Source: Microbacterium paraoxydans
GTDB lineage: Bacteria > Actinomycetota > Actinomycetes > Actinomycetales > Microbacteriaceae
Direction of reading: 5' to 3'
Length of the DNA: 64,000 bases
NCBI RefSeq assembly: GCF_020524545.1
Contig: NZ_JAIVLG010000005.1
Coordinates: 62,001 to 126,000 of the forward strand
The notes beneath the pieces are model-generated. The model saw only the letters and a program-made list of their open reading frames with translations, searched no databases and had not been told where the DNA came from. The stretch's first letter is position 1, and the number at the start of each line of letters is the position of its first letter. Position numbers and translations under genes: made by a program. Below are positions 1 through 64,000 of the stretch, piece after piece.

Positions 1-2067
1 GAGGCCCGTTTCCGCACGATCGAGGTGCGACCGGCGATCGCGACAGGGCTTCTCGTTTTCGAGACGCTCTCGGCGGCAATGACAGCCCTCCCCGACCTGA
101 CCCGACTCGGTCTCGCCACCATCGAGCTCCTGGATGCGGCGTCGCTTCGGGTCGCTCAGGGGCTGAGCGACGTTCCCTCCGCGATCGCCGAGATCGACGT
201 CCGGGGACACGCCGCGCTGCTGGTCGAGGTCCACGCCGCCGACACGGAGGCTCTCACGGCAGCGAGCGGGCTGGCGCAGACGCGCTTCGAGCAGCTTCCC
301 TTGGCCGTGCCCCCGCGCCTCACCACGGATGCGGGCGAGCGCGCCGCGCTGTGGCACGTGCGCAAGGGGCTCTACACCGCGGTCGCCGGAGCCCGCCCCT
401 CCGGCACCACGGCGCTGCTGGAAGACATCGTGGTGCCCGTCCCGCGCCTCCTCGCGACCTGCGAACGCCTGATCGAGCTGTTCGCCGAGCACGGCTATGA
501 GGGATCGGTCATCTTCGGTCATGCCAAGGACGGCAACGTCCACTTCCTGCTCAACGAACGCTTCGACGACCCCGACAGCGTCGCGCGCTACCGACGATTC
601 ACGGATGATCTGGTGGAGCTGGTCCTCGCCCAGCAGGGATCGCTCAAGGCCGAACACGGAACCGGCCGGATCATGGCCCCGTTCGTGCGCCGCCAGTACG
701 GCGATGAGCTCACCGACATGATGTGGGAGATCAAGGCGCTGCTCGACCCCGACGGCATCTTGAATCCCGGAGTCGTCCTGTCCGACGACCCTGAGTCGTA
801 CCTGTACGACCTCAAGCGGGTGCCGACGGTCGAGAACGAGGTCGACCGCTGCGTCGAGTGCGGCTACTGCGAACCGACCTGCCCGAGCAAGAGCATCACC
901 CTCACTCCCCGACAGCGCATCGTGATCCGTCGCGACATGGCGTGGGCCGAGGAACAGGGCGACACCGAGCTGCTGCGCGATCTGCAGAAGGACTACGACT
1001 ACGACGGCGTCCAGACCTGCGCAGTCGATGGCATGTGCGGCGTGGCCTGCCCCGTCGACATCAACACCGGTGATCTCGTGCGACGGCTTCGCGCGGAGCA
1101 GTCGAACGCCGTCGAAGGCGCGATGTGGGGTACTGCGGCCAAGCACTGGGGCACGGTCACGCGCGCCGGAGGAGTCGCGCTCACCGTCGCCGATGCCCTC
1201 CCTGCGCCGCTCGTGCGCGGGGTGACGCATCTCGGCCGCTCCCTCCTCGGCGCTGACACCGTGCCTCTGTACGACGGCGGGCTCCCCCGCGGCGGTTCGA
1301 AGCCGCCGCGCCCGGACTCCCCCGCCGATGCACAGGCCGTGTTCTTCGGCGCCTGCATCGGGACGATGTTCGGCGCAGAAGGGGCGGGCGAGGGGTCGCG
1401 GGATGCGCTCCGCGCGCTGCTGGACCGTGCGGGTATCGCCGTCGTGATGCCGGAGGAGAACGGCGGCCTCTGCTGCGGCACACCGTGGAAGTCGAAGGGT
1501 CACCTGGACGGATACGCCCTGATGTCGGACCGGGTGCTGGAGTCGCTGTGGGAGGCCAGCCGGCATGGGGAGCTCCCCGTGGTGTGCGACGCCGCGTCGT
1601 GCACCGAGGGCCTGGACGTGATGCTCGCGCAATCGGTCAAGAGGAACCCGCGCTACGCGGGGCTGCGGATCGAAGACGCCACGACGTTCGTGGCCCGCGA
1701 GGTGCTGCCGAAGGTCTCCGTGTCCGCCAAGCTCCCCACGGTGGCCGTGCATCCGACCTGTTCCACGACGGCGCTCGGGGCGACACAAGCGCTGACGGCG
1801 ATCGCCGGAGCCGTCGCGGACGATGTGTTCATCCCCGAAGGGTGGGGCTGCTGCGCTTTCGCCGGCGACCGCGGCATGCTGCATCCGGAGCTAACGGCCA
1901 GCGCCACCGCTCAGGAGTCAGCGGAGATCGCCGAGGCCGAGAGCGCGCGCGGTGACTTCGACGCGTTCGTCTCGGCGAACCGCACGTGCGAGATCGGGAT
2001 GACGCGCGCCACGGGTCGGCCCTACCGTCACGTGATCGAAGTCCTCGAGGAGCTCACCCGCCCGTAG
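1..2067 (+). CDS. FAD/Fe-S D-lactate dehydrogenase-like oxidoreductase, 5' truncated by window edge
   Basis: The reading frame is open from base 1, so the true start lies upstream; 688 residues are visible. The first ~270 residues match the C-terminal cap domain of FAD-linked oxidases (GHAKDGNVHF near residue 175, EHGTGRI near 218). A ferredoxin-like pair of cysteine clusters follows (CVECGYCEPTCP from residue ~284, CAVDGMCGVACP from ~340). Two CCG-type cysteine-rich motifs come last (GGLCCGTP near 489, WGCCAFAG near 616). This layout is that of fused GlcD/GlcF-like, Dld2-type D-lactate or 2-hydroxyacid dehydrogenases that feed electrons to the membrane. The missing N-terminus should hold the FAD-binding PCMH domain. 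The exact 2-hydroxyacid substrate cannot be told from sequence. A hairpin follows the stop. Confidence 0.85.
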   Translation, partial: EARFRTIEVRPAIATGLLVFETLSAAMTALPDLTRLGLATIELLDAASLRVAQGLSDVPSAIAEIDVRGHAALLVEVHAADTEALTAASGLAQTRFEQLPLAVPPRLTTDAGERAALWHVRKGLYTAVAGARPSGTTALLEDIVVPVPRLLATCERLIELFAEHGYEGSVIFGHAKDGNVHFLLNERFDDPDSVARYRRFTDDLVELVLAQQGSLKAEHGTGRIMAPFVRRQYGDELTDMMWEIKALLDPDGILNPGVVLSDDPESYLYDLKRVPTVENEVDRCVECGYCEPTCPSKSITLTPRQRIVIRRDMAWAEEQGDTELLRDLQKDYDYDGVQTCAVDGMCGVACPVDINTGDLVRRLRAEQSNAVEGAMWGTAAKHWGTVTRAGGVALTVADALPAPLVRGVTHLGRSLLGADTVPLYDGGLPRGGSKPPRPDSPADAQAVFFGACIGTMFGAEGAGEGSRDALRALLDRAGIAVVMPEENGGLCCGTPWKSKGHLDGYALMSDRVLESLWEASRHGELPVVCDAASCTEGLDVMLAQSVKRNPRYAGLRIEDATTFVAREVLPKVSVSAKLPTVAVHPTCSTTALGATQALTAIAGAVADDVFIPEGWGCCAFAGDRGMLHPELTASATAQESAEIAEAESARGDFDAFVSANRTCEIGMTRATGRPYRHVIEVLEELTRP

Positions 2068-2082
2068 CGGCGGATGAGCACA

Positions 2083-2121
2083 GCGAGGACCCTTCCGAAG
2101 CCACCCCGGGAGGGTCCTCGC
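2083..2121. terminator. Bidirectional terminator hairpin between convergent genes
   Basis: Eleven-base arms GCGAGGACCCT (2083-2093) and AGGGTCCTCGC (2111-2121) are perfectly complementary across a 17-nt loop. The hairpin lies between the stop codons of the oxidoreductase and the fucosidase. There is no clear T tract, which is usual for high-GC actinobacteria. Confidence 0.65.
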
Positions 2122-2142
2122 GTGGTCGCGATCCGGTCCGTC

Positions 2143-3483
2143 TCAGCCAGCGGACAGGACCGCGACGGCCTCCTCACGCAGGCCGGCCGGGATCACGGCG
2201 ACCGTGCTGTCGTCAGCGGACCGCTCGGCGACGGAGCCGTCGGCCCAACGCAGGTCGGAGCCCGTGAGCTCTGCGGGCAGATCGAGCGTGCCGAGACTCG
2301 GGTCGAGAGCGTGCACGTGCACGGTCGAGCCCGTGGTCGTGTAGCGCCGTGGCGCTCCGGTCCGCTCGCCCATTCGGATCCACGGACGGGTGCCGTAGAT
2401 CGCCTCGCCGTTCGTCTCGAGCCACGAGCCCAGCTCGCGCATCGCACGCCGCTGCAGGTCCGGGATCGAGCCGTCGGCCGACGGACCCACGTTGATGAGC
2501 AGGTTGCCGTTCTTCGCGACGACATCGACGAGCAGGCGGATCAGGGCCGCCCCCGACAGCGAATGACGCTCGTCCTCCGCCTGGTTGAATCCGAAGGAGT
2601 AACCCAGACCGCGCGTCGACTCCCACGGCTCGGGGATGATCTCCGGGATATCCGTGTACTCGCGCGTGAGGAAGCCGTGGTACGGCACGCCCCAACGGTC
2701 GTTGACGACGCCCTCCGGCACGGCCTCGAAGTAGCGCTCCAGCAGCGCGGCCACCGCGTAGTCGTCGCGCCCCTTGCCCCCGTCCGGCCACTCGATGTCG
2801 TTCCAGAGCACGTCGGGTGAGAAACGTTCGACCAGCTCGTCCAGCTGAGCTGCCGAGTACCGCGCGAAGTGGGCATCGTTGCGGCGGAAGCGGAACAGAT
2901 CGGTGTCGGACTCGATCGGCGGGAAGTCGCTCACATGCCAGTCGAGCGCGCCGGAGTAGTACACGCCGAACTTCGCGCCCGCGCGCCGGGTGGCGTCGTG
3001 GAACTCGGAGATCAGGTCACGGCGCGGCCCGCGGGCGACCGCGTTGAAGCCGGTGGTCTCCGTACCCCACAAGCAGAAGCCCTCGTGGTGCTTCGTGGTC
3101 GGGATGATGTACCTGGCCCCTGCGCCGACGAGCTCGCCGACGAAGGCATCCGCGTCGAACGCCGAGGCGTCCCACCGATCGGCGAGGTCCTCATACGATG
3201 TCCCCGGCCCGAACATGCGCTGATGACGCTCCCAGGTCGGACTCCCCGCGATCCGCACGGTGTTGCCGTACCACTCGGCGTACTGATGCCAGGCATATGC
3301 GTCCTCGGTCGGGATGTTCACTCCCTCGCCGTGCTGCACGGCCCACGCCGGCACGGAGTAGAGCCCCCAGTGCACGAAGAAGCCGAGCTTCGCATCGCGG
3401 TACCAGTCGGGCACGCTCTGCGTCGGGTACGTCGGAGCAACCGTGCCGAAGTCCGGTCCGGTGCGCTTCTCGAAGTTCATCAT
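2143..3483 (-). CDS. GH29 alpha-L-fucosidase
   Basis: This 446-residue protein hydrolyses alpha-L-fucosyl linkages by the retaining GH29 mechanism (family knowledge). Visible GH29 marks are KLGFFVHWGLYSVPAW at residues 32-47, TTKHHEGFCLW from ~129, and DVLWNDIEWP near 222-231, where the Asp of the WND motif is the expected nucleophile. No signal peptide is seen, so it should act in the cytoplasm on imported oligosaccharide. The ATG at 3483 overlaps the stop of the upstream M81 peptidase gene (ATGA), so the two are translationally coupled. It is the last gene of the six-gene transporter operon. The frame stays open upstream of 3483, but that part is antisense shadow of the peptidase gene. Confidence 0.9.
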   Translation of the reverse strand: MMNFEKRTGPDFGTVAPTYPTQSVPDWYRDAKLGFFVHWGLYSVPAWAVQHGEGVNIPTEDAYAWHQYAEWYGNTVRIAGSPTWERHQRMFGPGTSYEDLADRWDASAFDADAFVGELVGAGARYIIPTTKHHEGFCLWGTETTGFNAVARGPRRDLISEFHDATRRAGAKFGVYYSGALDWHVSDFPPIESDTDLFRFRRNDAHFARYSAAQLDELVERFSPDVLWNDIEWPDGGKGRDDYAVAALLERYFEAVPEGVVNDRWGVPYHGFLTREYTDIPEIIPEPWESTRGLGYSFGFNQAEDERHSLSGAALIRLLVDVVAKNGNLLINVGPSADGSIPDLQRRAMRELGSWLETNGEAIYGTRPWIRMGERTGAPRRYTTTGSTVHVHALDPSLGTLDLPAELTGSDLRWADGSVAERSADDSTVAVIPAGLREEAVAVLSAG

Positions 3484-5057
3484 GTGTTCGGCTCCTCTGC
3501 GGCTCCGCGGCGGACGACCACGGCTTTCAGATCGGGGTTCCCGTCGGGGTCGAAGGGGTAGACACCGGGACGCAGGCGGTGGTGCCCCAGGCGGAGGAGG
3601 TCCTGGTCGACACCCCCGGGAGTCAGCGCGAGGGTCCACCCCTCGGCGAGCTCGTACAACTCGGGCTCGAGGTAGCCGATCTTCACCACGACGATGTCCG
3701 CGGTCGTCGGCTCCAGCCCCAGCATTCGGAAGTCGGAGAGGAGATGGAACGGCTTGCGCCGCTCGGTGATGATGGCGTGCAGCCCGCCCGCAGCGATGAC
3801 GACCTGCGTGCCTGCGTCCGGATCGCCTTCGGTGATCGAGAACACGGTCCCGGTGATCGTCACCGGGCCGTGCGGCCCGGCGTCGACCCCTGCCCCGGCG
3901 TCCAGGGTCACCGTGGCACCGACTCCGGCATCGACCGCCCGAGCGACGGCCTCGCGGTCGAAGATCGATGCGACCAGGGTCGTGCGGCTGCCGTCGGTGA
4001 GTTCCGCACGGTCGAGCAGGTGCGCGAGAGTCCATGTCACATCGCCGGCCCCGCCCGCCGTCGGGTTGTCCCCCGAGTCCGAGATCAGATACGGGTGAGG
4101 TGCTCCGGGGGCGAGCGCTTTCTCGAGCGCCTCATCCAACGAGCCCGTCTCGGCGACGAACACGAAGTCCTCGCGAGCATCCCAGAACATGCCGGCGACA
4201 CGCTCGGCCTCACGCACGATCAGCGCGCGATCGTCACCGGTGACCACGACGTACGCCTGACAACGGGGCTCATCAGCCCACGCGTAGCCGATCCAGACCG
4301 AGGCATCGACGACTCCCGGAAGAGCCTCGATCTCGGGCAGCTGAGCGTAGATGCTGCGCGCGGGCTCCAGCCGCGTGCTCGTCTTCTCACCGGGGAGCAG
4401 GACCGGGACGGGCACCCACGCCACGAAGGGCCTACGACTCAGTGGATCGGCACCGTGCGGCCCGCGCAGTCGGGCGAGGAGGTTCCAGACCGCGCGCTCC
4501 TTGGTGTTCATCCAGTCCTCGTGCGGTGCCATCCGGTAGCACGTGAGCAGATCGACCGCGTCTCGCAGGACCTCGGAGACGTTGCCGTGCAGATCCATCG
4601 ACGTCGAGACGAGCGTGTCCGGCCCCAGTGCCTCCCGCACCGCGAGCGCGAGGTCGCCTTCGGCGTCGTCCAACCCGACGACGCTCATCGCACCGTGGAT
4701 GTCGAAGAAGAAGCCGTCGAAGGGACCGTGTTCGCGGATCCCCTCGACGATGGCATCCTTCATCCGTCGGTAGGTCTCGGGCGCGACGGCACCACCGGGC
4801 AGCGAGCGACCATGCGTGAGCGGCACCCACACGGCGGCCGCAGCGAGCTCACGTCCGTCGCCGAGGAACGGGTAGTAGCCGCGCAGCGCCTCGCCGGTGC
4901 GGACCGTGAAGGCCTCGTCCCCCGAGACATGCGGGGAGAAGGTGCTCGATTCGATGGATATACCGGCGATACCGATGCGAGGCTGCGCGAGCCCCCCGTC
5001 GGTGACGGTCGGAAGCGGTCCCATCCAGATCTCGTGGGCTTCGGGACGTGCGGTCAC
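3480..5057 (-). CDS. M81 family metallopeptidase (MlrC-like)
   Basis: A 525-residue protein of the M81/MlrC family, zinc hydrolases named for the microcystin-degrading enzyme; most members have unknown substrates. Family marks visible here are FFFDIHGAMSV (about residue 122), SMDLHGNVSE (about 155) and ISDSGDNPTAGGAGD (about 320), which include His/Asp residues expected to bind metal. The chosen GTG at 5057 has an AAGGAG Shine-Dalgarno 8 nt upstream. The gene sits between a ROK kinase and a fucosidase in a carbohydrate ABC operon, so its natural substrate may be an amide or peptide bond in a glycoconjugate (inference). No signal peptide is seen. Confidence 0.82.
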   Translation of the reverse strand: MTARPEAHEIWMGPLPTVTDGGLAQPRIGIAGISIESSTFSPHVSGDEAFTVRTGEALRGYYPFLGDGRELAAAAVWVPLTHGRSLPGGAVAPETYRRMKDAIVEGIREHGPFDGFFFDIHGAMSVVGLDDAEGDLALAVREALGPDTLVSTSMDLHGNVSEVLRDAVDLLTCYRMAPHEDWMNTKERAVWNLLARLRGPHGADPLSRRPFVAWVPVPVLLPGEKTSTRLEPARSIYAQLPEIEALPGVVDASVWIGYAWADEPRCQAYVVVTGDDRALIVREAERVAGMFWDAREDFVFVAETGSLDEALEKALAPGAPHPYLISDSGDNPTAGGAGDVTWTLAHLLDRAELTDGSRTTLVASIFDREAVARAVDAGVGATVTLDAGAGVDAGPHGPVTITGTVFSITEGDPDAGTQVVIAAGGLHAIITERRKPFHLLSDFRMLGLEPTTADIVVVKIGYLEPELYELAEGWTLALTPGGVDQDLLRLGHHRLRPGVYPFDPDGNPDLKAVVVRRGAAEEPNT

Positions 5058-5091
5058 GTGATGTGCTCCTTGTCGGTGCGAGAGGTCGGGC

Positions 5092-6066
5092 TCACTGTGC
5101 TCCCACCGGCACCAGGGCTCGGCGGGCTGTCTCGATGGCGCCGAGGGCGACGGCATCGGAACCGAGGACGGCGGGGACGATGCGCAACGGGATGCCCGAC
5201 ACCGGAGAGTCCGTGCGCAGGGTACGCGAGATCGCGGGCTCCAGGAGATCCCAGGCCGTGGCCACGCCTCCCCCGACGATGGCGCACGGCAGGTCGAGGA
5301 TCGTCGCTGCGCTGGCGCAGGCGAGGGCGAGGGCGCGGCCGGCAGCGTCGAACACCGCGATCGCCTGGGCATCGCCCCCTCGTGCGCGATCCGCGACAGC
5401 CCTCGCGTCCAGCACGGTGTCCCCGGTGCGCTCCTGGTAACGCATCGCGATCGAGGTGCCGGAAGCCAGCGTCTCGAGATGTCCGACCTGCCCGCACGTG
5501 CAGACCAGTTCGCTGTAACCGGGCGTGTGCCCGATCTCGCCTGCGGCACCGTGTGGTCCGTGATGGAGATCACCGTCGATGAGAAGCGCGCCTCCGACCC
5601 CGGTGCCGAGCATCACGCCCAGAACATCGCGGTCCTCTCGGCCGGCGGCGGCAGCCTCGCCGAGGAGGAACGCGTTCACGTCGTTCTCCACGCGCACCGG
5701 TACTCCCAGACGTGCTTCGAGTTCATCGGCGAGCGGGAAGCCCGCCCACCCGACGAAGGTCGCCGATGCCGCACGGATCGTACCGCTCTCATGGTCGATG
5801 ACTCCGGCCGCGCCCACGCCGGCTGCGGCGAGCGAGACTCCGGCCTCGGCGGCCAAGGAGGCGGCCAGGCCCGCTGCCGCGTCGGCCATCGCTGCACCGC
5901 CTTCTGCCGCGGGGGCGCCGACGCTCCCCCGTGCCAGCACGGTGCCCTCTCCGGTCACCAGGAGCGCGGCGATCTTGGTACCGCCGATGTCGATACCGAC
6001 GACTCCCGAGTCGGGCGGGCTCGAACGGGTGCGGGGCACGGTGGTCCCCTGTTCCTGCGCGATCAT
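5092..6066 (-). CDS. ROK family sugar kinase
   Basis: A 324-residue ROK-fold kinase, expected to phosphorylate a hexose or N-acyl hexosamine with ATP. The N-terminal phosphate loop is GVVGIDIGGTK (residues ~20-30) and the catalytic region contains ENDVNAF. There is no N-terminal DNA-binding domain, which separates it from the ROK regulator at 9376. The usual zinc motif CxCGxxGCxE reads CTCGQVGHLE (about residue 190), with His in place of the third Cys. It starts 2 nt after the stop of the upstream permease gene, so it belongs to the same operon and likely phosphorylates the sugar released from the imported substrate. Sugar specificity cannot be read from sequence. Confidence 0.85.
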   Translation of the reverse strand: MIAQEQGTTVPRTRSSPPDSGVVGIDIGGTKIAALLVTGEGTVLARGSVGAPAAEGGAAMADAAAGLAASLAAEAGVSLAAAGVGAAGVIDHESGTIRAASATFVGWAGFPLADELEARLGVPVRVENDVNAFLLGEAAAAGREDRDVLGVMLGTGVGGALLIDGDLHHGPHGAAGEIGHTPGYSELVCTCGQVGHLETLASGTSIAMRYQERTGDTVLDARAVADRARGGDAQAIAVFDAAGRALALACASAATILDLPCAIVGGGVATAWDLLEPAISRTLRTDSPVSGIPLRIVPAVLGSDAVALGAIETARRALVPVGAQ

Positions 6067-6068
6067 GC

Positions 6069-6977
6069 TCAGCGGCCGCCCAGTCCTGCCATCGCGATGC
6101 CCTTGACGAGGTGCTTCTGCAGCACGATCACGAGAATCGTCGTTGGCACCATCGAGATGATCGCCGCGGCCATCTGCAGGTCCCACCGTGTGCCGGTGAG
6201 TCCGGCGAAGCTCGCGAGCCCCACGGGAAGGGTGCCGTGGGCGTTGTAGTCGACCGTCACGATGAGCGGCCACAGGTAGCTGTTCCAGAACGAGAGGAAG
6301 GTGAACACGGCGAGCACAGCGACCGCCGATTTCGACAGCGGCAGGATGATCTGCAGGAACGAGCGCACGGGCCCGGCACCGTCGACGCGTGCGGCCTCCT
6401 CCAGCTCGTAGGGGATCCCGCGGAAGAACTGCCGCATCAGGAACGTGCCGAACGCGCCGAATGCGAACGGAAGCACGAGGGCCTGATACGTGTCGACCCA
6501 GTTGAACCACTGCATCACCTGGAACATTGGGATCACGAGCACTTCGGCGGGAACCATGAGCGTGGCGAGGAACAGCACGAAGACAGCGTCCCGCCCCTTC
6601 CAGCGCAACCTCCCGAACGCGTACCCGGCCGTGGTCGACACGATCAGCACGACGAGCGTGCCAAGGATCGCGACGATGAACGAGTTCATGATGTAGGTCA
6701 GGAACGGACCGTAGGCGAAGACATCGACGAAGTTGCTCCACCGCAGCTCCGACCCCACCAGGGTCGGCGGCATCGAGAACATCTCCGAGTTCGGCTTGAG
6801 CGCCGAGAAGAACGCGTAGACCAGCGGCGAGATGAAGATCAGCGCGGCGACATAGATCGCGATGTGCGCGAGGATCAGCCGTACGCGGGCTCCCGGTGTG
6901 CTGGCGGCACCACGTGCGCGCTCGCGCTCCGTGCGGCCGGCACGACCTGTGGGGCGGACGAGGGTCTCAGTGCTCAT
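6069..6977 (-). CDS. Carbohydrate ABC transporter permease (MalG-type)
   Basis: A 302-residue inner-membrane permease with about six hydrophobic segments after a ~35-residue charged cytoplasmic N-terminus. The cytoplasmic EAA loop that contacts the ATPase is visible as EEAARVDGAGPVRSF near residue 190. This is the CUT1 (MalG) partner of the permease encoded just upstream, and the two reading frames overlap by 11 nt. No ATP-binding subunit is encoded in the operon. As in many actinobacteria, a shared MsiK-type ATPase elsewhere probably energises the system (inference). The imported solute is likely a fucose-bearing or related glycan, judging from the downstream enzymes. Confidence 0.9.
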   Translation of the reverse strand: MSTETLVRPTGRAGRTERERARGAASTPGARVRLILAHIAIYVAALIFISPLVYAFFSALKPNSEMFSMPPTLVGSELRWSNFVDVFAYGPFLTYIMNSFIVAILGTLVVLIVSTTAGYAFGRLRWKGRDAVFVLFLATLMVPAEVLVIPMFQVMQWFNWVDTYQALVLPFAFGAFGTFLMRQFFRGIPYELEEAARVDGAGPVRSFLQIILPLSKSAVAVLAVFTFLSFWNSYLWPLIVTVDYNAHGTLPVGLASFAGLTGTRWDLQMAAAIISMVPTTILVIVLQKHLVKGIAMAGLGGR

Positions 6978-7872
6978 AGTGCACCCACTTCTTCTGCGCG
7001 GCGAACTGGATCCCGGTGATCGCGATGATGATCGCGAAGAGGATCCACGCTGCCGCGGCGGCGAGGCCGAGGTCGCCGAACGTGAACCCCTGCTCCCAGA
7101 TGTACATGACGAGCGGTTTGGTGGCGTTGCCGGGACCGCCGCCGGTGAGCATCTGCGGCTGCACGAACACCTGCAGGGACGTGATCATCGTCATGATCGT
7201 GGCGAAGAAGATCGAGGGCGAGATCATCGGGATGATGATGCTCCACACGCGTCGGAGCCCTCGGGCGCCATCGATGCTGGCTGCTTCGAGAACGCTCTCG
7301 GGGAGCTGCTCGAGAGCAGCCGAGAAGATCAGCATGTTGTAGCCGAGCCCCTGCCAGACGCTCATCACGACGACCATGATCATCGCCCACGACGGGTCGG
7401 CCAGGAAGTTCGGCAGCTCGATGCCGAACCACGTCTGCGAGAGGCCGTTGAACAACCCCTGCGGCTGCAGCATCATCTTCCACACCAGCACGTTCGCGAC
7501 CATCGGGGTCACGACCGGGATGAAGAAGAGGACGCGCAGGGCACCTCGACCGCGGATCCGCGATCCGAGGCCGAGAGCGAGCACGAGCGAGAGAGCGACG
7601 CTCAACGGCACGTACAGCAGCGTGTACACCGCCGAGTTGCGCAGCGCGGGCCAGAAGTCCGGGCTGCTGGTGAACAGCTTGACGTAGTTGTCCACCCCGT
7701 TGAAGCTCCGCTCGCCGAAGGTCGGCCAGTCGAAGACGCTCATCACGATCGAAAGGCCCACGGGCACGATCGTGAACAGGGCGAGCCCGATCAGGGCGGG
7801 GCTTGCGAACCCCAGCGCCTGACCGGCCTCGACCTTGGCGAGCGATCGTCGACGTCTCGTCGTGATCGTCAT
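6967..7872 (-). CDS. Carbohydrate ABC transporter permease (MalF-type)
   Basis: A 301-residue CUT1 permease of the MalF class. It has a hydrophobic segment after ~20 residues, a typical YTLLYVPLSVALSL membrane span, and the EAA loop LEAASIDGARGLRRV near residue 195. It pairs with the MalG-type protein whose start lies inside its 3' end. A 42-nt gap separates it from the solute-binding-protein gene upstream, consistent with one transcript that starts before 9174 and runs down to the fucosidase. Confidence 0.9.
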   Translation of the reverse strand: MTITTRRRRSLAKVEAGQALGFASPALIGLALFTIVPVGLSIVMSVFDWPTFGERSFNGVDNYVKLFTSSPDFWPALRNSAVYTLLYVPLSVALSLVLALGLGSRIRGRGALRVLFFIPVVTPMVANVLVWKMMLQPQGLFNGLSQTWFGIELPNFLADPSWAMIMVVVMSVWQGLGYNMLIFSAALEQLPESVLEAASIDGARGLRRVWSIIIPMISPSIFFATIMTMITSLQVFVQPQMLTGGGPGNATKPLVMYIWEQGFTFGDLGLAAAAAWILFAIIIAITGIQFAAQKKWVHYEH

Positions 7873-7914
7873 CTCATATTTCTTTCTTCGTTACAGCTGA
7901 CGGCCGGAGCCGGA

Positions 7915-9174
7915 TCACTCGCCGAACTGGGCCTGGGCGTTCGACAGCAGCTCTTCCATCGTCATCTGACCGTTGTAGACACTGACGAGATTGGGCTGGA
8001 TGTAGCTGTCGAGCTTCTGCCAGTTCTTGGTCATGTAGAGCGGGACGGTGTCACCGAACGCGGCCTCGAACACCGACTGCACCTGGTCGCGGTACTGCTC
8101 GTCGATGGACTCGAAGTACAGCGGCTGCGACGACGTGCGTGCCGGGTACGAGCGACCGGACGACGCGATGTAGTCCTGCGCGTCCTCACCGAGCAGCGAG
8201 CCCATGACCTTGAGAGCCGCCTCCGGGTTCTCGCAGTTCGACGAGATGCCGTACCCGGAGCCGAGGATCGGGCCGGGGTTGCCGTCGACGCCGGCCGGCA
8301 GCGGGACCATGCCGGCGGCGAAGCCGGACTCGTTGTTCAGGTAGCTGACGGCGTTCCACGTGCCGTCGACCGCCATGGCGGCGTTGCCACCGGTGTACTG
8401 GTTCTCGCCCCAGCCGGTGTCGGAGGCGGACGCCACGGGAGCGGCGACCTTCTTCTCCGTCACGAGCTCGGCGTACCAGGTGGATGCATCCACGAAGGCC
8501 TCGTCGTCGATGTGCAGCGTGCCGTCTTCAGCCGCGGGCTGCGTCGCGGAGTAGGCGATCGGCATCGACATCCACTGATAGCCTCCCATGCCCATACCGA
8601 AGCCGTACTTGCCGTCCTTCGTCGCGTCGGCGGCGATGGCGTCGAAGTCGTCGAACGTCCACCCGATCTCCGGCGTCGCAGCGCCGCCAGCCGTGAGCAT
8701 GTCCTGGTTGTAGTAGACGAGCATCGTGGCCACGTCGAACGGAACGCCGTAGACCTTGCCCTCGAAGCTGAGGATGCCGTCGGCGCTCGGGTTGAAGTCC
8801 GCCCAGTCGATGCCGGCCGTCTTGAGGTCGGCGTCGCTCAGCTCACGGAAAGCGCCGGTGTACCCACCCAGCTGCGCACCGCTCATGCCGGTGACGCAGG
8901 CCATGTTGCCGCTGGCCATGTTCGTGGTCAGCTTGGTGAAGAAGTCGCTCCACGGCGACGTCTGCAGCTTGATCTTGATGTCGGGGTTCTGCTCCTGGGC
9001 GAACGCGACCTGCGCCTCGAGGGCATCCACATCGGACTCGCTGCCTGCCCACATGTCGACGACGATCGTGTCGCCGTCGGCCGAACCGCCGTTGCCGCTG
9101 CTGCTCGCGCAGCCGGTCATCGCGACTGCGACGCCGGTGACGGCGACGACAGCCCCTACACGCAACTTCTTCAT
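7915..9174 (-). CDS. Sugar ABC transporter solute-binding lipoprotein
   Basis: A 419-residue extracytoplasmic binding protein. Residues 1-22 are a lipoprotein signal: positive KKLR, a hydrophobic core and a Cys in AMTGCASSS. This should anchor the mature protein to the outer face of the membrane. The rest has the type 1 bacterial extracellular solute-binding protein look ([19 protein letters not shown] near the N-terminus, then the [19 protein letters not shown] hinge-type segment). It is the first gene of the operon; expression probably responds to the inverted repeats directly upstream (9195-9290). The start codon has a GGAGGCATTCA leader. Confidence 0.92.
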
Positions 9175-9194
9175 TGAATGCCTCCTGGAAGGGA

Positions 9195-9226
9195 ACTAGT
9201 TATTTCGCGGGTCGAAATAACCTAGT
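9195..9226. promoter_or_regulatory. Inverted repeat, candidate ROK-regulator operator
   Basis: TTATTTCG (9200-9207) and CGAAATAA (9213-9220) are perfect 8-base arms around CGGGT. The symmetry continues outward as ACTAG/CTAGT with one extra base. It is AT-rich in a GC-rich genome and sits 21-52 nt before the binding-protein start. ROK repressors such as NagC and XylR bind TTT/AAA-type dyads, so the adjacent ROK regulator is the obvious candidate binder. Confidence 0.6.
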
Positions 9227-9234
9227 AGGATTTC

Positions 9235-9256
9235 GTATGAAGTTACCGTTTCATAC
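9235..9256. promoter_or_regulatory. Second inverted repeat in the divergent regulatory region
   Basis: GTATGAA (9235-9241) and TTCATAC (9250-9256) form perfect 7-base arms with an 8-nt spacer. It lies between the candidate ROK operator and the ACATC/GATGT site. It could be another protein-binding site; no binder can be named. Confidence 0.45.
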
Positions 9257-9277
9257 TTCACGAGAGGCCGCAAGCTG

Positions 9278-9290
9278 AACATCCGATGTT
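9278..9290. promoter_or_regulatory. AACATC-C-GATGTT palindrome, copy 1 of a shared operator
   Basis: A perfect 6+1+6 palindrome between the divergent transporter and ROK-repressor genes. The 11-base core ACATCCGATGT is repeated exactly at 11832-11842, in front of the second fucosidase. A shared core at two co-functional promoters points to a common transcription factor not obviously encoded in this window. Confidence 0.6.
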
Positions 9291-9340
9291 TATCGGAGCT
9301 TGATAATTCGTAACTCCCGGGAAACACGACCATCGCCTAC

Positions 9341-9346
9341 TACGCT
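9341..9346 (+). promoter_or_regulatory. Candidate -10 box of the ROK repressor
   Basis: TACGCT ends 5 nt before an in-frame ATG at 9352 and 29 nt before the preferred start at 9376. Transcription would begin near 9352, giving either a leaderless 391-residue form or a short leader with the AGGAAAG ribosome site. Confidence 0.45.
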
Positions 9347-9375
9347 GACGAATGCTCCGACCAGGAAAGTGCCCC

Positions 9376-10527
9376 ATGCCAAACCCCGCTGACACCGCCG
9401 TCGACGACCCGCACACCCGCCGCATCCTCGACCTCGTAGCGCGCGGCGAGGCCCGTTCCCGCACCGAGCTCGCCGCTGCCCTCGGCGTGGCCGCCTCGAC
9501 AGTGGGGCTCCGAGTGCAGTCCCTGCTCGACGCCGGAGTGCTGCGCGAGGCCGGCGACGGCACGTCTCGCGGCGGACGCCGTCCGCGAGTGCTGCAGATC
9601 GCCGCGGACGGCGTCGTCCTCACCGCCGATCTCGGTGGCGGTCACGCGCGCATCGGCAGGCACTCCCTCAGCGGCGCCCTCCTGGACAGCCGGTCGATCA
9701 CGGTCGACGTCGCCGACGGGCCGGAAGCCACCCTCGAGCGCATCGGCCAAGTATTCGATCGCCTCGCCTCCGAGGCGCGGGTGCACGCGATCGGTATCAG
9801 CCTCCCCGGCCCCGTCGACATCGCCACCGGCACGGTCGACCAACCGTCGCGTATGCCGGGGTGGCCGGGCTTCCGCGTGGGCGAGCATCTCTCGACGCGC
9901 TACGGCGTGCCCGTCGCCGTCGACAACGATGCCAACCTCGCGGCACTCGGCGAGCATAGGGAGCGCTTCGGACACACGGGACACAGCATCACCGTGAAGG
10001 CCGGAACCGCCATCGGCAGCGGCATCATCGTCGACGGCCATGTGCACCGCGGGGCGACCGCGGCCGCAGGCGACATCACCCACACCCGCATCGACGGCAG
10101 CGGCGACATCCCCTGCTCCTGCGGGAACACGGGCTGCCTCGAGACGGTGGCCAGCGGGGCGAGCCTCGTGCGGCAGATGCGCGAGCGTGGAAACGAGCTG
10201 GTAGGAACCACGACAGATGTGCTCAGCCTGGCACGCGACGCCGACCCCCTCGCCACCACGCTGGTCCGCACGGCGGGAACCCATCTCGGCCAGGCATTGT
10301 CGGGCGTGGTGAACTTCTTCAATCCGCACGCCGTGTTCCTGACCGGCAGCATGAGCGCGTCGGAGCCCTTCATCGCTGCTGTCCGCAGCCGCGTGTATGA
10401 GGCATGCCACCCCCTCGCGACGCAGCGACTGCGCATCGAGGCGGCGACGACCGGTGCGGACGCCATCCTCCACGGCGCCGCGCGCCTCGCCCTCGAAGGC
10501 ATGGATATCCCGGTGGCGACCGCCTGA
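9376..10527 (+). CDS. ROK family transcriptional regulator
   Basis: A 383-residue NagC/XylR-type repressor. Residues ~10-65 form a winged helix-turn-helix (RTELAAALGVAASTVGLRV), and a ROK sugar-sensing domain fills the rest. The canonical zinc motif CSCGNTGCLE is present near residue 245, unlike in the kinase of the same locus. The start at 9376 is preferred because AGGAAAG lies 7 nt upstream; an ATG at 9352 is in frame and would add eight residues. The gene diverges from the ABC/fucosidase operon and probably represses it, with a sugar or sugar phosphate as inducer (inference). Its stop codon lies inside a terminator hairpin. Confidence 0.88.
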   Translation: MPNPADTAVDDPHTRRILDLVARGEARSRTELAAALGVAASTVGLRVQSLLDAGVLREAGDGTSRGGRRPRVLQIAADGVVLTADLGGGHARIGRHSLSGALLDSRSITVDVADGPEATLERIGQVFDRLASEARVHAIGISLPGPVDIATGTVDQPSRMPGWPGFRVGEHLSTRYGVPVAVDNDANLAALGEHRERFGHTGHSITVKAGTAIGSGIIVDGHVHRGATAAAGDITHTRIDGSGDIPCSCGNTGCLETVASGASLVRQMRERGNELVGTTTDVLSLARDADPLATTLVRTAGTHLGQALSGVVNFFNPHAVFLTGSMSASEPFIAAVRSRVYEACHPLATQRLRIEAATTGADAILHGAARLALEGMDIPVATA

Positions 10528-10541
10528 GCGGCCGCCACCGG
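10510..10541. terminator. Bidirectional terminator overlapping the ROK regulator stop codon
   Basis: CCGGTGGCGACCGC (10510-10523) pairs with GCGGCCGCCACCGG (10528-10541) with one mismatch and a 4-nt loop. The loop contains the TGA stop. It separates the convergent repressor and second fucosidase. Confidence 0.65.
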
Positions 10542-10546
10542 ACGAA

Positions 10547-11812
10547 TCACTCCTCGTTGAGCGTCAGCTCGATGACAGGCACGAGGACCTCGGGACGCCG
10601 CACAGGCAGATGCACGGTGAGCGTCCCCTCCGCCTCCCCTGCGGGAGTCATCAGGTCGGCTTGGCGGTCCGGGTCGGACACGCTGGTCTGCAGCCAGGAC
10701 CCGTCGTTCAGCAGGCGCGCATAGGAGACCTTCCCTGCGAGCCCCGGAAGGTGCACGAATCCCATCGGCCAGCTGAACAGACTCAGGTAGAGCCTGTTCC
10801 CTCGGCGGGTGTACACGCCTTCGCGCGGCGGTGTGAACGGTGCGTGCCCGGCACCGATCACGGCGTCCCGGTGCAGACGCATCCACTCGCCGATCTCGGC
10901 AAGTGTACGGGCATCCCTCGGCGCGATCGCACCGCGACCGTCAGGGCCGATGTTGAGCAGCATGTTCCCACCCATCGACACCGAGTCGACGAGCATCTGC
11001 ACGAGCAGCGTGGGGGACTTCTGATCCATGTTGTCCCGGTGATAACCCCACGATCCGTTGAGCGTCTGGCACGCCTCCCAGGTCAACTGCACGCCGTCGC
11101 GCACGATCGGCGCCGTGGGCTGATACTGCTCCGGCGTGACGAAGTCGGCGGGGATCCCGAGCCGATCGTTCACCAACATGTTCGGCTGGAGCTCCCGACA
11201 CAGGGCGAGCAGCGCGGTGGCGTCCCAGTCGTCCGGCCCCTTACCCACCCACCCCTCTTTCGTCTCGGGGTAGGTGAAGTCGAAGAACAGGTAGTCGATC
11301 TCCCCATACTCCGTGAGAAGCTCTCGCACCTGTCCGTGGAGGTAGGCACGGTATCGCGCCATGTCACGCCCGACATTGAGCTCCTGGGCGTTCGCATCAT
11401 CGCGGCGCGGATGGTTCCAGTCGATCGTGAAGTCGGGGTGATGCCAGTCGATCACCGAGTGGTACAGGCCCACCTTGAGACCTTCCGCGCGCAGCGCGTC
11501 TACGTACTCGCGGACGAGGTCCCGTCCGACGTTCGCGACAGAGGTGAAGTCGGTGAGCTTCGAGTCCCACAGGCAGAAGCCGTCATGGTGCTTCGTCGTG
11601 AGCACGACGTAGCCCATGCCGGTCTCCTTCGCGGCGCGCGCGAGGGCCGCAGCATCGAAGAGATCCGGGTCGAAGTGCTCGAAATACGGGCGGTAGTCCT
11701 CATCCGACAAACGTTCGTAGTTCTGCACCCATTCATGACGGGCCGCCCCGCTGTAGAGGCCGAAGTGGACGAACATCCCGAACCGAGCCTGGTCAAACCA
11801 TTCCTGTCGCAT
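10547..11812 (-). CDS. Second GH29-family alpha-L-fucosidase
   Basis: A 421-residue GH29 relative with RFGMFVHFGLYSG near residue 10, LTTKHHDGFCLW near 71, and DYLFFDFTYPE, whose Asp occupies the nucleophile position. It differs from the 2143-3483 enzyme in lacking the long N-terminal segment and in having FFD instead of WND at the nucleophile, so the two probably prefer different linkages or aglycones (inference). ATG 11812 is chosen because AGGA lies 8 nt upstream; ATG 11821 has CAGG directly abutting it. No signal peptide is visible. A 17-bp palindrome sits 17 nt upstream of the start and likely controls it. It is transcribed alone. Confidence 0.85.
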   Translation of the reverse strand: MRQEWFDQARFGMFVHFGLYSGAARHEWVQNYERLSDEDYRPYFEHFDPDLFDAAALARAAKETGMGYVVLTTKHHDGFCLWDSKLTDFTSVANVGRDLVREYVDALRAEGLKVGLYHSVIDWHHPDFTIDWNHPRRDDANAQELNVGRDMARYRAYLHGQVRELLTEYGEIDYLFFDFTYPETKEGWVGKGPDDWDATALLALCRELQPNMLVNDRLGIPADFVTPEQYQPTAPIVRDGVQLTWEACQTLNGSWGYHRDNMDQKSPTLLVQMLVDSVSMGGNMLLNIGPDGRGAIAPRDARTLAEIGEWMRLHRDAVIGAGHAPFTPPREGVYTRRGNRLYLSLFSWPMGFVHLPGLAGKVSYARLLNDGSWLQTSVSDPDRQADLMTPAGEAEGTLTVHLPVRRPEVLVPVIELTLNEE

Positions 11813-11828
11813 GGTTCCCATCCTGGCA

Positions 11829-11845
11829 CAGACATCCGATGTCTG
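11829..11845. promoter_or_regulatory. CAGACATC-C-GATGTCTG palindrome, copy 2 of the shared operator
   Basis: Perfect 8-base arms around a single C, placed 17 nt upstream of the fucosidase ATG, where a bound repressor would block transcription initiation. It shares the exact 11-base core ACATCCGATGT with 9278-9290. The form (short arms, one-base centre) is compatible with GntR- or LacI-type regulators; this is inference. Confidence 0.65.
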
Positions 11846-11868
11846 GGGTGACTTGCTCGGCTTGCACG

Positions 11869-11902
11869 AAGAACGGGCGCCCCCGGAGGGACGCCCGTTC
11901 TT
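11869..11902 (-). terminator. Terminator of the ilv operon
   Basis: Eleven-base arms AAGAACGGGCG (11869-11879) and CGCCCGTTCTT (11892-11902) flank a 12-nt loop. The hairpin starts 13 nt after the ilvC stop in the direction of transcription. It also insulates the second fucosidase promoter from ilv read-through. Confidence 0.75.
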
Positions 11903-11914
11903 TCGAAGATCGAA

Positions 11915-12988
<1,074 letters not shown>

Positions 12989-13498
12989 TCAGCCGCGCAG
13001 GACGCGTTCGGTGATGCTCTTGCCGCCTCGGCCGATGGCGAGAAGGCCCGACTGGGCGATCTCCTTGATCCCGAAGGGTTCGAGCGCGCGCAACATCGCA
13101 TCGACCTTGCCCTTGTCGCCGGTGACCTCGATCACCAGGGCGTCGGAAGCGTAGTCGACGACGGAAGCGCGGAAGAGGTTCACGACCTCGATCACGTTGG
13201 ACCTGGTCGCGTTGTCGGTGCGCACCTTCACGAGCATGTGCTCGCGCTGCACCGAGGTGGCGAAGTCGAGCTCGACGATCTTGATCACGTTGATCAGCTT
13301 GTTGAGCTGCTTCGTGACCTGCTCGAGTGGGAGCTCGTCGACGTCCACGACCACCGTGATGCGCGAGATCCCGGGGACCTCGGTCACGCCGACGGCGAGA
13401 GAGTCGATGTTGAAGCCGCGGCGGGCGAAGAGCCCGGCGACACGGGTGAGAAGACCGGGGGTGTTCTCCACCAGCAGGCTCAGCACGTGGGTCGACAT
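12989..13498 (-). CDS. ilvN: Acetolactate synthase small (regulatory) subunit
   Basis: A 169-residue regulatory subunit that binds valine and activates the IlvB catalytic subunit. Residues ~1-75 are an ACT domain (HVLSLLVENTPGLLTRVAGLF), followed by the ALS small-subunit C-terminal domain. It begins 3 nt after the ilvB stop, so the two subunits are made from one coupled transcript in roughly matched amounts. Length and sequence match the actinobacterial IlvN/IlvH type. Confidence 0.97.
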   Translation of the reverse strand: MSTHVLSLLVENTPGLLTRVAGLFARRGFNIDSLAVGVTEVPGISRITVVVDVDELPLEQVTKQLNKLINVIKIVELDFATSVQREHMLVKVRTDNATRSNVIEVVNLFRASVVDYASDALVIEVTGDKGKVDAMLRALEPFGIKEIAQSGLLAIGRGGKSITERVLRG

Positions 13499-13501
13499 GG
13501 C

Positions 13502-15304
13502 TCAGTCCTCCTCGTCGAATGCGGGCGCGTGCTCGCGGGCGTACTGGACATAGCTGTTGCTGACTCCCTGGGGGACCATCGGCCACACCATCGAATCCGC
13601 GCTCACGACGAAGTCGATCACCACGGGGCGGTCATTCGTGTCGAGGGCGAGCTGGATGGCGGCATCCACCTCGTCCTCCTTCTCCACCCGGATCGCGAGG
13701 CAGCCGTAGGCTTCGGCGAGCTTCACGAAGTCGGGAATGCGGATCGTGCCGTGCCCGGTGTTGAGATCGGTATTGGAGTGGCGACCGTCGTAGAACAGCG
13801 TCTGCCACTGGCGGACCATTCCCAGCGAGGAGTTGTTGATGATCGCGACCTTGATCGGGATGTTGTTGATCGCGCAGGTCGCGAGCTCCTGATTGGTCAT
13901 CTGGAAGCAGCCGTCGCCGTCGATCGCCCAGACCGCCCGGTCGGGTTCGGCGACCTTCGCGCCCATCGCCGCGGGCACCGAGTACCCCATGGTCCCGGCG
14001 CCACCGGAGTTCAGCCACGCGTTCGGACGCTCGTACTTGATGAACTGCGCAGCCCACATCTGGTGCTGTCCGACGCCGGACGCGTAGACGCCCTCGGGGC
14101 CGGTGAGCTCACCGATCCGCTGGATGACGTGCTGCGGAGCGAGGAGTCCGTCGGTCGTCGGAGCGTAGCCGAGGGGGAACTCGGTGCGCAGGCCGTCGAG
14201 GTACGACCACCACTCCGCGATGTCGGGCTTCACGCCGGCGGTCGCTCCCCGGAACGCCGTGTCGAGATCGGTGAGCACATCGCGCACATCGCCGACGATC
14301 GGCACGTCGGCGGTTCGGATCTTGGAGATCTCCGCCGGGTCGATGTCGACGTGCACGACCTTGGCGTTGGGGGCGAACAGCGCGGCCTTGCCCGTCACGC
14401 GGTCGTCGAACCGAGCGCCGAGCGACACCAGGAGGTCGGCTTCCTGCAGCGCCAGCACAGCGGGAACCGTGCCGTGCATGCCCGGCATTCCGAGGTGCTG
14501 CGGGTGCGAGTCGGGGAACGCCCCCCGCGCCATCAGTGTGGTGACGACCGGAGCGCCCGTGGATTCCGCGAGCTCGCGCAGCTCCGCGGCCGCCCGGCCA
14601 CGGATCACTCCGCCGCCGACATAGAGGACAGGCTTCTTGGCCTCAGCGAGAAGGCTCGCCGCTGCTTGGATCTGCTTGCCGTGGGCCTTCGTCACCGGAC
14701 GGTAGCCGGGGAGGTCGATCTTCGGCGGCCACACGAACGGTGCTGTGGCCTGCTGCGCATCCTTCGTGATGTCGACGAGGACGGGCCCGGGGCGCCCGGT
14801 TCCCGCGATCTCGTAGGCCGCAGCGATCGCGCCAGGGATCTCCGCGGCGTCCTTCACCAGGAACGAGTGCTTCGTGATGGGCATCGTGATACCGACGATG
14901 TCCGCCTCCTGGAAGGCGTCGGTTCCCATCAGCGTCGAGAACACCTGACCGGTGATGGCCACCAGCGGTACCGAGTCCATGTAGGCGTCGGCGATCGCCG
15001 TCACGAGGTTGGTCGCTCCGGGACCGGACGTCGCGATGCACACGCCCACCTTCCCGGATGCGGACGCGTACCCCTCGGCGGCGTGGCCGGCTCCCTGCTC
15101 GTGCCGCACCAGGATGTGACGGAGCTCGGACGCGTCCATCAGGGGGTCGTACACCGGCAGGATCGCTCCTCCCGGAAGCCCGAACACGTCGGTGACACCG
15201 AGCAGTTCGAGCGAGCGGACCACGGCCTCGGCGCCGGTGATCTCCGGCGCCGAGGACGGACGAGCGGGCGGCCTCGGCACGGCCGGGGCGGAATCAGCAG
15301 TCAT
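13502..15304 (-). CDS. ilvB: Acetolactate synthase large (catalytic) subunit
   Basis: A 600-residue thiamine-diphosphate enzyme that condenses pyruvate with pyruvate or 2-oxobutyrate, the committed step to branched-chain amino acids. The N-terminal catalytic Glu lies in [15 protein letters not shown] (near residue 70). The ThDP/Mg site is seen as [17 protein letters not shown] (near 465) with [12 protein letters not shown] downstream. A ~35-residue Pro/Ala-rich N-terminal extension precedes the first domain. It lies 51 nt downstream of ilvD and just before ilvN. Confidence 0.97.
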
Positions 15305-15329
15305 GAGTTTCCTTCTGATGATCTCTGGA

Positions 15330-15352
15330 GGACGCCGGATGCCGGAGCGTCC
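15330..15352 (-). other. Hairpin in the ilvD-ilvB spacer
   Basis: GGACGC (15330-15335) and GCGTCC (15347-15352) enclose a CCGG/CCGG inner stem. It sits only 4 nt after ilvD ends and could be a weak attenuator or an RNA-stability element between ilvD and ilvB. No T tract is present. Confidence 0.35.
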
Positions 15353-15355
15353 GGG

Positions 15356-17074
15356 TCAGCCGGTGGTCGCTCCCTCGGCGGCGGACCGCACGAGGCGCGA
15401 ATACTTGGCAAGAACGCCTCGGGTGTAGCGCGGGGGAAGCGGCTCCCAGCCGGAACGGCGGGAGGCGAGCTCTGCGTCATCGACGAGTAGATCGAGAGTG
15501 CGAGCTGCGATATCGACCCGTATCAGATCACCATCGCGCACGAAGGCGATCGGACCTGCGTCCACCGCTTCGGGTGCTATGTGGCCGATGCACAGGCCGG
15601 TTGTGCCGCCTGAGAATCGTCCGTCCGTCAAGAGTAGTACATCTTTTCCGAGCCCAGCGCCCTTGATGGCAGCGGTGATGGCGAGCATCTCGCGCATACC
15701 CGGTCCCCCCTTGGGGCCTTCGTAGCGGATGACGATGACGGAGCCGGGCTCGATCTCACCGTCGGCGACTGCGTCCATCGCGGCGCGCTCGCGCTCGAAC
15801 ACGCGGGCGGGCCCCTCGAACACCGCGGCGTCGAAGCCCGCGGTCTTCACGACAGCGCCCTCCGGTGCCAGCGAGCCGTGCAGGATCGTGAGGCCGCCGG
15901 TCGCGTGGATCGGGTTGTCGAACGTGTGGATGACCTCGCCGTCGATCGGCAGCGGGTCGAGGTCCGCGAGGTTCTCGGCCACTGTCTTGCCCGTGACGGT
16001 GAGAGCGTCGCCGTGCAGCAGTCCCTCATCGAGCATCGCCTTCATGATCACCGGAATGCCCCCGTGACGATCGACGTCGTTCATGACGTACTTGCCGAAG
16101 GGCTTCATGTCGGCGACGTGCGGGACCTTGTCCCCGATGCGGTTGAAGTCGTGCAGGCTCAGCTCGACGTCGGCCTCGCGGGCGATCGCGAGCAGGTGGA
16201 GCACGACGTTGGTGGAGCCGCCGAGCGCCATCGCGAGCGCGATCGCGTTCTCGAACGACTCTTTGGTCAGGATGTCTCGGGTCGTGATGCCCTGGCGGAG
16301 CAGGTTCACGACGGCCTCACCCGAGCGGTGCGCGAAGTAGTCGCGACGGCGATCCGCAGCGGGCGGCGCTGCCGAGCCGGGAAGGCTGAGGCCGAGCGCC
16401 TCGGCGACCGACGCCATCGTGTTCGCGGTGTACATCCCACCGCACGCGCCTTCACCGGGAGCGATGGCGCATTCGATGCGCTTCAGGTCCTCCTCGCTCA
16501 TGAGACCGGCGCGGCACGCACCGACCGCTTCGAACGAGTCGATGATCGTGACGTCCTTCTCGGTGCCGTCGGAGAGCTTCACCCATCCCGGAGCGATCGA
16601 ACCGGCGTAGAGGAACACGCTGGACAGGTCGAGGCGCGCGCTGGCCATGAGCATGCCCGGAATCGACTTGTCGCAGCCCGCGAGCAGGACCGAGCCGTCC
16701 AGCCGCTCCGCCATCATGACCGTCTCGACCGAGTCGGCGATGACCTCGCGGGAGACCAGCGAGAAGTGCATGCCCTCGTGACCCATCGAGATGCCGTCGG
16801 AGACGGAGATCGTGCCGAACTGCAGCGGATATCCGCCACCGGAGTGCACGCCTTCCTTCGCTCCCTGCGCGAGTCGGTCGAGGCTCAGATTGCAGGGCGT
16901 GATCTCGTTCCAGCTGGAGGCGATACCGATCTGCGGCTTGTCCCAGTCCGCGTCCCCCATGCCGACGGCACGAAGCATGCCTCGGGAGGTCGTCGCCTCG
17001 ATGCCGTCGGTGACGACGCGGCTGCGGGGCTTGATGTCGATGGGCGCGCTGCTGGAAGGATCATGCGAGGACAT
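15356..17074 (-). CDS. ilvD: Dihydroxy-acid dehydratase
   Basis: A 572-residue Fe-S enzyme that dehydrates 2,3-dihydroxy-3-methyl acids to the 2-oxo acids, the third shared step of valine/isoleucine synthesis. Cluster-binding cysteines are visible in [12 protein letters not shown] (near residue 55), [11 protein letters not shown] (near 130) and [14 protein letters not shown] (near 208). It opens the ilvD-B-N-C string and begins 9 nt after the otsB stop, so read-through from otsA-otsB is possible. No leader-peptide attenuator is visible ahead of it. Confidence 0.97.
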
Positions 17075-17083
17075 GACGGAAGT

Positions 17084-17881
17084 CTATTGCCGCGCGACGG
17101 TGCGTTCGTCCGCCAACGCCTCCAGAAGCGCGGCGATCTCTTGTGGAGTGTCCACACGCAGGGTCGCGGCGCTCTCCCCCGGGCCCACACGCACACCGAG
17201 ATCGTCCGGCCCCAGCACGCGCATCGCGTCCTCGTCGGTGACGTCGTCACCCGCGAACAGGATTCCGGTGGCATCGAAGCGCTCCCGCAAGGCGGTCATC
17301 GCGGCGTCCTTGCCTTCGGTGCGCGACGAGAACTCCAGCACACGGTGTCCCGCGCGGCGACGCCAATGCGGGAAGCGCTCGGCGACCAGCGCATCGATCT
17401 CGGCGAAGACCCGCTCCTCCGTCTCGCGGTCGGCCCGGCGGGTGTGCACCCCCATGCCGAAGGTCTTCGGCTCGAACTCCGCCCCTTGGTAGCGCGCGAT
17501 GATCGGTCTCGCGGCGGCCCACAGCTCCTCTCGAGTGCCGTCCTCGTCCGACACGTCGTGGACGGCCTCGGCGTCATCGCCGGGGAACCAGTACTGGGCA
17601 CCGTGTGAGCCCGCCAACGCGATCGCGGAGTCGTCGGTGTGCTCGGTGATCACACGAAGGTCGTGCATGCTGCGTCCGGAGACGTAGGCGACGATCGTGT
17701 CAGGCAGCGCCGCGAGCCGCTCGACCTGGACGGCGACCTCGGGGAGCGCGCGCGCAGCCATGGGGTCGGGCACCAGGGGTGACGCGGTGCCGTCGAAGTC
17801 GAGCGCAACCACCAGCCGAGGCGTCGCCGCCAGCGCGCTGAGGTCGTCGTCGGCGGTTCCGGGGGTCCAAGGGCGCGTCAC
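17084..17881 (-). CDS. otsB: Trehalose-6-phosphate phosphatase
   Basis: A 265-residue HAD-fold phosphatase that removes phosphate from trehalose 6-phosphate to give trehalose. The nucleophile motif is VVALDFDGTASPLV (residues ~24-37), and the Mg-binding motif IV is FAGDDVTDEDAMRVLG near residue 215. The start is a GTG with GGAG upstream. It lies 51 nt downstream of otsA and directly upstream of ilvD. Together with OtsA it forms the osmoprotectant/cell-wall trehalose pathway. Confidence 0.93.
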   Translation of the reverse strand: MTRPWTPGTADDDLSALAATPRLVVALDFDGTASPLVPDPMAARALPEVAVQVERLAALPDTIVAYVSGRSMHDLRVITEHTDDSAIALAGSHGAQYWFPGDDAEAVHDVSDEDGTREELWAAARPIIARYQGAEFEPKTFGMGVHTRRADRETEERVFAEIDALVAERFPHWRRRAGHRVLEFSSRTEGKDAAMTALRERFDATGILFAGDDVTDEDAMRVLGPDDLGVRVGPGESAATLRVDTPQEIAALLEALADERTVARQ

Positions 17882-17932
17882 AGTTTCTCCAATCCGAGGG
17901 GGCGTACCAAGAAGTATCTCCGGCGCGGACGA

Positions 17933-19339
17933 TCAGCGCGCGCGCACCTCAGCGAGCGCGGCCAGGAAAGAGGAGGACCAGGCGTCGACGTCGTTGTCGA
18001 GCACGCGCCTGCGAAGCGATCTCATGCGTCGCCCCTGGTCGGCCGGAGACATCTCCACCGCCGTCATGATCGCGTCCTTGAGCCCTTCGATGTCATGCGG
18101 ATTGACCCGCACGGCCTGTCGGAGCTCGTCCGCGGCGCCCGTGAACTCACTCAGCACCAGGACGCCGCGGTCGTCCACGCGGGTCGCGACATACTCCTTG
18201 GCGACGAGGTTCATGCCGTCGCGCAGGGCGGTGACCAGCATCACGTCGGCGGCGAGGTAGAGAGCGACCATCTCCTCACGCGGGTACCCCTGATGCAGAT
18301 AGCGGATGGCGGAGTGGCCGACCGTGTCGGTGTCGCCGTTGATCCGGCTGACCGCGAGCTCGATCTCGTCTCGCAGGTGCACGTAGGCATCCACGCGCTC
18401 CCTGCTCGGGCTCGCGACTTGGACGAAGGTCACGTCCTCGACCTTGAGGCGCCCTTCCGCAAGGAGCTCTCCGTAGGCCTTGATGCGGTGGCGGATGCCC
18501 TTGGTGTAGTCGAGACGGTCGACTCCGAGCAGGATGCGCTTCGGGTTGCCGAGGCTGGCGCGGATCTCCGCTGCACGGGCACGCACGTCAGCGCGCCCCG
18601 CGAGTTCGATATAGGGCGTCGTGTCGATCGAGATCGGGAAGGCCTTCGCCAGAGCCGAGCGCACGCCGTCGCCCTCGGGGACGGAGACGTTGGGCCCCTT
18701 CACCTCGTAGCGGAGCCGGCGCCGGACGGCCGTCAGGAAGTACGTGGCGTCCTGAGCACGCTGGAATCCGATGACGTCGGCGCCGAGCAGGCCCCGGAGC
18801 ACCTGGTCTCGCCAGGGCAGTTGCGCGTAGAGGCCGTGGGCAGGGAAGGGAATGTGGTGGAAGTACCCGATCGTCACGTCGGGCCGGAGTTCTCGCACCA
18901 TCTGCGGGACGAGCTGCAACTGGTAGTCGTGCACCCAGACCGTACCCCCCTCGGCGACCGCGGATGCCGCAGCCTGCGCGAATCGACGGTTGACGGTGAC
19001 GTAGGCCTCCCACCATTCCCGGTGGTACTGCGGGGGCGCGATCACGTCGTGGTAGAGGGGCCAGATCGTGTCGTTCGCGAAGCCCTCGTAGTACTCCGCG
19101 ACCTCCTGCGCGCTCAACGGGACCGGGACCAGTTCGATGCCCCCGGCTTCGAAAGGGGCCAGTTCGACGTCGGCCTGACCGGCCCAACCGACCCAGGCGC
19201 CGTGCACGTTGCGCATCATCGGCTCGAGAGCGGCCACGAGTCCTCCTGGCGACGTGCGCCAGACCTCCTCGCCGTCTGGCCCCTCCACCCGATCGACGGG
19301 CAGCCGGTTGGCGACGACGACGAAATCTGCAGCTGCCAA
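17933..19339 (-). CDS. otsA: Trehalose-6-phosphate synthase
   Basis: A 468-residue GT20 glycosyltransferase that joins UDP- or ADP-glucose to glucose 6-phosphate. Typical motifs are VVANRLPV (near residue 7), GWAGQA, VWVHDYQLQLVPQMV (near 132) and GVDRLDYTKGIRHRIKA (near 270), the last with the Arg/Lys that bind the donor phosphates. It starts with TTG, with GAGGAG just upstream. OtsB is encoded next, so the two steps are co-expressed. Confidence 0.95.
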   Translation of the reverse strand: MAAADFVVVANRLPVDRVEGPDGEEVWRTSPGGLVAALEPMMRNVHGAWVGWAGQADVELAPFEAGGIELVPVPLSAQEVAEYYEGFANDTIWPLYHDVIAPPQYHREWWEAYVTVNRRFAQAAASAVAEGGTVWVHDYQLQLVPQMVRELRPDVTIGYFHHIPFPAHGLYAQLPWRDQVLRGLLGADVIGFQRAQDATYFLTAVRRRLRYEVKGPNVSVPEGDGVRSALAKAFPISIDTTPYIELAGRADVRARAAEIRASLGNPKRILLGVDRLDYTKGIRHRIKAYGELLAEGRLKVEDVTFVQVASPSRERVDAYVHLRDEIELAVSRINGDTDTVGHSAIRYLHQGYPREEMVALYLAADVMLVTALRDGMNLVAKEYVATRVDDRGVLVLSEFTGAADELRQAVRVNPHDIEGLKDAIMTAVEMSPADQGRRMRSLRRRVLDNDVDAWSSSFLAALAEVRAR

Positions 19340-19365
19340 GGGGGCTCCTCACACCAGGGGTTGAG

Positions 19366-19385
19366 TCCAACCTACCCAGGTTGGA
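19366..19385 (-). terminator. Hairpin between MFS gene and otsA
   Basis: TCCAACCT (19366-19373) and AGGTTGGA (19378-19385) are perfect 8-base arms with a 4-nt loop. It lies 20 nt beyond the MFS stop in the direction of transcription and just ahead of otsA, so it may end the MFS transcript. Confidence 0.5.
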
Positions 19386-19404
19386 GAAACTCTGCCGCGC
19401 GGTG

Positions 19405-20664
19405 TCATGCCGTGACGGACAGTCGACGACGCGTACCACTGAGAGACCAGTTGACGGCGCCGGCCGCGAAAGTGATGAAAGCAGCGACCATCGGCAGGAG
19501 AAGAGCCGCGGAAGTGCCGAGGTTCTCGGCGATCTCCCCCGTGACGGCAGCGCCGAGGGACTGGCCCACGACGACACCGGAGCCCAGCATCGACATCACG
19601 GTCGCCGAGCGACCGAGCGGACTGCGAGCCGCTCCGAAGCTGTACTGGGTCACGAGCGTCGGGCCGATGCCGATGCCCATGATCGCGAGCGCCAGGACCA
19701 TCGCGCCCGTCGAATCGACGAAGCTCAACAGAAGCGTGCCGACGAACAGGATTCCGGAGAAGACCAACCAGCGCGCGCGCAGCGAGAACGCGGGCGGCAG
19801 CCAGGCCACGCCCAGGGCGAGGAGGGCGGAGCCGACGCCCATCACGCCGTAGAGCAGGCCGGCCTGCTCCGGAGCGCCCCGATCCGCCATGAACGAGGTG
19901 AGCGAGGTGAGCATGGCTCCGAAGAAGATCCCGACGCCGAGGATGCCGACGACGACGATCAGCAACCGCGGGCGGAACAGCTCCGAGACGGCCGAGGGGG
20001 CCCTCCCGTCGGCGTCACGGTCCTGCGAGACGTGACGCCCGCTCGGGTGGAGGGCGAACGCACCGACGAACACGACGGTGAGGGCAGCGGCGCCGACCAA
20101 CGGAGCCCACGGCGAGATCGCCGATGCCAGGATGCCCACCAGGAACGGCCCGAACACGAAGACGGTCTCGTCGGCGGCCGACTCGTACGCCATGGTGCCG
20201 GACACCGTGCGATCCCGGCGGGCCTCCGGCATCCGGTCCCGGATGATCGTGACCAGGCGCGAGCGCGACAGCGGAGCGACCTGCGGAGCCGTGGCGCCGA
20301 TGCCAACGGCAGCGAGGAGCACGAAGCCGTCCGCGGCCGTGCCGTAGACCACGAACGTGAAGAGCAGGAGCATCGCGCCGTTCGCCAGGGCGAGGATGAC
20401 CAGCACCGCACGCTGGCCGAAGCGGTCGGCGGCAGCGCCGAGCAGAGGCCCGAAGCACGCTGTGCCCAATCCGACGGCAGCCGACGTCAGGCCTCCGAGC
20501 GACAGGGAGCCCCGCGCGGAGACGACGACCGTCAGCACGCCGACGACCATCATGGCGAAGGGCAGCCGGGCGATGAACGCGATGAGAAAGTACGGGAGGC
20601 CCGCGATGCGGAGGAGGCTGGGGCTCTGCGGGGCGGATTTCTGTGATGCGGGTGCGTGTGTCAT
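19405..20664 (-). CDS. MFS transporter
   Basis: A 419-residue major facilitator with about 12 hydrophobic segments and a cytoplasmic linker in the middle (HPSGRHVSQDRDADGRAP). The sequence resembles putative drug or metabolite exporters (YfcJ/Bcr-like), but no substrate-specific motif is recognisable. The N-terminal ~20 residues are a short hydrophilic tail. It is transcribed alone, divergent from the aminotransferase at 20878 across a 213-nt gap that must hold both promoters. The pairing may mean it exports an amino acid or its derivative (weak inference). Confidence 0.8.
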   Translation of the reverse strand: MTHAPASQKSAPQSPSLLRIAGLPYFLIAFIARLPFAMMVVGVLTVVVSARGSLSLGGLTSAAVGLGTACFGPLLGAAADRFGQRAVLVILALANGAMLLLFTFVVYGTAADGFVLLAAVGIGATAPQVAPLSRSRLVTIIRDRMPEARRDRTVSGTMAYESAADETVFVFGPFLVGILASAISPWAPLVGAAALTVVFVGAFALHPSGRHVSQDRDADGRAPSAVSELFRPRLLIVVVGILGVGIFFGAMLTSLTSFMADRGAPEQAGLLYGVMGVGSALLALGVAWLPPAFSLRARWLVFSGILFVGTLLLSFVDSTGAMVLALAIMGIGIGPTLVTQYSFGAARSPLGRSATVMSMLGSGVVVGQSLGAAVTGEIAENLGTSAALLLPMVAAFITFAAGAVNWSLSGTRRRLSVTA

Positions 20665-20828
20665 GGCTCTCGCGCGTCGATGACGCGATGTCGGGTGCCG
20701 CCGCTGTCCGCCGGATTGCCGGCGGCCGGTAGATACACGGTTTATGCGGCCGCGGGCGAGCCGCGACGACTCAAGGATAGCGGATACCGACGAAGAGGGC
20801 CCGGGAATCCCACGGTGCGGGGTGGGTC

Positions 20829-20834
20829 TATCCT
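20829..20834 (+). promoter_or_regulatory. Candidate -10 box for the aminotransferase gene
   Basis: TATCCT lies 43 nt upstream of the TTG start in the 213-nt divergent gap; no convincing -35 is visible. The rest of 20665-20877 shows no other recognisable element. Confidence 0.35.
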
Positions 20835-20877
20835 GGGCGGCACCCGTCTCACGTCGCCCCTCTCGAGGAGGATTCCG

Positions 20878-22083
20878 TTGCCCACCACCGCCTCTGCCGC
20901 CGCGGCGACCGTCGCTCTTCCCCCGTGCTCACAGCGGGCCGGGACGGCCAAGACCTCTCCGGTTCGTGATCTGCTCGCGCTGACCGAACGGCCGGAGGTC
21001 ATCTCCTTCGCCGGGGGTCTCCCCGCACCGGAGCTCTTCGATGTGGACGGCATCCGCGCCGCGTTCGACGCCGTCCTGGACTCCCCCGGCGTGCTGCAGT
21101 ACTCCACGTCGGAAGGCGACCCTCGATTGCGGGAGGAGGTCGCGCGGCGCTACTCGGACGACGGGCTGCCGACCGCCGCCTCCGACCTGATCATCACGAC
21201 GGGTTCGCAGCAGGGCCTCGGACTGATCGCGACGACGCTGGTCGATCCCGGGGACACGATCCTCGTGGAGGAGCCCTGCTATCTCGCCGCCCTGCAGACG
21301 TTCGCGCTGGCAGGGGCGCGCGTGGTGGGGATTCCCTCGGACGGCGATCACCTGGATCTCGAGGCGCTCGACCGGCTGGCGTCCGCGCACGGCCCGAAGT
21401 TCTTCTACACCGTCCCCACGTTCCAGAACCCGACGGGGCGCACGCACGAGCTCGAGGCCCGTCGGCGGATCGCGGAGATCGCGAGGAGCCGAGGGCTCCG
21501 CATCATCGAAGACGAGCCGTACCGCCAACTGCGGTACTCGGGCGAACCCCTCCCCTCGCTGTCCGCGCTGGCGCCCGAGCACGTCATCAGCCTGGGCAGC
21601 TTCTCCAAAGTGATAGCTCCCGGCCTGCGAATCGGGTGGATCCGCACGACGGCCGACATCCGCTCAGCCGTGACCATCGCCAAACAGGCTTCGGACTTGC
21701 ACACCTCGACCATCGATCAAGCAGCGGCCGCCCACTATCTCGTCTCCGGCCGCAGCGAGCCCGCCCTCGACCGGATCCGGGACGCGTACGCGGCCCGTCG
21801 CGATGCGATGCTCGAAGCCCTCCCGGCTGCGCTGCCCGAGGGCAGCACCTGGAATCGGCCGGACGGTGGCATGTTCGTCTGGGTCCGTCTGCCGGAAGGC
21901 TCAGATGCCACGGCCGCCCTCGGAAGAGCACTGGCGCAGGACGTCGCTTTCGTCCCCGGCACGTCGTTCTACTCCGGCACCCCTGATCCTCGGACATTGC
22001 GCCTGTCCTTCACGACCTACTCCCCTGCCCGGATCAGGGAGGGCTTGTCAAGGCTCGGTGCGGCATGGGGTGCGGACCGGTAG
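20878..22083 (+). CDS. PLP-dependent aminotransferase (2-aminoadipate/aromatic type, fold I)
   Basis: A 401-residue fold-type I aminotransferase. Visible marks are ISFAGGLPAPELFD at the N-terminus, TTGSQQGLGLI (PLP phosphate region), YTVPTFQNPTGRT, and the Schiff-base Lys in SLGSFSKVIAPGLRIGW near residue 243. It lacks the GntR-type DNA-binding domain of MocR regulators, so it is an enzyme of the LysN/KAT-like group. The TTG at 20878 is chosen for the GAGGAGG 7 nt upstream; the frame is open further upstream but without sequence that looks protein-like. Its stop codon overlaps the -10 box of the next gene. The exact amino donor is unknown. Confidence 0.82.
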   Translation: MPTTASAAAATVALPPCSQRAGTAKTSPVRDLLALTERPEVISFAGGLPAPELFDVDGIRAAFDAVLDSPGVLQYSTSEGDPRLREEVARRYSDDGLPTAASDLIITTGSQQGLGLIATTLVDPGDTILVEEPCYLAALQTFALAGARVVGIPSDGDHLDLEALDRLASAHGPKFFYTVPTFQNPTGRTHELEARRRIAEIARSRGLRIIEDEPYRQLRYSGEPLPSLSALAPEHVISLGSFSKVIAPGLRIGWIRTTADIRSAVTIAKQASDLHTSTIDQAAAAHYLVSGRSEPALDRIRDAYAARRDAMLEALPAALPEGSTWNRPDGGMFVWVRLPEGSDATAALGRALAQDVAFVPGTSFYSGTPDPRTLRLSFTTYSPARIREGLSRLGAAWGADR

Positions 22084-22086
22084 CGT
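22081..22086 (+). promoter_or_regulatory. Leaderless -10 box of the 99-aa protein
   Basis: TAGCGT ends 6 nt before the ATG at 22093. Its first three bases are the TAG stop of the upstream aminotransferase gene. Confidence 0.55.
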
Positions 22087-22092
22087 AAGGGG

Positions 22093-22392
22093 ATGCGCTA
22101 CCTCTTCAGCACCGGACTCGTCGCTGCGATCTCCGCGGGTGTCTCCCTGCTGCGCGGCACCCGCGAGCAGCCCATCACCTGGCGCGCCCTCCTGTCCTGG
22201 CTGAGCTGGGGCATCACGATGGCCCTGGCGATCGGTGCTGTCGTCGACCTGAACCGCGAACGTCGCGGTGTGCTGGTCGACGCCGACTCGCCGCAGTCCG
22301 TGAAGAAGGCGAAGAAGGCTCAGCGACTCCAGTTCCGCTCGCAGAAAGCACTCGCCGACACCCAGGACCACGCGAAGGACGCACGGCGGTGA
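22093..22392 (+). CDS. Small conserved-type membrane protein of unknown function
   Basis: A 99-residue protein not assigned to a family. Two short hydrophobic stretches are visible (LFSTGLVAAISAGVSLL and LLSWLSWGITMALAIGAVV), separated by a charged loop. A hydrophilic, Lys/Gln-rich tail of ~45 residues (SVKKAKKAQRLQFRSQKAL) follows and may be helical and cytoplasmic. It has no Shine-Dalgarno at a normal distance; TAGCGT 6 nt upstream suggests a leaderless message. It is convergent with the thiolase gene, with a shared terminator. Confidence 0.7.
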   Translation: MRYLFSTGLVAAISAGVSLLRGTREQPITWRALLSWLSWGITMALAIGAVVDLNRERRGVLVDADSPQSVKKAKKAQRLQFRSQKALADTQDHAKDARR

Positions 22393-22398
22393 GTCCGG

Positions 22399-22433
22399 TC
22401 ATCCTCCACGCTGGCGTCAGCGTGTGAGGATGA
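22399..22433. terminator. Bidirectional terminator overlapping the thiolase stop codon
   Basis: TCATCCTCCACGCTG (22399-22413) folds on CAGCGTG plus GAGGATGA (22418-22433), a 15-bp stem with one bulged base and a GCGT loop. The thiolase stop codon (22417-22419) lies in the loop-proximal side. Confidence 0.7.
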
Positions 22434-23607
22434 GCGCCTCGCCCTGGCCACCTCCGCCGCAGAGCCCGACCGCTGCGATTCCTCCGCCCCGACGCGCGAG
22501 CTCGTGCACGGCGTGAACCACGAGACGGCTGCCGGATGCACCGATCGGGTGGCCGATCGCGATTCCACCGCCGTGGATGTTCACGATTGCGTCATCCAGT
22601 CCGAGCTCCTTCTGTGAACGTGCCACGACGGCACCGAACGCCTCGTTGATCTCGACGAAGTCGATGTCCGCGGGCGTGATGCCCTGCTTCCGGCACGCAC
22701 GCTCGATCGCACGCGCCGGCTGCGCCTGTAGCGAGTTGTCCGGCCCTGCCGTCTGACCGCTGGCCCCCACCCGGGCGAGGACGGGCCAGCCCTTTTCGTC
22801 AGCCGTGCGCCGCGTGGTGACGATCACGGCCGACGCGCCGTCGGAGATCTGGGACGAGTTCCCCGCGGTGATCGAGCCGCCCTCGGCGAAGGCGGGGCGC
22901 AGGCCGGCAAGCGTCTCGACGGTGGTGTCGGGGCGGACGCCCTCATCACTCGTGACGCGCACCGGCTCTCCGCGTCGCTGCGGCACCTCGACCGTCACGA
23001 TCTCCGCATCGAAGATCCCCGCCTCCTGCGCCGCCGCCGCGCGCTGGTGCGACAGCGCGGCGACCCGATCCTGCGCCTCTCGAGTGAGTTCGAAACGGGC
23101 GTTGTGGCGCTCCGTGGACGCGCCCATGCTCTCGCGATCGTAGGCGTCGGTGAGTCCGTCGTACGCCATGTGGTCGAGGACCTCGACGCTCCCGTACGTC
23201 CACCCCTCGCGCGATCCCATGAGCATGTGCGGCGCCCGGGTCATCGATTCCATGCCCGCTGCCACGACCACGTCCGCGTCGCCCACGGCGATCATCCGAG
23301 CCGCATCGATGATCGCCGTCAATCCGGACAGACACACCTTGTTCACCGAGTGGGCCGGCACATCCCAGCCGATGCCCGCGCCGATCGCCGCCTGGCGCGC
23401 GGCGTTCTGCCCGGAGCCGGCGGCCAGAACCTGCCCCACGATGACCGCACCGATGTCCGCCGGATCGACCGAAGCCTGCGCGAGCGCGCCGCGGATCGCG
23501 AAGGATCCCAGTTGCGGCGCCGTGAAAGGGGCCAGTTGTCCCTTCAGCCGCCCCTGGGGTGTGCGGGCCGCGGAGACGATGACGATGTCGTTCTCGGTGT
23601 CGTTCAT
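22417..23607 (-). CDS. Acetyl-CoA acetyltransferase (thiolase)
   Basis: A 396-residue thiolase. The nucleophile Cys is in [10 protein letters not shown] (near residue 88), the His motif in [16 protein letters not shown] (near 347), and the second Cys in [13 protein letters not shown] at the C-terminus. It cleaves acetoacetyl-CoA or a longer 3-oxoacyl-CoA with CoA. Its ATG overlaps the stop of the CoA-transferase beta subunit (ATGA). The gene set equals either ketone-body use (AtoB-like) or the last two steps of the beta-ketoadipate pathway (PcaF-like). The NKVCLSGL motif favours the acetoacetyl-CoA type, but the choice is not certain. Confidence 0.92.
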
Positions 23608-24269
23608 GGTGCAGGGGTCCTTCCCTCGAGGAGATCCGGGTGGATGGTGAGCGCGGGCTGTGTCGCGACGACGACCTCATCGACGGTGACCCCGGGTGCC
23701 GTCTCGACGAGCACGAGCCCGTCGCCCGTGACGTCGATCACAGCCAGGTCGGTGATGATCCGATCGACCACCGCTCGGCCGGTCAGCGGGAGTGTGCACT
23801 CGTCGACGATCTTGGCCGAACCGTCCTTCGCGACGTGCTCCATGAGCACGATCACCCGCGCCGCCCCGTGGACGAGATCCATGGCGCCACCCGGCCCCTT
23901 GACCATCTTGCCCGGGATCATCCAGTTCGCGAGATCGCCGCCTGCAGACACCTGCATGGCGCCGAGGACAGCGGCATCGATCTTGCCGCCACGGATCATT
24001 CCGAAGCTCGTGGCCGAGTCGAAGAACGCGGCCCCTGGCAGCGTCGTGACGGTCTCCTTGCCGGCGTTGATCAGGTCGGGGTCGACGGCGTCCTCGCCTG
24101 GGTAGGGCCCGACGCCGAGGATGCCGTTCTCGGACTGCAGCACGACGGTGGTTCCGGCGGGTACATGGTTGGGCACGAGCGTGGGCAGACCGATACCGAG
24201 GTTCACGTAGGCGCCGTCCGGGAGTTCGGCCGCGGCTCTGGCAGCCATCTGGTCTCGCGAGAGTGCCAT
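23604..24269 (-). CDS. 3-oxoacid CoA-transferase subunit B
   Basis: A 221-residue beta subunit of a class I CoA-transferase (ScoB/PcaJ type). The catalytic Glu that forms the CoA thioester is in [14 protein letters not shown] near residue 47. It works with the alpha subunit encoded upstream to move CoA from succinyl-CoA to acetoacetate or 3-oxoadipate. It starts 1 nt after the alpha-subunit stop, with GGAGCC as ribosome site inside that gene. Its own stop overlaps the thiolase start, so all three proteins are tightly co-translated. Confidence 0.93.
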
Positions 24270-24270
24270 C

Positions 24271-25044
24271 TCAGGCTCCTTCCACAGCGACGGTCCGCCG
24301 TTCGATGCGCTTGGGGATGTCGGTACCGACCTCGACGACGCGGTGCACGAAGACTCCGGGCAGGTGGATGCTGTCAGGATCGAGCTCGCCCGGCTCCACG
24401 AGTCTTTCGACCTGCGCGATGCAGACCCGGCCCGCCATGGCGGCGAGGGGGTTGAAGTTGCGCGCCGCCTTGTTGAAGACGAGGTTGCCGTGGCGGTCCC
24501 CCTGCACAGCGTGCACGAGGGCGAAGTCGGTGACGATCGCCTCTTCGAGGACGAAATCCTTGGGCTCGCCGTCCACATCGAACGCGCGGATGTCCTTGAC
24601 GGGAGAGGCGATGGCGATCGAGCCGTCAGAGTTGTATCGACGGGGCAGACCGCCTTCAGCGACCTGAGTGCCCACGCCGGTCTGCGTGTAGAAGGCCGCG
24701 ATGCCCGAGCCGCCGGCCCGCAGCTTCTCGGCCAGTGTCCCTTGGGGAGTGAGCTCGAGTTCGAGCTCGCCGCTCAAGAACTGACGCTCGAACTCCTTGT
24801 TCTCCCCCACGTAGGACGAGGTCATCTTCCGGATGCGCTGCGCGGACAGGAGCACACCGAGCCCCCAGTCGTCCACGCCGCAGTTGTTGCTCACGACGCT
24901 GAGGTCCTTCGTCCCCTGGGCGAGCAGTGCCTCGATCAGCGCGATCGGGTTGCCGGACAGCCCGAAGCCGCCGACGGCCAGCGAGGCACCGTCCGGGATA
25001 TCGGAGACGGCCTCGGCCGGCGACTCCCATTGCTTGTCGATCAC
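24271..25044 (-). CDS. 3-oxoacid CoA-transferase subunit A
   Basis: A 257-residue alpha subunit of the same CoA-transferase. The glycine-rich CoA-binding loop is [20 protein letters not shown] (residues ~22-41), followed by [13 protein letters not shown] and a typical [13 protein letters not shown] segment. The GTG at 25044 is chosen because GAAGGAG lies 6 nt upstream. It is the first gene of the three-gene operon and diverges from an IclR regulator 104 nt away that most likely controls it. Confidence 0.92.
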
Positions 25045-25135
25045 GTCTGCTCCTTCGACTGCGTGCTTCTCTCCAGCTTCCCTCTCACCGGGCACCCGCG
25101 GGAGTCCGGTCTTGTGATGTGGTCAGATCCGACGG

Positions 25136-25141
25136 TAGCGT
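25136..25141 (+). promoter_or_regulatory. Leaderless -10 box of the IclR regulator
   Basis: TAGCGT lies 7 nt before the ATG at 25149. No Shine-Dalgarno is visible for that ATG. Confidence 0.5.
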
Positions 25142-25148
25142 CCACCAT

Positions 25149-25937
25149 ATGGAATCCGTTGGCCGTTCCGTCCCCGGCGCGCAGGCGATCGCCAGAGCAG
25201 CCCGCCTGCTGCGCCTCGTGACCTCCTCCGGCGTCGAAGGCGCGAGCTTGCACGGCCTTGCCCGCGCCGCCGATCTGTCCCGCTCGACCGCCCACCGCCT
25301 CCTGAGCGCGCTGAGGGCCGAGGGACTGGTCGATCGCGACGAGGACAGCACGCTCTGGATGCCCGGGCCCGAGCTGTTTCTCATGGGCTCCGTAGCGGCC
25401 GCTCGCTACGACGTGACCGCGCTGGCTCGGGACATCGTGCGCTCGCTGGCCGTCAAGACCGAGGAGAGCGCGTTCTTCTCGGTACGGCGTGCGGACGAGA
25501 CGGTGTGCCTGCTGCGCGAAGAGGGCTCGTTTCCGATCCGCTCCTTCGTGCTGAGCGAAGGGGTGCGATTCCCGCTCGGCGTGGCGAGCGCAGGACTCGC
25601 GATCCTGGCGTTCCTTCCTGACCACGATGTGGACGCGTACCTCGGTCGTCATCCCGAGCTCGAAAGCGGGTGGGGGCGTGCGCACGGCCCCACGGCCCTG
25701 CGCACGCGGCTGACCGAGACGAAGGAGCGCGGATACTCGGTGAATCCCGGACTGATCGTCGAGGGCAGCTGGGGAATCGGCGCGGCTGTGTTCGATCGCA
25801 GCGGGCGACCGGAGTGGGCACTGAGCCTGACCGGCGTGGAGTTCCGGTTCGGCCCGGATCGTCTGCCAGAGCTCGGGAGGACCCTTCTCGCGCATGCCCA
25901 CCAGCTCTCCGCACGGATCGCCGGGTCTCGACGCTAG
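25149..25937 (+). CDS. IclR family transcriptional regulator
   Basis: A 262-residue regulator. Residues ~14-70 are a winged helix-turn-helix (LHGLARAADLSRSTAHRLLSA), followed by a GAF-like IclR effector domain ending in ELGRTLLAHAHQLSARI. It is divergent from the CoA-transferase/thiolase operon, the usual arrangement for PcaR/KstR-like IclR proteins that sense a pathway acid or CoA ester. ATG 25149 is supported by TAGCGT 7 nt upstream. The open frame extends further upstream, but through the divergent promoter, so that part is not used. Confidence 0.88.
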   Translation: MESVGRSVPGAQAIARAARLLRLVTSSGVEGASLHGLARAADLSRSTAHRLLSALRAEGLVDRDEDSTLWMPGPELFLMGSVAAARYDVTALARDIVRSLAVKTEESAFFSVRRADETVCLLREEGSFPIRSFVLSEGVRFPLGVASAGLAILAFLPDHDVDAYLGRHPELESGWGRAHGPTALRTRLTETKERGYSVNPGLIVEGSWGIGAAVFDRSGRPEWALSLTGVEFRFGPDRLPELGRTLLAHAHQLSARIAGSRR

Positions 25938-25960
25938 ATCGATTTACATATCACTCGGTA

Positions 25961-25966
25961 TATACT
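25961..25966 (+). promoter_or_regulatory. Leaderless -10 box of the MarR gene
   Basis: TATACT lies 7 nt before the ATG at 25974. The surrounding 25941-25973 is AT-rich (ATATCACTCGGTATAT, partly dyad-symmetric) and could also bind the MarR protein itself. Confidence 0.6.
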
Positions 25967-25973
25967 GGCTGGT

Positions 25974-26411
25974 ATGAATCGTTCGGACGTCATTCCCTCG
26001 CTGGTGCTCTCGGGGTACGCCCTGGGACGTATCGCCGCCCAAGATGCCGGCAACGACGCGCCCGCCGCCCAGTGGCGGGTGCTGAGCCTCTTGGAGCAGG
26101 CGGGCGCGCGGCGAGTGGGAGAGCTCGCTGCCGCCGCCCGCACGACCCAGCCCGGGATGACGAGACTCATCGGCGGCCTGGAACGTGAGGGACTCGTGCT
26201 CCGCTCCCCCGACGCCGACGACTCCCGAGCGATCGTCGTCGACATCACACCGCGAGGTGCGGCTGCCCTCGCCGAGTGGCGTGCGGAGTTCCGCGCGACG
26301 CTCGCGCCGCGGTTCGCCGCGTTGAGCGACGAGGACTGGTCGACTCTCACGCGTGCAGCGGAGATCCTCGCCGCGCACACCACCACAGAACGAACAGGAG
26401 AATCCCGGTGA
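25974..26411 (+). CDS. MarR family transcriptional regulator
   Basis: A 145-residue MarR-type winged-helix repressor. The recognition region AAAARTTQPGMTRLIGGLERE spans residues ~50-70, and the wing contains LRSPDADDSRAIVVDITPRG. The dimerisation helices are at both ends. No cysteine-based redox switch is seen. Its stop overlaps the GTG start of an MFS exporter (GTGA), so regulator and pump form one unit, presumably autoregulated and induced by the exported compound (inference). The message appears leaderless. Confidence 0.9.
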   Translation: MNRSDVIPSLVLSGYALGRIAAQDAGNDAPAAQWRVLSLLEQAGARRVGELAAAARTTQPGMTRLIGGLEREGLVLRSPDADDSRAIVVDITPRGAAALAEWRAEFRATLAPRFAALSDEDWSTLTRAAEILAAHTTTERTGESR

Positions 26412-27637
26412 ACACCCCCACGACGCCATCGGTGTGGAAGCAACCCGCTCAGGTCTGGGCCGTCGCCTTCGCGTGCGTCGTCGCCTTCATGGGTATCGGC
26501 CTCGTTGATCCGATCCTCCCCGCGATCGCCGATTCGCTCCAGGCTTCTCCGGTGGAGACCGAGCTGCTGTTCACCAGCTACCTCCTCGTCACCGGACTCG
26601 CGATGCTCGTCACGAGCTGGATCTCCAGCCGGATTGGCGCCAAAGCCACGCTGTTGACCGGCCTCGCGCTGATCGTGGTCTTCGCTCTCCTCTGCGCGAT
26701 GAGCGGCAGCGTCGATGCGGTCATCGGCTTCCGAGCCGGATGGGGGCTCGGAAACGCGCTGTTCATCTCGACGGCGCTCGCGACCATCGTGGGCGCGGCC
26801 TCAGGCGGTAGCAGCGCGGCGATCGTCCTGTACGAGGCCGCCCTCGGCCTCGGCATCGCCGTGGGCCCTCTCCTCGGTGGTGTCCTCGGCGAGCAGAGCT
26901 GGAGAGGACCGTTCTTCGGCGTCGTCGTGCTGATGGCGATCGCGTTCGTCGCCGTGCTCGTGCTGCTCCGCGGCCCGGGCGAGAAAAGGACGCCGGTCCC
27001 GTTCTCCGCCCCCTTCACCGCTCTGCGTCGGCCCGCACTCGCGACGCTCGCGATCGCCGCGCTGTTCTACAACATCGGCTTCTTCGTGCTGTTGGCCTTC
27101 TCACCTTTCCCGCTCGGCTTCGGTGCACTCGGGATCGGCCTCACCTTCTTCGGCTGGGGAGTCGCCCTTGCCATCACGAGCGTCTGGGTCGCCCCCGCGC
27201 TGATGCGCAGGATGCCACGAACCCGCATCATCCTCACCGTCCTCCCCTTGCTCGCGGTCGATCTGGTCGTCGCCGGATTCGTCGTCGGGAGCGCTCCGGC
27301 CCTGGTGGCGTGCATCGTCGTCGGAGGTCTGCTGCTCGGTGTGATGAACACCGTCCTCACCGAGGCCGTGATGGAAGCCACGGATCTCCCGCGCTCGGTT
27401 GCATCCTCCGCTTATTCTGCGGTGCGCTTCCTCGGAGGTGCGATGGCACCGCCGCTCGCAGCCCTGCTGTGGCACGCGTTCAACGCCACGGTGCCGTACT
27501 TCTTCGCCGCGGTGTCCGTGCTGCTCGCCGCCGCGACGGTGTTCCTCGGTCGCCGCGTGCTCGCGCACATCGACGACGATCCGAAGGACACCGCCGCGGA
27601 GGACGCCGCGGCCATCCTCGTCGGCGACGCGGCCTAG
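26408..27637 (+). CDS. MFS efflux transporter
   Basis: A 409-residue major facilitator with about 12 membrane spans. The sequence VAFMGIGLVDPILPAIADSL after span 1 and WISSRIGAKATLL in the 2-3 loop match drug:H+ antiporters of the DHA1 type. A short acidic C-terminal tail (DDDPKDTAAEDAAA) follows. The GTG at 26408 shares bases with the MarR stop. Coupling to MarR suggests inducible export of a toxic small molecule; the substrate is unknown. Confidence 0.87.
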   Translation: MNTPTTPSVWKQPAQVWAVAFACVVAFMGIGLVDPILPAIADSLQASPVETELLFTSYLLVTGLAMLVTSWISSRIGAKATLLTGLALIVVFALLCAMSGSVDAVIGFRAGWGLGNALFISTALATIVGAASGGSSAAIVLYEAALGLGIAVGPLLGGVLGEQSWRGPFFGVVVLMAIAFVAVLVLLRGPGEKRTPVPFSAPFTALRRPALATLAIAALFYNIGFFVLLAFSPFPLGFGALGIGLTFFGWGVALAITSVWVAPALMRRMPRTRIILTVLPLLAVDLVVAGFVVGSAPALVACIVVGGLLLGVMNTVLTEAVMEATDLPRSVASSAYSAVRFLGGAMAPPLAALLWHAFNATVPYFFAAVSVLLAAATVFLGRRVLAHIDDDPKDTAAEDAAAILVGDAA

Positions 27638-27659
27638 CCCCGGTGCTCTCGCGGGGTGA

Positions 27660-29195
27660 TCATGGCCGCTCACGCCGCCGGCGCTGTGCAGACGCCGCGA
27701 CGATCAGCCCCAGACCGAGCAGGACGCTCAGGCCTGATGCCCAGAGCAGCGCGTTCGGCGCTTCGCCACCCGTCGATGCGAGACTCTCAGTGAGCGGGAG
27801 CTCCGTCGGCGGACGCGGCGCGCCCGGCACTTCGGGCTCCTGCGGTTCCTCGGGCGTCACGGGAACGGGCGGAGAGAGCGGTTCAGCGACATTCGTCAGT
27901 ATGACGTTGACGACCGTTCCGCCGACGATCGTCACGTCGGCGCGTCCGTCGTCGCGCACGCGAACCCCCGTGCCGGAGAAGGACGGGGACCCCCAGGTCA
28001 CTCCATCCACCGCGGGGAGGTCGATCTCCTCGAGCGTGACGACGGTTCCGTTCGGCAGGGGGATGCTCGGTGCAGGCTCCCCCACCGTCACCGCGAGGGT
28101 CTGGCGCACGAGTGGGTCGCCGTAGGTGTAGTCCACGGAGAACGTGGTTCCCGCGGGCACTGCCTCCGTCGCGCTGCCCTCGAGGATCTTCGCGAGGGAG
28201 AACGACCCCGTCGCGCCGCCTGTGCCCGTACCGCCGCCCGACGCCGTCCACACCTGGGTGTCGTGCACGACGGTCCCGCCGATGTCGGCGGTGTTGCCGA
28301 ACACATCGCCCCGCTCGGCTTGCGTCGGGACGGTGTAGTACCTCACCACATACTGACGCGTCGCATCGATCGGGCCCGGGATCACGAGATGGAAGGCCGT
28401 GCCGGCCGCGTCCCACTCCCCCTGCCAGGCAGACACGTTCTGGCGGTCGTCCCCGGCGAGATCCGTCGACCATACCTGGAGAGAGCCATCGATGTTGCGG
28501 TGCGCCGCACGGCCGTCGCCGGCGGGGTCGAGCGTGTCGTCGATCGTGATCGATTCGGAGCCCTCGAAGACAGCACCGGGGATCGAGAGCTGCCAGCCGA
28601 TCCGGCCGTCTGCCATCTCCCAGGACCACTTGGCAGGGGCCGCCGGCGGCGGGCTCGGACGCACGATCCCGCTCCCTGGTATCGACACCGGCGTGGTCGT
28701 GCCGTCGACGACGAACTCGACGGCTGTCTGCGCTGTCTGCTCCGCGGCGCTCACCAGGAACCACAGAGACCCAGCGAGATTCGTGCGACCGTCGACGTAG
28801 TCCGTGAGCGTGCAGGTCACCACGGGCGCGTCGTCTTTGGACACGGTGCACTCGGCGACTGTGCTGGTCGGGTCATCCTCCGCCGGAATCGTGAAGCTGG
28901 ACGCCCATCCGGCGAACTCGCTCGGAAGCGTGAACCCGAAGGTCTGCCCGGCCGTCGCCCCGTCGGGGACCGACCAGGATGCGTCGATGCGAAGGCGCTC
29001 GTTCACCGTGACCGTGCCGCTCCCATCCTCTGTCGTGACGACGATGGACGACGGATCGATCGCCGCCGGATAGTCGTATTCCGCAGCGTGCGCGGGTGCT
29101 GTCGCTCCGACGATGCTCCCGATCACCACCGCGAAAGCGCCGAACGCCGCTCCCCATCCCCGTCGGCGTACCGACCTCGTCTCCCAGTTGACCAT
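27660..29195 (-). CDS. Sortase-anchored surface protein with Ig-like/collagen-adhesin-type domains
   Basis: A 511-residue exported cell-wall protein. The signal peptide is residues 1-~37 (RRRGWG, a hydrophobic core, ending APAHA-AEY). The middle resembles bacterial adhesin folds: SDR/collagen-adhesin-like beta domains (GQTFGFTLPSEFAG, IPGPIDATRQYVVRYYT) followed by a DUF5979-like domain (GSFSLAKILEGSAT). A Pro/Glu-rich stalk leads to the anchor LASTGGEAP, a hydrophobic span and an RRRRERP tail. LAxTG is the motif preferred by class E sortases. No sortase gene lies in the window. GGAGGT precedes the ATG by 5 nt. Confidence 0.85.
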   Translation of the reverse strand: MVNWETRSVRRRGWGAAFGAFAVVIGSIVGATAPAHAAEYDYPAAIDPSSIVVTTEDGSGTVTVNERLRIDASWSVPDGATAGQTFGFTLPSEFAGWASSFTIPAEDDPTSTVAECTVSKDDAPVVTCTLTDYVDGRTNLAGSLWFLVSAAEQTAQTAVEFVVDGTTTPVSIPGSGIVRPSPPPAAPAKWSWEMADGRIGWQLSIPGAVFEGSESITIDDTLDPAGDGRAAHRNIDGSLQVWSTDLAGDDRQNVSAWQGEWDAAGTAFHLVIPGPIDATRQYVVRYYTVPTQAERGDVFGNTADIGGTVVHDTQVWTASGGGTGTGGATGSFSLAKILEGSATEAVPAGTTFSVDYTYGDPLVRQTLAVTVGEPAPSIPLPNGTVVTLEEIDLPAVDGVTWGSPSFSGTGVRVRDDGRADVTIVGGTVVNVILTNVAEPLSPPVPVTPEEPQEPEVPGAPRPPTELPLTESLASTGGEAPNALLWASGLSVLLGLGLIVAASAQRRRRERP

Positions 29196-29485
29196 TCCGA
29201 CCTCCAGTCGATCGTGCCCCGCGCAGGACTGCCGTGATCACGGCTCGTGCGGGACTCCCCACGACAGAGACTGGCAGGCATCGCGATCTATTACGCGATA
29301 TACCGAGATGGGTGGTCGCGACTGCATATCTCATGCCTGAGCGCACGACGGGTGCGGGATGAGACGGCCGACGACGCACGATCGGAAGTCACGAACGCGA
29401 CAACCGAAGTGGTGCAGGTCTCATTCGGTGTGCACGAACTCGCCGCCGGAGCAGACGAACACCCGGCACTTTGGACCGGACGCAA
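29196..29485. other. Non-coding region upstream of the surface-protein gene
   Basis: 290 nt without a credible gene. It must hold the surface-protein promoter. Visible elements are the 14-bp palindrome GCCGTGATCACGGC (29231-29244) and a more AT-rich patch around 29285-29335 with ATCGCG/CGCGAT dyads. A 100-codon plus-strand frame across it looks like chance. Confidence 0.5.
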
Positions 29486-29520
29486 AAAACCCCTGAATCT
29501 GGCGAGAGATCAGGGGTTTT
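29486..29520 (-). terminator. Terminator downstream of tRNA-Lys
   Basis: AAAACCCCTGA (29486-29496) and TCAGGGGTTTT (29510-29520) form a perfect 11-bp stem. In the minus direction the A-rich left arm gives a U tract, making this a textbook rho-independent terminator 3 nt after the tRNA. Confidence 0.9.
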
Positions 29521-29523
29521 CCG

Positions 29524-29596
29524 TGCACCCCCAGGGACTTGAACCCTGAACCCACTGATTAAGAGTCAGTTGCTCTGCCGATTGAGCTAGAGGTGC
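29524..29596 (-). tRNA. tRNA-Lys(CTT)
   Basis: 73 nt. The acceptor stem GCACCTC pairs with GGGGTGC plus discriminator A. The D arm is AGCTCAATCGGCAGAGCA, the T arm is CAGGG-TTCAAGT-CCCTG, and the anticodon loop is CTCTTAA with anticodon CTT at 29563-29561 (reads AAG). CCA is not encoded. A strong terminator follows and no tRNA neighbour is present. Confidence 0.97.
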
Positions 29597-29737
29597 GTGG
29601 CCCGGGAGAACCCCGGCCGAGGAATTACATTACCAGCCGACGGACCCCATGTGAAATCGAGGGCGGCTCGGGCGCGCCGCCGCTGACCCACACGGAAACC
29701 TGGCCGTTCGGCCCTCTGCCCGCGCGGCCGTGACGAC

Positions 29738-29743
29738 TATTCT
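29738..29743 (+). promoter_or_regulatory. Leaderless -10 box of the IMPase/HisN gene
   Basis: TATTCT lies 6 nt before the GTG start at 29750, with no ribosome-binding site between. Confidence 0.6.
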
Positions 29744-29749
29744 GAGAGC

Positions 29750-30547
29750 GTGACCGACTCCCCCCACACCGCCCCTCTCCGCAGCGATCTCGATCTCGCA
29801 CTTCGCCTCGCCGATGCCGCCGACGCACAGTCGCTCCCCCGCTTCGATGCCGCCGATCTGAAGATCTCGACGAAGGCCGACAACTCCCACGTGACGGACG
29901 CCGACCTGGCGACCGAGCGCGCCATTCGCCGTGTCCTGGAAGCAGAACGCCCGGACGACGGCATCTTCGGCGAGGAGTACGGCGCGCAGGGAAGCACACA
30001 CCGTCAGTGGATCATCGATCCGATCGACGGCACGGCGAACTTCCTCCGCGGCGTCCCCCTCTGGGGCACGATGATCGCACTCGCGATCGACGGCGTACCG
30101 AAGGTCGGTGTCGTGAGCATGCCCGCTCTCGGGCGCCGATGGTGGGCGACCGCGGGCGGTGGAGCCTGGACCGCGACCGACGGTGAGCCGCGACGTCTGC
30201 AGACCTCTGCGGTCGACTCGCTCGACGACGCGAGCGTCAGTTTCCAGAGCATCGCGCAGTGGGCGGATGCCGGTCGTCTCGACACCCTGCTCAGCGTCGG
30301 CGCGCGGGTGTGGCGTGACCGTGCCTACGGTGACGTCTACGCCTACATGCTGCTCGCCGAGGGCCGCATCGACATGGTCGCGGAGTTCGGTGTCAAGGAG
30401 TACGACATCGCCGCTGCCGTCCCGATCGTGCGAGAGGCGGGCGGACGGATGACAGCCGTCGACGGAGCCGAGACGATCTCCGCGCGCTCGACACTCGCAA
30501 CCAACGGCCGTCTCCACGACGACTTCCTGACGCTCATCAACGACTGA
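29750..30547 (+). CDS. hisN: Inositol-monophosphatase-family phosphatase, probable histidinol-phosphatase
   Basis: A 265-residue Mg-dependent phosphatase of the IMPase fold. Metal-binding motifs are IFGEEYG (near residue 75), WIIDPIDGTANFLRG (near 87) and EYDIAAAVPIV (near 213). The last replaces the WDxAA motif of true inositol phosphatases, and GDVYAYMLLAEGRIDMV resembles actinobacterial HisN, which dephosphorylates L-histidinol phosphate. Assignment as HisN rather than a general sugar phosphatase is likely but not certain. It starts with GTG on a leaderless message and is followed closely by a lipoprotein gene. Confidence 0.8.
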   Translation: MTDSPHTAPLRSDLDLALRLADAADAQSLPRFDAADLKISTKADNSHVTDADLATERAIRRVLEAERPDDGIFGEEYGAQGSTHRQWIIDPIDGTANFLRGVPLWGTMIALAIDGVPKVGVVSMPALGRRWWATAGGGAWTATDGEPRRLQTSAVDSLDDASVSFQSIAQWADAGRLDTLLSVGARVWRDRAYGDVYAYMLLAEGRIDMVAEFGVKEYDIAAAVPIVREAGGRMTAVDGAETISARSTLATNGRLHDDFLTLIND

Positions 30548-30567
30548 TCCGAACGAAGAGGCCCGCG

Positions 30568-31137
30568 ATGAAGACCCGCATCATGTCCGCCACCGCGGGC
30601 ATTCTGCTGTTCTTTGGGACGCTGACGGCCTGCGCGGCGCCGGACGCGTCGCCGACCACACCAACGCCGACCCCGCTCACCCCCAGCCCCGTGTCCACTC
30701 CCGAACCGGCGGCGTCGACGGCGCCGGAGCCTCCGGCCGAGGAGCTCACGTGCGAGTCGATGATCTCGGCGGGCACGGTCACCGCCCTTACAGATGCCGG
30801 ATGGACCGCGCAGCCCAAGGACTTCGTGGTGGGCGGAGTCGAGCTCACCGAGGGCTTGCTCTGCTTCTGGGCCGACTACAGTGTCGCTTCCGATCACGGA
30901 CAGCTCTACGGCTGGTCGCCGACGACCTCTGAAGAAGCCGCCGACGCCCAGGCGGGCCTCCTCGCAGAGGGATGGAAGCGCGAAGACGGTGCCGAGGGCG
31001 TCTATTTCACCGAGGATCCTCAGTACTCGATGGGCACCGATGCGGACGGGTACGGGATGACCTACCTGTTCGGCGAGGGGTGGGTGAAGTTCGCCGACAC
31101 CAGGCAGGGGCTGATTCTCGTCGAGTGGACCGGCTGA
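30568..31137 (+). CDS. Secreted lipoprotein of unknown function
   Basis: A 189-residue protein. Residues 1-22 are a lipoprotein signal ending LTAC-AAPD. A flexible Pro/Thr/Ser linker (~residues 25-55) follows, then a compact domain of ~130 residues with two Cys (ELTCESMI, GLLCFWADY) that may form a disulphide outside the membrane. No known domain is recognised. It is 20 nt downstream of the phosphatase gene, with GAAGAGG as ribosome site, so probably co-transcribed. It is convergent with the P-type ATPase gene, 5 nt apart. Confidence 0.75.
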   Translation: MKTRIMSATAGILLFFGTLTACAAPDASPTTPTPTPLTPSPVSTPEPAASTAPEPPAEELTCESMISAGTVTALTDAGWTAQPKDFVVGGVELTEGLLCFWADYSVASDHGQLYGWSPTTSEEAADAQAGLLAEGWKREDGAEGVYFTEDPQYSMGTDADGYGMTYLFGEGWVKFADTRQGLILVEWTG

Positions 31138-31142
31138 ATCCG

Positions 31143-34016
31143 TCACGAGGATCGCGTGCCGCCCATGGAACTCTCCCGGACGCGCCCGAAACCTCGAGCG
31201 ACCGGAGGCGACCACAACAGCACGATGAGAGCGGCAGCCACCAGTACCGTCACCGCAGCGCCCCAGTCCCACCGGTCGCCGAAGACGATGACGACGGCGT
31301 TGAGCGCGATGGCGACCCCGAGGAAGATCGTGAGCATGAGTCGCGAGAGCCCGCTGCCGCGACGTATGCCCGCAGCGACCGCGAGCACCAGGAGACCGAA
31401 CAACGCGATCACCGCGCCGGCGAGCGAGAATGCCGACGTGCTCACATCCGGGTCGTAGCGACCGAGGAAGACGAGGATCCCTAAGCCCGTCGCGAGAATG
31501 CCGAACGCGTACGCGAGCACCGCGACCACGGTGGTGATGACGCCTGCGACGAGACGAGCCGGAGGGCTCGTCTCTGCCGGCACCTGTGCGACGGTCTGCG
31601 TCGTCGTCGCTGCCTTCGGGCTGAGGACGAGGCGGCGATGAAACAGGCGCACGACCTCTATCGCTGCGACCATCACGATCGTCATGCCCGTGAGCGCGAT
31701 GGCGAGGTCTTCACCGGGATCGACGAGGACGAAGAACTCGCGCGCCAGCGGGATCGTGAAGACGGCGACCAGCAGCACGAACATCGCCCCCACGACGATC
31801 ACCTTGTACCTGTTGAGGGGACGCGCGAGGACAGCGAGGATCCAGATCCCGACAACGGCGAGGATGACGGTGGCGCCCGTCCGCAGCTGCTCCTCCTGCA
31901 CCCCGAGGCCCCGCGCGACGAAGGTGTACCAGGTCAGGCCGAGCGCGACGACGACTCCCGAGGGAATCGCGAAGCTCAGCGAACGGCGAAGGAACCCCGG
32001 CACATACCTCGCCGCGTTGGGCATGAGTGCGAGGAAGAATGCGGGGATGCCGATCGTCAGGCCATCGGTGATCGACAGCTGACGTGGCAGGAAGGGGAAT
32101 TCGAGCACGAGCACCCCGAACATGATCGCGAGTAGCGTCGCATACACGGTCTTGTTCAGGAAGAGCATCGACACTCGTTCGATGTTCGCGATGACCTGAC
32201 GCCCCTCAGCCACGACATCCGGCAGATGCGAGAACTGTCCGTCGAGGAGCACCAGCCTGGCCACCGCCTTGGTGGCGGGCGAGCCGGAGTTCATGGCGAT
32301 GCCGATGTCCGCGGCTTTGATCGCCAGCGCATCGTTGACCCCGTCCCCCGTCATCGCGACCGTGTGCCCGTGGCTCTGGAGCGCGGTGACCATGCGCTTC
32401 TTCTGCTCCGGTGTGACCCGTCCGAACACCGCGTGCCGGTCAAGGACGTCCGCGAGATCGGCCTCGTCCTCCGGCAGCTGCCGTGCGTCATAGCCGTCCA
32501 CGGCGTCGAGGCCGACCTCGCGGGCGATCGCCGCCACCGTGCGCGGATTGTCGCCCGAGATGATGCGGATGCCGACCTCCTGTCGAGTGAAGTACTCGAG
32601 GGTCTGCGCGGCATCGGGCCTGACCTGCTCACGGAAGGTGAGGACGAGGACAGCGGTCAGTCCTCTCGGGAGCTGTTCGGACTCGATGTCCGCGTCCGAC
32701 AGAGGTGTCTCGGAGCGGCCGAGGACCAAGGTGCGGCGGCCACTCTCGGCGAGGGCGGTGACCGTCCTGCCGAGCTCGGCCGCGTCGGATGTCGCCTCAT
32801 CGCCGAAGACCATCTCCGGCGCCCCCATGACCCAGGTCCCCGGGATCTCGGCCAACGTCACCGCACTCCACTTGCGCACGGAGGAGAACGGAACATAGCC
32901 GCGCACGACGAGGGCTCGAGCGGCCGGATACGCCGTCCGCATCGATCGCGCCGTCGCATTCGCATCCGGGGATGCGGCGTACCAGGAGAGCACGGCCGCT
33001 GCATCGTCGACATGATCCATCGTGCTCCCTTCGAGGCGATGTGCCACGTCGAAGGCGATCTCGCCGACCGTCAGGGTGCCCGTCTTGTCCAGGCACACGA
33101 CATCGACCCGCGCGAGGCCCTCGACGGCGGGGAGCTCGTTGACCAGCACCTGGCGACGCGCAAGTCTCGATGCGCCGACCGCGAAGGCGATGCTCGTCAT
33201 CAGCACCAGGCCGAGCGGGATCATCGCCGTCAAAGCGGCGATCGTGTTCACGACCGCCTGCACCCATGCGCCGCTTGAGAACACCGTGGCGTATCCCCCG
33301 CTGACGACGATCTGAGCGTTCAGCACCAGCAGCCCGACCGGACCGATCACCCAGCTCACCCATTTCAGGACTCGGTCTACCGAAGCCCGGAGCTCGCTCG
33401 AGACGAGGGAGAAGCGCTTGGCCTCGCCGGCGAAACGGTTCGCGTACGAGTCCGCACCCACCCTGGTCGCCCGCGCGGTGCCTTCGCCCGCGACGACGAC
33501 TGCGCCAGAGAGCGCATCGTCGGACGGTTGCTTCTCCACGGGGTCGGACTCGCCCGTGAGCATCGACTCGTCGACCTGGAGACCATGCGAGGTCAGGATG
33601 AGGGCGTCGGCCGGCACCTGTTCCCCCGCACGCAGGATGAGCACATCGTCCAAGACGACTTCGCCGGGCGCGACCTCGGCCTGACTCCCTTCTCGGAGCA
33701 CCAGCGCTCGTGGCGCGTTCATCAGCGCGAGGCGATCGAGCGCGGACTTCGCTCGGAACTCCTGCACGCATCCGATGATGGCGTTCGCAAAAGCAGCGAG
33801 TCCGAACAGCGCATCCTGCCACCGCCCGACGAGGAACAGCACGAGGAAGCAAGCGAAGACGATGCCGTTGAAGAGCGTGAACACATTCGCCCGCACGATG
33901 CTCCACGCGCTTCGGCTCGTATCCGCCGAGAACGCATTCGTCTTCCCTGACGCCACGCGCTCCGCGACCTCCGCGCGCGTCAAACCGACGGTGTCTGTGT
34001 CGGGCGTCGAGTCCAC
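31143..34016 (-). CDS. P-type cation ATPase (CtpE-like)
   Basis: A 957-residue P-type pump. It has the N-terminal LTRAEVAERVASGKTNAF segment, the actuator motif MLTGESDPV (near residue 165), the phosphorylation motif VVCLDKTGTLTVGE (near 309) and the hinge MTGDGVNDALAIKAADIGIAM (near 560), plus ~10 membrane spans. It resembles mycobacterial CtpE, a calcium importer, more than CPx metal pumps, since no CPC motif is seen. GTG 34016 is chosen because TATATT lies 7 nt upstream; a TTG at 34025 is in frame but falls inside the promoter. Ion specificity is inferred. Confidence 0.87.
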   Translation of the reverse strand: MDSTPDTDTVGLTRAEVAERVASGKTNAFSADTSRSAWSIVRANVFTLFNGIVFACFLVLFLVGRWQDALFGLAAFANAIIGCVQEFRAKSALDRLALMNAPRALVLREGSQAEVAPGEVVLDDVLILRAGEQVPADALILTSHGLQVDESMLTGESDPVEKQPSDDALSGAVVVAGEGTARATRVGADSYANRFAGEAKRFSLVSSELRASVDRVLKWVSWVIGPVGLLVLNAQIVVSGGYATVFSSGAWVQAVVNTIAALTAMIPLGLVLMTSIAFAVGASRLARRQVLVNELPAVEGLARVDVVCLDKTGTLTVGEIAFDVAHRLEGSTMDHVDDAAAVLSWYAASPDANATARSMRTAYPAARALVVRGYVPFSSVRKWSAVTLAEIPGTWVMGAPEMVFGDEATSDAAELGRTVTALAESGRRTLVLGRSETPLSDADIESEQLPRGLTAVLVLTFREQVRPDAAQTLEYFTRQEVGIRIISGDNPRTVAAIAREVGLDAVDGYDARQLPEDEADLADVLDRHAVFGRVTPEQKKRMVTALQSHGHTVAMTGDGVNDALAIKAADIGIAMNSGSPATKAVARLVLLDGQFSHLPDVVAEGRQVIANIERVSMLFLNKTVYATLLAIMFGVLVLEFPFLPRQLSITDGLTIGIPAFFLALMPNAARYVPGFLRRSLSFAIPSGVVVALGLTWYTFVARGLGVQEEQLRTGATVILAVVGIWILAVLARPLNRYKVIVVGAMFVLLVAVFTIPLAREFFVLVDPGEDLAIALTGMTIVMVAAIEVVRLFHRRLVLSPKAATTTQTVAQVPAETSPPARLVAGVITTVVAVLAYAFGILATGLGILVFLGRYDPDVSTSAFSLAGAVIALFGLLVLAVAAGIRRGSGLSRLMLTIFLGVAIALNAVVIVFGDRWDWGAAVTVLVAAALIVLLWSPPVARGFGRVRESSMGGTRSS

Positions 34017-34023
34017 AGACCTC

Positions 34024-34029
34024 AATATA
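34024..34029 (-). promoter_or_regulatory. Leaderless -10 box of the P-type ATPase
   Basis: TATATT on the minus strand lies 7 nt before the GTG at 34016, with no ribosome site between. Confidence 0.55.
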
Positions 34030-34115
34030 GGTCCCCGCGCTTCAATCCACAGCGGTCCGCCTCACCCGTACCGAAGGATGCCTCGCGCCCGATCCGCAGG
34101 TGCCGGACACACATC

Positions 34116-34155
34116 GAGGCCCACTTCCTTCGCGGCTACGAGGGAAGTGGGCCTC
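34116..34155 (-). terminator. Terminator after tmRNA
   Basis: Arms GAGGCCCACTTCCT-like (34116-34129) and GGGAAGTGGGCCTC (34142-34155) form a ~14-bp stem around a 12-nt loop, starting 19 nt after the mature tmRNA 3' end. Confidence 0.7.
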
Positions 34156-34174
34156 AATTCCTGTGACAACGGCT

Positions 34175-34544
34175 TGGTGGAGCTGGGGGGAATCGAACCC
34201 CCGTCCAACGCTGAGTCTCCACGCCTTCTCCGGGCGCAGTCTGTGAAGACGTTCTGCTCGGCTCCGACCTTTGTCACAGACACCTAAGTCGACGAGCCCA
34301 GCCTGGGAAGAGTCCCACGTGACGTCCAGACGCCATCACGCAGCAAGATTCCTAGATGACGCCAGGATCCGTATCGGAATCACATACGGCCTGACGGACT
34401 ATCGGGCTCGCTTATGCAGCGAGGGCGAAGTCGTTGCGCTTGGTTTCGGCAACTATTTTTTTGCAGAGAGCGTTTACGAGATAACTCTGCATCCTCGGCC
34501 CGCTTCTCGTGGATACACAGGCGCTGTCGAAACCGATCAGCCCC
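34175..34544 (-). ncRNA. ssrA: Transfer-messenger RNA (tmRNA)
   Basis: About 370 nt. The 5' end GGGGCTG (34544-34538), followed by ATCGGTTTCGAC, pairs with the 3' CAGCTCC. The T arm is GGGGG-TTCGATT-CCCCC, and CCA is encoded (34177-34175). The tag frame runs from GCC at 34450 to TAA at 34412 and encodes AETKRNDFALAA. With the charged alanine, the degradation tag would be (A)AETKRNDFALAA. It rescues stalled ribosomes with SmpB and marks products for proteolysis. It stands alone; no integrase or att duplication is seen next to its 3' end. Confidence 0.96.
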
Positions 34545-34671
34545 GTGGTCCTTCTCTCGAAGGAGCCGTTGTCACACTGTGGAATTACCAACCCGGATGA
34601 CTACCACCCGAGCATCACAGACTACAACGTTCGACACCTCTCCGCCATTCCAGGGGCGTGTCGAGCTGGCG

Positions 34672-34677
34672 TAGAGT
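34672..34677 (+). promoter_or_regulatory. Leaderless -10 box of the SIMPL gene
   Basis: TAGAGT lies 6 nt before the ATG at 34684. Confidence 0.55.
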
Positions 34678-34683
34678 CGGCCC

Positions 34684-35349
34684 ATGAGCGAAGTCACCGT
34701 CACCGTCCGCGGCGAGCATGAGAGGCGCGTCGCACCGGAGCGAGCCACCATCCGCGTAAACGTGCGCAGCGAGGGGCCGGAGCGGACGGGAGTCGTGGAA
34801 CACGTGATGCGACTGGCTGAGCCTGTGCGAAGCAGCATCACCGCGCGCGCCGACACCGGCAGCGTCGTGGATTGGACCAGCACACGGCTCTCGGTGCGTG
34901 CCGAGCGCCCGTGGAACAGCGACGGCAAGCGCCTTGCTCCCGTGTTCTACGCCAGCGTCGACTTCGCCGCGACGTTCACGGACGCATCCGAGCTCTCGAT
35001 CTGGGCCTCGGATATCTCATCGTGGGACGGTATCGACGTCGGAGGGGTCGAGTGGCACCTGACCCCTGAGACCCGGTCGCAGGTCGAACGAGAGGTCGCC
35101 TCGGAGGCTGTCGGCGTCGCCGTCACCCGCGCTCAGGCGTATGCCGGCGCACTCGGATTGGAGCAGGTCACCCCACTCGAGATCGCCGACGTCGGCCTGC
35201 TCTCGAAGGGCCAGGGCGCCGCGGACGCGCCCCTGATGAAAGCTCGCGGCGGTATGGCCTTCTCGGCCGAGGCCGCACCCGCCATGGAGTACGAACCGGA
35301 CGACATCGTCATCGCCGCCACTGTCGAAGCGCGTTTCCTCGCTCGTTGA
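34684..35349 (+). CDS. SIMPL (DUF541) domain protein
   Basis: A 221-residue protein with the SIMPL/DUF541 pattern: VTVRGEHERRVAPERATIRVNVRSEG at the start (a beta-rich opening) and AVGVAVTRAQAYAGALGLEQVTP (near residue 140), typical of the domain found in BP26-like proteins. Unlike many relatives it has no signal peptide, so it appears cytoplasmic. Function is not established; the family has been linked to signalling and oxidative stress. It is convergent with hflX, 6 nt apart, and its message appears leaderless. Confidence 0.8.
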   Translation: MSEVTVTVRGEHERRVAPERATIRVNVRSEGPERTGVVEHVMRLAEPVRSSITARADTGSVVDWTSTRLSVRAERPWNSDGKRLAPVFYASVDFAATFTDASELSIWASDISSWDGIDVGGVEWHLTPETRSQVEREVASEAVGVAVTRAQAYAGALGLEQVTPLEIADVGLLSKGQGAADAPLMKARGGMAFSAEAAPAMEYEPDDIVIAATVEARFLAR

Positions 35350-35355
35350 CGGTGA

Positions 35356-36867
35356 TCACTCGGCCGCGGCGAACGGAGCGATTTCGGCCGCAAGGCGCTC
35401 GGACACCCGGGCATGGACGGCGGTGCCCTCTTCCCGGTGCTCCACAGAGAGCAACATCCCCGTCTCGTGGATCGCGGCAACCAGGTCGCCGCGGTCGTAC
35501 GGAATGACGGCGTGAACTTCGATCGCCGGCTTGGGGAGCGCTTCCTCGATGGCGGTACGCAGCTCCGCGATGCCTTCGCCGGATCGTGACGAGACGAAGT
35601 GTGCCTGCGGTTGCAGACCACGAAGCACCAGGCGCTCGTCCTCGTCGATCAGGTCCGCCTTGTTGAAGACCACGATCTCGGGCAGATCCCGTACGCCGAC
35701 ATCACCGAGGACGTCGCGCACGGTCTGAAGCTGACCAGCCGGGTCCGGGTGCGAGCCGTCGACCACGTGGAGCACCACGTCAGCTTCCCCGACCTCCTCC
35801 AGTGTCGAGCGGAAGGCCTCGACGAGCTGATGCGGAAGGTCGCGGACGAAACCGACGGTGTCGGTCAACGTGTACACGCGCCCGTCTTCTGTCTCGGATC
35901 GGCGCACGGTGGCATCGAGTGTCGCGAACAGCGCGTTCTCGACCAGCACTCCGGCGCTCGTGAGCGCGTTGAGCAGACTCGACTTGCCCGCGTTCGTGTA
36001 TCCGGCGATCGCAACGGAAGGAATCGTGTTCCGCTTGCGCTCGGCGCGCTTCGCCTCGCGAGCAGGGCCGAAGTCGCGAATCTGACGCCGCAGCAGAGCC
36101 ATCTTGGTCCGGATCCGCCGACGGTCGAGTTCGATCTTGGTCTCACCAGGACCGCGCGAGCCCATGCCCGCTCCTCCGGCGCCCACCTGCCCGCCGGCTT
36201 GACGGCTCATCGAGTCGCCCCACCCTCGCAGACGCGGAAGCAGGTACTCCAGCTGCGCGAGCTCGACCTGGGCCTTGCCCTCGCGGCTCTTGGCGTGCTG
36301 GCTGAAGATGTCGAGGATCACCGTGGTCCTGTCGATGACCTTGACCTTGACGACGTCTTCGAGCGCACGGCGCTGGCTCGGTGCGAGCTCGGTGTCGGCG
36401 ATGACGGTGTCAGCGCCCACTGCGGCGACGATGTCCTTGAGTTCGTGGGCCTTGCCCCGGCCGAGATACGTGGCGGCATCGGGGTGCGGGCGACGCTGCA
36501 GCACACCATCGAGCACCACCGCGCCGGCGGTCTCCGCCAACGCCGCGAGCTCACGGAGCGAGTTCTCCGCGTCCTCCTGCGCGCCCTGCGGGTACACACC
36601 GACGAGGACGACGTTCTCCAGACGCAGCTGTCGGTACTCGACCTCGGTGACGTCCTCGAGTTCTGTCGAGAGCCCGCCCACGCGGCGGAGTGCGTGCCGG
36701 TCTTCGAGGTCCCACTGCGCGCCGTCGGAGCTACCGTGCGCGGCCGTGGACTCGTCCTGCAGCGCCTGTGCTGCGCCGAACACGTAGACCTCGGAACGCT
36801 TCTCTGCGCTCGCGAGTACGCGATCGACGGTGTGGTCGTCGGTGGAGGGTGTCGTGGTCTCCGTCAT
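35356..36867 (-). CDS. hflX: Ribosome-associated GTPase HflX
   Basis: A 503-residue GTPase that splits or rescues stalled 70S ribosomes (family knowledge). The HflX N-terminal domain is seen as HPDAATYLGRGKAHEL (near residue 128) and the glycine-rich linker GGQVGAGGAGMGSRGPGETK (near 225). The G domain has VAIAGYTNAGKSSLL (near 287), DTVGFVRDLP and FNKADL. The first ~75 residues are an acidic extension, longer than in E. coli. The ribosome site AAGGAACGG precedes the ATG. Confidence 0.95.
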   Translation of the reverse strand: MTETTTPSTDDHTVDRVLASAEKRSEVYVFGAAQALQDESTAAHGSSDGAQWDLEDRHALRRVGGLSTELEDVTEVEYRQLRLENVVLVGVYPQGAQEDAENSLRELAALAETAGAVVLDGVLQRRPHPDAATYLGRGKAHELKDIVAAVGADTVIADTELAPSQRRALEDVVKVKVIDRTTVILDIFSQHAKSREGKAQVELAQLEYLLPRLRGWGDSMSRQAGGQVGAGGAGMGSRGPGETKIELDRRRIRTKMALLRRQIRDFGPAREAKRAERKRNTIPSVAIAGYTNAGKSSLLNALTSAGVLVENALFATLDATVRRSETEDGRVYTLTDTVGFVRDLPHQLVEAFRSTLEEVGEADVVLHVVDGSHPDPAGQLQTVRDVLGDVGVRDLPEIVVFNKADLIDEDERLVLRGLQPQAHFVSSRSGEGIAELRTAIEEALPKPAIEVHAVIPYDRGDLVAAIHETGMLLSVEHREEGTAVHARVSERLAAEIAPFAAAE

Positions 36868-36923
36868 CCGTTCCTTGTCTCTGGGATTCGTAGCGAGCCT
36901 TAACCTTAGCCCGCGCTGTCCGG

Positions 36924-36929
36924 TACGCT
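36924..36929 (+). promoter_or_regulatory. Leaderless -10 box of the RsmC-like gene
   Basis: TACGCT lies 6 nt before the ATG at 36936. Confidence 0.55.
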
Positions 36930-36935
36930 CGCCGT

Positions 36936-37583
36936 ATGGGGTCCGATCACTACTTCACTGCGGCCCCGGCAAGCCCCGAGAATCTACGTAAGATCCGCGT
37001 ATCGCTCGCGGGCCGAGAGCTCGAACTCACCACCGCCGGTGGTGTCTTCAGCCCAGATCGTCTCGACGCCGGCACTGCAGTGCTCCTCGCCAACACGCCC
37101 CCGGTTCCCCCGGGCGGCGACCTTCTCGACCTCGGAAGCGGTTGGGGCCCCGTGACGATCTCGATGGCCCTCGCTGCTCCCCATGCGACGGTGTGGGCTG
37201 TCGACGTGAACGAGCGTGCCCTGGATCTCGTCCGCCGCAACGCGGCGGCCCTCGGGCTCACCAATGTCAACGCATCTCTGCCCGACGATGTTCCCGAAGA
37301 CATATCGTTCCGCACGATCCGCTCGAATCCCCCGATTCGTGTCGGCAAGAACGAGCTCCACGGACTGCTGGAGCGATGGATCCCGCGACTGGACGAGCGC
37401 AGCGACGCCTGGCTGGTGGTGCAGCGCAATCTCGGAGCCGATTCGCTGCAGCGGTGGATCGGCGCGACGTTCCATCCTGGCTACAGCGTCTTCCGTACCG
37501 CGACAGGCAAGGGGTACCGGATCCTCAAGGTACGCAAGCACGGCTCACCGCCGACGGAGCCGATCGCACTCTCCGAGTCGTGA
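36936..37583 (+). CDS. Class I SAM-dependent methyltransferase (RsmC-like)
   Basis: A 215-residue methyltransferase. The SAM motif is LLDLGSGWGPVTISMAL (near residue 61), the acidic residue binding the ribose is in AVDVNERALDL, and the catalytic NPPIR (near 133) marks amino-group N-methyltransferases. It matches the single-domain actinobacterial relatives of RsmC, which methylates G1207 of 16S rRNA; the N-terminal non-catalytic domain of E. coli RsmC is absent. The target here is therefore probable rRNA, not proven. It sits between hflX and dapF on the opposite strand. Confidence 0.85.
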   Translation: MGSDHYFTAAPASPENLRKIRVSLAGRELELTTAGGVFSPDRLDAGTAVLLANTPPVPPGGDLLDLGSGWGPVTISMALAAPHATVWAVDVNERALDLVRRNAAALGLTNVNASLPDDVPEDISFRTIRSNPPIRVGKNELHGLLERWIPRLDERSDAWLVVQRNLGADSLQRWIGATFHPGYSVFRTATGKGYRILKVRKHGSPPTEPIALSES

Positions 37584-37607
37584 CCTCCCCGTCGTCGTGA
37601 AAGAAGG

Positions 37608-38480
37608 TCAGACGAGGTCGACCTCGCCCTGGAACACGAGCTGGGCCGGGCCCGAGAGCGCGACGTGCTCCCCGTCCTCGGCGGCGAACATCCGCACCCC
37701 GAGAGTGCCGCCCGGGACCTCCACCTGCCAGTTGTTCGGAGCTTTCTCCCCCGCCCAGTAGCGCACGGCCAGCGCTGTCGCTGCAACGCCGGTGCCGCAG
37801 CTGAGGGTCTCTCCCACGCCGCGCTCATGGACGCGCATGCTCACGTGGCCGACGCCGTCTCGCACCAGCGGCTCGCCGGGAACGACGAACTCGACATTCG
37901 CACCCTCCGGAAGCGAAGGATCGAGATCGGGCGCGCGGTGCAGCTCGAGCCCGGCGAGCTCGGCCTCCGACGCGAGAGCCACCACGACGTGTGGATTGCC
38001 GACGTCGATGCCGAGACCGGGACGCGTGACGGGAAGCCCATCGACACGCACGAGCGGGTCGTCGCCCGAGAGCTTCCAACGGCCGAGGTCCACCTGGTAT
38101 CCGGTCGCGCTCCGAGTCACGTCCCGCACACCGGCGCGCGTTCCGATCGGCAAGGTGGAGCCGGGTTCGATCGCCGCAAGACCGGAACGCACCAGGTAGT
38201 GCGCGAACACCCGGATCCCGTTGCCGCACATCTCGGCGAGCGAACCGTCGGCATTGCGATAGTCCATGAACCACTCGGCAGCAGGCTCCTCTGCCAGCGT
38301 GGATTCGCCCTCGGCGATCGCATCGGATCGGACGACACGGAGGATGCCGTCCGCACCGATTCCGAAATGGCGGTCGCACAAGACAGCGACCTGCTCGGCC
38401 GTCAGATCGAGCGCCCCGTCGGGGTCAGCGATGATGATGAAGTCGTTGCCCGTGCCGTGCCCTTTGGTGAATGCGACCAT
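37608..38480 (-). CDS. dapF: Diaminopimelate epimerase
   Basis: A 290-residue cofactor-independent epimerase that converts LL- to meso-diaminopimelate for lysine and peptidoglycan. The two catalytic Cys are in [14 protein letters not shown] (near residue 83) and [12 protein letters not shown] (near 226). It is in the conserved position beside miaA/hflX. The message looks leaderless, with TAGACT 6 nt before the ATG. The other lysine genes of the window, dapA and dapB, lie ~14 and ~18 kb away. Confidence 0.96.
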
Positions 38481-38486
38481 TCCCCC

Positions 38487-38492
38487 AGTCTA
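38487..38492 (-). promoter_or_regulatory. Leaderless -10 box of dapF
   Basis: TAGACT on the minus strand, 6 nt before the ATG at 38480. Confidence 0.6.
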
Positions 38493-38502
38493 GAGAGCGG
38501 GC

Positions 38503-38958
38503 CTAGATGTCGGAGACGAGACGCTTTCCGGTGTTGGCCACTGTGAACCGCTCATATCCGAGGGAATCATAGAAGCCGAGCACGTGCTCATTGCCTTCTC
38601 TGACCATCAGCTGCACCTTCGGACATCCCATCGCCTCGAGCACGCGCTCGGCCTCCGCGACCAGCGCCCGCGCGATTCCGAGACCACGGTGCGTAGCCGC
38701 CGTGGCCAGATAGTAGAGCCATCCACGATGACCGTCGTATCCGGCCATCACCGATCCGATCGCCCTCTCCTCTCTCGTCACTGCGACGAGAAAGCCTTCC
38801 GGTTGCACGGCGAGCTTGCGCTCGATATCCGCACGAGGATCGTTCCATGGCCGCGTGAGTCCGGCTTCTTCCCAGAGAGCGACGACAGCGTCGGTGTCCT
38901 CGCGTCGGAACCGACGAACGCCCCACCCCGGCGCACCTTCCGCTTTCGAGGCGCTCAC
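38503..38958 (-). CDS. GNAT family N-acetyltransferase (YpeA-like)
   Basis: A 151-residue GNAT enzyme. The acetyl-CoA loop is ATHRGLGIARALVAEAERVL (near residue 93), with YYLATAATHRG and HVLGFYDSLGYE as the beta4 and C-terminal motifs. It resembles YpeA acetyltransferases of unknown substrate. The GTG start at 38958 overlaps the TGA of the upstream RibD/DHFR-like reading frame (GTGA), so it relies on translational coupling to that interrupted gene. No independent ribosome site is obvious; expression may be altered by the upstream amber codon. Confidence 0.82.
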   Translation of the reverse strand: MSASKAEGAPGWGVRRFRREDTDAVVALWEEAGLTRPWNDPRADIERKLAVQPEGFLVAVTREERAIGSVMAGYDGHRGWLYYLATAATHRGLGIARALVAEAERVLEAMGCPKVQLMVREGNEHVLGFYDSLGYERFTVANTGKRLVSDI

Positions 38959-39482
38959 CTGGACACCACGGAATAGCGTCCACAAAGAAAGCTCCGGTTG
39001 CGTGCGACCTCCAGGAGCTCGAGGTCGAGCCTGCGTGGGAGTAAGGGTGCGCCGGATCCGAGCGTCACGGGCGCATACTGCACCCAGACCTCGTCCAGCA
39101 GCCCCGCATCGGCGAACTGACCCGCGAGATCTCCCCCACCGACGATCCAGATGTCCTGATCGCCCGCGGCCTCCGACATCTCGGCATGCACGCTCCGCAC
39201 GTCGTGCTGCGTCACCCGCACATCGGCTCCCACCGGGAGCGCGAGTTCCCGGTGGGAGAACACCCAGGTCGGCTGACTGTATCCCCAACGGCCTTCCTCG
39301 TGTCGCATGACCCACTCGTAGGTCGACGACCCCATCCCCAGCGCACCGACGTTCTTCTCGAACGCGGTGTATCCCATCGGCCCCTCGGGATCGACATCCT
39401 GCGTCAGCAACTAGTCGAGCGAATGCTCGTCTGTCGCGATGAACCCGTCGAGGCTGGAGGCGGTGAAGAAGTGGGTGCTCAT
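38955..39482 (-). pseudogene. RibD C-terminal/dihydrofolate-reductase-like gene interrupted by an amber codon
   Basis: The first 23 codons (39482-39414) encode MSTHFFTASSLDGFIATDEH plus SLD, the start of a RibD_C/DHFR-like fold. A TAG at 39413-39411 follows, and the same frame continues for 151 codons (GMGSSTYEWV, IWIVGGGDLAGQF, VTLGSGAPLLP). Related proteins normally carry SLDWLL here, so the TAG most simply arises from TGG (Trp) by one base change. Without readthrough only 23 residues are made; restart at the adjacent TTG (39410) would lack the first strand of the cofactor site. The rest of the frame is undamaged, so the event is recent or is a sequencing error. Confidence 0.8.
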
Positions 39483-39524
39483 ACCTTCAGCCTGGCACCC
39501 CTCACCGACACTCGAGGTGTTCCG

Positions 39525-40451
39525 TCACATCGGTGCGGTCTCGGGCCGAAGGAGCGCCCCGACGTGCGCGGGGGCGCTCCACCACTCCAGCTCCGGATAC
39601 CGCTTGAACCACGAGACCTGCCGACGGGCGTAGCGGCGAGTCAGCGCTTGCGTCTGGGCGATGGCGGCGGCTTCGCCCAGTGTGCCGTCGAGCTGGCCAA
39701 GCGCCTGGGCATAGCCGATGGCGCGCGGTGCGGTGACCCCATTCTCGAGCCCGTGCTCCCGTAGGCCGGCGACCTCCGCGACGAGGCCGTCCTTCCACAT
39801 CCGCTCGACGCGCGCATCGAGGCGGGACACCAGGTCCGATCGATCGACGTGCAGGCCGATCACGCGTGTGCGCGGGAACCACAGCACGGGCCGTTCGGGC
39901 AGTGCCGCGCCGTGGGTGTCGTTCCCCTGCTCGAGGACTTCGAGGGCTCGGATGACGCGGCGGCTGTTTCGCGGATCGATCTTCGCCGCCGCCGCCGGAT
40001 CCTGTGAACGGAGACGCTCGAACAACTCGGGGAGACCCACCGATTCCAGCTCGCGCTCGAGACGCTCGCGGATCGCGGAGTCGCGCGGCGGGAAGTGGAA
40101 CTCGTAGACGACGCTCGACACGTACAACCCGGATCCGCCCACAAGGATCGCATCCCCGCCGCGCTGATGGATCGCACGGATCGCCTCACGCGCCAACGGC
40201 TGATACCAGGCGACCGCCGCTTCGTCAGCAACCTCTCGGACGTCGAAGAGATGGTGCGGGATTCCGCGCCGTTCCGCCACGGGCAGCTTCGCCGTTCCGA
40301 TGTCCATACCGCGGTACAGCTGCATGGCATCGGCGTTCACGATCTCGGCAGGATTGCCTCGAGCACGCAGCGCCTCCGCGAGGTCGAGCGCGAGCTCGCT
40401 CTTCCCTGTGCCGGTCGCGCCGACGATCGCCCAGAGGCGCGGTTCGCTCAC
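39525..40451 (-). CDS. miaA: tRNA dimethylallyltransferase
   Basis: A 308-residue enzyme that adds a dimethylallyl group to A37 of tRNAs reading codons that start with U. The P-loop is [13 protein letters not shown] (residues ~8-20), followed by [20 protein letters not shown], the substrate motif GGSGLYV and [12 protein letters not shown]. The GTG at 40451 overlaps the miaB stop (GTGA), so the two modification enzymes acting in sequence on the same base are co-translated. Confidence 0.96.
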
Positions 40452-41995
40452 ACTCTGACGCGCAGGGTGGGAAGGCCGAGCGAGACAGCGCGCGGGCCAC
40501 CGTCCGCTCCGGGGGTCGGTACTGCGCAGGACTCGGCCTGCCCGCGATCCCACGCGTCGCCGCCGCGGGTTCGACGGATGCGCAGCGGAGCGCCGGTCGG
40601 GTCATCCGCGAGCAGGTGGAACGGTGCCGCGTGGGTCACTGTGACCGTCACGACGTCGCCCGGCCGTGGAAGGTCGGACCCGTCGGTCACCTCGAAGTGC
40701 ACCAGACGGTTGTCTTCCGCGCGTCCGGTGAGCCGGTGGGTCTCGACGTCCTTCTTGCCCTCGCCTGTCGAGACGAGCACCTCGACCTCACGTCCGACCT
40801 GCTTCTGGTTCTCCTCCAGAGAGATGCGCTCCTGCAGAGCGATCAGTCGGTTGTACCGCTCCTGCACGACCGCCTTGGGCACCTGATCTTCCATCGTCGC
40901 TGCGGGTGTGCCCTCGCGGATCGAATACTGGAAGGTGAACGCGGCGGAGAATCGGGCCTGCTCGACGACGCGCATCGTGTCTTCGAAATCCTCCTCCGTC
41001 TCACCCGGGAACCCTACGATGATGTCCGTGGTGATCGCCGCGTTCGGGATGCGCGCGCGGACCCGTTCCAGGATTCCGAGGAACTTCTCGCTGCGATACG
41101 AGCGACGCATGGCTTTGAGGATGCGGTCGCTTCCGGACTGGAGCGGCATGTGCAGCTGCGGCATCACGCTCGGCGTTTCGGCCATCGCGTCGATCACGTC
41201 GTCGGTGAATGCGGCAGGGTGCGGACTGGTGAACCGGATTCGCTCGAGTCCTTCGATCTCGCCTGCTGCTCTGAGGAGTTTGCCGAAAGCCTGACGATCG
41301 CCGAACTCGACCCCGTAGGAGTTCACGTTCTGTCCCAGCAGAGTGACCTCGATCGCCCCGTCGTCGACGAGCAGACGGATCTCGTTCAAGATGTCGCCGG
41401 GACGACGGTCCTTCTCCTTGCCGCGCAGACTCGGGACGATGCAGAACGTGCAGGTGTTGTTGCAGCCGACGGAGATGGACACCCAACCGCTGTGCGCGGA
41501 ATCGCGCTTCGTCGGCAGCGTCGAAGGGAACACCTCGAGCGACTCGAGGATCTCGAGCTCGGCGTCACCGTTGTGGCGCGCCCGCTCGAGCAATCCGGGC
41601 AACGAGCCCATGTTGTGGGTGCCGAACACGACATCGACCCACGGCGCCTTGTCGAGCACGGCCTGCTTGTCCATCTGTGCCAGACACCCGCCGACGGCGA
41701 TCTGCATGCCTTGCTTGCGCCGCTTGACGGAGGCGAGGTGCCCCAGCGTGCCGTACAGCTTGCCGGCAGCGTTGTCTCGCACGGCGCAGGTGTTGATGAT
41801 CACCACGTCCGCCTCAGCGCCGTCGAGCGCACGTACATAGCCGGCGCTCTCCAGCGAACCGGAGAGCCGTTCGGAGTCGTGCACGTTCATCTGGCACCCG
41901 AAGGTGCGGACTTCATAGGATCGCTGTCGCCCATCGTCATCGAAGGCTGCCGACGACGCACTGATCACCGTCGGTTCGCTGCGGGGAATAGTCAT
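40448..41995 (-). CDS. miaB: tRNA-2-methylthio-N6-dimethylallyladenosine synthase
   Basis: A 515-residue radical-SAM methylthiotransferase that completes ms2i6A at A37 after MiaA. It has an N-terminal UPF0004 domain with Cys in [25 protein letters not shown] and GGCLAQMD. The radical-SAM cluster is [11 protein letters not shown] (near residue 178), and a C-terminal TRAM domain is followed by a ~60-residue tail. TACAAT lies 9 nt before the ATG at 41995 and 3 nt before a GTG at 41999-42001. A near-leaderless start at 41995 is preferred. Confidence 0.94.
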
Positions 41996-42004
41996 GATCA
42001 CCCC

Positions 42005-42010
42005 ATTGTA
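42005..42010 (-). promoter_or_regulatory. Candidate -10 box of miaB
   Basis: TACAAT on the minus strand; transcription would start about 2-4 nt before the ATG at 41995, in the 43-nt gap after recX. Confidence 0.5.
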
Positions 42011-42044
42011 CGAGCCGTATCCGCGCGGGTGCCGCGTTGGACTC

Positions 42045-42914
42045 TCAGTCTGAATCGACGAATCGAACGCCCGAGGCCCCCCTGCCGAAAGTCGTCTCCT
42101 GCAACGCCGCCTTCGCCGCCTTCATCGCTACCGCTCCGTTGTAACCGCGGCGTGAGAGCTGCCCCACGAGACGTCGGAGCGCTGTGTCATGATCCAACCG
42201 GGCGAACGAGCGAGCCTTACTCCGAGCAAACTCGAGAGCGCGTTCGTCATCGTCGTCAGGTAGCTCGTCGAGTGCGCCGTCGATGATCTCGCGCGGGATG
42301 CCCCGCTGGGCCAGCGCCCGTGAGAGTGCGACTCGCCCCTGGCCCTTCCGCTCCACGCCCGACGTGACCAAGACCTGAGCAAGAGATGCGTCGTCGAGAT
42401 ACCCCCGACGTCCGAAGTCGTCGATCACCTCGTCGATGGTGACCCCGTCGAGCTGGTGGCCCCGCAAAACCTGACGCGCCTCGGAAACAGACAGCGAACG
42501 GGCTCGGAGCTTCCGCACGAGTGACTCCTCGGCTGCGGTCCGTGCCCCATCCGGATCCACCACATCATCACCTGGCGACTCGCCCGGCACGTCGAGCGCA
42601 TGGAGGCGCGCGCCGCGACTCCCCGAGTCGGTTCTCCCCGGACCCGATCTCGCGGATGAGCCTCGGGCGGGATGACGATCGCTGGGCGTGCCTGCATCGT
42701 TCGCCGCCACAATCGGTGTTTCGCGGGACGGACTGGCGTCCCACGTCGATCGCCACATTCCGGCACCCTCTGTGCGGCCGAGCTCGGTTTCCGACGTGAC
42801 GACGTCGTTCTCGACCGGAGCACCCCGATCAGGGGCGTCCTGATGCCGGGTACCGCCGAAGAGAGGAATGATGGGGGCGACCCGCTCGGAATCGCCCCCA
42901 CGTGTGTCACTCAT
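42045..42914 (-). CDS. recX: Regulatory protein RecX with long N-terminal extension
   Basis: A 289-residue RecX that binds RecA filaments and limits their growth. The RecX three-helix repeats occupy residues ~130-280 ([61 protein letters not shown]). The first ~125 residues are low-complexity, rich in Ser, Gly, Asp, Pro and Arg, with no recognisable fold; ordinary RecX is ~150-180 residues. ATG 42914 shares a base with the recA stop (TGATG), so translation is coupled to recA. Confidence 0.92.
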
Positions 42915-43963
42915 CAGGCAGGACGACGCTCAGCGAGCTCGTCGGTGGCGTCAGGAGAGATGAGCTGCGCGCCGATACCGAGCTTCTGCTTGATCTGCGT
43001 CTCGATCGCGAGGGCGATATCGGGGTTGTTCAACAGGAACGTTCGGGCATTCTCTTTGCCCTGCCCGAGCTGGTCGCCGTCGTAGGTATACCACGAACCC
43101 GACTTCTTGACGATGGCATGCTCGACACCGAAGTCGATCAGGCTGCCTTCGCGAGAGATGCCGACACCGTAGAGAATGTCGAACTCCGCCTGCTTGAAGG
43201 GCGGGGCCATCTTGTTCTTCACGACCTTGACCCTCGTGCGGTTACCGACGGCGTCGGTCCCGTCCTTCAACGTCTCGATACGACGGATGTCCATCCGGAC
43301 CGACGAGTAGAACTTCAATGCCTTACCACCGGCTGTGGTCTCGGGCGAACCGAAGAAGACGCCGATCTTCTCGCGGAGCTGGTTGATGAAGATCATCGTG
43401 GTGTTCGTCTGATTCAGACCACCGGTCAGCTTGCGAAGCGCCTGCGACATGAGTCGAGCCTGCAGGCCAACATGCGAATCGCCCATCTCTCCCTCGATCT
43501 CGGCGCGCGGCACGAGCGCAGCGACGGAGTCGATGACGATCAGGTCGATCGCGCCGGATCGCACGAGCATGTCGGCGATCTCGAGAGCCTGCTCCCCGGT
43601 ATCGGGCTGCGACACCAGGAGCGCATCGATGTCGACGCCGAGCTTCGCCGCGTAGTCGGGATCGAGGGCGTGCTCCGCGTCGATGAAAGCCGCGATACCA
43701 CCGGCGCGCTGTGCATTCGCGATTGCGTGCAGCGTCAGCGTGGTCTTACCCGAGGACTCCGGTCCGTAGATCTCGACGATTCGACCACGCGGGAGCCCAC
43801 CGACGCCGAGGGCGACGTCGAGCGCGATGGAGCCGGTCGGGATGACGGCCACAGGGGCGCGCTCATCGCTGCCCAGCCGCATGACCGAGCCCTTTCCGAA
43901 CTGGCGGTCGATCTGGGCGAGGGCGGTCTCGAGGGACTTCTCGCGGTCTGCGGGTGATGGCAT
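42914..43963 (-). CDS. recA: Recombinase RecA
   Basis: A 349-residue RecA that forms filaments on single-stranded DNA, drives strand exchange and triggers LexA cleavage. The Walker A is [14 protein letters not shown] (near residue 65), Walker [13 protein letters not shown], and loop L2 is seen at [19 protein letters not shown]. No intein is present. ATG 43963 has AAGGAG 9 nt upstream; the longer open frame upstream is the 5' leader. A LexA-type box and a -10 lie ~185-210 nt upstream, giving a long leader. Confidence 0.98.
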
Positions 43964-44146
43964 GATGTGCTCCTTCTTCGCGCGTGGTGCCGCCTGTAGG
44001 CTGTCGCGGCCCTCCCCGGTTGGGAACGACTCTCCGACAAGGCGTATGGCTCTTCGGCTTGTTCTCCACCGTACGAGGGGCCACCGACATCGTCTCGGCG
44101 AACTCACGTTCGGTGAACAACCACAGCTCTGAACCACCTGTGCAGA

Positions 44147-44152
44147 AGACTA
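44147..44152 (-). promoter_or_regulatory. Candidate -10 of the recA SOS promoter
   Basis: TAGTCT on the minus strand, 8 nt downstream of the LexA-type box, so transcription would start near 44140, giving a ~177-nt leader before recA. The region 43964-44140 holds no other recognisable gene. Confidence 0.45.
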
Positions 44153-44160
44153 CGCGCTCT

Positions 44161-44176
44161 TCGAACGAATATTCGA
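44161..44176. promoter_or_regulatory. LexA (SOS) box upstream of recA
   Basis: TCGAACGAATATTCGA matches the actinobacterial SOS box form TCGAAC-N4-GTTCGA except for one base in the second half. It lies 198 nt upstream of the recA ATG and just before a TAGTCT -10 box, the position expected for LexA repression. Confidence 0.7.
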
Positions 44177-44232
44177 CGACACGCCGCCGATCTCGGTCCG
44201 GATGCCGTAACCCGCGGACATCGATGACGGAA

Positions 44233-44457
44233 TCAGCGTCCGCGCGGCTCCAGACGGCCGACGCCGTGACGCCGGTTCTCCGGAACGTCCATCTCCACAC
44301 ACAGCGCGAGCCAGATGTCACGGGGTGGAGTGCCGTCGGCCAATGCCTCGAGAGCAGTGCGACCTCGAAGAGCGGAGAGCCCGAGGTCGTTCACCAATGA
44401 TGTTGCTCGCGCTTGGAACTCGGTGTCGACCGCGCGCAGAAACTCACTACGACGCAT
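44233..44457 (-). CDS. DUF3046 domain protein
   Basis: A 74-residue protein matching DUF3046 over its whole length: MRRSEFLRAVDTEF at the start, LSALRGRTALEALADGTPPRDIWLALC in the middle and the hallmark ENRRHGVGR near the end. The family is almost confined to actinobacteria and sits between clgR and recA in many of them; its function is unknown. It lies 20 nt after the ClgR-like gene. Its stop is ~60 nt before the recA SOS box, so it is not itself under that box. Confidence 0.9.
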   Translation of the reverse strand: MRRSEFLRAVDTEFQARATSLVNDLGLSALRGRTALEALADGTPPRDIWLALCVEMDVPENRRHGVGRLEPRGR

Positions 44458-44477
44458 CGCTCACACCAGCACCCTGC

Positions 44478-44786
44478 TCAGTGCAACGAGAGCTGGGGCT
44501 CGATGGACGCCACGAGCTCGTCCGGAACGACATCCGGGAAGACCTGGATACCCTCGAGCACCGAGATGCGGTCCCCAACCTCGCGCATGATCGTCGAGAT
44601 GGGCACGTCGAGCGCATCAGCGACGGACGCGAGGATCTCGCTCGACGCTTCCTTCTGCCCGCGCTCGACCTCACTGAGGTAGCCGAGCGCAACCGAAGCC
44701 TTGCTTGCGACCTGCCGGAGCGTGCGCCCCTTCTGCAGGCGGAAGTCCCTCAGCACATCGCCGATTTCCTGTCGTACAAGAATCAT
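44478..44786 (-). CDS. clgR: XRE-type transcriptional activator ClgR
   Basis: A 102-residue protein with an N-terminal Cro/CI helix-turn-helix (DFRLQKGRTLRQVASKASVALGYLSEVERG, residues ~14-43) that matches the ClgR family, activators of clp protease and stress genes in actinobacteria. It keeps the family's position next to pgsA/pncC and recA. In other species ClgR is itself degraded by Clp; the C-terminal PQLSLH tail here is not the classical AA degron. GGAGGAGG is its ribosome site, and TAGACT ~70 nt upstream is a possible -10. Confidence 0.9.
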   Translation of the reverse strand: MILVRQEIGDVLRDFRLQKGRTLRQVASKASVALGYLSEVERGQKEASSEILASVADALDVPISTIMREVGDRISVLEGIQVFPDVVPDELVASIEPQLSLH

Positions 44787-44927
44787 CGGAACCTCCTCCC
44801 CATGTGATCGTTCGAGGTCTCCCTCGATAGGACAGCCAGTCTAGTACTCCTGACCTGCACGAAATCTACCCTTGCACTCTGTGGTTTGAATGTGAGCACA
44901 TCATTGATAACCCGGCTGGGGCTGACA

Positions 44928-45416
44928 CTATTCCGTGATCACTTCGAGCACTGCCTCGAGCGCAGCAACCACCGTTTGCGTCCGGATCGAATCCCGGTCG
45001 CCACGGAAGAGAAAACGACGGGCCTGCGAACCGTCGGGCGTCACGATTCCGATGTGCACGGTACCGACGGGCTGCCCGTCCGGCGAGTCGGGCCCCGCGA
45101 TCCCCGTGGTGGACACACCGACATCCGCCGCCCTCCCGTCGACACGAACCACCCGTCTGACGCCCGCCGCCATCTCCAGAGCGACCTCGGTGTGCACCGG
45201 CCCGTGGACGGCGAGAAGCTCGGCATCCACTCCGAGCACCGTCTCCTTCACGGGAGTCGCATATGCCACGACGCCACCGAGCAGAACGACGGAGGCACCG
45301 GGGACTGCGACGAGCTCCGCGCACAGCGCCCCGCCCGTGAGGGATTCGGCCACGCCCAGCGTCCAGCCGCGCTCATCGAGCGCCGACAGCACGGCGGCAG
45401 CGCCCGTCACTTTCAT
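44928..45416 (-). CDS. pncC: Nicotinamide-nucleotide amidohydrolase (CinA C-terminal family)
   Basis: A 162-residue stand-alone CinA C-terminal domain. AESLTGGALCAEL (near residue 23), VVAYATPVKETVLGV (near 49) and GVSTTGIAGPDSPDGQPVGTV (near 100) are the PncC signature; these enzymes deamidate NMN to NaMN in NAD recycling. The N-terminal MoaB-like domain of full CinA is absent. Its ATG overlaps the pgsA stop (ATGA). A 141-nt spacer separates it from clgR. Confidence 0.9.
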   Translation of the reverse strand: MKVTGAAAVLSALDERGWTLGVAESLTGGALCAELVAVPGASVVLLGGVVAYATPVKETVLGVDAELLAVHGPVHTEVALEMAAGVRRVVRVDGRAADVGVSTTGIAGPDSPDGQPVGTVHIGIVTPDGSQARRFLFRGDRDSIRTQTVVAALEAVLEVITE

Positions 45417-45991
45417 CCCCGCTTCTGCCTCGATCCGCGCACCTGCGCCACGATGTAGTCGATCCCGCTCACCACGGTCAGCAGCAAGACGATGATCATC
45501 AGGATGAAGGTCACCACCGTCCAGACTTCGAGGCCGATGAGGAGGTGCAGGGGAAGCAGCGCCCACCCCAACGCCACGCCCTGGAACGCCGTCTTGATCT
45601 TGCCCATCCACGCAGCCGCGACGACGTGCTCACTCGCGACGACGAGACGGTGGATGGTGATCCCCCACTCACGCACGAGAATGATCGCGACGATCCACCA
45701 GCTGACTTCATCGAGGATCGCGAGGCCGATGAACCCCGCGCCCGTGAGCAACTTGTCGGCGATCGGATCCCAGAGCTTTCCGAATTCGCTGACGATGTCG
45801 TACTTGCGGGCGAGATAGCCGTCGACCCAGTCGGTGGAGATACCGACGATGAAGATGATCGCAGCGGCCCAGCGCAGTCCGGGCTCGGAAAGACCGTAGG
45901 TTCCGCCGAGCAGCAGCAGGACGAAGAAGACGACCGCGAGCGGAATCCGCGCGACCGTGATGGCGTTGGGCAATTGCCGTGGGATGCCCAT
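45413..45991 (-). CDS. pgsA: CDP-diacylglycerol-glycerol-3-phosphate 3-phosphatidyltransferase
   Basis: A 192-residue membrane enzyme making phosphatidylglycerol phosphate. The CDP-alcohol phosphotransferase motif is complete: DGYLARKYDIVSEFGKLWDP, then IAD, near residue 60, i.e. DG-x2-AR-x8-G-x3-D-x3-D. About six hydrophobic spans are seen. ATG 45991 shares one base with the ftsK stop (TGATG); a TTG one codon upstream is in frame. Gene order ftsK-pgsA-pncC-clgR is the standard actinobacterial arrangement. Confidence 0.94.
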   Translation of the reverse strand: MGIPRQLPNAITVARIPLAVVFFVLLLLGGTYGLSEPGLRWAAAIIFIVGISTDWVDGYLARKYDIVSEFGKLWDPIADKLLTGAGFIGLAILDEVSWWIVAIILVREWGITIHRLVVASEHVVAAAWMGKIKTAFQGVALGWALLPLHLLIGLEVWTVVTFILMIIVLLLTVVSGIDYIVAQVRGSRQKRG

Positions 45992-48705
45992 CAATCACGC
46001 CCCGTCAGGCCCCAGGCGTCTTCGTCGCCCTCGGCCTCCACTTCGGAAAGCCCCTCGTACTGAGCCGCGATCGGATCGTGGGTCGGCGGCATCGGTGGCA
46101 CCGGCGGGGCCGCAGGTGCCGTCGGAGCGGCGGAGGCGGCGGGAACGTCCTCACCGCGCAGCTTCGCCATCACCTGCGGCAGTTGTTCAGCCGTCGCCAG
46201 CACATCTCGCGCCTTCGAACCCTCCGACGGCCCGACGATCTCTCGGGACTCCAGCAGGTCCATCAGGCGACCGGCCTTTGCGAAGCCGACACGGAGCTTG
46301 CGCTGGAGCATCGACGTCGAGCCGAACTGCGACGAGACGATGAGCTCGGCGGCGGCGAGCAACAACTCCAGGTCGTCGCCGATGTCTTCGTCGACTTCCT
46401 TCTTCTTGGTCGGCTCCATCGCCTCCTGCACATCGGGACGGTAGTCCGGACGCGCCTGGCGCGTGACGTGCTTGACGACGGCGTCGATCTCCTTCTCATC
46501 GACCCACGCGCCCTGGAGTCGGAACGGCTTGGAAGAGCCCATCGGAGAGAACAGCGCGTCGCCCTGACCGATGAGTTTGTCAGCTCCCGGACTGTCGAGG
46601 ATGACTCGGCTGTCGGTGACGCTGGTGACTGCGAACGCGAGGCGGGACGGCACGTTCGCTTTGATCAGACCTGTGACGACGTCGACGCTCGGGCGTTGGG
46701 TGGCGAGGACGAGGTGGATGCCGGAAGCTCGTGCGAGCTGGGTGATGCGGACGATCGAGTCCTCGACGTCGCGCGGGGCGACCATCATGAGATCCGCGAG
46801 CTCATCGACCACGACCAGCAGGTAGGGGTACGGCTTGAGGACACGCTCACTGCCCACCGGAAGCTCGACCTCTCCGGCGCGCACGGCACGGTTGAAGTCA
46901 TCGATGTGGCGGAAGCCGAACGACGCGAGGTCGTCGTACCGCATGTCCATCTCTTTCACGACCCACTGCAGCGCTTCGGCCGCCTTCTTCGGGTTCGTGA
47001 TGATGGGCGTGATCAGGTGCGGGACACCTGCATAGCTGGTGAGCTCGACGCGCTTCGGGTCGATCAGGACCATGCGCACGTCGGCAGGACGCGCCCGCAT
47101 GAGCAGGCTGGTGATCATGGAGTTCACGAAACTGGACTTACCGGAGCCGGTTGAACCGGCGACCAGGAGGTGCGGCATCTTGGCGAGGTTGGCGATGACG
47201 ATGTTGCCGCCGACATCCTTGCCCACGCCGATCGTCAGAGGATGCGCGCTCTTCTGCGCCGCGGGCGACCGGAGCACGTCGCCGAGCGCGACCATCTCCT
47301 TGTCGGCGTTCGGGATCTCGATTCCGATCGCGCTCTTGCCCGGGATCGGCGAGAGGATGCGCACGTCGTTCGAGGCCACCGCGTAGGCGAAGTTGTTGGT
47401 CAGCTGCAGGATCTTCTCGACCTTGACGCCGTGACCGACCTCGACCTCGTACTGTGTGACCGTCGGACCGCGGGAGAAGCCGGTGACCTTGGCATCGACC
47501 TTGAACTGCGACAGCACGCTCGTGATCTGCTCGATCACCTTGTCGGTCGCCTCGGAGCGCATGACCGGCGGTGGTCCCTCGACCAACAGACCGGGCGACG
47601 GGAGGATGTACGGGGTGACGGGAGCCTGCGGGCCACGGTCTCCCGGGCCTGCGGTCCCGAATCCGTCGAGGCCGGGGAGCTCGGGAACCTCACCCGTGTC
47701 GGAGGCGTCATCCAGAAGTGCGGTGCTCTGCTGCTCGGCAAGGGAATCAGCAACCGATCGCACATCGGAGAGCACCTCGGTGGCGGCGTCGTACGGATTC
47801 TCGACGACGACCGCCTGGTCGTACGCCGGCGTCGGCTCTGACGTGGTCAGCAGCGCGGTGATGTCGTCGGAACCGAGGGTGCCCTCGTCGGGGTCCTCTT
47901 CACGACCCGACTTGTTGCGTCGCCACCAGGGCAGCACATCGGGGTCGTCGACCTTGTCGGCATCGTCGATGGTCGCATCCTTCGCGGGCCTCTCCGGTCG
48001 CTCGGCGTCGAACATCCACGCATAGAGGTCGCCGAGTCGGCTTCCGATGCGGTTGGGAGGCGTCTTGGTGAGGATCAGGATGCTGAGCGCGGCGAGGAGT
48101 GACAGGACGATGTAGGCGGGAATGTCCGTGAGGTACGTCAGCGGCTGTCCTACCAGCCAACCGAGCAGACCTCCCGACTCGCTGAGCGCGGGCATTCCTT
48201 GGTTCGGATGCGGCCGCGGTCCTGCGACGTGGAAAAACCCGGCGAGGGCCAAGACGAACATCCCGAACCCGATCCCGATGCGCCCGTTGTCGTGGACCGA
48301 GGACGGATGACGGAACAGCCAGCCGGCGAGCAGCAGAAGCAGCACCGGCATGATGAACGCCACTCGTCCGACGAAGAGACCGACGGAGTACGCGCTGATG
48401 TTCGCGGCGATCTCGTTGCCGATGAAGAACCACTCGTTGACGGCGCCGAGGACTGCGAGCACGACCAGGAAGAACGGGAAGCCGTCGCGGCGGTCGTCCT
48501 TCTCGAGCGTCTCCGGACCGAAAGCGCGGAAGAGTCCACCGACGCCGTGTGCCAGCCCGACCCAGGCACGGACGACGACCGGAGGCTTCTCGGCCTCGTC
48601 GATGTACTTCTTCGGAGCGGGCTGGGCCTTCGGAGCCGTCTGCCGCTTGGGGCGCGACGGTGCGCTGGTCGACGCGCGCTCTGTCTTCGTGGTACTCCTG
48701 GCCAT
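45991..48705 (-). CDS. ftsK: DNA translocase FtsK
   Basis: A 904-residue division-site DNA pump. A Lys/Pro-rich ~45-residue start precedes four membrane spans (~residues 75-215). An acidic, low-complexity linker follows (~220-370). The motor has Walker [19 protein letters not shown] (near 525) and [12 protein letters not shown]. The C-terminal gamma winged helix ([20 protein letters not shown], near 830) reads KOPS sites. The linker is short relative to E. coli, as in other actinobacteria. TAACGT lies 6 nt before the ATG, so the message seems leaderless. Confidence 0.97.
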
Positions 48706-48711
48706 GCTCTC

Positions 48712-48717
48712 ACGTTA
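48712..48717 (-). promoter_or_regulatory. Leaderless -10 box of ftsK
   Basis: TAACGT on the minus strand, 6 nt before the ATG at 48705. Confidence 0.55.
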
Positions 48718-48736
48718 CGTCCACCGGCCGACATCC

Positions 48737-48752
48737 CCGCGTAGTGACGCGG
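48737..48752 (-). terminator. Small hairpin between GNAT gene and ftsK
   Basis: CCGCGT (48737-48742) and ACGCGG (48747-48752) pair around AGTG, 27 nt past the GNAT stop. It may end that transcript; weak. Confidence 0.35.
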
Positions 48753-48779
48753 CATTCCGTGGATACGAACGGGCAACGG

Positions 48780-49274
48780 CTAGGTGGTGACACGTGCCAT
48801 CGTGTCGCGCGTCGAACCTTGTCCGACCACGACGAATCCCTCCGCGCGATAGAGGTTGCGTGCGAAGTTGTCGCGTTCCACGCTCAGGCTGATCCGCGAG
48901 TGTCCTTGAGCGCCCGCCAGCTGCACGACGCCGCGCAACAGGGAGCGTCCGACACCGCGTGCACGCCAGAGCGGATGCACACCGATGATCAACTCCGGGA
49001 CAGCGACACCGACGAATCCGAATCCCGGCTCGTTCTGAGGGAGCACGCGATACCACGCTGCCCCCACCGGCACGTCATCCGCGCCGGTGGCCACCAGCCC
49101 GTCATCCGCCGACCTTTTCCACCCGGCGAGGTACCGCCGATGTTCGGCGGAAGTCAGCACCTCGTGTCGCGGACGCACTCCCCCGGCCCGCCAGTTGGCG
49201 GCCTCGACGAGCATGTCGCCGAGGAACATCGCATCCGTCTGCGCCGCCCTGCGGAGGGAGAAGCCCCTGTACAT
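48780..49274 (-). CDS. GNAT family N-acetyltransferase
   Basis: A 164-residue GNAT protein. The acetyl-CoA loop is HPLWRARGVGRSLLRGVVQLA (near residue 100), with LIIGVHPLWRARG before it and LSVERDNFARNLYRAEGFV as the C-terminal motif. The N-terminus (FSLRRAAQTDAMFLGDMLVEAANW) matches a group common in actinobacteria with no known substrate. It lies between rnj and ftsK, transcribed from its own leaderless-type promoter (TATGCT 6 nt before the ATG). Confidence 0.85.
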   Translation of the reverse strand: MYRGFSLRRAAQTDAMFLGDMLVEAANWRAGGVRPRHEVLTSAEHRRYLAGWKRSADDGLVATGADDVPVGAAWYRVLPQNEPGFGFVGVAVPELIIGVHPLWRARGVGRSLLRGVVQLAGAQGHSRISLSVERDNFARNLYRAEGFVVVGQGSTRDTMARVTT

Positions 49275-49280
49275 GACGCG

Positions 49281-49286
49281 AGCATA
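49281..49286 (-). promoter_or_regulatory. Leaderless -10 box of the GNAT gene
   Basis: TATGCT on the minus strand, 6 nt before the ATG at 49274. Confidence 0.6.
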
Positions 49287-49331
49287 GGACGCGGTTGTTA
49301 CATCGGGATGACGGTCACCCGTGAGTGAAGA

Positions 49332-49348
49332 GACGGCTCCCCGCCGTC
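49332..49348 (-). terminator. Terminator hairpin overlapping the rnj stop codon
   Basis: GACGGC (49332-49337) and GCCGTC (49343-49348) pair around TCCCC; the right arm includes part of the TGA of rnj. In the minus direction it is followed by TCTCTTCACT. Confidence 0.45.
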
Positions 49349-51023
49349 AGGCCTCGATCACGAGCGGCACGATCATCGGACGACGACGCAGCCGCTGATT
49401 CACCCAACGACCGATCGTGCGTCGCACGACCTGCGACAGCGCGTGGGTGTCGCGGACGCCGTTGCCCGACGCTTCCTTGAGCGCCGCGACGATCTTCGGC
49501 GTGACGTCGTCGAACACCGAGTCGTCCTCGGCGACGCCGCGCGCGTGGATCTCCGGACCGGAGATGATTCGCCCCGTGCCGGCATCCACGACGACGATCA
49601 CCGAGATGAAGCCCTCCTCCCCGAGGATCCGACGATCCTTGAGGTCGGCATCCGTGATCTCGCCGACGGTGGAGCCGTCGACGTACACGAACCCGAGATC
49701 GAGCTGTCCGGCGACCTTCGCGACGCCGTCCTTCAGGTCGATCACGGTGCCGTTCGAGGCGATGAGCGTGTTCTCCTCGGAGATTCCGGTGTCCTGCGCG
49801 AGCTTGGCGTTCGCGATCAGGTGCCGGTACTCGCCGTGCACGGGCAGGACGTTCTTCGGCTTGAGGATGTTGTAGCAGTAGATCAGTTCGCCCGCGGCGG
49901 CGTGTCCGGAGACGTGCACCTTCGCGTTCGCCTTGTGCACGACGTTCGCACCGAGCTTGGTCAGCCCGTCGATCACGCGGTAGACGGCGTTCTCGTTTCC
50001 GGGAATGAGGCTGGACGCGAGGATGACGGTGTCGCCCTCGCTGATCTCGATCGCGTGGTCCAGATTCGCCATGCGGCTCAGCACCGCCATGGGCTCACCC
50101 TGGGAACCCGTGGACATGTAGACGATCTGTTCGTCGGGCAGGTCACGCGCCTTCTTGAAGTCGATGAGCACCTCCTCCGGCACCTTCAGATAGCCGAGCT
50201 GTTCGGCGATCGTCATGTTGCGGACCATGCTGCGGCCGAGGAACGCGACGCGACGACCGTTGGCATAGGCAGCGTCGATCACCTGCTGCACGCGATGGAC
50301 GTGACTGGAGAAGCTGGCGACGATGACGCGACGAGGTGCCTTCGCGATCACCTGGTCGAGCACGGGGCCGATCGAGCGCTCCGTCGGCGTGAACCCGGGG
50401 ACATCGGCGTTGGTCGAGTCGACGAGGAACAGGTCGACTCCTTCTTCGCCGAGGCGCGCGAAAGCCCGAAGGTCGGTGATCCGACCGTCCAGCGGCAGCT
50501 GGTCCATCTTGAAGTCACCGGTGGCGAGCGCCATTCCCGCCGGGGTCCGGATCGCCACCGCCAGCGCGTCGGGAATCGAGTGGTTCACGGCGACGAACTC
50601 GAGGTCGAATGGTCCGACGCGCTCCTGCTGCCCTTCCTTCACCGTGAGCGTGAAGGCCTTGATGCGGTGCTCCTTGAGCTTCGCCTCGACCAGTGCGAGA
50701 GTGAGGCCCGATCCGATCAGGGGGATGTCGCTCTTGAGCCGGAGCAGATAGGGAACGGCGCCGATGTGGTCCTCGTGGCCGTGCGTGAGCACCACACCCA
50801 CGATGTCGTCCAGGCGGTCACGGATCGGTTCGAAGTCCGGAAGGATCAGGTCGACGCCCGGCTGATGTTCCTCGGGGAAGAGCACCCCGCAGTCGACGAT
50901 CAGGATCTTGCCGTCGTACTCGAACATGGTCATGTTGCGACCGATCTCGCCGAGTCCACCGATCGGGATGACTCGAAGCGTTCCTTCGTCGAGAGCGGTC
51001 GGTTCTACCAGGGGAATGGACAT
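49347..51023 (-). CDS. rnj: Ribonuclease J
   Basis: A 558-residue metallo-beta-lactamase/beta-CASP ribonuclease with 5' exonuclease and endonuclease activity, central to mRNA decay in bacteria lacking a full RNase E system. The metal motif is LTHGHEDHIGAVPYLL (near residue 80), the beta-CASP region follows (ASFSSHVHRVQQVIDAA near 235), and HVSGHAAAGEL (near 370) supplies further ligands. The gene lies 53 nt downstream of dapA, with GAGGAGACAGC before the ATG, and is probably co-transcribed with dapA as in mycobacteria. Confidence 0.96.
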   Translation of the reverse strand: MSIPLVEPTALDEGTLRVIPIGGLGEIGRNMTMFEYDGKILIVDCGVLFPEEHQPGVDLILPDFEPIRDRLDDIVGVVLTHGHEDHIGAVPYLLRLKSDIPLIGSGLTLALVEAKLKEHRIKAFTLTVKEGQQERVGPFDLEFVAVNHSIPDALAVAIRTPAGMALATGDFKMDQLPLDGRITDLRAFARLGEEGVDLFLVDSTNADVPGFTPTERSIGPVLDQVIAKAPRRVIVASFSSHVHRVQQVIDAAYANGRRVAFLGRSMVRNMTIAEQLGYLKVPEEVLIDFKKARDLPDEQIVYMSTGSQGEPMAVLSRMANLDHAIEISEGDTVILASSLIPGNENAVYRVIDGLTKLGANVVHKANAKVHVSGHAAAGELIYCYNILKPKNVLPVHGEYRHLIANAKLAQDTGISEENTLIASNGTVIDLKDGVAKVAGQLDLGFVYVDGSTVGEITDADLKDRRILGEEGFISVIVVVDAGTGRIISGPEIHARGVAEDDSVFDDVTPKIVAALKEASGNGVRDTHALSQVVRRTIGRWVNQRLRRRPMIVPLVIEA

Positions 51024-51076
51024 GCTGTCTCCTCAGTCGGACACTCCGCGCGTCCGTTCGTTCATGGCGACGCGAC

Positions 51077-52054
51077 TCAGCGCGTCGTGCCGTGCACCTT
51101 CGGCAGGGCACCACCCGCAGCCGCATTGCGGTCGGGTCGGAAGTTCGAGAAGTCCGCGCCCGGAACGTTCTGCACGAGGTCGAGCTCATCTTCGATCAGC
51201 GCGGCCTCCCATTCTTCGGGGCCGACCAGGGGAAGGCGGACGCGCGGGCTCGAGATGCGACCGAGTCCGTGCAGGATGTACTTCGCCGCGACGGTTCCCG
51301 GCACGTGGGTCATGACTGCCCGCACGAGCGGCTCCAGACGCTTGTGCTCTGCGGTCGCCGTGGCCAGGTCGCCGGCGTTCACCGCATCGATGATCGTGCG
51401 GTAGGGCGCCGCCGCGACGTTGGCGGTCACACCGATGAGGCCCGTGGCGCCGATCGCGAGGTGCGGCAGCACGTTCGCGTCGTCTCCGGAGAAGTACATC
51501 AGGTCGGTCTGGTTGAGCACGCGGCTCACCTCGGAGAAGTCGCCCTTGGCATCCTTCACCGCGAGGATGTTCGGATGCTTCGCGAGGCGCAGGATCGTCT
51601 CGTACTTGATCGGCACCCCCGTGCGCCCTGGAATGTCGTAGAGGATCACCGGAAGGTCGGTCGCATCGGCGACCAGACGGAAGTGCGTGAGGATCCCGGC
51701 CTGCGTCGGCTTGTTGTAGTAGGGCGTGACGATCATGATGCCGTCGGCCCCGGCCTTCTCGCTGGCCTTGTAGAGCTCGATCGCGTGCGCGGTCTCGTTG
51801 GAGCCACCACCGGTGATGATCTTCGCGCGCCCCGCGGAGACGGACTTGCCGACCTCCACGAGCTTGAGCTTCTCGGGGTCCGTCAGGGTCGAGGTCTCGC
51901 CGGTCGTTCCCGTCACGACGATGCCGTCCGCTCCCGCGGTGATCACGTCATCGATGTGCTTCTCGACGGCGGGCCAATCGACTTCGCCGTCGGCCGTCAT
52001 CGGAGTGACGAGCGCGACGAGGACCTGTCCGAAAGGGTTGCCCGAGTGCGTCAT
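51077..52054 (-). CDS. dapA: 4-hydroxy-tetrahydrodipicolinate synthase
   Basis: A 325-residue class I aldolase that condenses pyruvate with aspartate semialdehyde, the first committed step to lysine and diaminopimelate. GTTGETSTLTDPEK (near residue 47), the Tyr in IVTPYYNKPTQAG (near 108) and the Schiff-base Lys in ILAVKDAKGDFSE (near 170) are all present. ATG 52054 is chosen because TACGCT lies 6 nt upstream; no good ribosome site precedes it, so a leaderless message is likely. Confidence 0.96.
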   Translation of the reverse strand: MTHSGNPFGQVLVALVTPMTADGEVDWPAVEKHIDDVITAGADGIVVTGTTGETSTLTDPEKLKLVEVGKSVSAGRAKIITGGGSNETAHAIELYKASEKAGADGIMIVTPYYNKPTQAGILTHFRLVADATDLPVILYDIPGRTGVPIKYETILRLAKHPNILAVKDAKGDFSEVSRVLNQTDLMYFSGDDANVLPHLAIGATGLIGVTANVAAAPYRTIIDAVNAGDLATATAEHKRLEPLVRAVMTHVPGTVAAKYILHGLGRISSPRVRLPLVGPEEWEAALIEDELDLVQNVPGADFSNFRPDRNAAAGGALPKVHGTTR

Positions 52055-52060
52055 AAGCCC

Positions 52061-52066
52061 AGCGTA
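52061..52066 (-). promoter_or_regulatory. Leaderless -10 box of dapA
   Basis: TACGCT on the minus strand, 6 nt before the ATG at 52054. Confidence 0.6.
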
Positions 52067-52100
52067 TCGGTTCGCCTCGTGGTCATGCGGACGCACAGGG

Positions 52101-52862
52101 TCACACGCGACCGCGCCGAGCGACGCCGGCCGTGAGCGAGCGCGGCAGAAAACGCGTCAGGGCCACGATCGCCTTGTATCGCAGTGAGGGAATAGACACC
52201 GCTCTGCCGCGCGCCGCATCGCGAAGCCCGGACCGGACGACATCGCGAGCGTTCAGCCACATGATCGCCGGAACCCCCTCCTCCCCCACGGCCAGGCCCA
52301 TCCGCTCATGGAAGGAGGTGTGTGTGAAACCGGGACAGAGCGCGGTGACGCTCACACCGTCCCGCGCATACTCCGCGTTCGCCCAGCTGCTGAAGCCGAT
52401 CAGCCAGGACTTGCACGCCGAGTAGGTGGACCGCGAGATGAAACCGGCGACGGACGCCACATTGATGATGCGGCCACCGCGGCCGCGCATGGACTGCAGC
52501 GCCGCGTGCATCAGGCGCATCGGCGCCTCGACGTGCACGCGAAGGTGGCGCGCCTCGTCGTCGATGTCGTTGTCCGCGAATTGCAGCGGCAGACCGAACC
52601 CGGCGTTGTTGATCAGAAGGTCGACCGGGTCGGAGGCGTCCCGCAATCGGGCGGCGACGCGCTCGACCTCACTCTCCACGGCGAGGTCGGCGACGACGAT
52701 CTCGACGGCGACCCCGTACTTGGTGCGCAGATCGGCACCCAGCGCCTCCAACGCGTCGGACGTCCGCGCCACGAGGATGAGGTCGGCTCGACGCCGCGCC
52801 AGTTGGCGTGCGAACTCGGCCCCCAGACCCGCGCTGGCTCCGGTGATCAGTGCGGTGGGCAT
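52101..52862 (-). CDS. Short-chain dehydrogenase/reductase
   Basis: A 253-residue SDR of the classical type. The cofactor loop is ALITGASAGLGAEFA (residues ~4-18), NNAGFGLPL marks the structural Asn motif, and the catalytic Ser and Tyr-x3-Lys are in SVAGFISRSTYSACKSW (near residue 140). It resembles YqjQ/DltE-like SDRs of unknown substrate. ATG 52862 shares one base with the folA stop (TGATG), so it is co-translated with thyA-folA, though no folate role is implied by its sequence. Confidence 0.87.
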   Translation of the reverse strand: MPTALITGASAGLGAEFARQLARRRADLILVARTSDALEALGADLRTKYGVAVEIVVADLAVESEVERVAARLRDASDPVDLLINNAGFGLPLQFADNDIDDEARHLRVHVEAPMRLMHAALQSMRGRGGRIINVASVAGFISRSTYSACKSWLIGFSSWANAEYARDGVSVTALCPGFTHTSFHERMGLAVGEEGVPAIMWLNARDVVRSGLRDAARGRAVSIPSLRYKAIVALTRFLPRSLTAGVARRGRV

Positions 52863-53338
52863 CAGCGCTCGTATCCGAGGAAGCGGTAGCGGATGCCGGT
52901 GCGCGACGTCTGCCACGAGCCCTCATCGACGAGGCGCCAACCGGACTTGGCGGGCGCGTAAGCGTCGCCGGCGACGTCGATGTCCAGTTCGGTGACCTCG
53001 AGGCGATCGGCGTCGCCGATGACCTGGCGGAAGATCTCCGCACCTCCGATGATCCACACCTCGTCCAGCCCCCGCACGGCCTCGGCGACGGTCGCCGCCC
53101 GTCGGGCGCCCTCGTGGTTCCAGTCTTGTTGGCGCGTGACGACGATGTTGTCGCGACCTGCGAGCGGGCGGAACCGCTCGGGAAGCGAATCCCAGGTCTT
53201 CCGGCCCATCACCACAGGTGAGCCGAGCGTGACGTCCTTGAAATGGGCGAGGTCTTCGGGCACGTGCCAGGGCATGCCGCCCTCCGCCCCGATCACGCCG
53301 CCGTGTGCTTCCGCCCAGATGAGCCCGACCCACGTCAT
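52862..53338 (-). CDS. folA: Dihydrofolate reductase
   Basis: A 158-residue DHFR that reduces dihydrofolate with NADPH. Typical marks are [20 protein letters not shown] (residues ~14-33, with Trp and Glu at the substrate site), [21 protein letters not shown] (near 42) and [12 protein letters not shown] (near 94). It starts within the end of thyA (ATGA), matching metabolic coupling: ThyA produces the dihydrofolate that FolA recycles. Confidence 0.96.
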
Positions 53339-54144
53339 ACGGCCACCGCCGCCCGGATCGGCGCGTGATGCTGGTAGTCCTCCACGATGAAGTCCTCGTA
53401 GCGGTAGTCGAAGATCGAGTCCGGCTTCGTCGCCAGCCTCAGGGTCGGGTACGCGTAGGGCTCGCGGCTGAGCTGCTCGCGCACCTGCTCCACATGATTG
53501 TCGTAGACGTGGCAGTCGCCGCCCGTCCAGATGAAGTCACCGGGCTCGAGACCGACCTGCTGAGCGATCATCAGCGTGAGCAGCGCGTAGGAGGCGATGT
53601 TGAACGGCACACCGAGGAACATGTCGGCGCTCCGCTGGTAGAGCTGGCAGGAGAGTCTTCCGTCTGCGACGTAGAACTGGAAGAGCGCGTGACACGGCGC
53701 GAGGGCCATGTCCGGAATATCCGCGGGGTTCCAGGCCGAGACGATCAGCCGACGGGAATCGGGCGAGCGGCGGATCTGCTCGATCACCTCGGAGAGCTGG
53801 TCGATGCTGCCACCGTCCGGAGTCGGCCAGGAACGCCATTGCACCCCGTACACCGGGCCGAGATCGCCCGAGGCGTCGGCCCACTCGTCCCAGATCGTCA
53901 CCCCGTTCTCACGCAGCCATCCGACATTGGAATCTCCTCGGAGGAACCAGAGCAGCTCGTAGGCGATCGACTTGAAGTGCACGCGCTTCGTCGTGATGAG
54001 CGGGAAGCCCTTCGCGAGATCGAAGCGGATCTGCCGCCCGAATACGCTCGTGGTCCCGGTACCCGTCCGATCCGACTTGTGCGTGCCGGTCTCCACGACG
54101 TCGCGGAGCAGGTCTTCGTAGGGAGTCGGAACGGCTTCGCTCAT
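53335..54144 (-). CDS. thyA: Thymidylate synthase
   Basis: A 269-residue ThyA that methylates dUMP using methylene-tetrahydrofolate. [12 protein letters not shown] (near residue 25), the catalytic Cys in [12 protein letters not shown] (near 147), the [20 protein letters not shown] block and [12 protein letters not shown] near 200 are complete. ATG 54144 is preferred since TATCGT lies 7 nt upstream (leaderless). An in-frame GTG at 54153 would add three residues but overlaps that box. Confidence 0.96.
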
Positions 54145-54151
54145 GACAGCC

Positions 54152-54157
54152 ACGATA
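54152..54157 (-). promoter_or_regulatory. Leaderless -10 box of thyA
   Basis: TATCGT on the minus strand, 7 nt before the ATG at 54144. Confidence 0.5.
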
Positions 54158-54250
54158 CCTTCCCTCGCCCGTCGTGGGGCGGATCCGACGCCGCGGAGAG
54201 CCCGTTCGTCATCATCCGAAACATCGACCGCCGATCACACGATCGCGGCG

Positions 54251-54256
54251 TACTCT
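54251..54256 (+). promoter_or_regulatory. Leaderless -10 box of the thioredoxin-like gene
   Basis: TACTCT lies 6 nt before the ATG at 54263. Confidence 0.55.
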
Positions 54257-54262
54257 CGACGC

Positions 54263-54676
54263 ATGTCGCCCACCCTCGCCCTCGCGATCGTTCTCGGTCT
54301 CCTCGTGCTCGCCACGGTCGCCGGGGTCACGATTCGTCGCCGCGACGGGCGGCGACGCGACGGCGGCAAGCTCAGGTTCGATCCCGCGGACGTTCCGTCG
54401 GGAGAGCTCGGCTCCCGCGCGACACTGGTGCAGTTCAGCACCGAGACCTGCACTCGATGCCCACAGGTGCGGCGGCTGCTGCACGCTTATGCCTCCGACG
54501 AAGACGGACTCGCGCACATCGAGGTCGATCTGACCCACCGTCCCGACTTGTCGGCCCGTTACAAGGTGCTGCAGACGCCGACGACCTTCCTCATCGACGG
54601 ATCGGGCGCCGTCCATGCGCGATTTCACGGCGTCCCCCACCACCACTCCCTGACCGAAGCCGTCGCGGCCGTCTGA
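54263..54676 (+). CDS. Membrane-anchored thioredoxin-family protein
   Basis: A 137-residue protein. One N-terminal membrane span (SPTLALAIVLGLLVLATVAGV) is followed by a basic stretch (RRRDGRRRDGGK), placing the thioredoxin domain in the cytoplasm by the positive-inside rule. The active site is TETCTRCPQV (CTRC, near residue 62), different from the WCGPC of true thioredoxin, and the cis-Pro is in LQTPTTFLID. It is 21 nt before a DUF4395 gene, with which it probably forms a redox pair. A leaderless box precedes it. Confidence 0.82.
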   Translation: MSPTLALAIVLGLLVLATVAGVTIRRRDGRRRDGGKLRFDPADVPSGELGSRATLVQFSTETCTRCPQVRRLLHAYASDEDGLAHIEVDLTHRPDLSARYKVLQTPTTFLIDGSGAVHARFHGVPHHHSLTEAVAAV

Positions 54677-54697
54677 GCCGCGAAGTCTGGAGCGCAC

Positions 54698-55276
54698 ATG
54701 AGCACGTCAGCAGGCATCGATCCCCGTAGCCCGCGGTTCGCAGCCACGATCACCGCGGTGCTGTTGCTGGTGGCCACGTTCCTGGCCTTGACGGGGATCT
54801 CCACCGCCCAGATCGGCGCGGCGGCATCCGGCTGGTTCGCTTACCAGCCGTCGACCGGTGCGACCTTCGTCCCGGGTGGATGGGCCGTGTCCGCGACTCC
54901 CCTCGCTCAGCGTGCCACGGACCCGGGATTCCTCCTCACGGTGATCATCGCGCTGCTGTTCCTGTGGGCCCTGCTCTCACCGAGGACGGCCCCCTGGGGT
55001 GTCGTCTTCCGCACGCTCGTGCGACCTCGGCTTGCGCCGCCCACGGAACTGGAGGATCCGCGCCCGCCCCGGTTCTCGCAGGGCGTCGGCCTCTTCGTAG
55101 TCGGTGTCGGCCTTCTCCTGCATCTCATCGGAGTTCCCTGGGCGCTGCCGATAGCCACGGCTGCGGCCTTCGTCGCCGCCTTCCTCAACGCGGCGTTCGG
55201 ATTCTGCCTCGGATGCCAGCTGTACCTCCTGCTGCAGCGGGCCGGCGTGATCGGCCGCGCGGCGCCGGCCGCTTGA
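54698..55276 (+). CDS. DUF4395 family membrane protein
   Basis: A 192-residue membrane protein with about four spans. The DUF4395 signature is at the C-terminus (TAAAFVAAFLNAAFGFCLGCQLY), which contains a CLGC pair in or near the membrane. A second family block is RFSQGVGLFVVGVGLLLHLIG. The family is often found next to thioredoxin-like and sulfur-handling genes; its function is unknown. Here it directly follows a membrane thioredoxin-like protein and precedes an OsmC gene, suggesting a thiol-redox role (inference). Confidence 0.82.
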   Translation: MSTSAGIDPRSPRFAATITAVLLLVATFLALTGISTAQIGAAASGWFAYQPSTGATFVPGGWAVSATPLAQRATDPGFLLTVIIALLFLWALLSPRTAPWGVVFRTLVRPRLAPPTELEDPRPPRFSQGVGLFVVGVGLLLHLIGVPWALPIATAAAFVAAFLNAAFGFCLGCQLYLLLQRAGVIGRAAPAA

Positions 55277-55359
55277 ATCCGGTTCCCTCCGAAGCGAACC
55301 GTCGATAGGCTGGCCGCGACGCGACCCTCCTCCCCGAGGGCGCGAGAACCGGAGGAACA

Positions 55360-55785
55360 ATGCCCGTCACCAGCGAAGCCACCAGCACGTGGACAGGATC
55401 GCTCATGGAGGGGTCGGGCACCGTGGCGTTCTCTTCGTCGAACCTCGGCACCTTCCCGATCAACTGGAAGGCGCGCAGCGAGGGCAGCGATACCACGACC
55501 ACCCCTGAGGAACTCATCGCCGCCGCTCACGCCTCGTGTTTCAGCATGGCGCTCTCGCACGCACTCGCCGAGAACGGCACGCCTCCCGAACGTGTCGACG
55601 CAAGCGCATCCGTCACCTTCAAGCCCGGCGTCGGTATCACCGGCAGTCATCTCAACGTCAACGCGACCGTCCCGAACCTGACTCCGGAGGCGTTCCAGGA
55701 GATCGCGAACGGAGCGAAGACCGGCTGCCCGGTGTCTCAGGCGCTCGCGGGCATCGAGATCACGCTCGAGGCCACGCTCGCCTGA
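55360..55785 (+). CDS. OsmC/Ohr family peroxiredoxin
   Basis: A 141-residue OsmC-type thiol peroxidase that reduces organic hydroperoxides. The two catalytic Cys are in AAHASCFSMALSHAL (near residue 55) and GAKTGCPVSQALAG (near 124), with the EELIAAAH helix start. Spacing and length match the OsmC rather than the Ohr branch. GGAGGAACA is the ribosome site. It lies 83 nt after the DUF4395 gene, possibly its own transcript. Confidence 0.92.
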   Translation: MPVTSEATSTWTGSLMEGSGTVAFSSSNLGTFPINWKARSEGSDTTTTPEELIAAAHASCFSMALSHALAENGTPPERVDASASVTFKPGVGITGSHLNVNATVPNLTPEAFQEIANGAKTGCPVSQALAGIEITLEATLA

Positions 55786-55800
55786 TCGTCGGTGCCGGTG

Positions 55801-56241
55801 TCAGGGCCGCCGGGAGAGGCGGATCGCCTCACGGATGCTGGCTCTGGCATCCTTCCGGCGCCCGGCGGCGTCCTGCACCACGCCCAGTCGATACCGCGCA
55901 CGCCAGTCGTCGCCCGCCGCGTCCGCTTCCGCGGCGTATCGCGCGATGAGCGGATCGGCATCGGCACGAGCGATCCGCCCGCTCGGGGTGAGCTCGGTCT
56001 CCACGGGAGGCATCCCGCCTTCTGCATCGAGCAGGCGCCCCAGGCGGTCCGCGCCGAAGCCGAACATCATCTCGCGAACGAGCGCCCAGGCACCGATCGG
56101 GGCCAGAACCAGGAGCGTGATGCCCATCCCGATCGAGATCGGCGTGCCGACCGAGATGAACATCACGGCGAGCCAGATGGCGACCGCGAGATAGACGAGC
56201 AGCGCCACCGCCATCAGCGCGACGCCGATGCGTGACATCAC
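55801..56241 (-). CDS. Membrane protein with C-terminal TPR-like segment
   Basis: A 146-residue protein of unknown function. Two hydrophobic spans (VALMAVALLVYLAVAIWLAVMF and IGMGITLLVLAPIGAWALV) are followed by a soluble ~75-residue part. That part ends in a TPR-like repeat (DDWRARYRLGVVQDAAGRRKDARASIREAIRL). It starts inside the end of dapB (ATGA overlap) and so is co-translated with it. No catalytic motif is seen. Confidence 0.78.
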   Translation of the reverse strand: MMSRIGVALMAVALLVYLAVAIWLAVMFISVGTPISIGMGITLLVLAPIGAWALVREMMFGFGADRLGRLLDAEGGMPPVETELTPSGRIARADADPLIARYAAEADAAGDDWRARYRLGVVQDAAGRRKDARASIREAIRLSRRP

Positions 56242-56978
56242 GAGCGGATGCCGATGTCGATCATGTGCTCGAGTCCGACGATCACACCGCTGGCGTCCCG
56301 TGCGAAGGGAACGGCGATGCGGATGCCCGGGGCGTAGGCGAGCGCGGAGTCCGTGGTGTCATGGGTGAACGTCAGCGACTCCCCTGGTCCGGACAGGATG
56401 ACCTCCTGCTTGGCGACGACACCGGGGCGACGCAGGGAATGAATCGGCACGCTGCCGACCTGCTGCCCTCGGGCGCGTTGATCGGCATGCGGAGCGCTGA
56501 CCGGTCCCTGTTCGGCGCGCGCGGCCGCGATCAGTTCCGCGGTGCGCACGGCCGTGCCGCTGGGCGAATCGATCTTGGTCTCGCGATGCGCCTCGATGAT
56601 CTCGGCAGAGCCGAAGAACGGGGCCGCTGCCGCGGCGAGGGCCGATCCGAGCACCGAACCGAGCGAGAAGTTCGGTATGAAGACCGCACCGGTTCCTGCC
56701 GCCTCGACGAGGGGACGCACCAGCGCGATCCGCTCCGCGGACCAGCCCGAGGTCGCGACGAGCACATTGATCCCGCGCTCGACGGCGGCACGGACGACGT
56801 CGACGCTCACCTGCGGAGTCGATGCATCGATCACGAGGTCCGCACCGTCCAACTCGGAGAGATCGCTCGAGGAGGTCAGTACATGGCTCACCTCGAACCC
56901 CTCGAGCTCGTCGACTACCGCACGGATGATCCGTCCGAGCTTCCCGGTGCCGCCGACGAGTGCTACCTGCGTGGTCAT
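56238..56978 (-). CDS. dapB: 4-hydroxy-tetrahydrodipicolinate reductase
   Basis: A 246-residue reductase of the lysine/DAP pathway, following DapA. The nucleotide loop is VALVGGTGKLGRIIRAV (residues ~5-21), LVIDASTP marks the linker, and the substrate motif IIEAHRETKIDSPSGTA (near 138) keeps the catalytic His and the Lys but has Arg where most DapB proteins have a second His. TAGACT lies 6 nt before the ATG, suggesting a leaderless message. Confidence 0.95.
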   Translation of the reverse strand: MTTQVALVGGTGKLGRIIRAVVDELEGFEVSHVLTSSSDLSELDGADLVIDASTPQVSVDVVRAAVERGINVLVATSGWSAERIALVRPLVEAAGTGAVFIPNFSLGSVLGSALAAAAAPFFGSAEIIEAHRETKIDSPSGTAVRTAELIAAARAEQGPVSAPHADQRARGQQVGSVPIHSLRRPGVVAKQEVILSGPGESLTFTHDTTDSALAYAPGIRIAVPFARDASGVIVGLEHMIDIGIRS

Positions 56979-56984
56979 GCATCC

Positions 56985-56990
56985 AGTCTA
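56985..56990 (-). promoter_or_regulatory. Leaderless -10 box of dapB
   Basis: TAGACT on the minus strand, 6 nt before the ATG at 56978; the same hexamer and spacing as dapF. Confidence 0.6.
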
Positions 56991-56998
56991 TTTCGCGG

Positions 56999-57052
56999 AC
57001 TTCACCCATCCTGCGGGGCGCGCGGGACCTCGGACATCCGGATGGGAGAAGT
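56999..57052 (-). terminator. Long hairpin between histidine phosphatase gene and dapB
   Basis: ACTTC-A-CCCATCC (56999-57011) pairs with GGATGGG-A-GAAGT (57040-57052), 12 bp plus one A/A mismatch, around a GC-rich loop. It begins 9 nt after the phosphatase stop and ends just before the dapB promoter. Confidence 0.5.
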
Positions 57053-57060
57053 GCGCGAAC

Positions 57061-57663
57061 TCACACGAGCAGCGCGTCGGGGATTCCGGTGCGCAGCTCC
57101 ACCGGAAGGTGGCCGGTGTCGTTGTGGGTGAGCAGCGTCCACGGCCGCCCCTGCTTCTGCGCGATCACGGTCAGGCCGCAGTGTGACTGGTTGAGGGTCA
57201 TCCAGCGCCACTCTGGGGCAGCGAGGACCTCGCGGACGAACCAGGAGATCACGAAGTTGTGAGTGATGAGCACCTCGTGAACATCCCCGGTCTTGCGCAC
57301 GAGGAACTCGTTGACGGCATCTGACATCTGCGCACGCCCCGCCTCGATCTCGGCCTCGGTCACCGAGCCGAAGAACGGTTCGAACGCGGACGGCGTATCC
57401 TCGGTCATCCCGGTCGGCACGCAGTCGAAGAGGAGTGCGGTCGGAGCAGGGTCGACGGACGGCAGCCGCGCGGCGATCGCCCGAGCGGTCTCGTTGGCAC
57501 GCAAGAGCGGGGAATGCCACACGGCATCGAGCGGGAGACCGGACAACCGGTCGGCGATCAGCTCCGCCTGACGCTGCCCCCGTGGGGAGAGGGGGCCATC
57601 GGCGAGACCATGTTCTGCGTCCTGATGTTCACCGTGTCTAACCAGATATATGTAGTGCGTCAC
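57061..57663 (-). CDS. Histidine phosphatase superfamily protein
   Basis: A 200-residue phosphoglycerate-mutase-like phosphatase. The catalytic His is in IYLVRHGEHQDAE (residues 4-16), SPLLRANETARAIA supplies the phosphate-binding Arg, and the second His lies in EVLITHNFVISWFV near residue 135. These proteins act on small phosphorylated metabolites; the substrate is unknown. The start codon is GTG without a clear ribosome site. Confidence 0.87.
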   Translation of the reverse strand: MTHYIYLVRHGEHQDAEHGLADGPLSPRGQRQAELIADRLSGLPLDAVWHSPLLRANETARAIAARLPSVDPAPTALLFDCVPTGMTEDTPSAFEPFFGSVTEAEIEAGRAQMSDAVNEFLVRKTGDVHEVLITHNFVISWFVREVLAAPEWRWMTLNQSHCGLTVIAQKQGRPWTLLTHNDTGHLPVELRTGIPDALLV

Positions 57664-57731
57664 AACTCGCTCGCTTCATTGCCAGCATCCGCCGGGCGTT
57701 CATTCCACCCTACGTCAACGGCGGACGATCC

Positions 57732-58760
57732 TCAGTTGCCGGCGCGGGTGAGCTCGGCGAGGTGGCTCCGCGACAGCGAGACACCGGCGCCCTGCATGAG
57801 CTCATCGACATGATCCGTCGCGAACGCGTTCACGATCGGCGCGGCGATCGTGCGCTGCGCCAGAAGCCAGGCGATCGACACCGCCGCCACGGGAACCCCG
57901 AGCTCCTCCGAGACCTGATCGAGCGCACGCAGGACCTTGATACCACGCCGATTCAGCTGCCCGCGCAGCTGCTCACCGCGTACACCGCGCGACGTGAGCG
58001 CTTTGCTGCGATGCCGGCCGGAAAGGAATCCGTGCTCGAGCGCGTGCGAAGGCGTCACTGCCAGGTTCTGCGCACCGGCCACGAGGCGAAGGTCGCCTTC
58101 GAACGGCTGACGCCGGACGAGATTGTACGGCGCATCGATGACCTGCACCCGTGGGTACCCTGCCGAAGCCAGGATGCGCGCCTCCACCAGCCGCTCCGGC
58201 GCGAGCCCGTAGGCCCCGAGCGCCCCGACCTTACCTGCGTCCGAAAGCCACTCGACGGTCGCCAGGGTGTCTTCGAGGTTCGTCGTCGCGTCGAGTGTGG
58301 CGTCGAGGTAGAGGACGTCGATCCGCTCGACCCCGAGCCTGGTGAGCGAGCCCTCGACCGCACGCACGAGGTTGACGGATCCGAGCCCCGGGTTGTCGGC
58401 ATGAGCGCCGACGCGCACACTCAGCACCGCCCGCTCGCTCTGACCGCGCGAACGCAGCCACTGGCCGATGATGTGTTCGCTGCGACCGCCGGAGAATCCG
58501 TCCGCGGTGTGGATCGCGTTGCCGCCGAACTCCACGTAGCGATCGAGGATGCCGTGGCTGGTCTCGAGATCGACGTTCCAGCCGAACTCCGCAGCGCCGA
58601 GCATCAGGGGGAAGGTCTCGAAGCCGGTCTCACCGAGCGGAACGCGGATGGACTCCCCTATTCCAGGACCGACGATGGGGATGGGCGCTGACGGATGCTC
58701 GGCTACGGCCGCGTGGTCGCGTTCCGCTGACGCTCCTGCGCCTACGCCGAACAACCGCAT
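57732..58760 (-). CDS. Aldo/keto-reductase-like protein with degenerate active site
   Basis: A 342-residue protein with an AKR TIM-barrel look: LMLGAAEFGWNVDLETSHGILD, NAIHTADGFSGGRSEHIIGQWL, SLTRLGVERIDVLYLDA and KVGALGAYGLAPERLVEA. In ordinary AKRs the tetrad is Asp-Tyr-Lys-His. Here the Asp (TAD) is kept, but the Tyr position reads Phe (DGFS), the Lys position reads Arg (SVRVG for aTKvG), and the His after the beta4 strand is replaced (LYLDATLDA). It may bind NADP without normal reductase activity. About 40 N-terminal residues precede the barrel. It is transcribed alone. Confidence 0.8.
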   Translation of the reverse strand: MRLFGVGAGASAERDHAAVAEHPSAPIPIVGPGIGESIRVPLGETGFETFPLMLGAAEFGWNVDLETSHGILDRYVEFGGNAIHTADGFSGGRSEHIIGQWLRSRGQSERAVLSVRVGAHADNPGLGSVNLVRAVEGSLTRLGVERIDVLYLDATLDATTNLEDTLATVEWLSDAGKVGALGAYGLAPERLVEARILASAGYPRVQVIDAPYNLVRRQPFEGDLRLVAGAQNLAVTPSHALEHGFLSGRHRSKALTSRGVRGEQLRGQLNRRGIKVLRALDQVSEELGVPVAAVSIAWLLAQRTIAAPIVNAFATDHVDELMQGAGVSLSRSHLAELTRAGN

Positions 58761-58927
58761 ACTCTCTCACCCCCGCGTCGATCGGTGCGTCCCGACCTGC
58801 GTACCTGCTGGATCTGCACCCCCCGGTGCGTACTTCCGAGGGTAGGCGAATTCACACAACGTCCTGACCAATCCGGGGAACGTCGGGGAAACACGCGATA
58901 ACGATTTGGTCACACCGGAGAAGAGAG

Positions 58928-58960
58928 AACCCGGGCCGTCCAGTGCGGACGGCCCGGGTT
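58928..58960 (-). terminator. Terminator of pnp
   Basis: AACCCGGGCCGTCC (58928-58941) and GGACGGCCCGGGTT (58947-58960) form a perfect 14-bp stem with a 5-nt loop, 17 nt after the pnp stop. The following tract is CTCTCTTCTCC rather than poly-U. Confidence 0.8.
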
Positions 58961-58977
58961 CCTGTTCGAGCTCTGGC

Positions 58978-61254
58978 TTACTCGGCGGCAGCCGCCTCGG
59001 CAGGAGCTGCCTCGGCAGCCGGCGCCTCGTCGAGCACGGGCTCGAGGGACAGCTTGCCGCGGTCGTCGATCTTCGTGATCCTGACGAGGATCTTCTGGCC
59101 GACCGACAGCACGTCGTCGACGTTCTCGACGCGCTTGCCACCGGCGAGCTTGCGCACCTCGGTGACGTGCAGGAGTCCGTCCTTACCGGGCAGCAGCGAG
59201 ATGAAGGCGCCGAACGTGGCGATCTTCACAACGGTGCCGAGGAACTGCTCGCCGACCTCGGGGTTGGTCGGGTTGGCGATCGCGTTCACCTGGGCGCGGG
59301 CGGCCTCGGCCGAGGGGCCGTCGGTCGCGCCGATGTAGACGGTGCCGTCCTCCTCGATGGAGATCTGCGCGCCGGTCTCGTCCTGGATCGCGTTGATCGT
59401 CTTGCCCTTCGGGCCGATCAGCTCGCCGATCTTGTCGACCGGGATCTGCACGCTGATGACGCGCGGCGCGGTCGGCGCCATCTCGTCGGGAGTGTCGATC
59501 GCGGCGTTGAGCACGTTGAGGATCGTCAGGCGCGCATCGCGGGCCTGCGTCAGCGCGCCGGCGAGCACCGACGACGGAATGCCGTCGAGCTTCGTGTCAA
59601 GCTGGATGGCCGTGACGAACTCGCTGGTGCCGGCGACCTTGAAGTCCATGTCGCCGAGTGCGTCCTCCGCGCCGAGGATGTCGGTGAGCGCCGCGTAGCG
59701 CGTCTCGCCGTCGACCTCGTCGGAGACCAGACCCATCGCTATGCCGGCGACCGGCGCGCGCAGCGGCACACCCGCGTTCAGCAGCGACAGCGTCGATGCA
59801 CAGACGGAGCCCATCGACGTCGAACCGTTGGAGCCGAGAGCCTCGGACACCTGACGGATTGCGTAAGGGAACTCCTCGCGGCTCGGCAGCACCGGCACGA
59901 GGGCGCGCTCGGCGAGGAAGCCGTGCCCGATCTCGCGACGCTTCGGCGAGCCGACTCGACCGGTCTCACCGGTCGAGTAGGGCGGGAAGTTGTAGTGGTG
60001 CATGTAGCGCTTGCTCGTCGTGGGCGACAGCGAATCGATCTGCTGCTCCATCTTGAGCATGTTCAGCGTGGTGACACCCATGATCTGGGTCTCGCCGCGC
60101 TGGAAGATCGCGGAACCGTGCACGCGAGGGATGACCTGCACCTCGGCATCGAGCGGGCGGATGTCCGCCAGACCACGGCCGTCGATGCGAGCGCCCTCGG
60201 TGAGGATGCGTCCGCGGACGATCTTCTTCGTGACGGACTTGTACGCGGCGGAGAACTCCAGCGGAGCCGCGGCCGGCAGCGAGCCCGCCTCGGTCGCCTC
60301 GATGAGCTCGGCCTTGACACGGTCCTTGATCGCGTCGTCAGCGGTCTGGCGCTCGACCTTGTCGGCGATCTGGTAGACATCGCTGAGCTCGGCGAACACG
60401 CGCTCGGAGACGAAGTCGTAGACCTCGTCGCTGTACGCGGGGAAGACCGGGTAGACACCAGGCTCCTTCGACGCGGTGGCGGCAAGCTCGGCCTGAGCCT
60501 TCACCAGCTGGGCGATGAAGGGCTTCGACGCCTCGAGCCCCTGGGCCACGATCTCCTCGTTCGGCTTCGTGGCGCCGGCCTTGATCAGGTTCCAGCTGTC
60601 CTCAGTGGCCTCGGCCTCGACCATCATGATGGCGACGTCTTCCGTGCCATCGGCCTTGGTGACCACACGACCGGCGACGATCAGGTCGAACACGGCCTCC
60701 GACACCTGCTCGGCGGTCGGGAACGCGACCCACTGGTCCGCGTGCTCGCCGTGACCGGGGATGAACGCGAGGCGCACACCGGCAACGGGGCCCGAGAACG
60801 GCAGACCCGAGATCTGCGTCGATGCCGATGCCGCGTTGATCGCGAGGGCGTCGTAGAACTCGCCGGGCGCGATCGAGAGCACGGTGATGACGATCTGGAC
60901 CTCGTTGCGCAGGCCGTCGACGAACGACGGACGAAGAGGACGGTCGATCAGACGGCACACGAGGATCGCCTCGGTGGAGGGGCGACCCTCACGACGGAAG
61001 AACGAGCCGGGGATCTTGCCTGCAGCGTAGGAACGCTCCTCGACATCGACCGTCAGCGGGAAGAAGTCGAAGCCCTCGCGCGGGTGCTTGCCTGCGCTGG
61101 TGGCCGAGAGGAGCATGGTCTCGCCGTCGAGATACGCGGCGACTGCGCCCTGAGCCTGCTGCGCGAGGCGGCCGGTCTCGAAGCGGATGGTGCGGGTGCC
61201 GAAGCGGCCGTTGTCGAGAACGGCCTCGGTGGCGGTGATTTCAGGACCTTCCAA
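58978..61254 (-). CDS. pnp: Polyribonucleotide nucleotidyltransferase (PNPase)
   Basis: A 758-residue 3' to 5' phosphorolytic exoribonuclease. Two RNase PH domains are seen ([31 protein letters not shown] in the first; [16 protein letters not shown] and [13 protein letters not shown] in the second), then a KH domain ([20 protein letters not shown] near 610) and an S1 domain ([28 protein letters not shown] near 685). An Ala/Glu-rich tail closes it. It starts with TTG, preceded by AAGGAGAG at 6 nt. rpsO is not directly upstream, unlike in many bacteria. Confidence 0.97.
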
Positions 61255-61614
61255 GAGGTCTCTCCTTCTTTGTTTAGACTCGCGAGTCCGTGTGACGCGC
61301 GAGCATGTTCAAAGGAGCGGAACGGAAGGGTTCGGGCGCGCGGGCACTCCCGCGAATCTCGCCTGCGCTGGCCACCAGTAGAAAGCCACCCGACACCCGC
61401 CGAGGAACCCACCACAGGGGACCAGCTTCACCGCCGATCGCTCCATGAGTCGATATGAAGTTGTGCAGTCGACACTCGTCGATCTCGTCCACCCTACCAG
61501 CGCACGCCCCGGATCCCGGCGTTGCGACGCCCTTCGCGGATCAGACATGTGACCGTCAGGTGCTGTTCATCCCCAGGATCCCCCGACGCGATGAGGATCG
61601 GCTCTGCTGAGACC
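61255..61614. other. 360-nt non-coding region between divergent pnp and UDP-glucose dehydrogenase genes
   Basis: No credible gene is seen. It must contain the pnp promoter and leader and the promoter of the plus-strand gene. The one clear element is a perfect 12-bp palindrome GACTCGCGAGTC at 61277-61288, 23 nt upstream of the pnp start, which would form a small hairpin in the pnp leader and could be an RNase or autoregulation site (inference). Confidence 0.5.
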
Positions 61615-62925
61615 ATGCGCATGTCAGTAATCGGCTGCGGCTACCTCGGTGCCGTGCATGCCGCCGCCATGGCCTCCCTCGGACACGAGGTGATCGGCAT
61701 CGACGTCGACGTGGCCAAGATCGCCGCCCTCACCGCGGGAGCGCCGCCGTTCTTCGAACCTCGCCTCCCGGAGATGCTCTCCGAAGGACTGGCATCCGGC
61801 CGGTTGCGATTCAGCAGCCGAATGGCGGACGCCGCGGGCGCGACGGTCCACTTCCTCGCCGTCGGGACTCCTCAGGTCTCCGGGGGCCACGCCGCGGACC
61901 TCCGCTTCGTCGAGGAGGCGGTCGAGGCCTTGCTGCCCCACCTCGGCCCCGGGGACATCGTCGCAGGCAAGTCCACCGTGCCCGTCGGTACCGCCGGACG
62001 GCTGGGACCTCGCATCGCCGCAGTGGGAGCGACCCTGGTCTGGAACCCCGAGTTCCTGCGCGAAGGCTGGGCGGTCCACGACACACTGGCACCGGACCGT
62101 CTCGTGGTCGGGGCGGATTCGGACGACGATGGCACGCGCGCCGTCGCCGTTCTGCGCGAGGCGTACGCGGAGGCCGTCGACGCCGGAAGCCCCTTCCTGG
62201 TGACCGACCTCGCCACCGCCGAATTGGTCAAGGGCGCGGCGAACGCCTTCCTCGCCACCAAGATCTCGTTCATCAACGCGATGGCGGAGATAGCGGAGGC
62301 CTCCGGGGCGGACATCACGCTGCTCGCCGATGCTCTCGGCCTCGACGGGCGTATCGGGCGACGCTACCTCGGCGCGGGTATCGGCTTCGGTGGCGGCTGC
62401 CTGCCGAAGGACATCCGCGCCTTCGCCGCGCGGGCGGACGAGCTCGGACGTGGCGAAGCGGTCGGCTTCCTGCGCGAAGTGGACATGATCAACCTGCGAC
62501 GTCGCGACCGTGCCGTGCGCCTGGTGGTCGACGCGCTCGACGGCCTCGTGTTCGGTCGCCGGATCGCGGTCCTCGGAGCGGCGTTCAAGCCGTTCAGCGA
62601 CGACATCCGGGACTCCCCCGCTCTCGACGTCGCCGTTCGCCTGCGGGGGCTGGGCGCAGACGTCATCGTGACCGATCCTGCGGCGATCGACAACGCCGTC
62701 GCCGCGCACCCGCAACTCGGATACGCCCGCGAGCGCGACGACGCGTTGCGCGACGCCGATGCTGTGGTCATCGTGACCGAGTGGGACGAGTACCGGCGCG
62801 AGTTGTCGCCGGAGCACGCCGGCGGCCTGGTCCGCGGACGGATCGTCGTCGACGGGCGCAACTGCCTCGACGCGGAGGCGTGGCGTGCTGCCGGTTGGCA
62901 GTACCACGGCATGGGTCGGCGCTGA
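61615..62925 (+). CDS. UDP-glucose/GDP-mannose dehydrogenase family protein
   Basis: A 436-residue NAD-dependent dehydrogenase that oxidises a nucleotide sugar twice to its uronic acid. The NAD loop is SVIGCGYLGAVHAAAMASLG (residues ~3-22), and WNPEFLREGWAVHDTLAPDR, LATAELVKGAANAFLATKISFIN and the catalytic Cys in GFGGGCLPKDIRAF (near 262) are present. UDP-glucose 6-dehydrogenase is the most likely activity. ATG 61615 is chosen, with ATG 61621 as a close alternative; neither has a strong ribosome site. Its convergent neighbour carries a glycosyltransferase domain, so surface polysaccharide is a likely context. Confidence 0.9.
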   Translation: MRMSVIGCGYLGAVHAAAMASLGHEVIGIDVDVAKIAALTAGAPPFFEPRLPEMLSEGLASGRLRFSSRMADAAGATVHFLAVGTPQVSGGHAADLRFVEEAVEALLPHLGPGDIVAGKSTVPVGTAGRLGPRIAAVGATLVWNPEFLREGWAVHDTLAPDRLVVGADSDDDGTRAVAVLREAYAEAVDAGSPFLVTDLATAELVKGAANAFLATKISFINAMAEIAEASGADITLLADALGLDGRIGRRYLGAGIGFGGGCLPKDIRAFAARADELGRGEAVGFLREVDMINLRRRDRAVRLVVDALDGLVFGRRIAVLGAAFKPFSDDIRDSPALDVAVRLRGLGADVIVTDPAAIDNAVAAHPQLGYARERDDALRDADAVVIVTEWDEYRRELSPEHAGGLVRGRIVVDGRNCLDAEAWRAAGWQYHGMGRR

Positions 62926-62943
62926 CCCCTCGACCGGGTCGCC

Positions 62944-64000
62944 TCAGCCGACGAACGCGGGGCGGTCTGCGGCCGATCCTCCGAGGTGGACGTAGTCGTC
63001 GTGCTTCGCAATCCGCCCGTCCCCCGCCACACGTCCGTGCAGACGACGCCAGACCCAGGGCAGCGCGTGACGCCGCCACCACGCCCCCATGCGGAGGGGC
63101 TCGTGTTCGTGCAGCGCCGCGTCGAGCGTTCCGAGCGCGTCGGCGTCCGGCACGCCGAGGAGCTCGCCCGCCCGATAGGCGAGGAAGCGGTGTCCCCGGC
63201 TGCTGAGATGCACCAGGTCCTCTCCCCAGTTCGGGTGCTCGGCCAGCTCCGGGTGCAGATCCGTGTCGATCAGCATGGCTCCGGTCCGGGTCGCGATCCC
63301 GGTCAGCGCCGTCGCGAAGGCCGAGAACCTCCGGGTGTAGATCCATGCCGCACGGCGACCGGGCAGGAACGGTGTCACGAGAAGCACATCGGCGCCGATC
63401 CCGCGCAAGCGTCGCACCGCGATCTCGAGCTCTGCGGCGAGCGTCGCGACGTCGACTCGGCCCTTCACGAGGTCGTTGGCTCCGATCAGGATCGACACGA
63501 GATCGGGACGAAGTTCCAGCGCCCTGGTCAGCTGGACCCCGGAGAGGTCACGCACGCGCTGGGAACGGAGGGCGAGGTTCGCATAGTGCAGATCCCCACG
63601 GGCAGCGAGAAGCATGGCGAGGCGATCGGCCCAGCCGCGCAGAGTCCCGTCGGGCGCCGGATCGCACAGCCCTTCCGTGAGTGAGTCGCCGAGCGCGACG
63701 TAGCGGTGCCACTTCTGCACTACGACCGGCGCAGGAGGATCCGGGCGCACGCGCCTCCGCGCGCGGGTGCCGGAATCCGCCCGGTGCAGCGTCTGCGCCT
63801 CGTCGAAGTGCTCGAGGAGTCGGTCGCACACGCTGGTCCAGCTGCGGCTCTGCACGGCGTCTCGCCCTGCTTCCCCGAAGGCCAGGCGCTTGCGGGTGTC
63901 GCCGGCGAGATCGGCCACTCGCCCCCGGAGATCTGCGAGGTCTCCCGGACGGTACAGCCACCCGTCGATGCCCATGCGCACCAGATCCAGGGGACCGCCA
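62944..64000 (-). CDS. Glycosyltransferase (GT4-like) fused to SGNH hydrolase, 5' truncated by window edge
   Basis: The frame is open to the window end, so the N-terminus is missing. The first ~60 visible residues (GPLDLVRMGIDGWLYRPGDL, then AFGEAGRDAVQSRSWTSVCDRLLEHF) match the C-terminal end of a GT4 glycosyltransferase. After a basic linker (TRARRRVRPDPPAP), an SGNH/GDSL hydrolase begins: YVALGDSLTEG (block I Ser), VSILIGANDLV (Gly/Asn block), and DLVHLSSRGHRFLAY (Asp-x2-His). No stop separates the parts, so one protein likely both adds a sugar and edits acyl groups on it (inference). A hydrophilic ~80-residue tail ends the protein. Confidence 0.82.
   Translation of the reverse strand, partial: GGPLDLVRMGIDGWLYRPGDLADLRGRVADLAGDTRKRLAFGEAGRDAVQSRSWTSVCDRLLEHFDEAQTLHRADSGTRARRRVRPDPPAPVVVQKWHRYVALGDSLTEGLCDPAPDGTLRGWADRLAMLLAARGDLHYANLALRSQRVRDLSGVQLTRALELRPDLVSILIGANDLVKGRVDVATLAAELEIAVRRLRGIGADVLLVTPFLPGRRAAWIYTRRFSAFATALTGIATRTGAMLIDTDLHPELAEHPNWGEDLVHLSSRGHRFLAYRAGELLGVPDADALGTLDAALHEHEPLRMGAWWRRHALPWVWRRLHGRVAGDGRIAKHDDYVHLGGSAADRPAFVG

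Follow-up and report, generated by a model that had tools for sequence, protein, structure and literature searches.

A predicted FucR-like GntR-FCD regulon for L-fucose use in Microbacterium paraoxydans

Two palindromes sharing one core in a 64-kb window of Microbacterium paraoxydans DNA (the window being the whole stretch of 64,000 nucleotides that was analysed) are, with high confidence on comparative grounds, operators of one regulon under a FucR-like GntR repressor of the FCD type, P0001, encoded on another contig. The same word also occurs at L-fucose catabolic genes outside the window, and the regulator very probably couples the import and trimming of fucose-bearing sugars with the fucose breakdown pathway. 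Genome comparison ties one word to one regulator and to these target genes, at conserved positions; direct binding by P0001, repression and the inducer are inferred. The genes and sites are as follows.

2143..4035, minus strand: ORF containing the first GH29 alpha-L-fucosidase, the gene probably being shorter at its 5' end
3480..5573, minus strand: ORF containing an M81/MlrC-like metallopeptidase, the gene probably being shorter at its 5' end
5092..6741, minus strand: ORF with a ROK-family C-terminal part and no DNA-binding domain in Pfam; start probably near 6060, judging by domain position
6069..6977, minus strand: ABC transporter permease
6967..7872, minus strand: ABC transporter permease
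7915..9174, minus strand: ABC transporter solute-binding protein (SBP_bac_1), first gene of the transporter operon
9200..9220, no strand: second dyad, TTATTTCG-N5-CGAAATAA, beside the transporter start; only copy in the window
9278..9290, no strand: operator 1, AACATCCGATGTT (AACATC-C-GATGTT), between the transporter operon and the ROK gene; predicted GntR-FCD site
9376..10527, plus strand: ROK-family transcriptional repressor (HTH and ROK domain)
10547..11812, minus strand: second GH29 alpha-L-fucosidase, predicted target of operator 2
11829..11845, no strand: operator 2, CAGACATCCGATGTCTG (CAGACATC-C-GATGTCTG), just 5' of the second fucosidase gene (read on the minus strand)
G000:C1:172422-173108, another contig: P0001, FucR-like GntR-FCD regulator, among non-phosphorylative L-fucose catabolic genes

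Conserved palindromes and the regulator they accompany

Re-reading of the sequence returned both palindromes exactly where the original prediction had placed them (9278-9290 and 11829-11845), together with their common 11-base core ACATCCGATGT (9279-9289 and 11832-11842). These are the window's sole copies of ACATCNGATGT, and a search of the whole window gave no third copy of the core, even at one mismatch, although the one-mismatch count is uninformative since shuffling leads to an expectation of 1.52. Under a first-order Markov model, a window should hold 0.054 exact copies, with P(>=2) = 0.0014. The distance of 17 nt claimed between operator 2 and the ATG of the second fucosidase holds for a start at 11812 and fails for the longest ORF, which begins at 11821, a choice that relatives cannot decide because the query that collected them began at 11812.

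Both sites have kept their positions in relatives while the surrounding intergenic DNA has diverged. The core of operator 1 is perfect in 22 of 26 aligned relatives, the remaining four having a degenerate version there; that of operator 2 is perfect in the promoters of 26 of 30 located fucosidase genes (30 of 38 matches were used), and a conserved block AGACATCcGATGTCTgTG.cAgGATgG runs across 25 aligned fucosidase promoters.

P0001 combines a GntR winged helix-turn-helix (PF00392, 64.5 bits) with an FCD effector domain (PF07729, 91.3 bits), both above the Pfam cut-offs, which is the domain make-up of the FadR (FCD) subfamily. Its AlphaFold model (mean pLDDT 81, pTM 0.63) supports the FCD fold but not the domain orientation, and matches in a fold search are poor over the whole chain (TM-scores near 0.5, rmsd near 10). 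The TKGT/ACMA operator pattern of the subfamily (GT-N2-3-AC) is missing from the word, which reads ACATC-N-GATGT in 138 sites; departures from the consensus are known for some FadR members (PMC4494728, in excerpt), so membership rests on the protein rather than on the word.

The word follows this regulator in relatives. In 80 ortholog loci (the best 80 of 134 relatives) there are 138 perfect copies, against two at most for each of 29 dyads with permuted half-sites in the same 1.52 Mb. These scrambled dyads were used as controls in place of the backwards word, which matches in only 1 of 119 genus genomes but is a weak control, TGTAG/CTACA being probably avoided by GC-rich genes. At least two copies are found in 49 of the 53 genus genomes with a regulator ortholog versus 10 of the 66 without (119 genomes), an association for which Fisher's test gives p of about 1e-18 when kinship among genomes is ignored. 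Orthologs were called at >=62% identity, a threshold chosen once the gap between that value and 51% had become apparent; the genome at 51% (G118) was counted as lacking an ortholog, and the two fragments in G041 were counted once. One ortholog genome is without any copy, and its regulator gene contains an internal TAG (G072). The word as such is found in 83 of the 119 genus genomes, including at least one copy in 31 of the 66 without an ortholog; conversely, no perfect copy was seen in the fetched DNA of 8 of the 80 loci (some being short contigs) or in 4 of 14 wider loci. This is the pattern of a regulon under one factor, that is, the same word at several promoters of a pathway, conserved in the relatives that have the regulator.

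A copy with at most two mismatches lies within 90 nt 5' of the regulator gene itself in 65 of 79 loci versus 2.8% of random stretches, and is perfect in 14 of the 79; the promoter in M. paraoxydans has only an asymmetric two-mismatch site. Among 30 located class-level matches (the best 30), nine have a perfect site before the regulator, 17 have one with at most one mismatch and nine have three or more mismatches upstream. Near regulators that are about 50% identical, the word lies close to non-fucose genes (L250-L252). The genes for the regulator, pathway, fucosidase, ROK protein and transporter all lie together in a single cluster in four loci (L106, L112, L113 and L115).

Fucose catabolic genes and the mode of control

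Two copies of the core lie 153 bp apart at a divergon of L-fuconate dehydratase and FAA-hydrolase, one of them within the hydrolase gene, 2.6 kb from the gene for P0001. The dehydratase matches 1yey (E 3e-189) and has a fuconolactonase-like lactonase, an SDR and the FAA-hydrolase as gene neighbours. Dehydratase, lactonase, dehydrogenase and hydrolase together make up a non-phosphorylative L-fucose pathway, the last three with NCBIfam equivalog scores below curated cut-offs (the best equivalog of the hydrolase, likewise below its cut-off, is that of the rhamnonate pathway). The copy inside the hydrolase gene coincides with a rare Asp codon, GAT, that is kept in 58 of 62 sequences, compared with 39% for the next Asp column. 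Looping of DNA between the hydrolase and dehydratase sites is not claimed, since their spacings of 144 to 175 bp have no fixed helical phase.

At the dehydratase promoter, the site occupies the spacer of TTGACA-N18-TACACT in 58 of 66 cases; the whole block TTGACAGTATAGACATC-N-GATGTTTACACT precedes the gene in 58 of 66 loci, and TTGACA alone in 61 of 66. This placement between -35 and -10 suggests repressor geometry. A P0001 dimer would bind ACATC-S-GATGT and, given that the site lies in the dehydratase spacer and just 5' of the fucosidase start, should exclude RNA polymerase at both. Once fucosylated sugars arrive, an acidic intermediate of the pathway, most likely L-fuconate or 2-keto-3-deoxy-L-fuconate, would bind the FCD domain and free the DNA, and the transporter/ROK, fucosidase and catabolic genes would then switch on together.

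Since operator 1 is separated from the start codon of the transporter by roughly 100 bp (103 bp, and 57 bp outside the ROK-type dyad), P0001 might act there as an activator or a roadblock instead of a classical repressor, much as FadR of E. coli is a dual regulator. We consider this unlikely in view of the repressor geometry at the dehydratase promoter and of a -10-like TTGATAAT for the ROK gene that follows site 1 in close relatives (L149-L155), so that site 1 may act on the ROK gene instead.

Competing regulators and the role of chance

The fifth genomic copy of the core adjoins another GntR-FCD gene, P0002, whose product is 29% identical to P0001 with the same domain make-up; in 6 of 11 loci with P0002 orthologs, the divergent promoter of that gene contains this core as well. 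P0002, or some other FCD paralog, might bind the fucose sites, alone or jointly with P0001. This is very improbable, as just 11 of the 119 genus genomes have a P0002 ortholog (E <= 1e-70), far fewer than the 83 with copies, and the centre base is A or T in all six P0002 sites but C or G in 137 of the 138 sites linked to P0001. Besides, relatives of P0001, outside the genus too, come with the site, either in the promoter of the regulator gene or at the dehydratase.

Still less probable is that the neighbouring ROK repressor binds ACATCNGATGT as sole regulator of the regulon, even if operator 1 is conserved between the transporter and ROK genes and two incomplete genomes (G030, 77% complete; G039, 44% complete) with close ROK orthologs have two copies and one, respectively, with no GntR ortholog detected. 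Among 29 genus genomes in which the GntR ortholog is present and a close ROK ortholog absent, 28 keep the word, and four loci (L141, L142, L146 and L147) have the dehydratase site with no ROK match in the fetched DNA. Moreover, a different dyad is conserved at the transporter start: 23 of 26 relatives have TTCG-N5-CGAA at the corresponding alignment position (with variants in L171-L173), the full 8-base arms of 9200..9220 being perfect only in M. paraoxydans and G014. This is probably the operator of the ROK repressor, which would give the transporter promoter a second, local input. The comparison thus favours both parts of the original prediction, namely that the ROK repressor uses a dyad of its own and that a second regulator encoded elsewhere ties both units together: the core tracks a GntR-FCD gene beside fucose-catabolic genes, and both sites of the window have been conserved where genus genomes have these genes.

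The genome-wide dyad search for which that prediction called found five perfect copies of the core (none for the backwards control), four at fucose genes and one at P0002. This raw count was dropped as proof, five being not beyond the 3.0 copies per genome that the Markov model allows (P(>=5) = 0.18; the 66 genus genomes that lack the regulator have 46 copies between them, or 0.70 per genome); it is position and conservation, not number, that prove the sites real. That the two window copies are a coincidence or parts of RNA hairpins is hardly credible, despite the three exact copies expected, in the face of positions conserved through diverged intergenic DNA and a word tied to one regulator gene.

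Comparison with known systems

A candidate regulator, operator and set of genes for L-fucose use can now be named in Microbacterium and, with related genes, more broadly within the class. They offer a test case both for deviations of FCD regulators from the GT..AC rule and for the control of glycan uptake by two repressors, and the predicted operator within coding sequence would be a regulatory constraint on codon choice. Taken jointly, the observations may outline (i) a branch of FCD-GntR repressors, spanning the actinobacterial class, whose operators have ACATC/GATGT arms in place of GT..AC boxes, (ii) paralog targets told apart by the centre base (C/G versus A/T), (iii) in the genus, an operator within hydrolase coding sequence, where it holds a rare codon in place, and (iv) with the local ROK repressor, a two-signal gate for the uptake and breakdown of fucosylated glycans, a combination that we hold tentatively and, as a whole, with slightly more doubt than belief.

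Literature searches gave no paper on the operator word by title, none for a comparison with B. subtilis LutR and, in open-access titles and abstract starts (one search being swamped by unrelated Streptomyces papers), no GntR fucose regulator in actinobacteria; FucR is absent from the NagR paper.

Like P0001, the FadR-subfamily proteins LldR/Cgl2915 (2di3), TM0439 (3fms, 3sxy), PmiR (7xp0) and Atu1419 (6za3), whose structures are among its PDB matches by sequence or fold, combine a winged helix-turn-helix with FCD, and palindromic operators are common to the subfamily and to the predicted sites of P0001. The arms ACATC/GATGT differ from the subfamily consensus, given in the excerpts of PMC4494728 as TKGT/ACMA boxes with GT and AC mostly 3 nt apart; the ligands are described there as carboxylic acids. 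Where LldR and DhdR have an Arg, each of the 25 aligned P0001 orthologs has Lys, Ala or Ser.

FucR of Bacteroides thetaiotaomicron (BT1272) is, as excerpted from PMC3878776, a GntR-family protein that controls fucose use through one operon, in a pathway whose end products are lactaldehyde and glycerone phosphate; both it and P0001 are GntR fucose regulators, a likeness by description. FucR regulons have also been predicted, according to excerpts of the respective papers, in Bifidobacterium (PMC4746261), in Halomonas and other mat bacteria, with an oxidative fucose pathway (PMC5507952), and in Caldicellulosiruptor, with the site in a repressor position (PMC8579813), in each case, as here, a local factor of fucose genes found by comparison and likened by description. 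Identity of the Bifidobacterium FucR with P0001 found no support, no P0001-like protein being among the matches listed from 'same order' genomes in the class-level search.

The non-phosphorylative L-fucose pathway of Xanthomonas campestris (named in the excerpt of PMC5507952) has, as here, an L-fuconate dehydratase (1yey/2hxt), which in M. paraoxydans adjoins lactonase, SDR and FAA-hydrolase genes; the difference is the predicted co-regulation, in M. paraoxydans, with a sugar ABC transporter, a GH29 fucosidase and a ROK repressor. GntR-type fucose regulators are thus already known from Bacteroides, and what is new here is the predicted regulon, whose word lies outside the consensus usual for FadR-type regulators.

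Two probable operators in the fucosidase locus and three further copies in the genome

The two palindromes of interest, which share the 11-base dyad ACATC-N-GATGT (the word), lie among the following features of the window:

9278-9290, operator 1, AACATC-C-GATGTT
11829-11845, operator 2, CAGACATC-C-GATGTCTG
7915-9174, minus strand, ABC solute-binding protein
Minus strand, two ABC permeases, then a ROK-type protein
Minus strand, same gene string as the transporter, M81/MlrC-like peptidase and GH29 fucosidase
9376-10527, plus strand, ROK repressor with HTH
10547-11812, minus strand, second GH29 fucosidase
Beyond the second fucosidase, ilvC

Within the fucosidase/transporter string, the M81/MlrC-like peptidase and the ROK protein (without recognised HTH) occupy 3480-6741. 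The core ACATCNGATGT occurs only twice in the 64-kb window, even with one mismatch, and the original prediction had likewise reported no further copy; the Markov expectation for exact copies is 0.054 per 64 kb.

The genome-wide search that was proposed at the time yields five perfect copies in the assembly (3.58 Mb, 17 contigs), two of them in the window. The third and fourth are on contig C1, at C1:175743, inside a gene for an FAA-type hydrolase, and at C1:175896, between that gene and one for L-fuconate dehydratase (1yey family, E 3e-189). Some 2.6 kb away is the gene for P0001, a GntR-FCD regulator; the same stretch also encodes a fuconolactonase-like protein, an SDR and an aldo/keto reductase. 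The fifth copy has A at its centre (G000:C8:43836; L007 5837-5847) and sits between a peptide-type ABC operon (SBP_bac_5) and the gene for P0002, a second GntR-FCD protein that shares 29% identity with P0001. When one mismatch is allowed, 41 places are found in the genome versus six for a backwards control, and near matches alone therefore mean little.

Association of the word with P0001

The original prediction also held that a second regulator, encoded elsewhere, acts at these sites, and the distribution of the word points to P0001. Among 119 genomes of the genus (kinship uncorrected), at least one copy is present in 52/53 genomes with a P0001 ortholog and 31/66 without, and at least two copies in 49/53 and 10/66, respectively. 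The only ortholog-bearing genome without the word, G072, has a TAG stop inside the regulator gene (G072:C3:527428-528105). Two genomes, G030 and G039, both incomplete, contain the word as well as the ROK gene, with no GntR ortholog detected.

The named genomes were also scanned with P0001, and the best 80 of 134 loci were taken, mostly from Microbacterium (including the source genome's closest named relatives as judged by P0001, at 97-99%), with nine from Micromonospora, Actinoplanes/Paractinoplanes, Pseudonocardia, Streptomyces and Actinoallomurus. These 80 loci contain 138 perfect copies in 1.52 Mb, in which 28 of 29 permuted-half-site dyads have none and one has two. At least one copy is found in 72 of the 80, and in seven of the nine from other genera. 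By these comparisons, likewise uncorrected for kinship, the word follows the P0001 regulator.

In the 90 nt preceding the regulator match, 65 of 79 loci have a copy that deviates at no more than two positions (one locus was dropped because the gene begins at its edge), versus 2.8% of random stretches. It is perfect in 14 of those 65; in the source genome it is a two-mismatch site, GAGACATCCGATCAATC. A class-wide search found a P0001-like protein in 65/296 genomes; among the 30 loci listed, the upstream copy is perfect in nine, has at most one mismatch in 17, and nine have nothing better than three mismatches.

Both window sites recur in relatives. In the 26 of 30 listed ROK loci that were aligned (at least 58% identity), operator 1 is perfect in 22 and degenerate at the same place in four; no copy was found in the four weakest loci left out (L175-L178). 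Operator 2 is perfect before 26 of the 30 fucosidase genes that were located, eight weaker matches aside. In five loci (L106, L107, L112, L113, L115), including Microbacterium azadirachtae, the genes for lactonase, regulator, SDR, hydrolase, dehydratase, AKR and fucosidase are clustered, followed in four by the ROK and transporter genes; L107 stops short of that point.

The copy within the hydrolase gene (L001 1501-1511) lies on codons T-S-D-V, and its rare Asp codon GAT is kept in 58/62 aligned genes; in a comparison of 14 conserved Asp columns, the second-highest share of GAT is 39%. Selection at the DNA level is the simplest reading. Some relatives (e.g. L106, L113) have a mismatch in one arm and retain GAT.

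The word is not exclusive to P0001, being also found at P0002 and at ~50%-identical relatives near non-fucose genes. At P0002 ortholog loci, the copy is kept in 6/11 and its centre is A/T in 6/6, as against C/G in 137/138 P0001-linked copies, the P0002 set being small. The P0002 site would belong to a separate regulon with an almost identical word. For the ~50%-identical regulators (2.2-2.4 Mb genomes), the word is near SDR or other genes (L250 2146, L251 2106, L252 14608), in loci with no recognised fucose genes; L250 and L252 also hold biotin-carboxylase-type genes, and L250 an AMP-ligase.

Promoter geometry and a probable mechanism

In 58/66 dehydratase promoters, the operator is enclosed by a block TTGACAGTATAGACATC-N-GATGTTTACACT, placing it within the 18 bp that separate -35 from -10. 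TTGACA is present in 61/66, the five exceptions being non-Microbacterium (L141, L142, L144, L146, L147). On the opposite strand, towards the hydrolase, 55 of 66 have TTGGAG-N17-TATACT. A protein bound here would block both promoters. The fucosidase site is followed at once by a conserved (C/T)AGGAT-like block that looks like a -10; in many relatives, just a few bases separate it from the ATG. Since carboxylic acids are described as ligands of the FadR subfamily (PMC4494728), L-fuconate or its dehydration product would be the likeliest inducer.

A separate dyad had been predicted for the ROK repressor, and a plausible candidate, TTCG-N5-CGAA, is situated on the stretch from operator 1 to the transporter start; 23/26 rows conserve it and three have variants. 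With such an operator for ROK, transporter uptake would answer two signals, through a P0001-type regulator and through ROK.

Between this dyad and operator 1 is a third, GTATGAA-N8-TTCATAC (9235-9256), perhaps a further regulator site or promoter element; the block AAGT.Acc.T.tCA is partially conserved in the alignment of relatives. Downstream of operator 1 and upstream of ROK, L159-L161 and L167 have a GTGA-N7-TCAC-like dyad (GTGATACTTCGTCAC and similar).

Comparison with known fucose regulators

The regulon reading as a whole comes from sequence comparison. Among the open-access papers listed, no GntR fucose regulator was found in actinobacteria, one of the listings being too broad to carry much weight, and no listed title connects such a regulator with the word's letters (five spellings). 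Bacteroides has a known FucR of the GntR family (PMC3878776), and FucR regulons have been predicted for Bifidobacterium (PMC4746261), mat bacteria including Halomonas (PMC5507952) and Caldicellulosiruptor (PMC8579813); for these last three, the available text gives neither family nor word. Operators of the FadR subfamily are described as having TKGT/ACMA boxes, with exceptions also mentioned (PMC4494728); the ACATC/GATGT arms do not fit these boxes, and the word would thus count among the exceptions.
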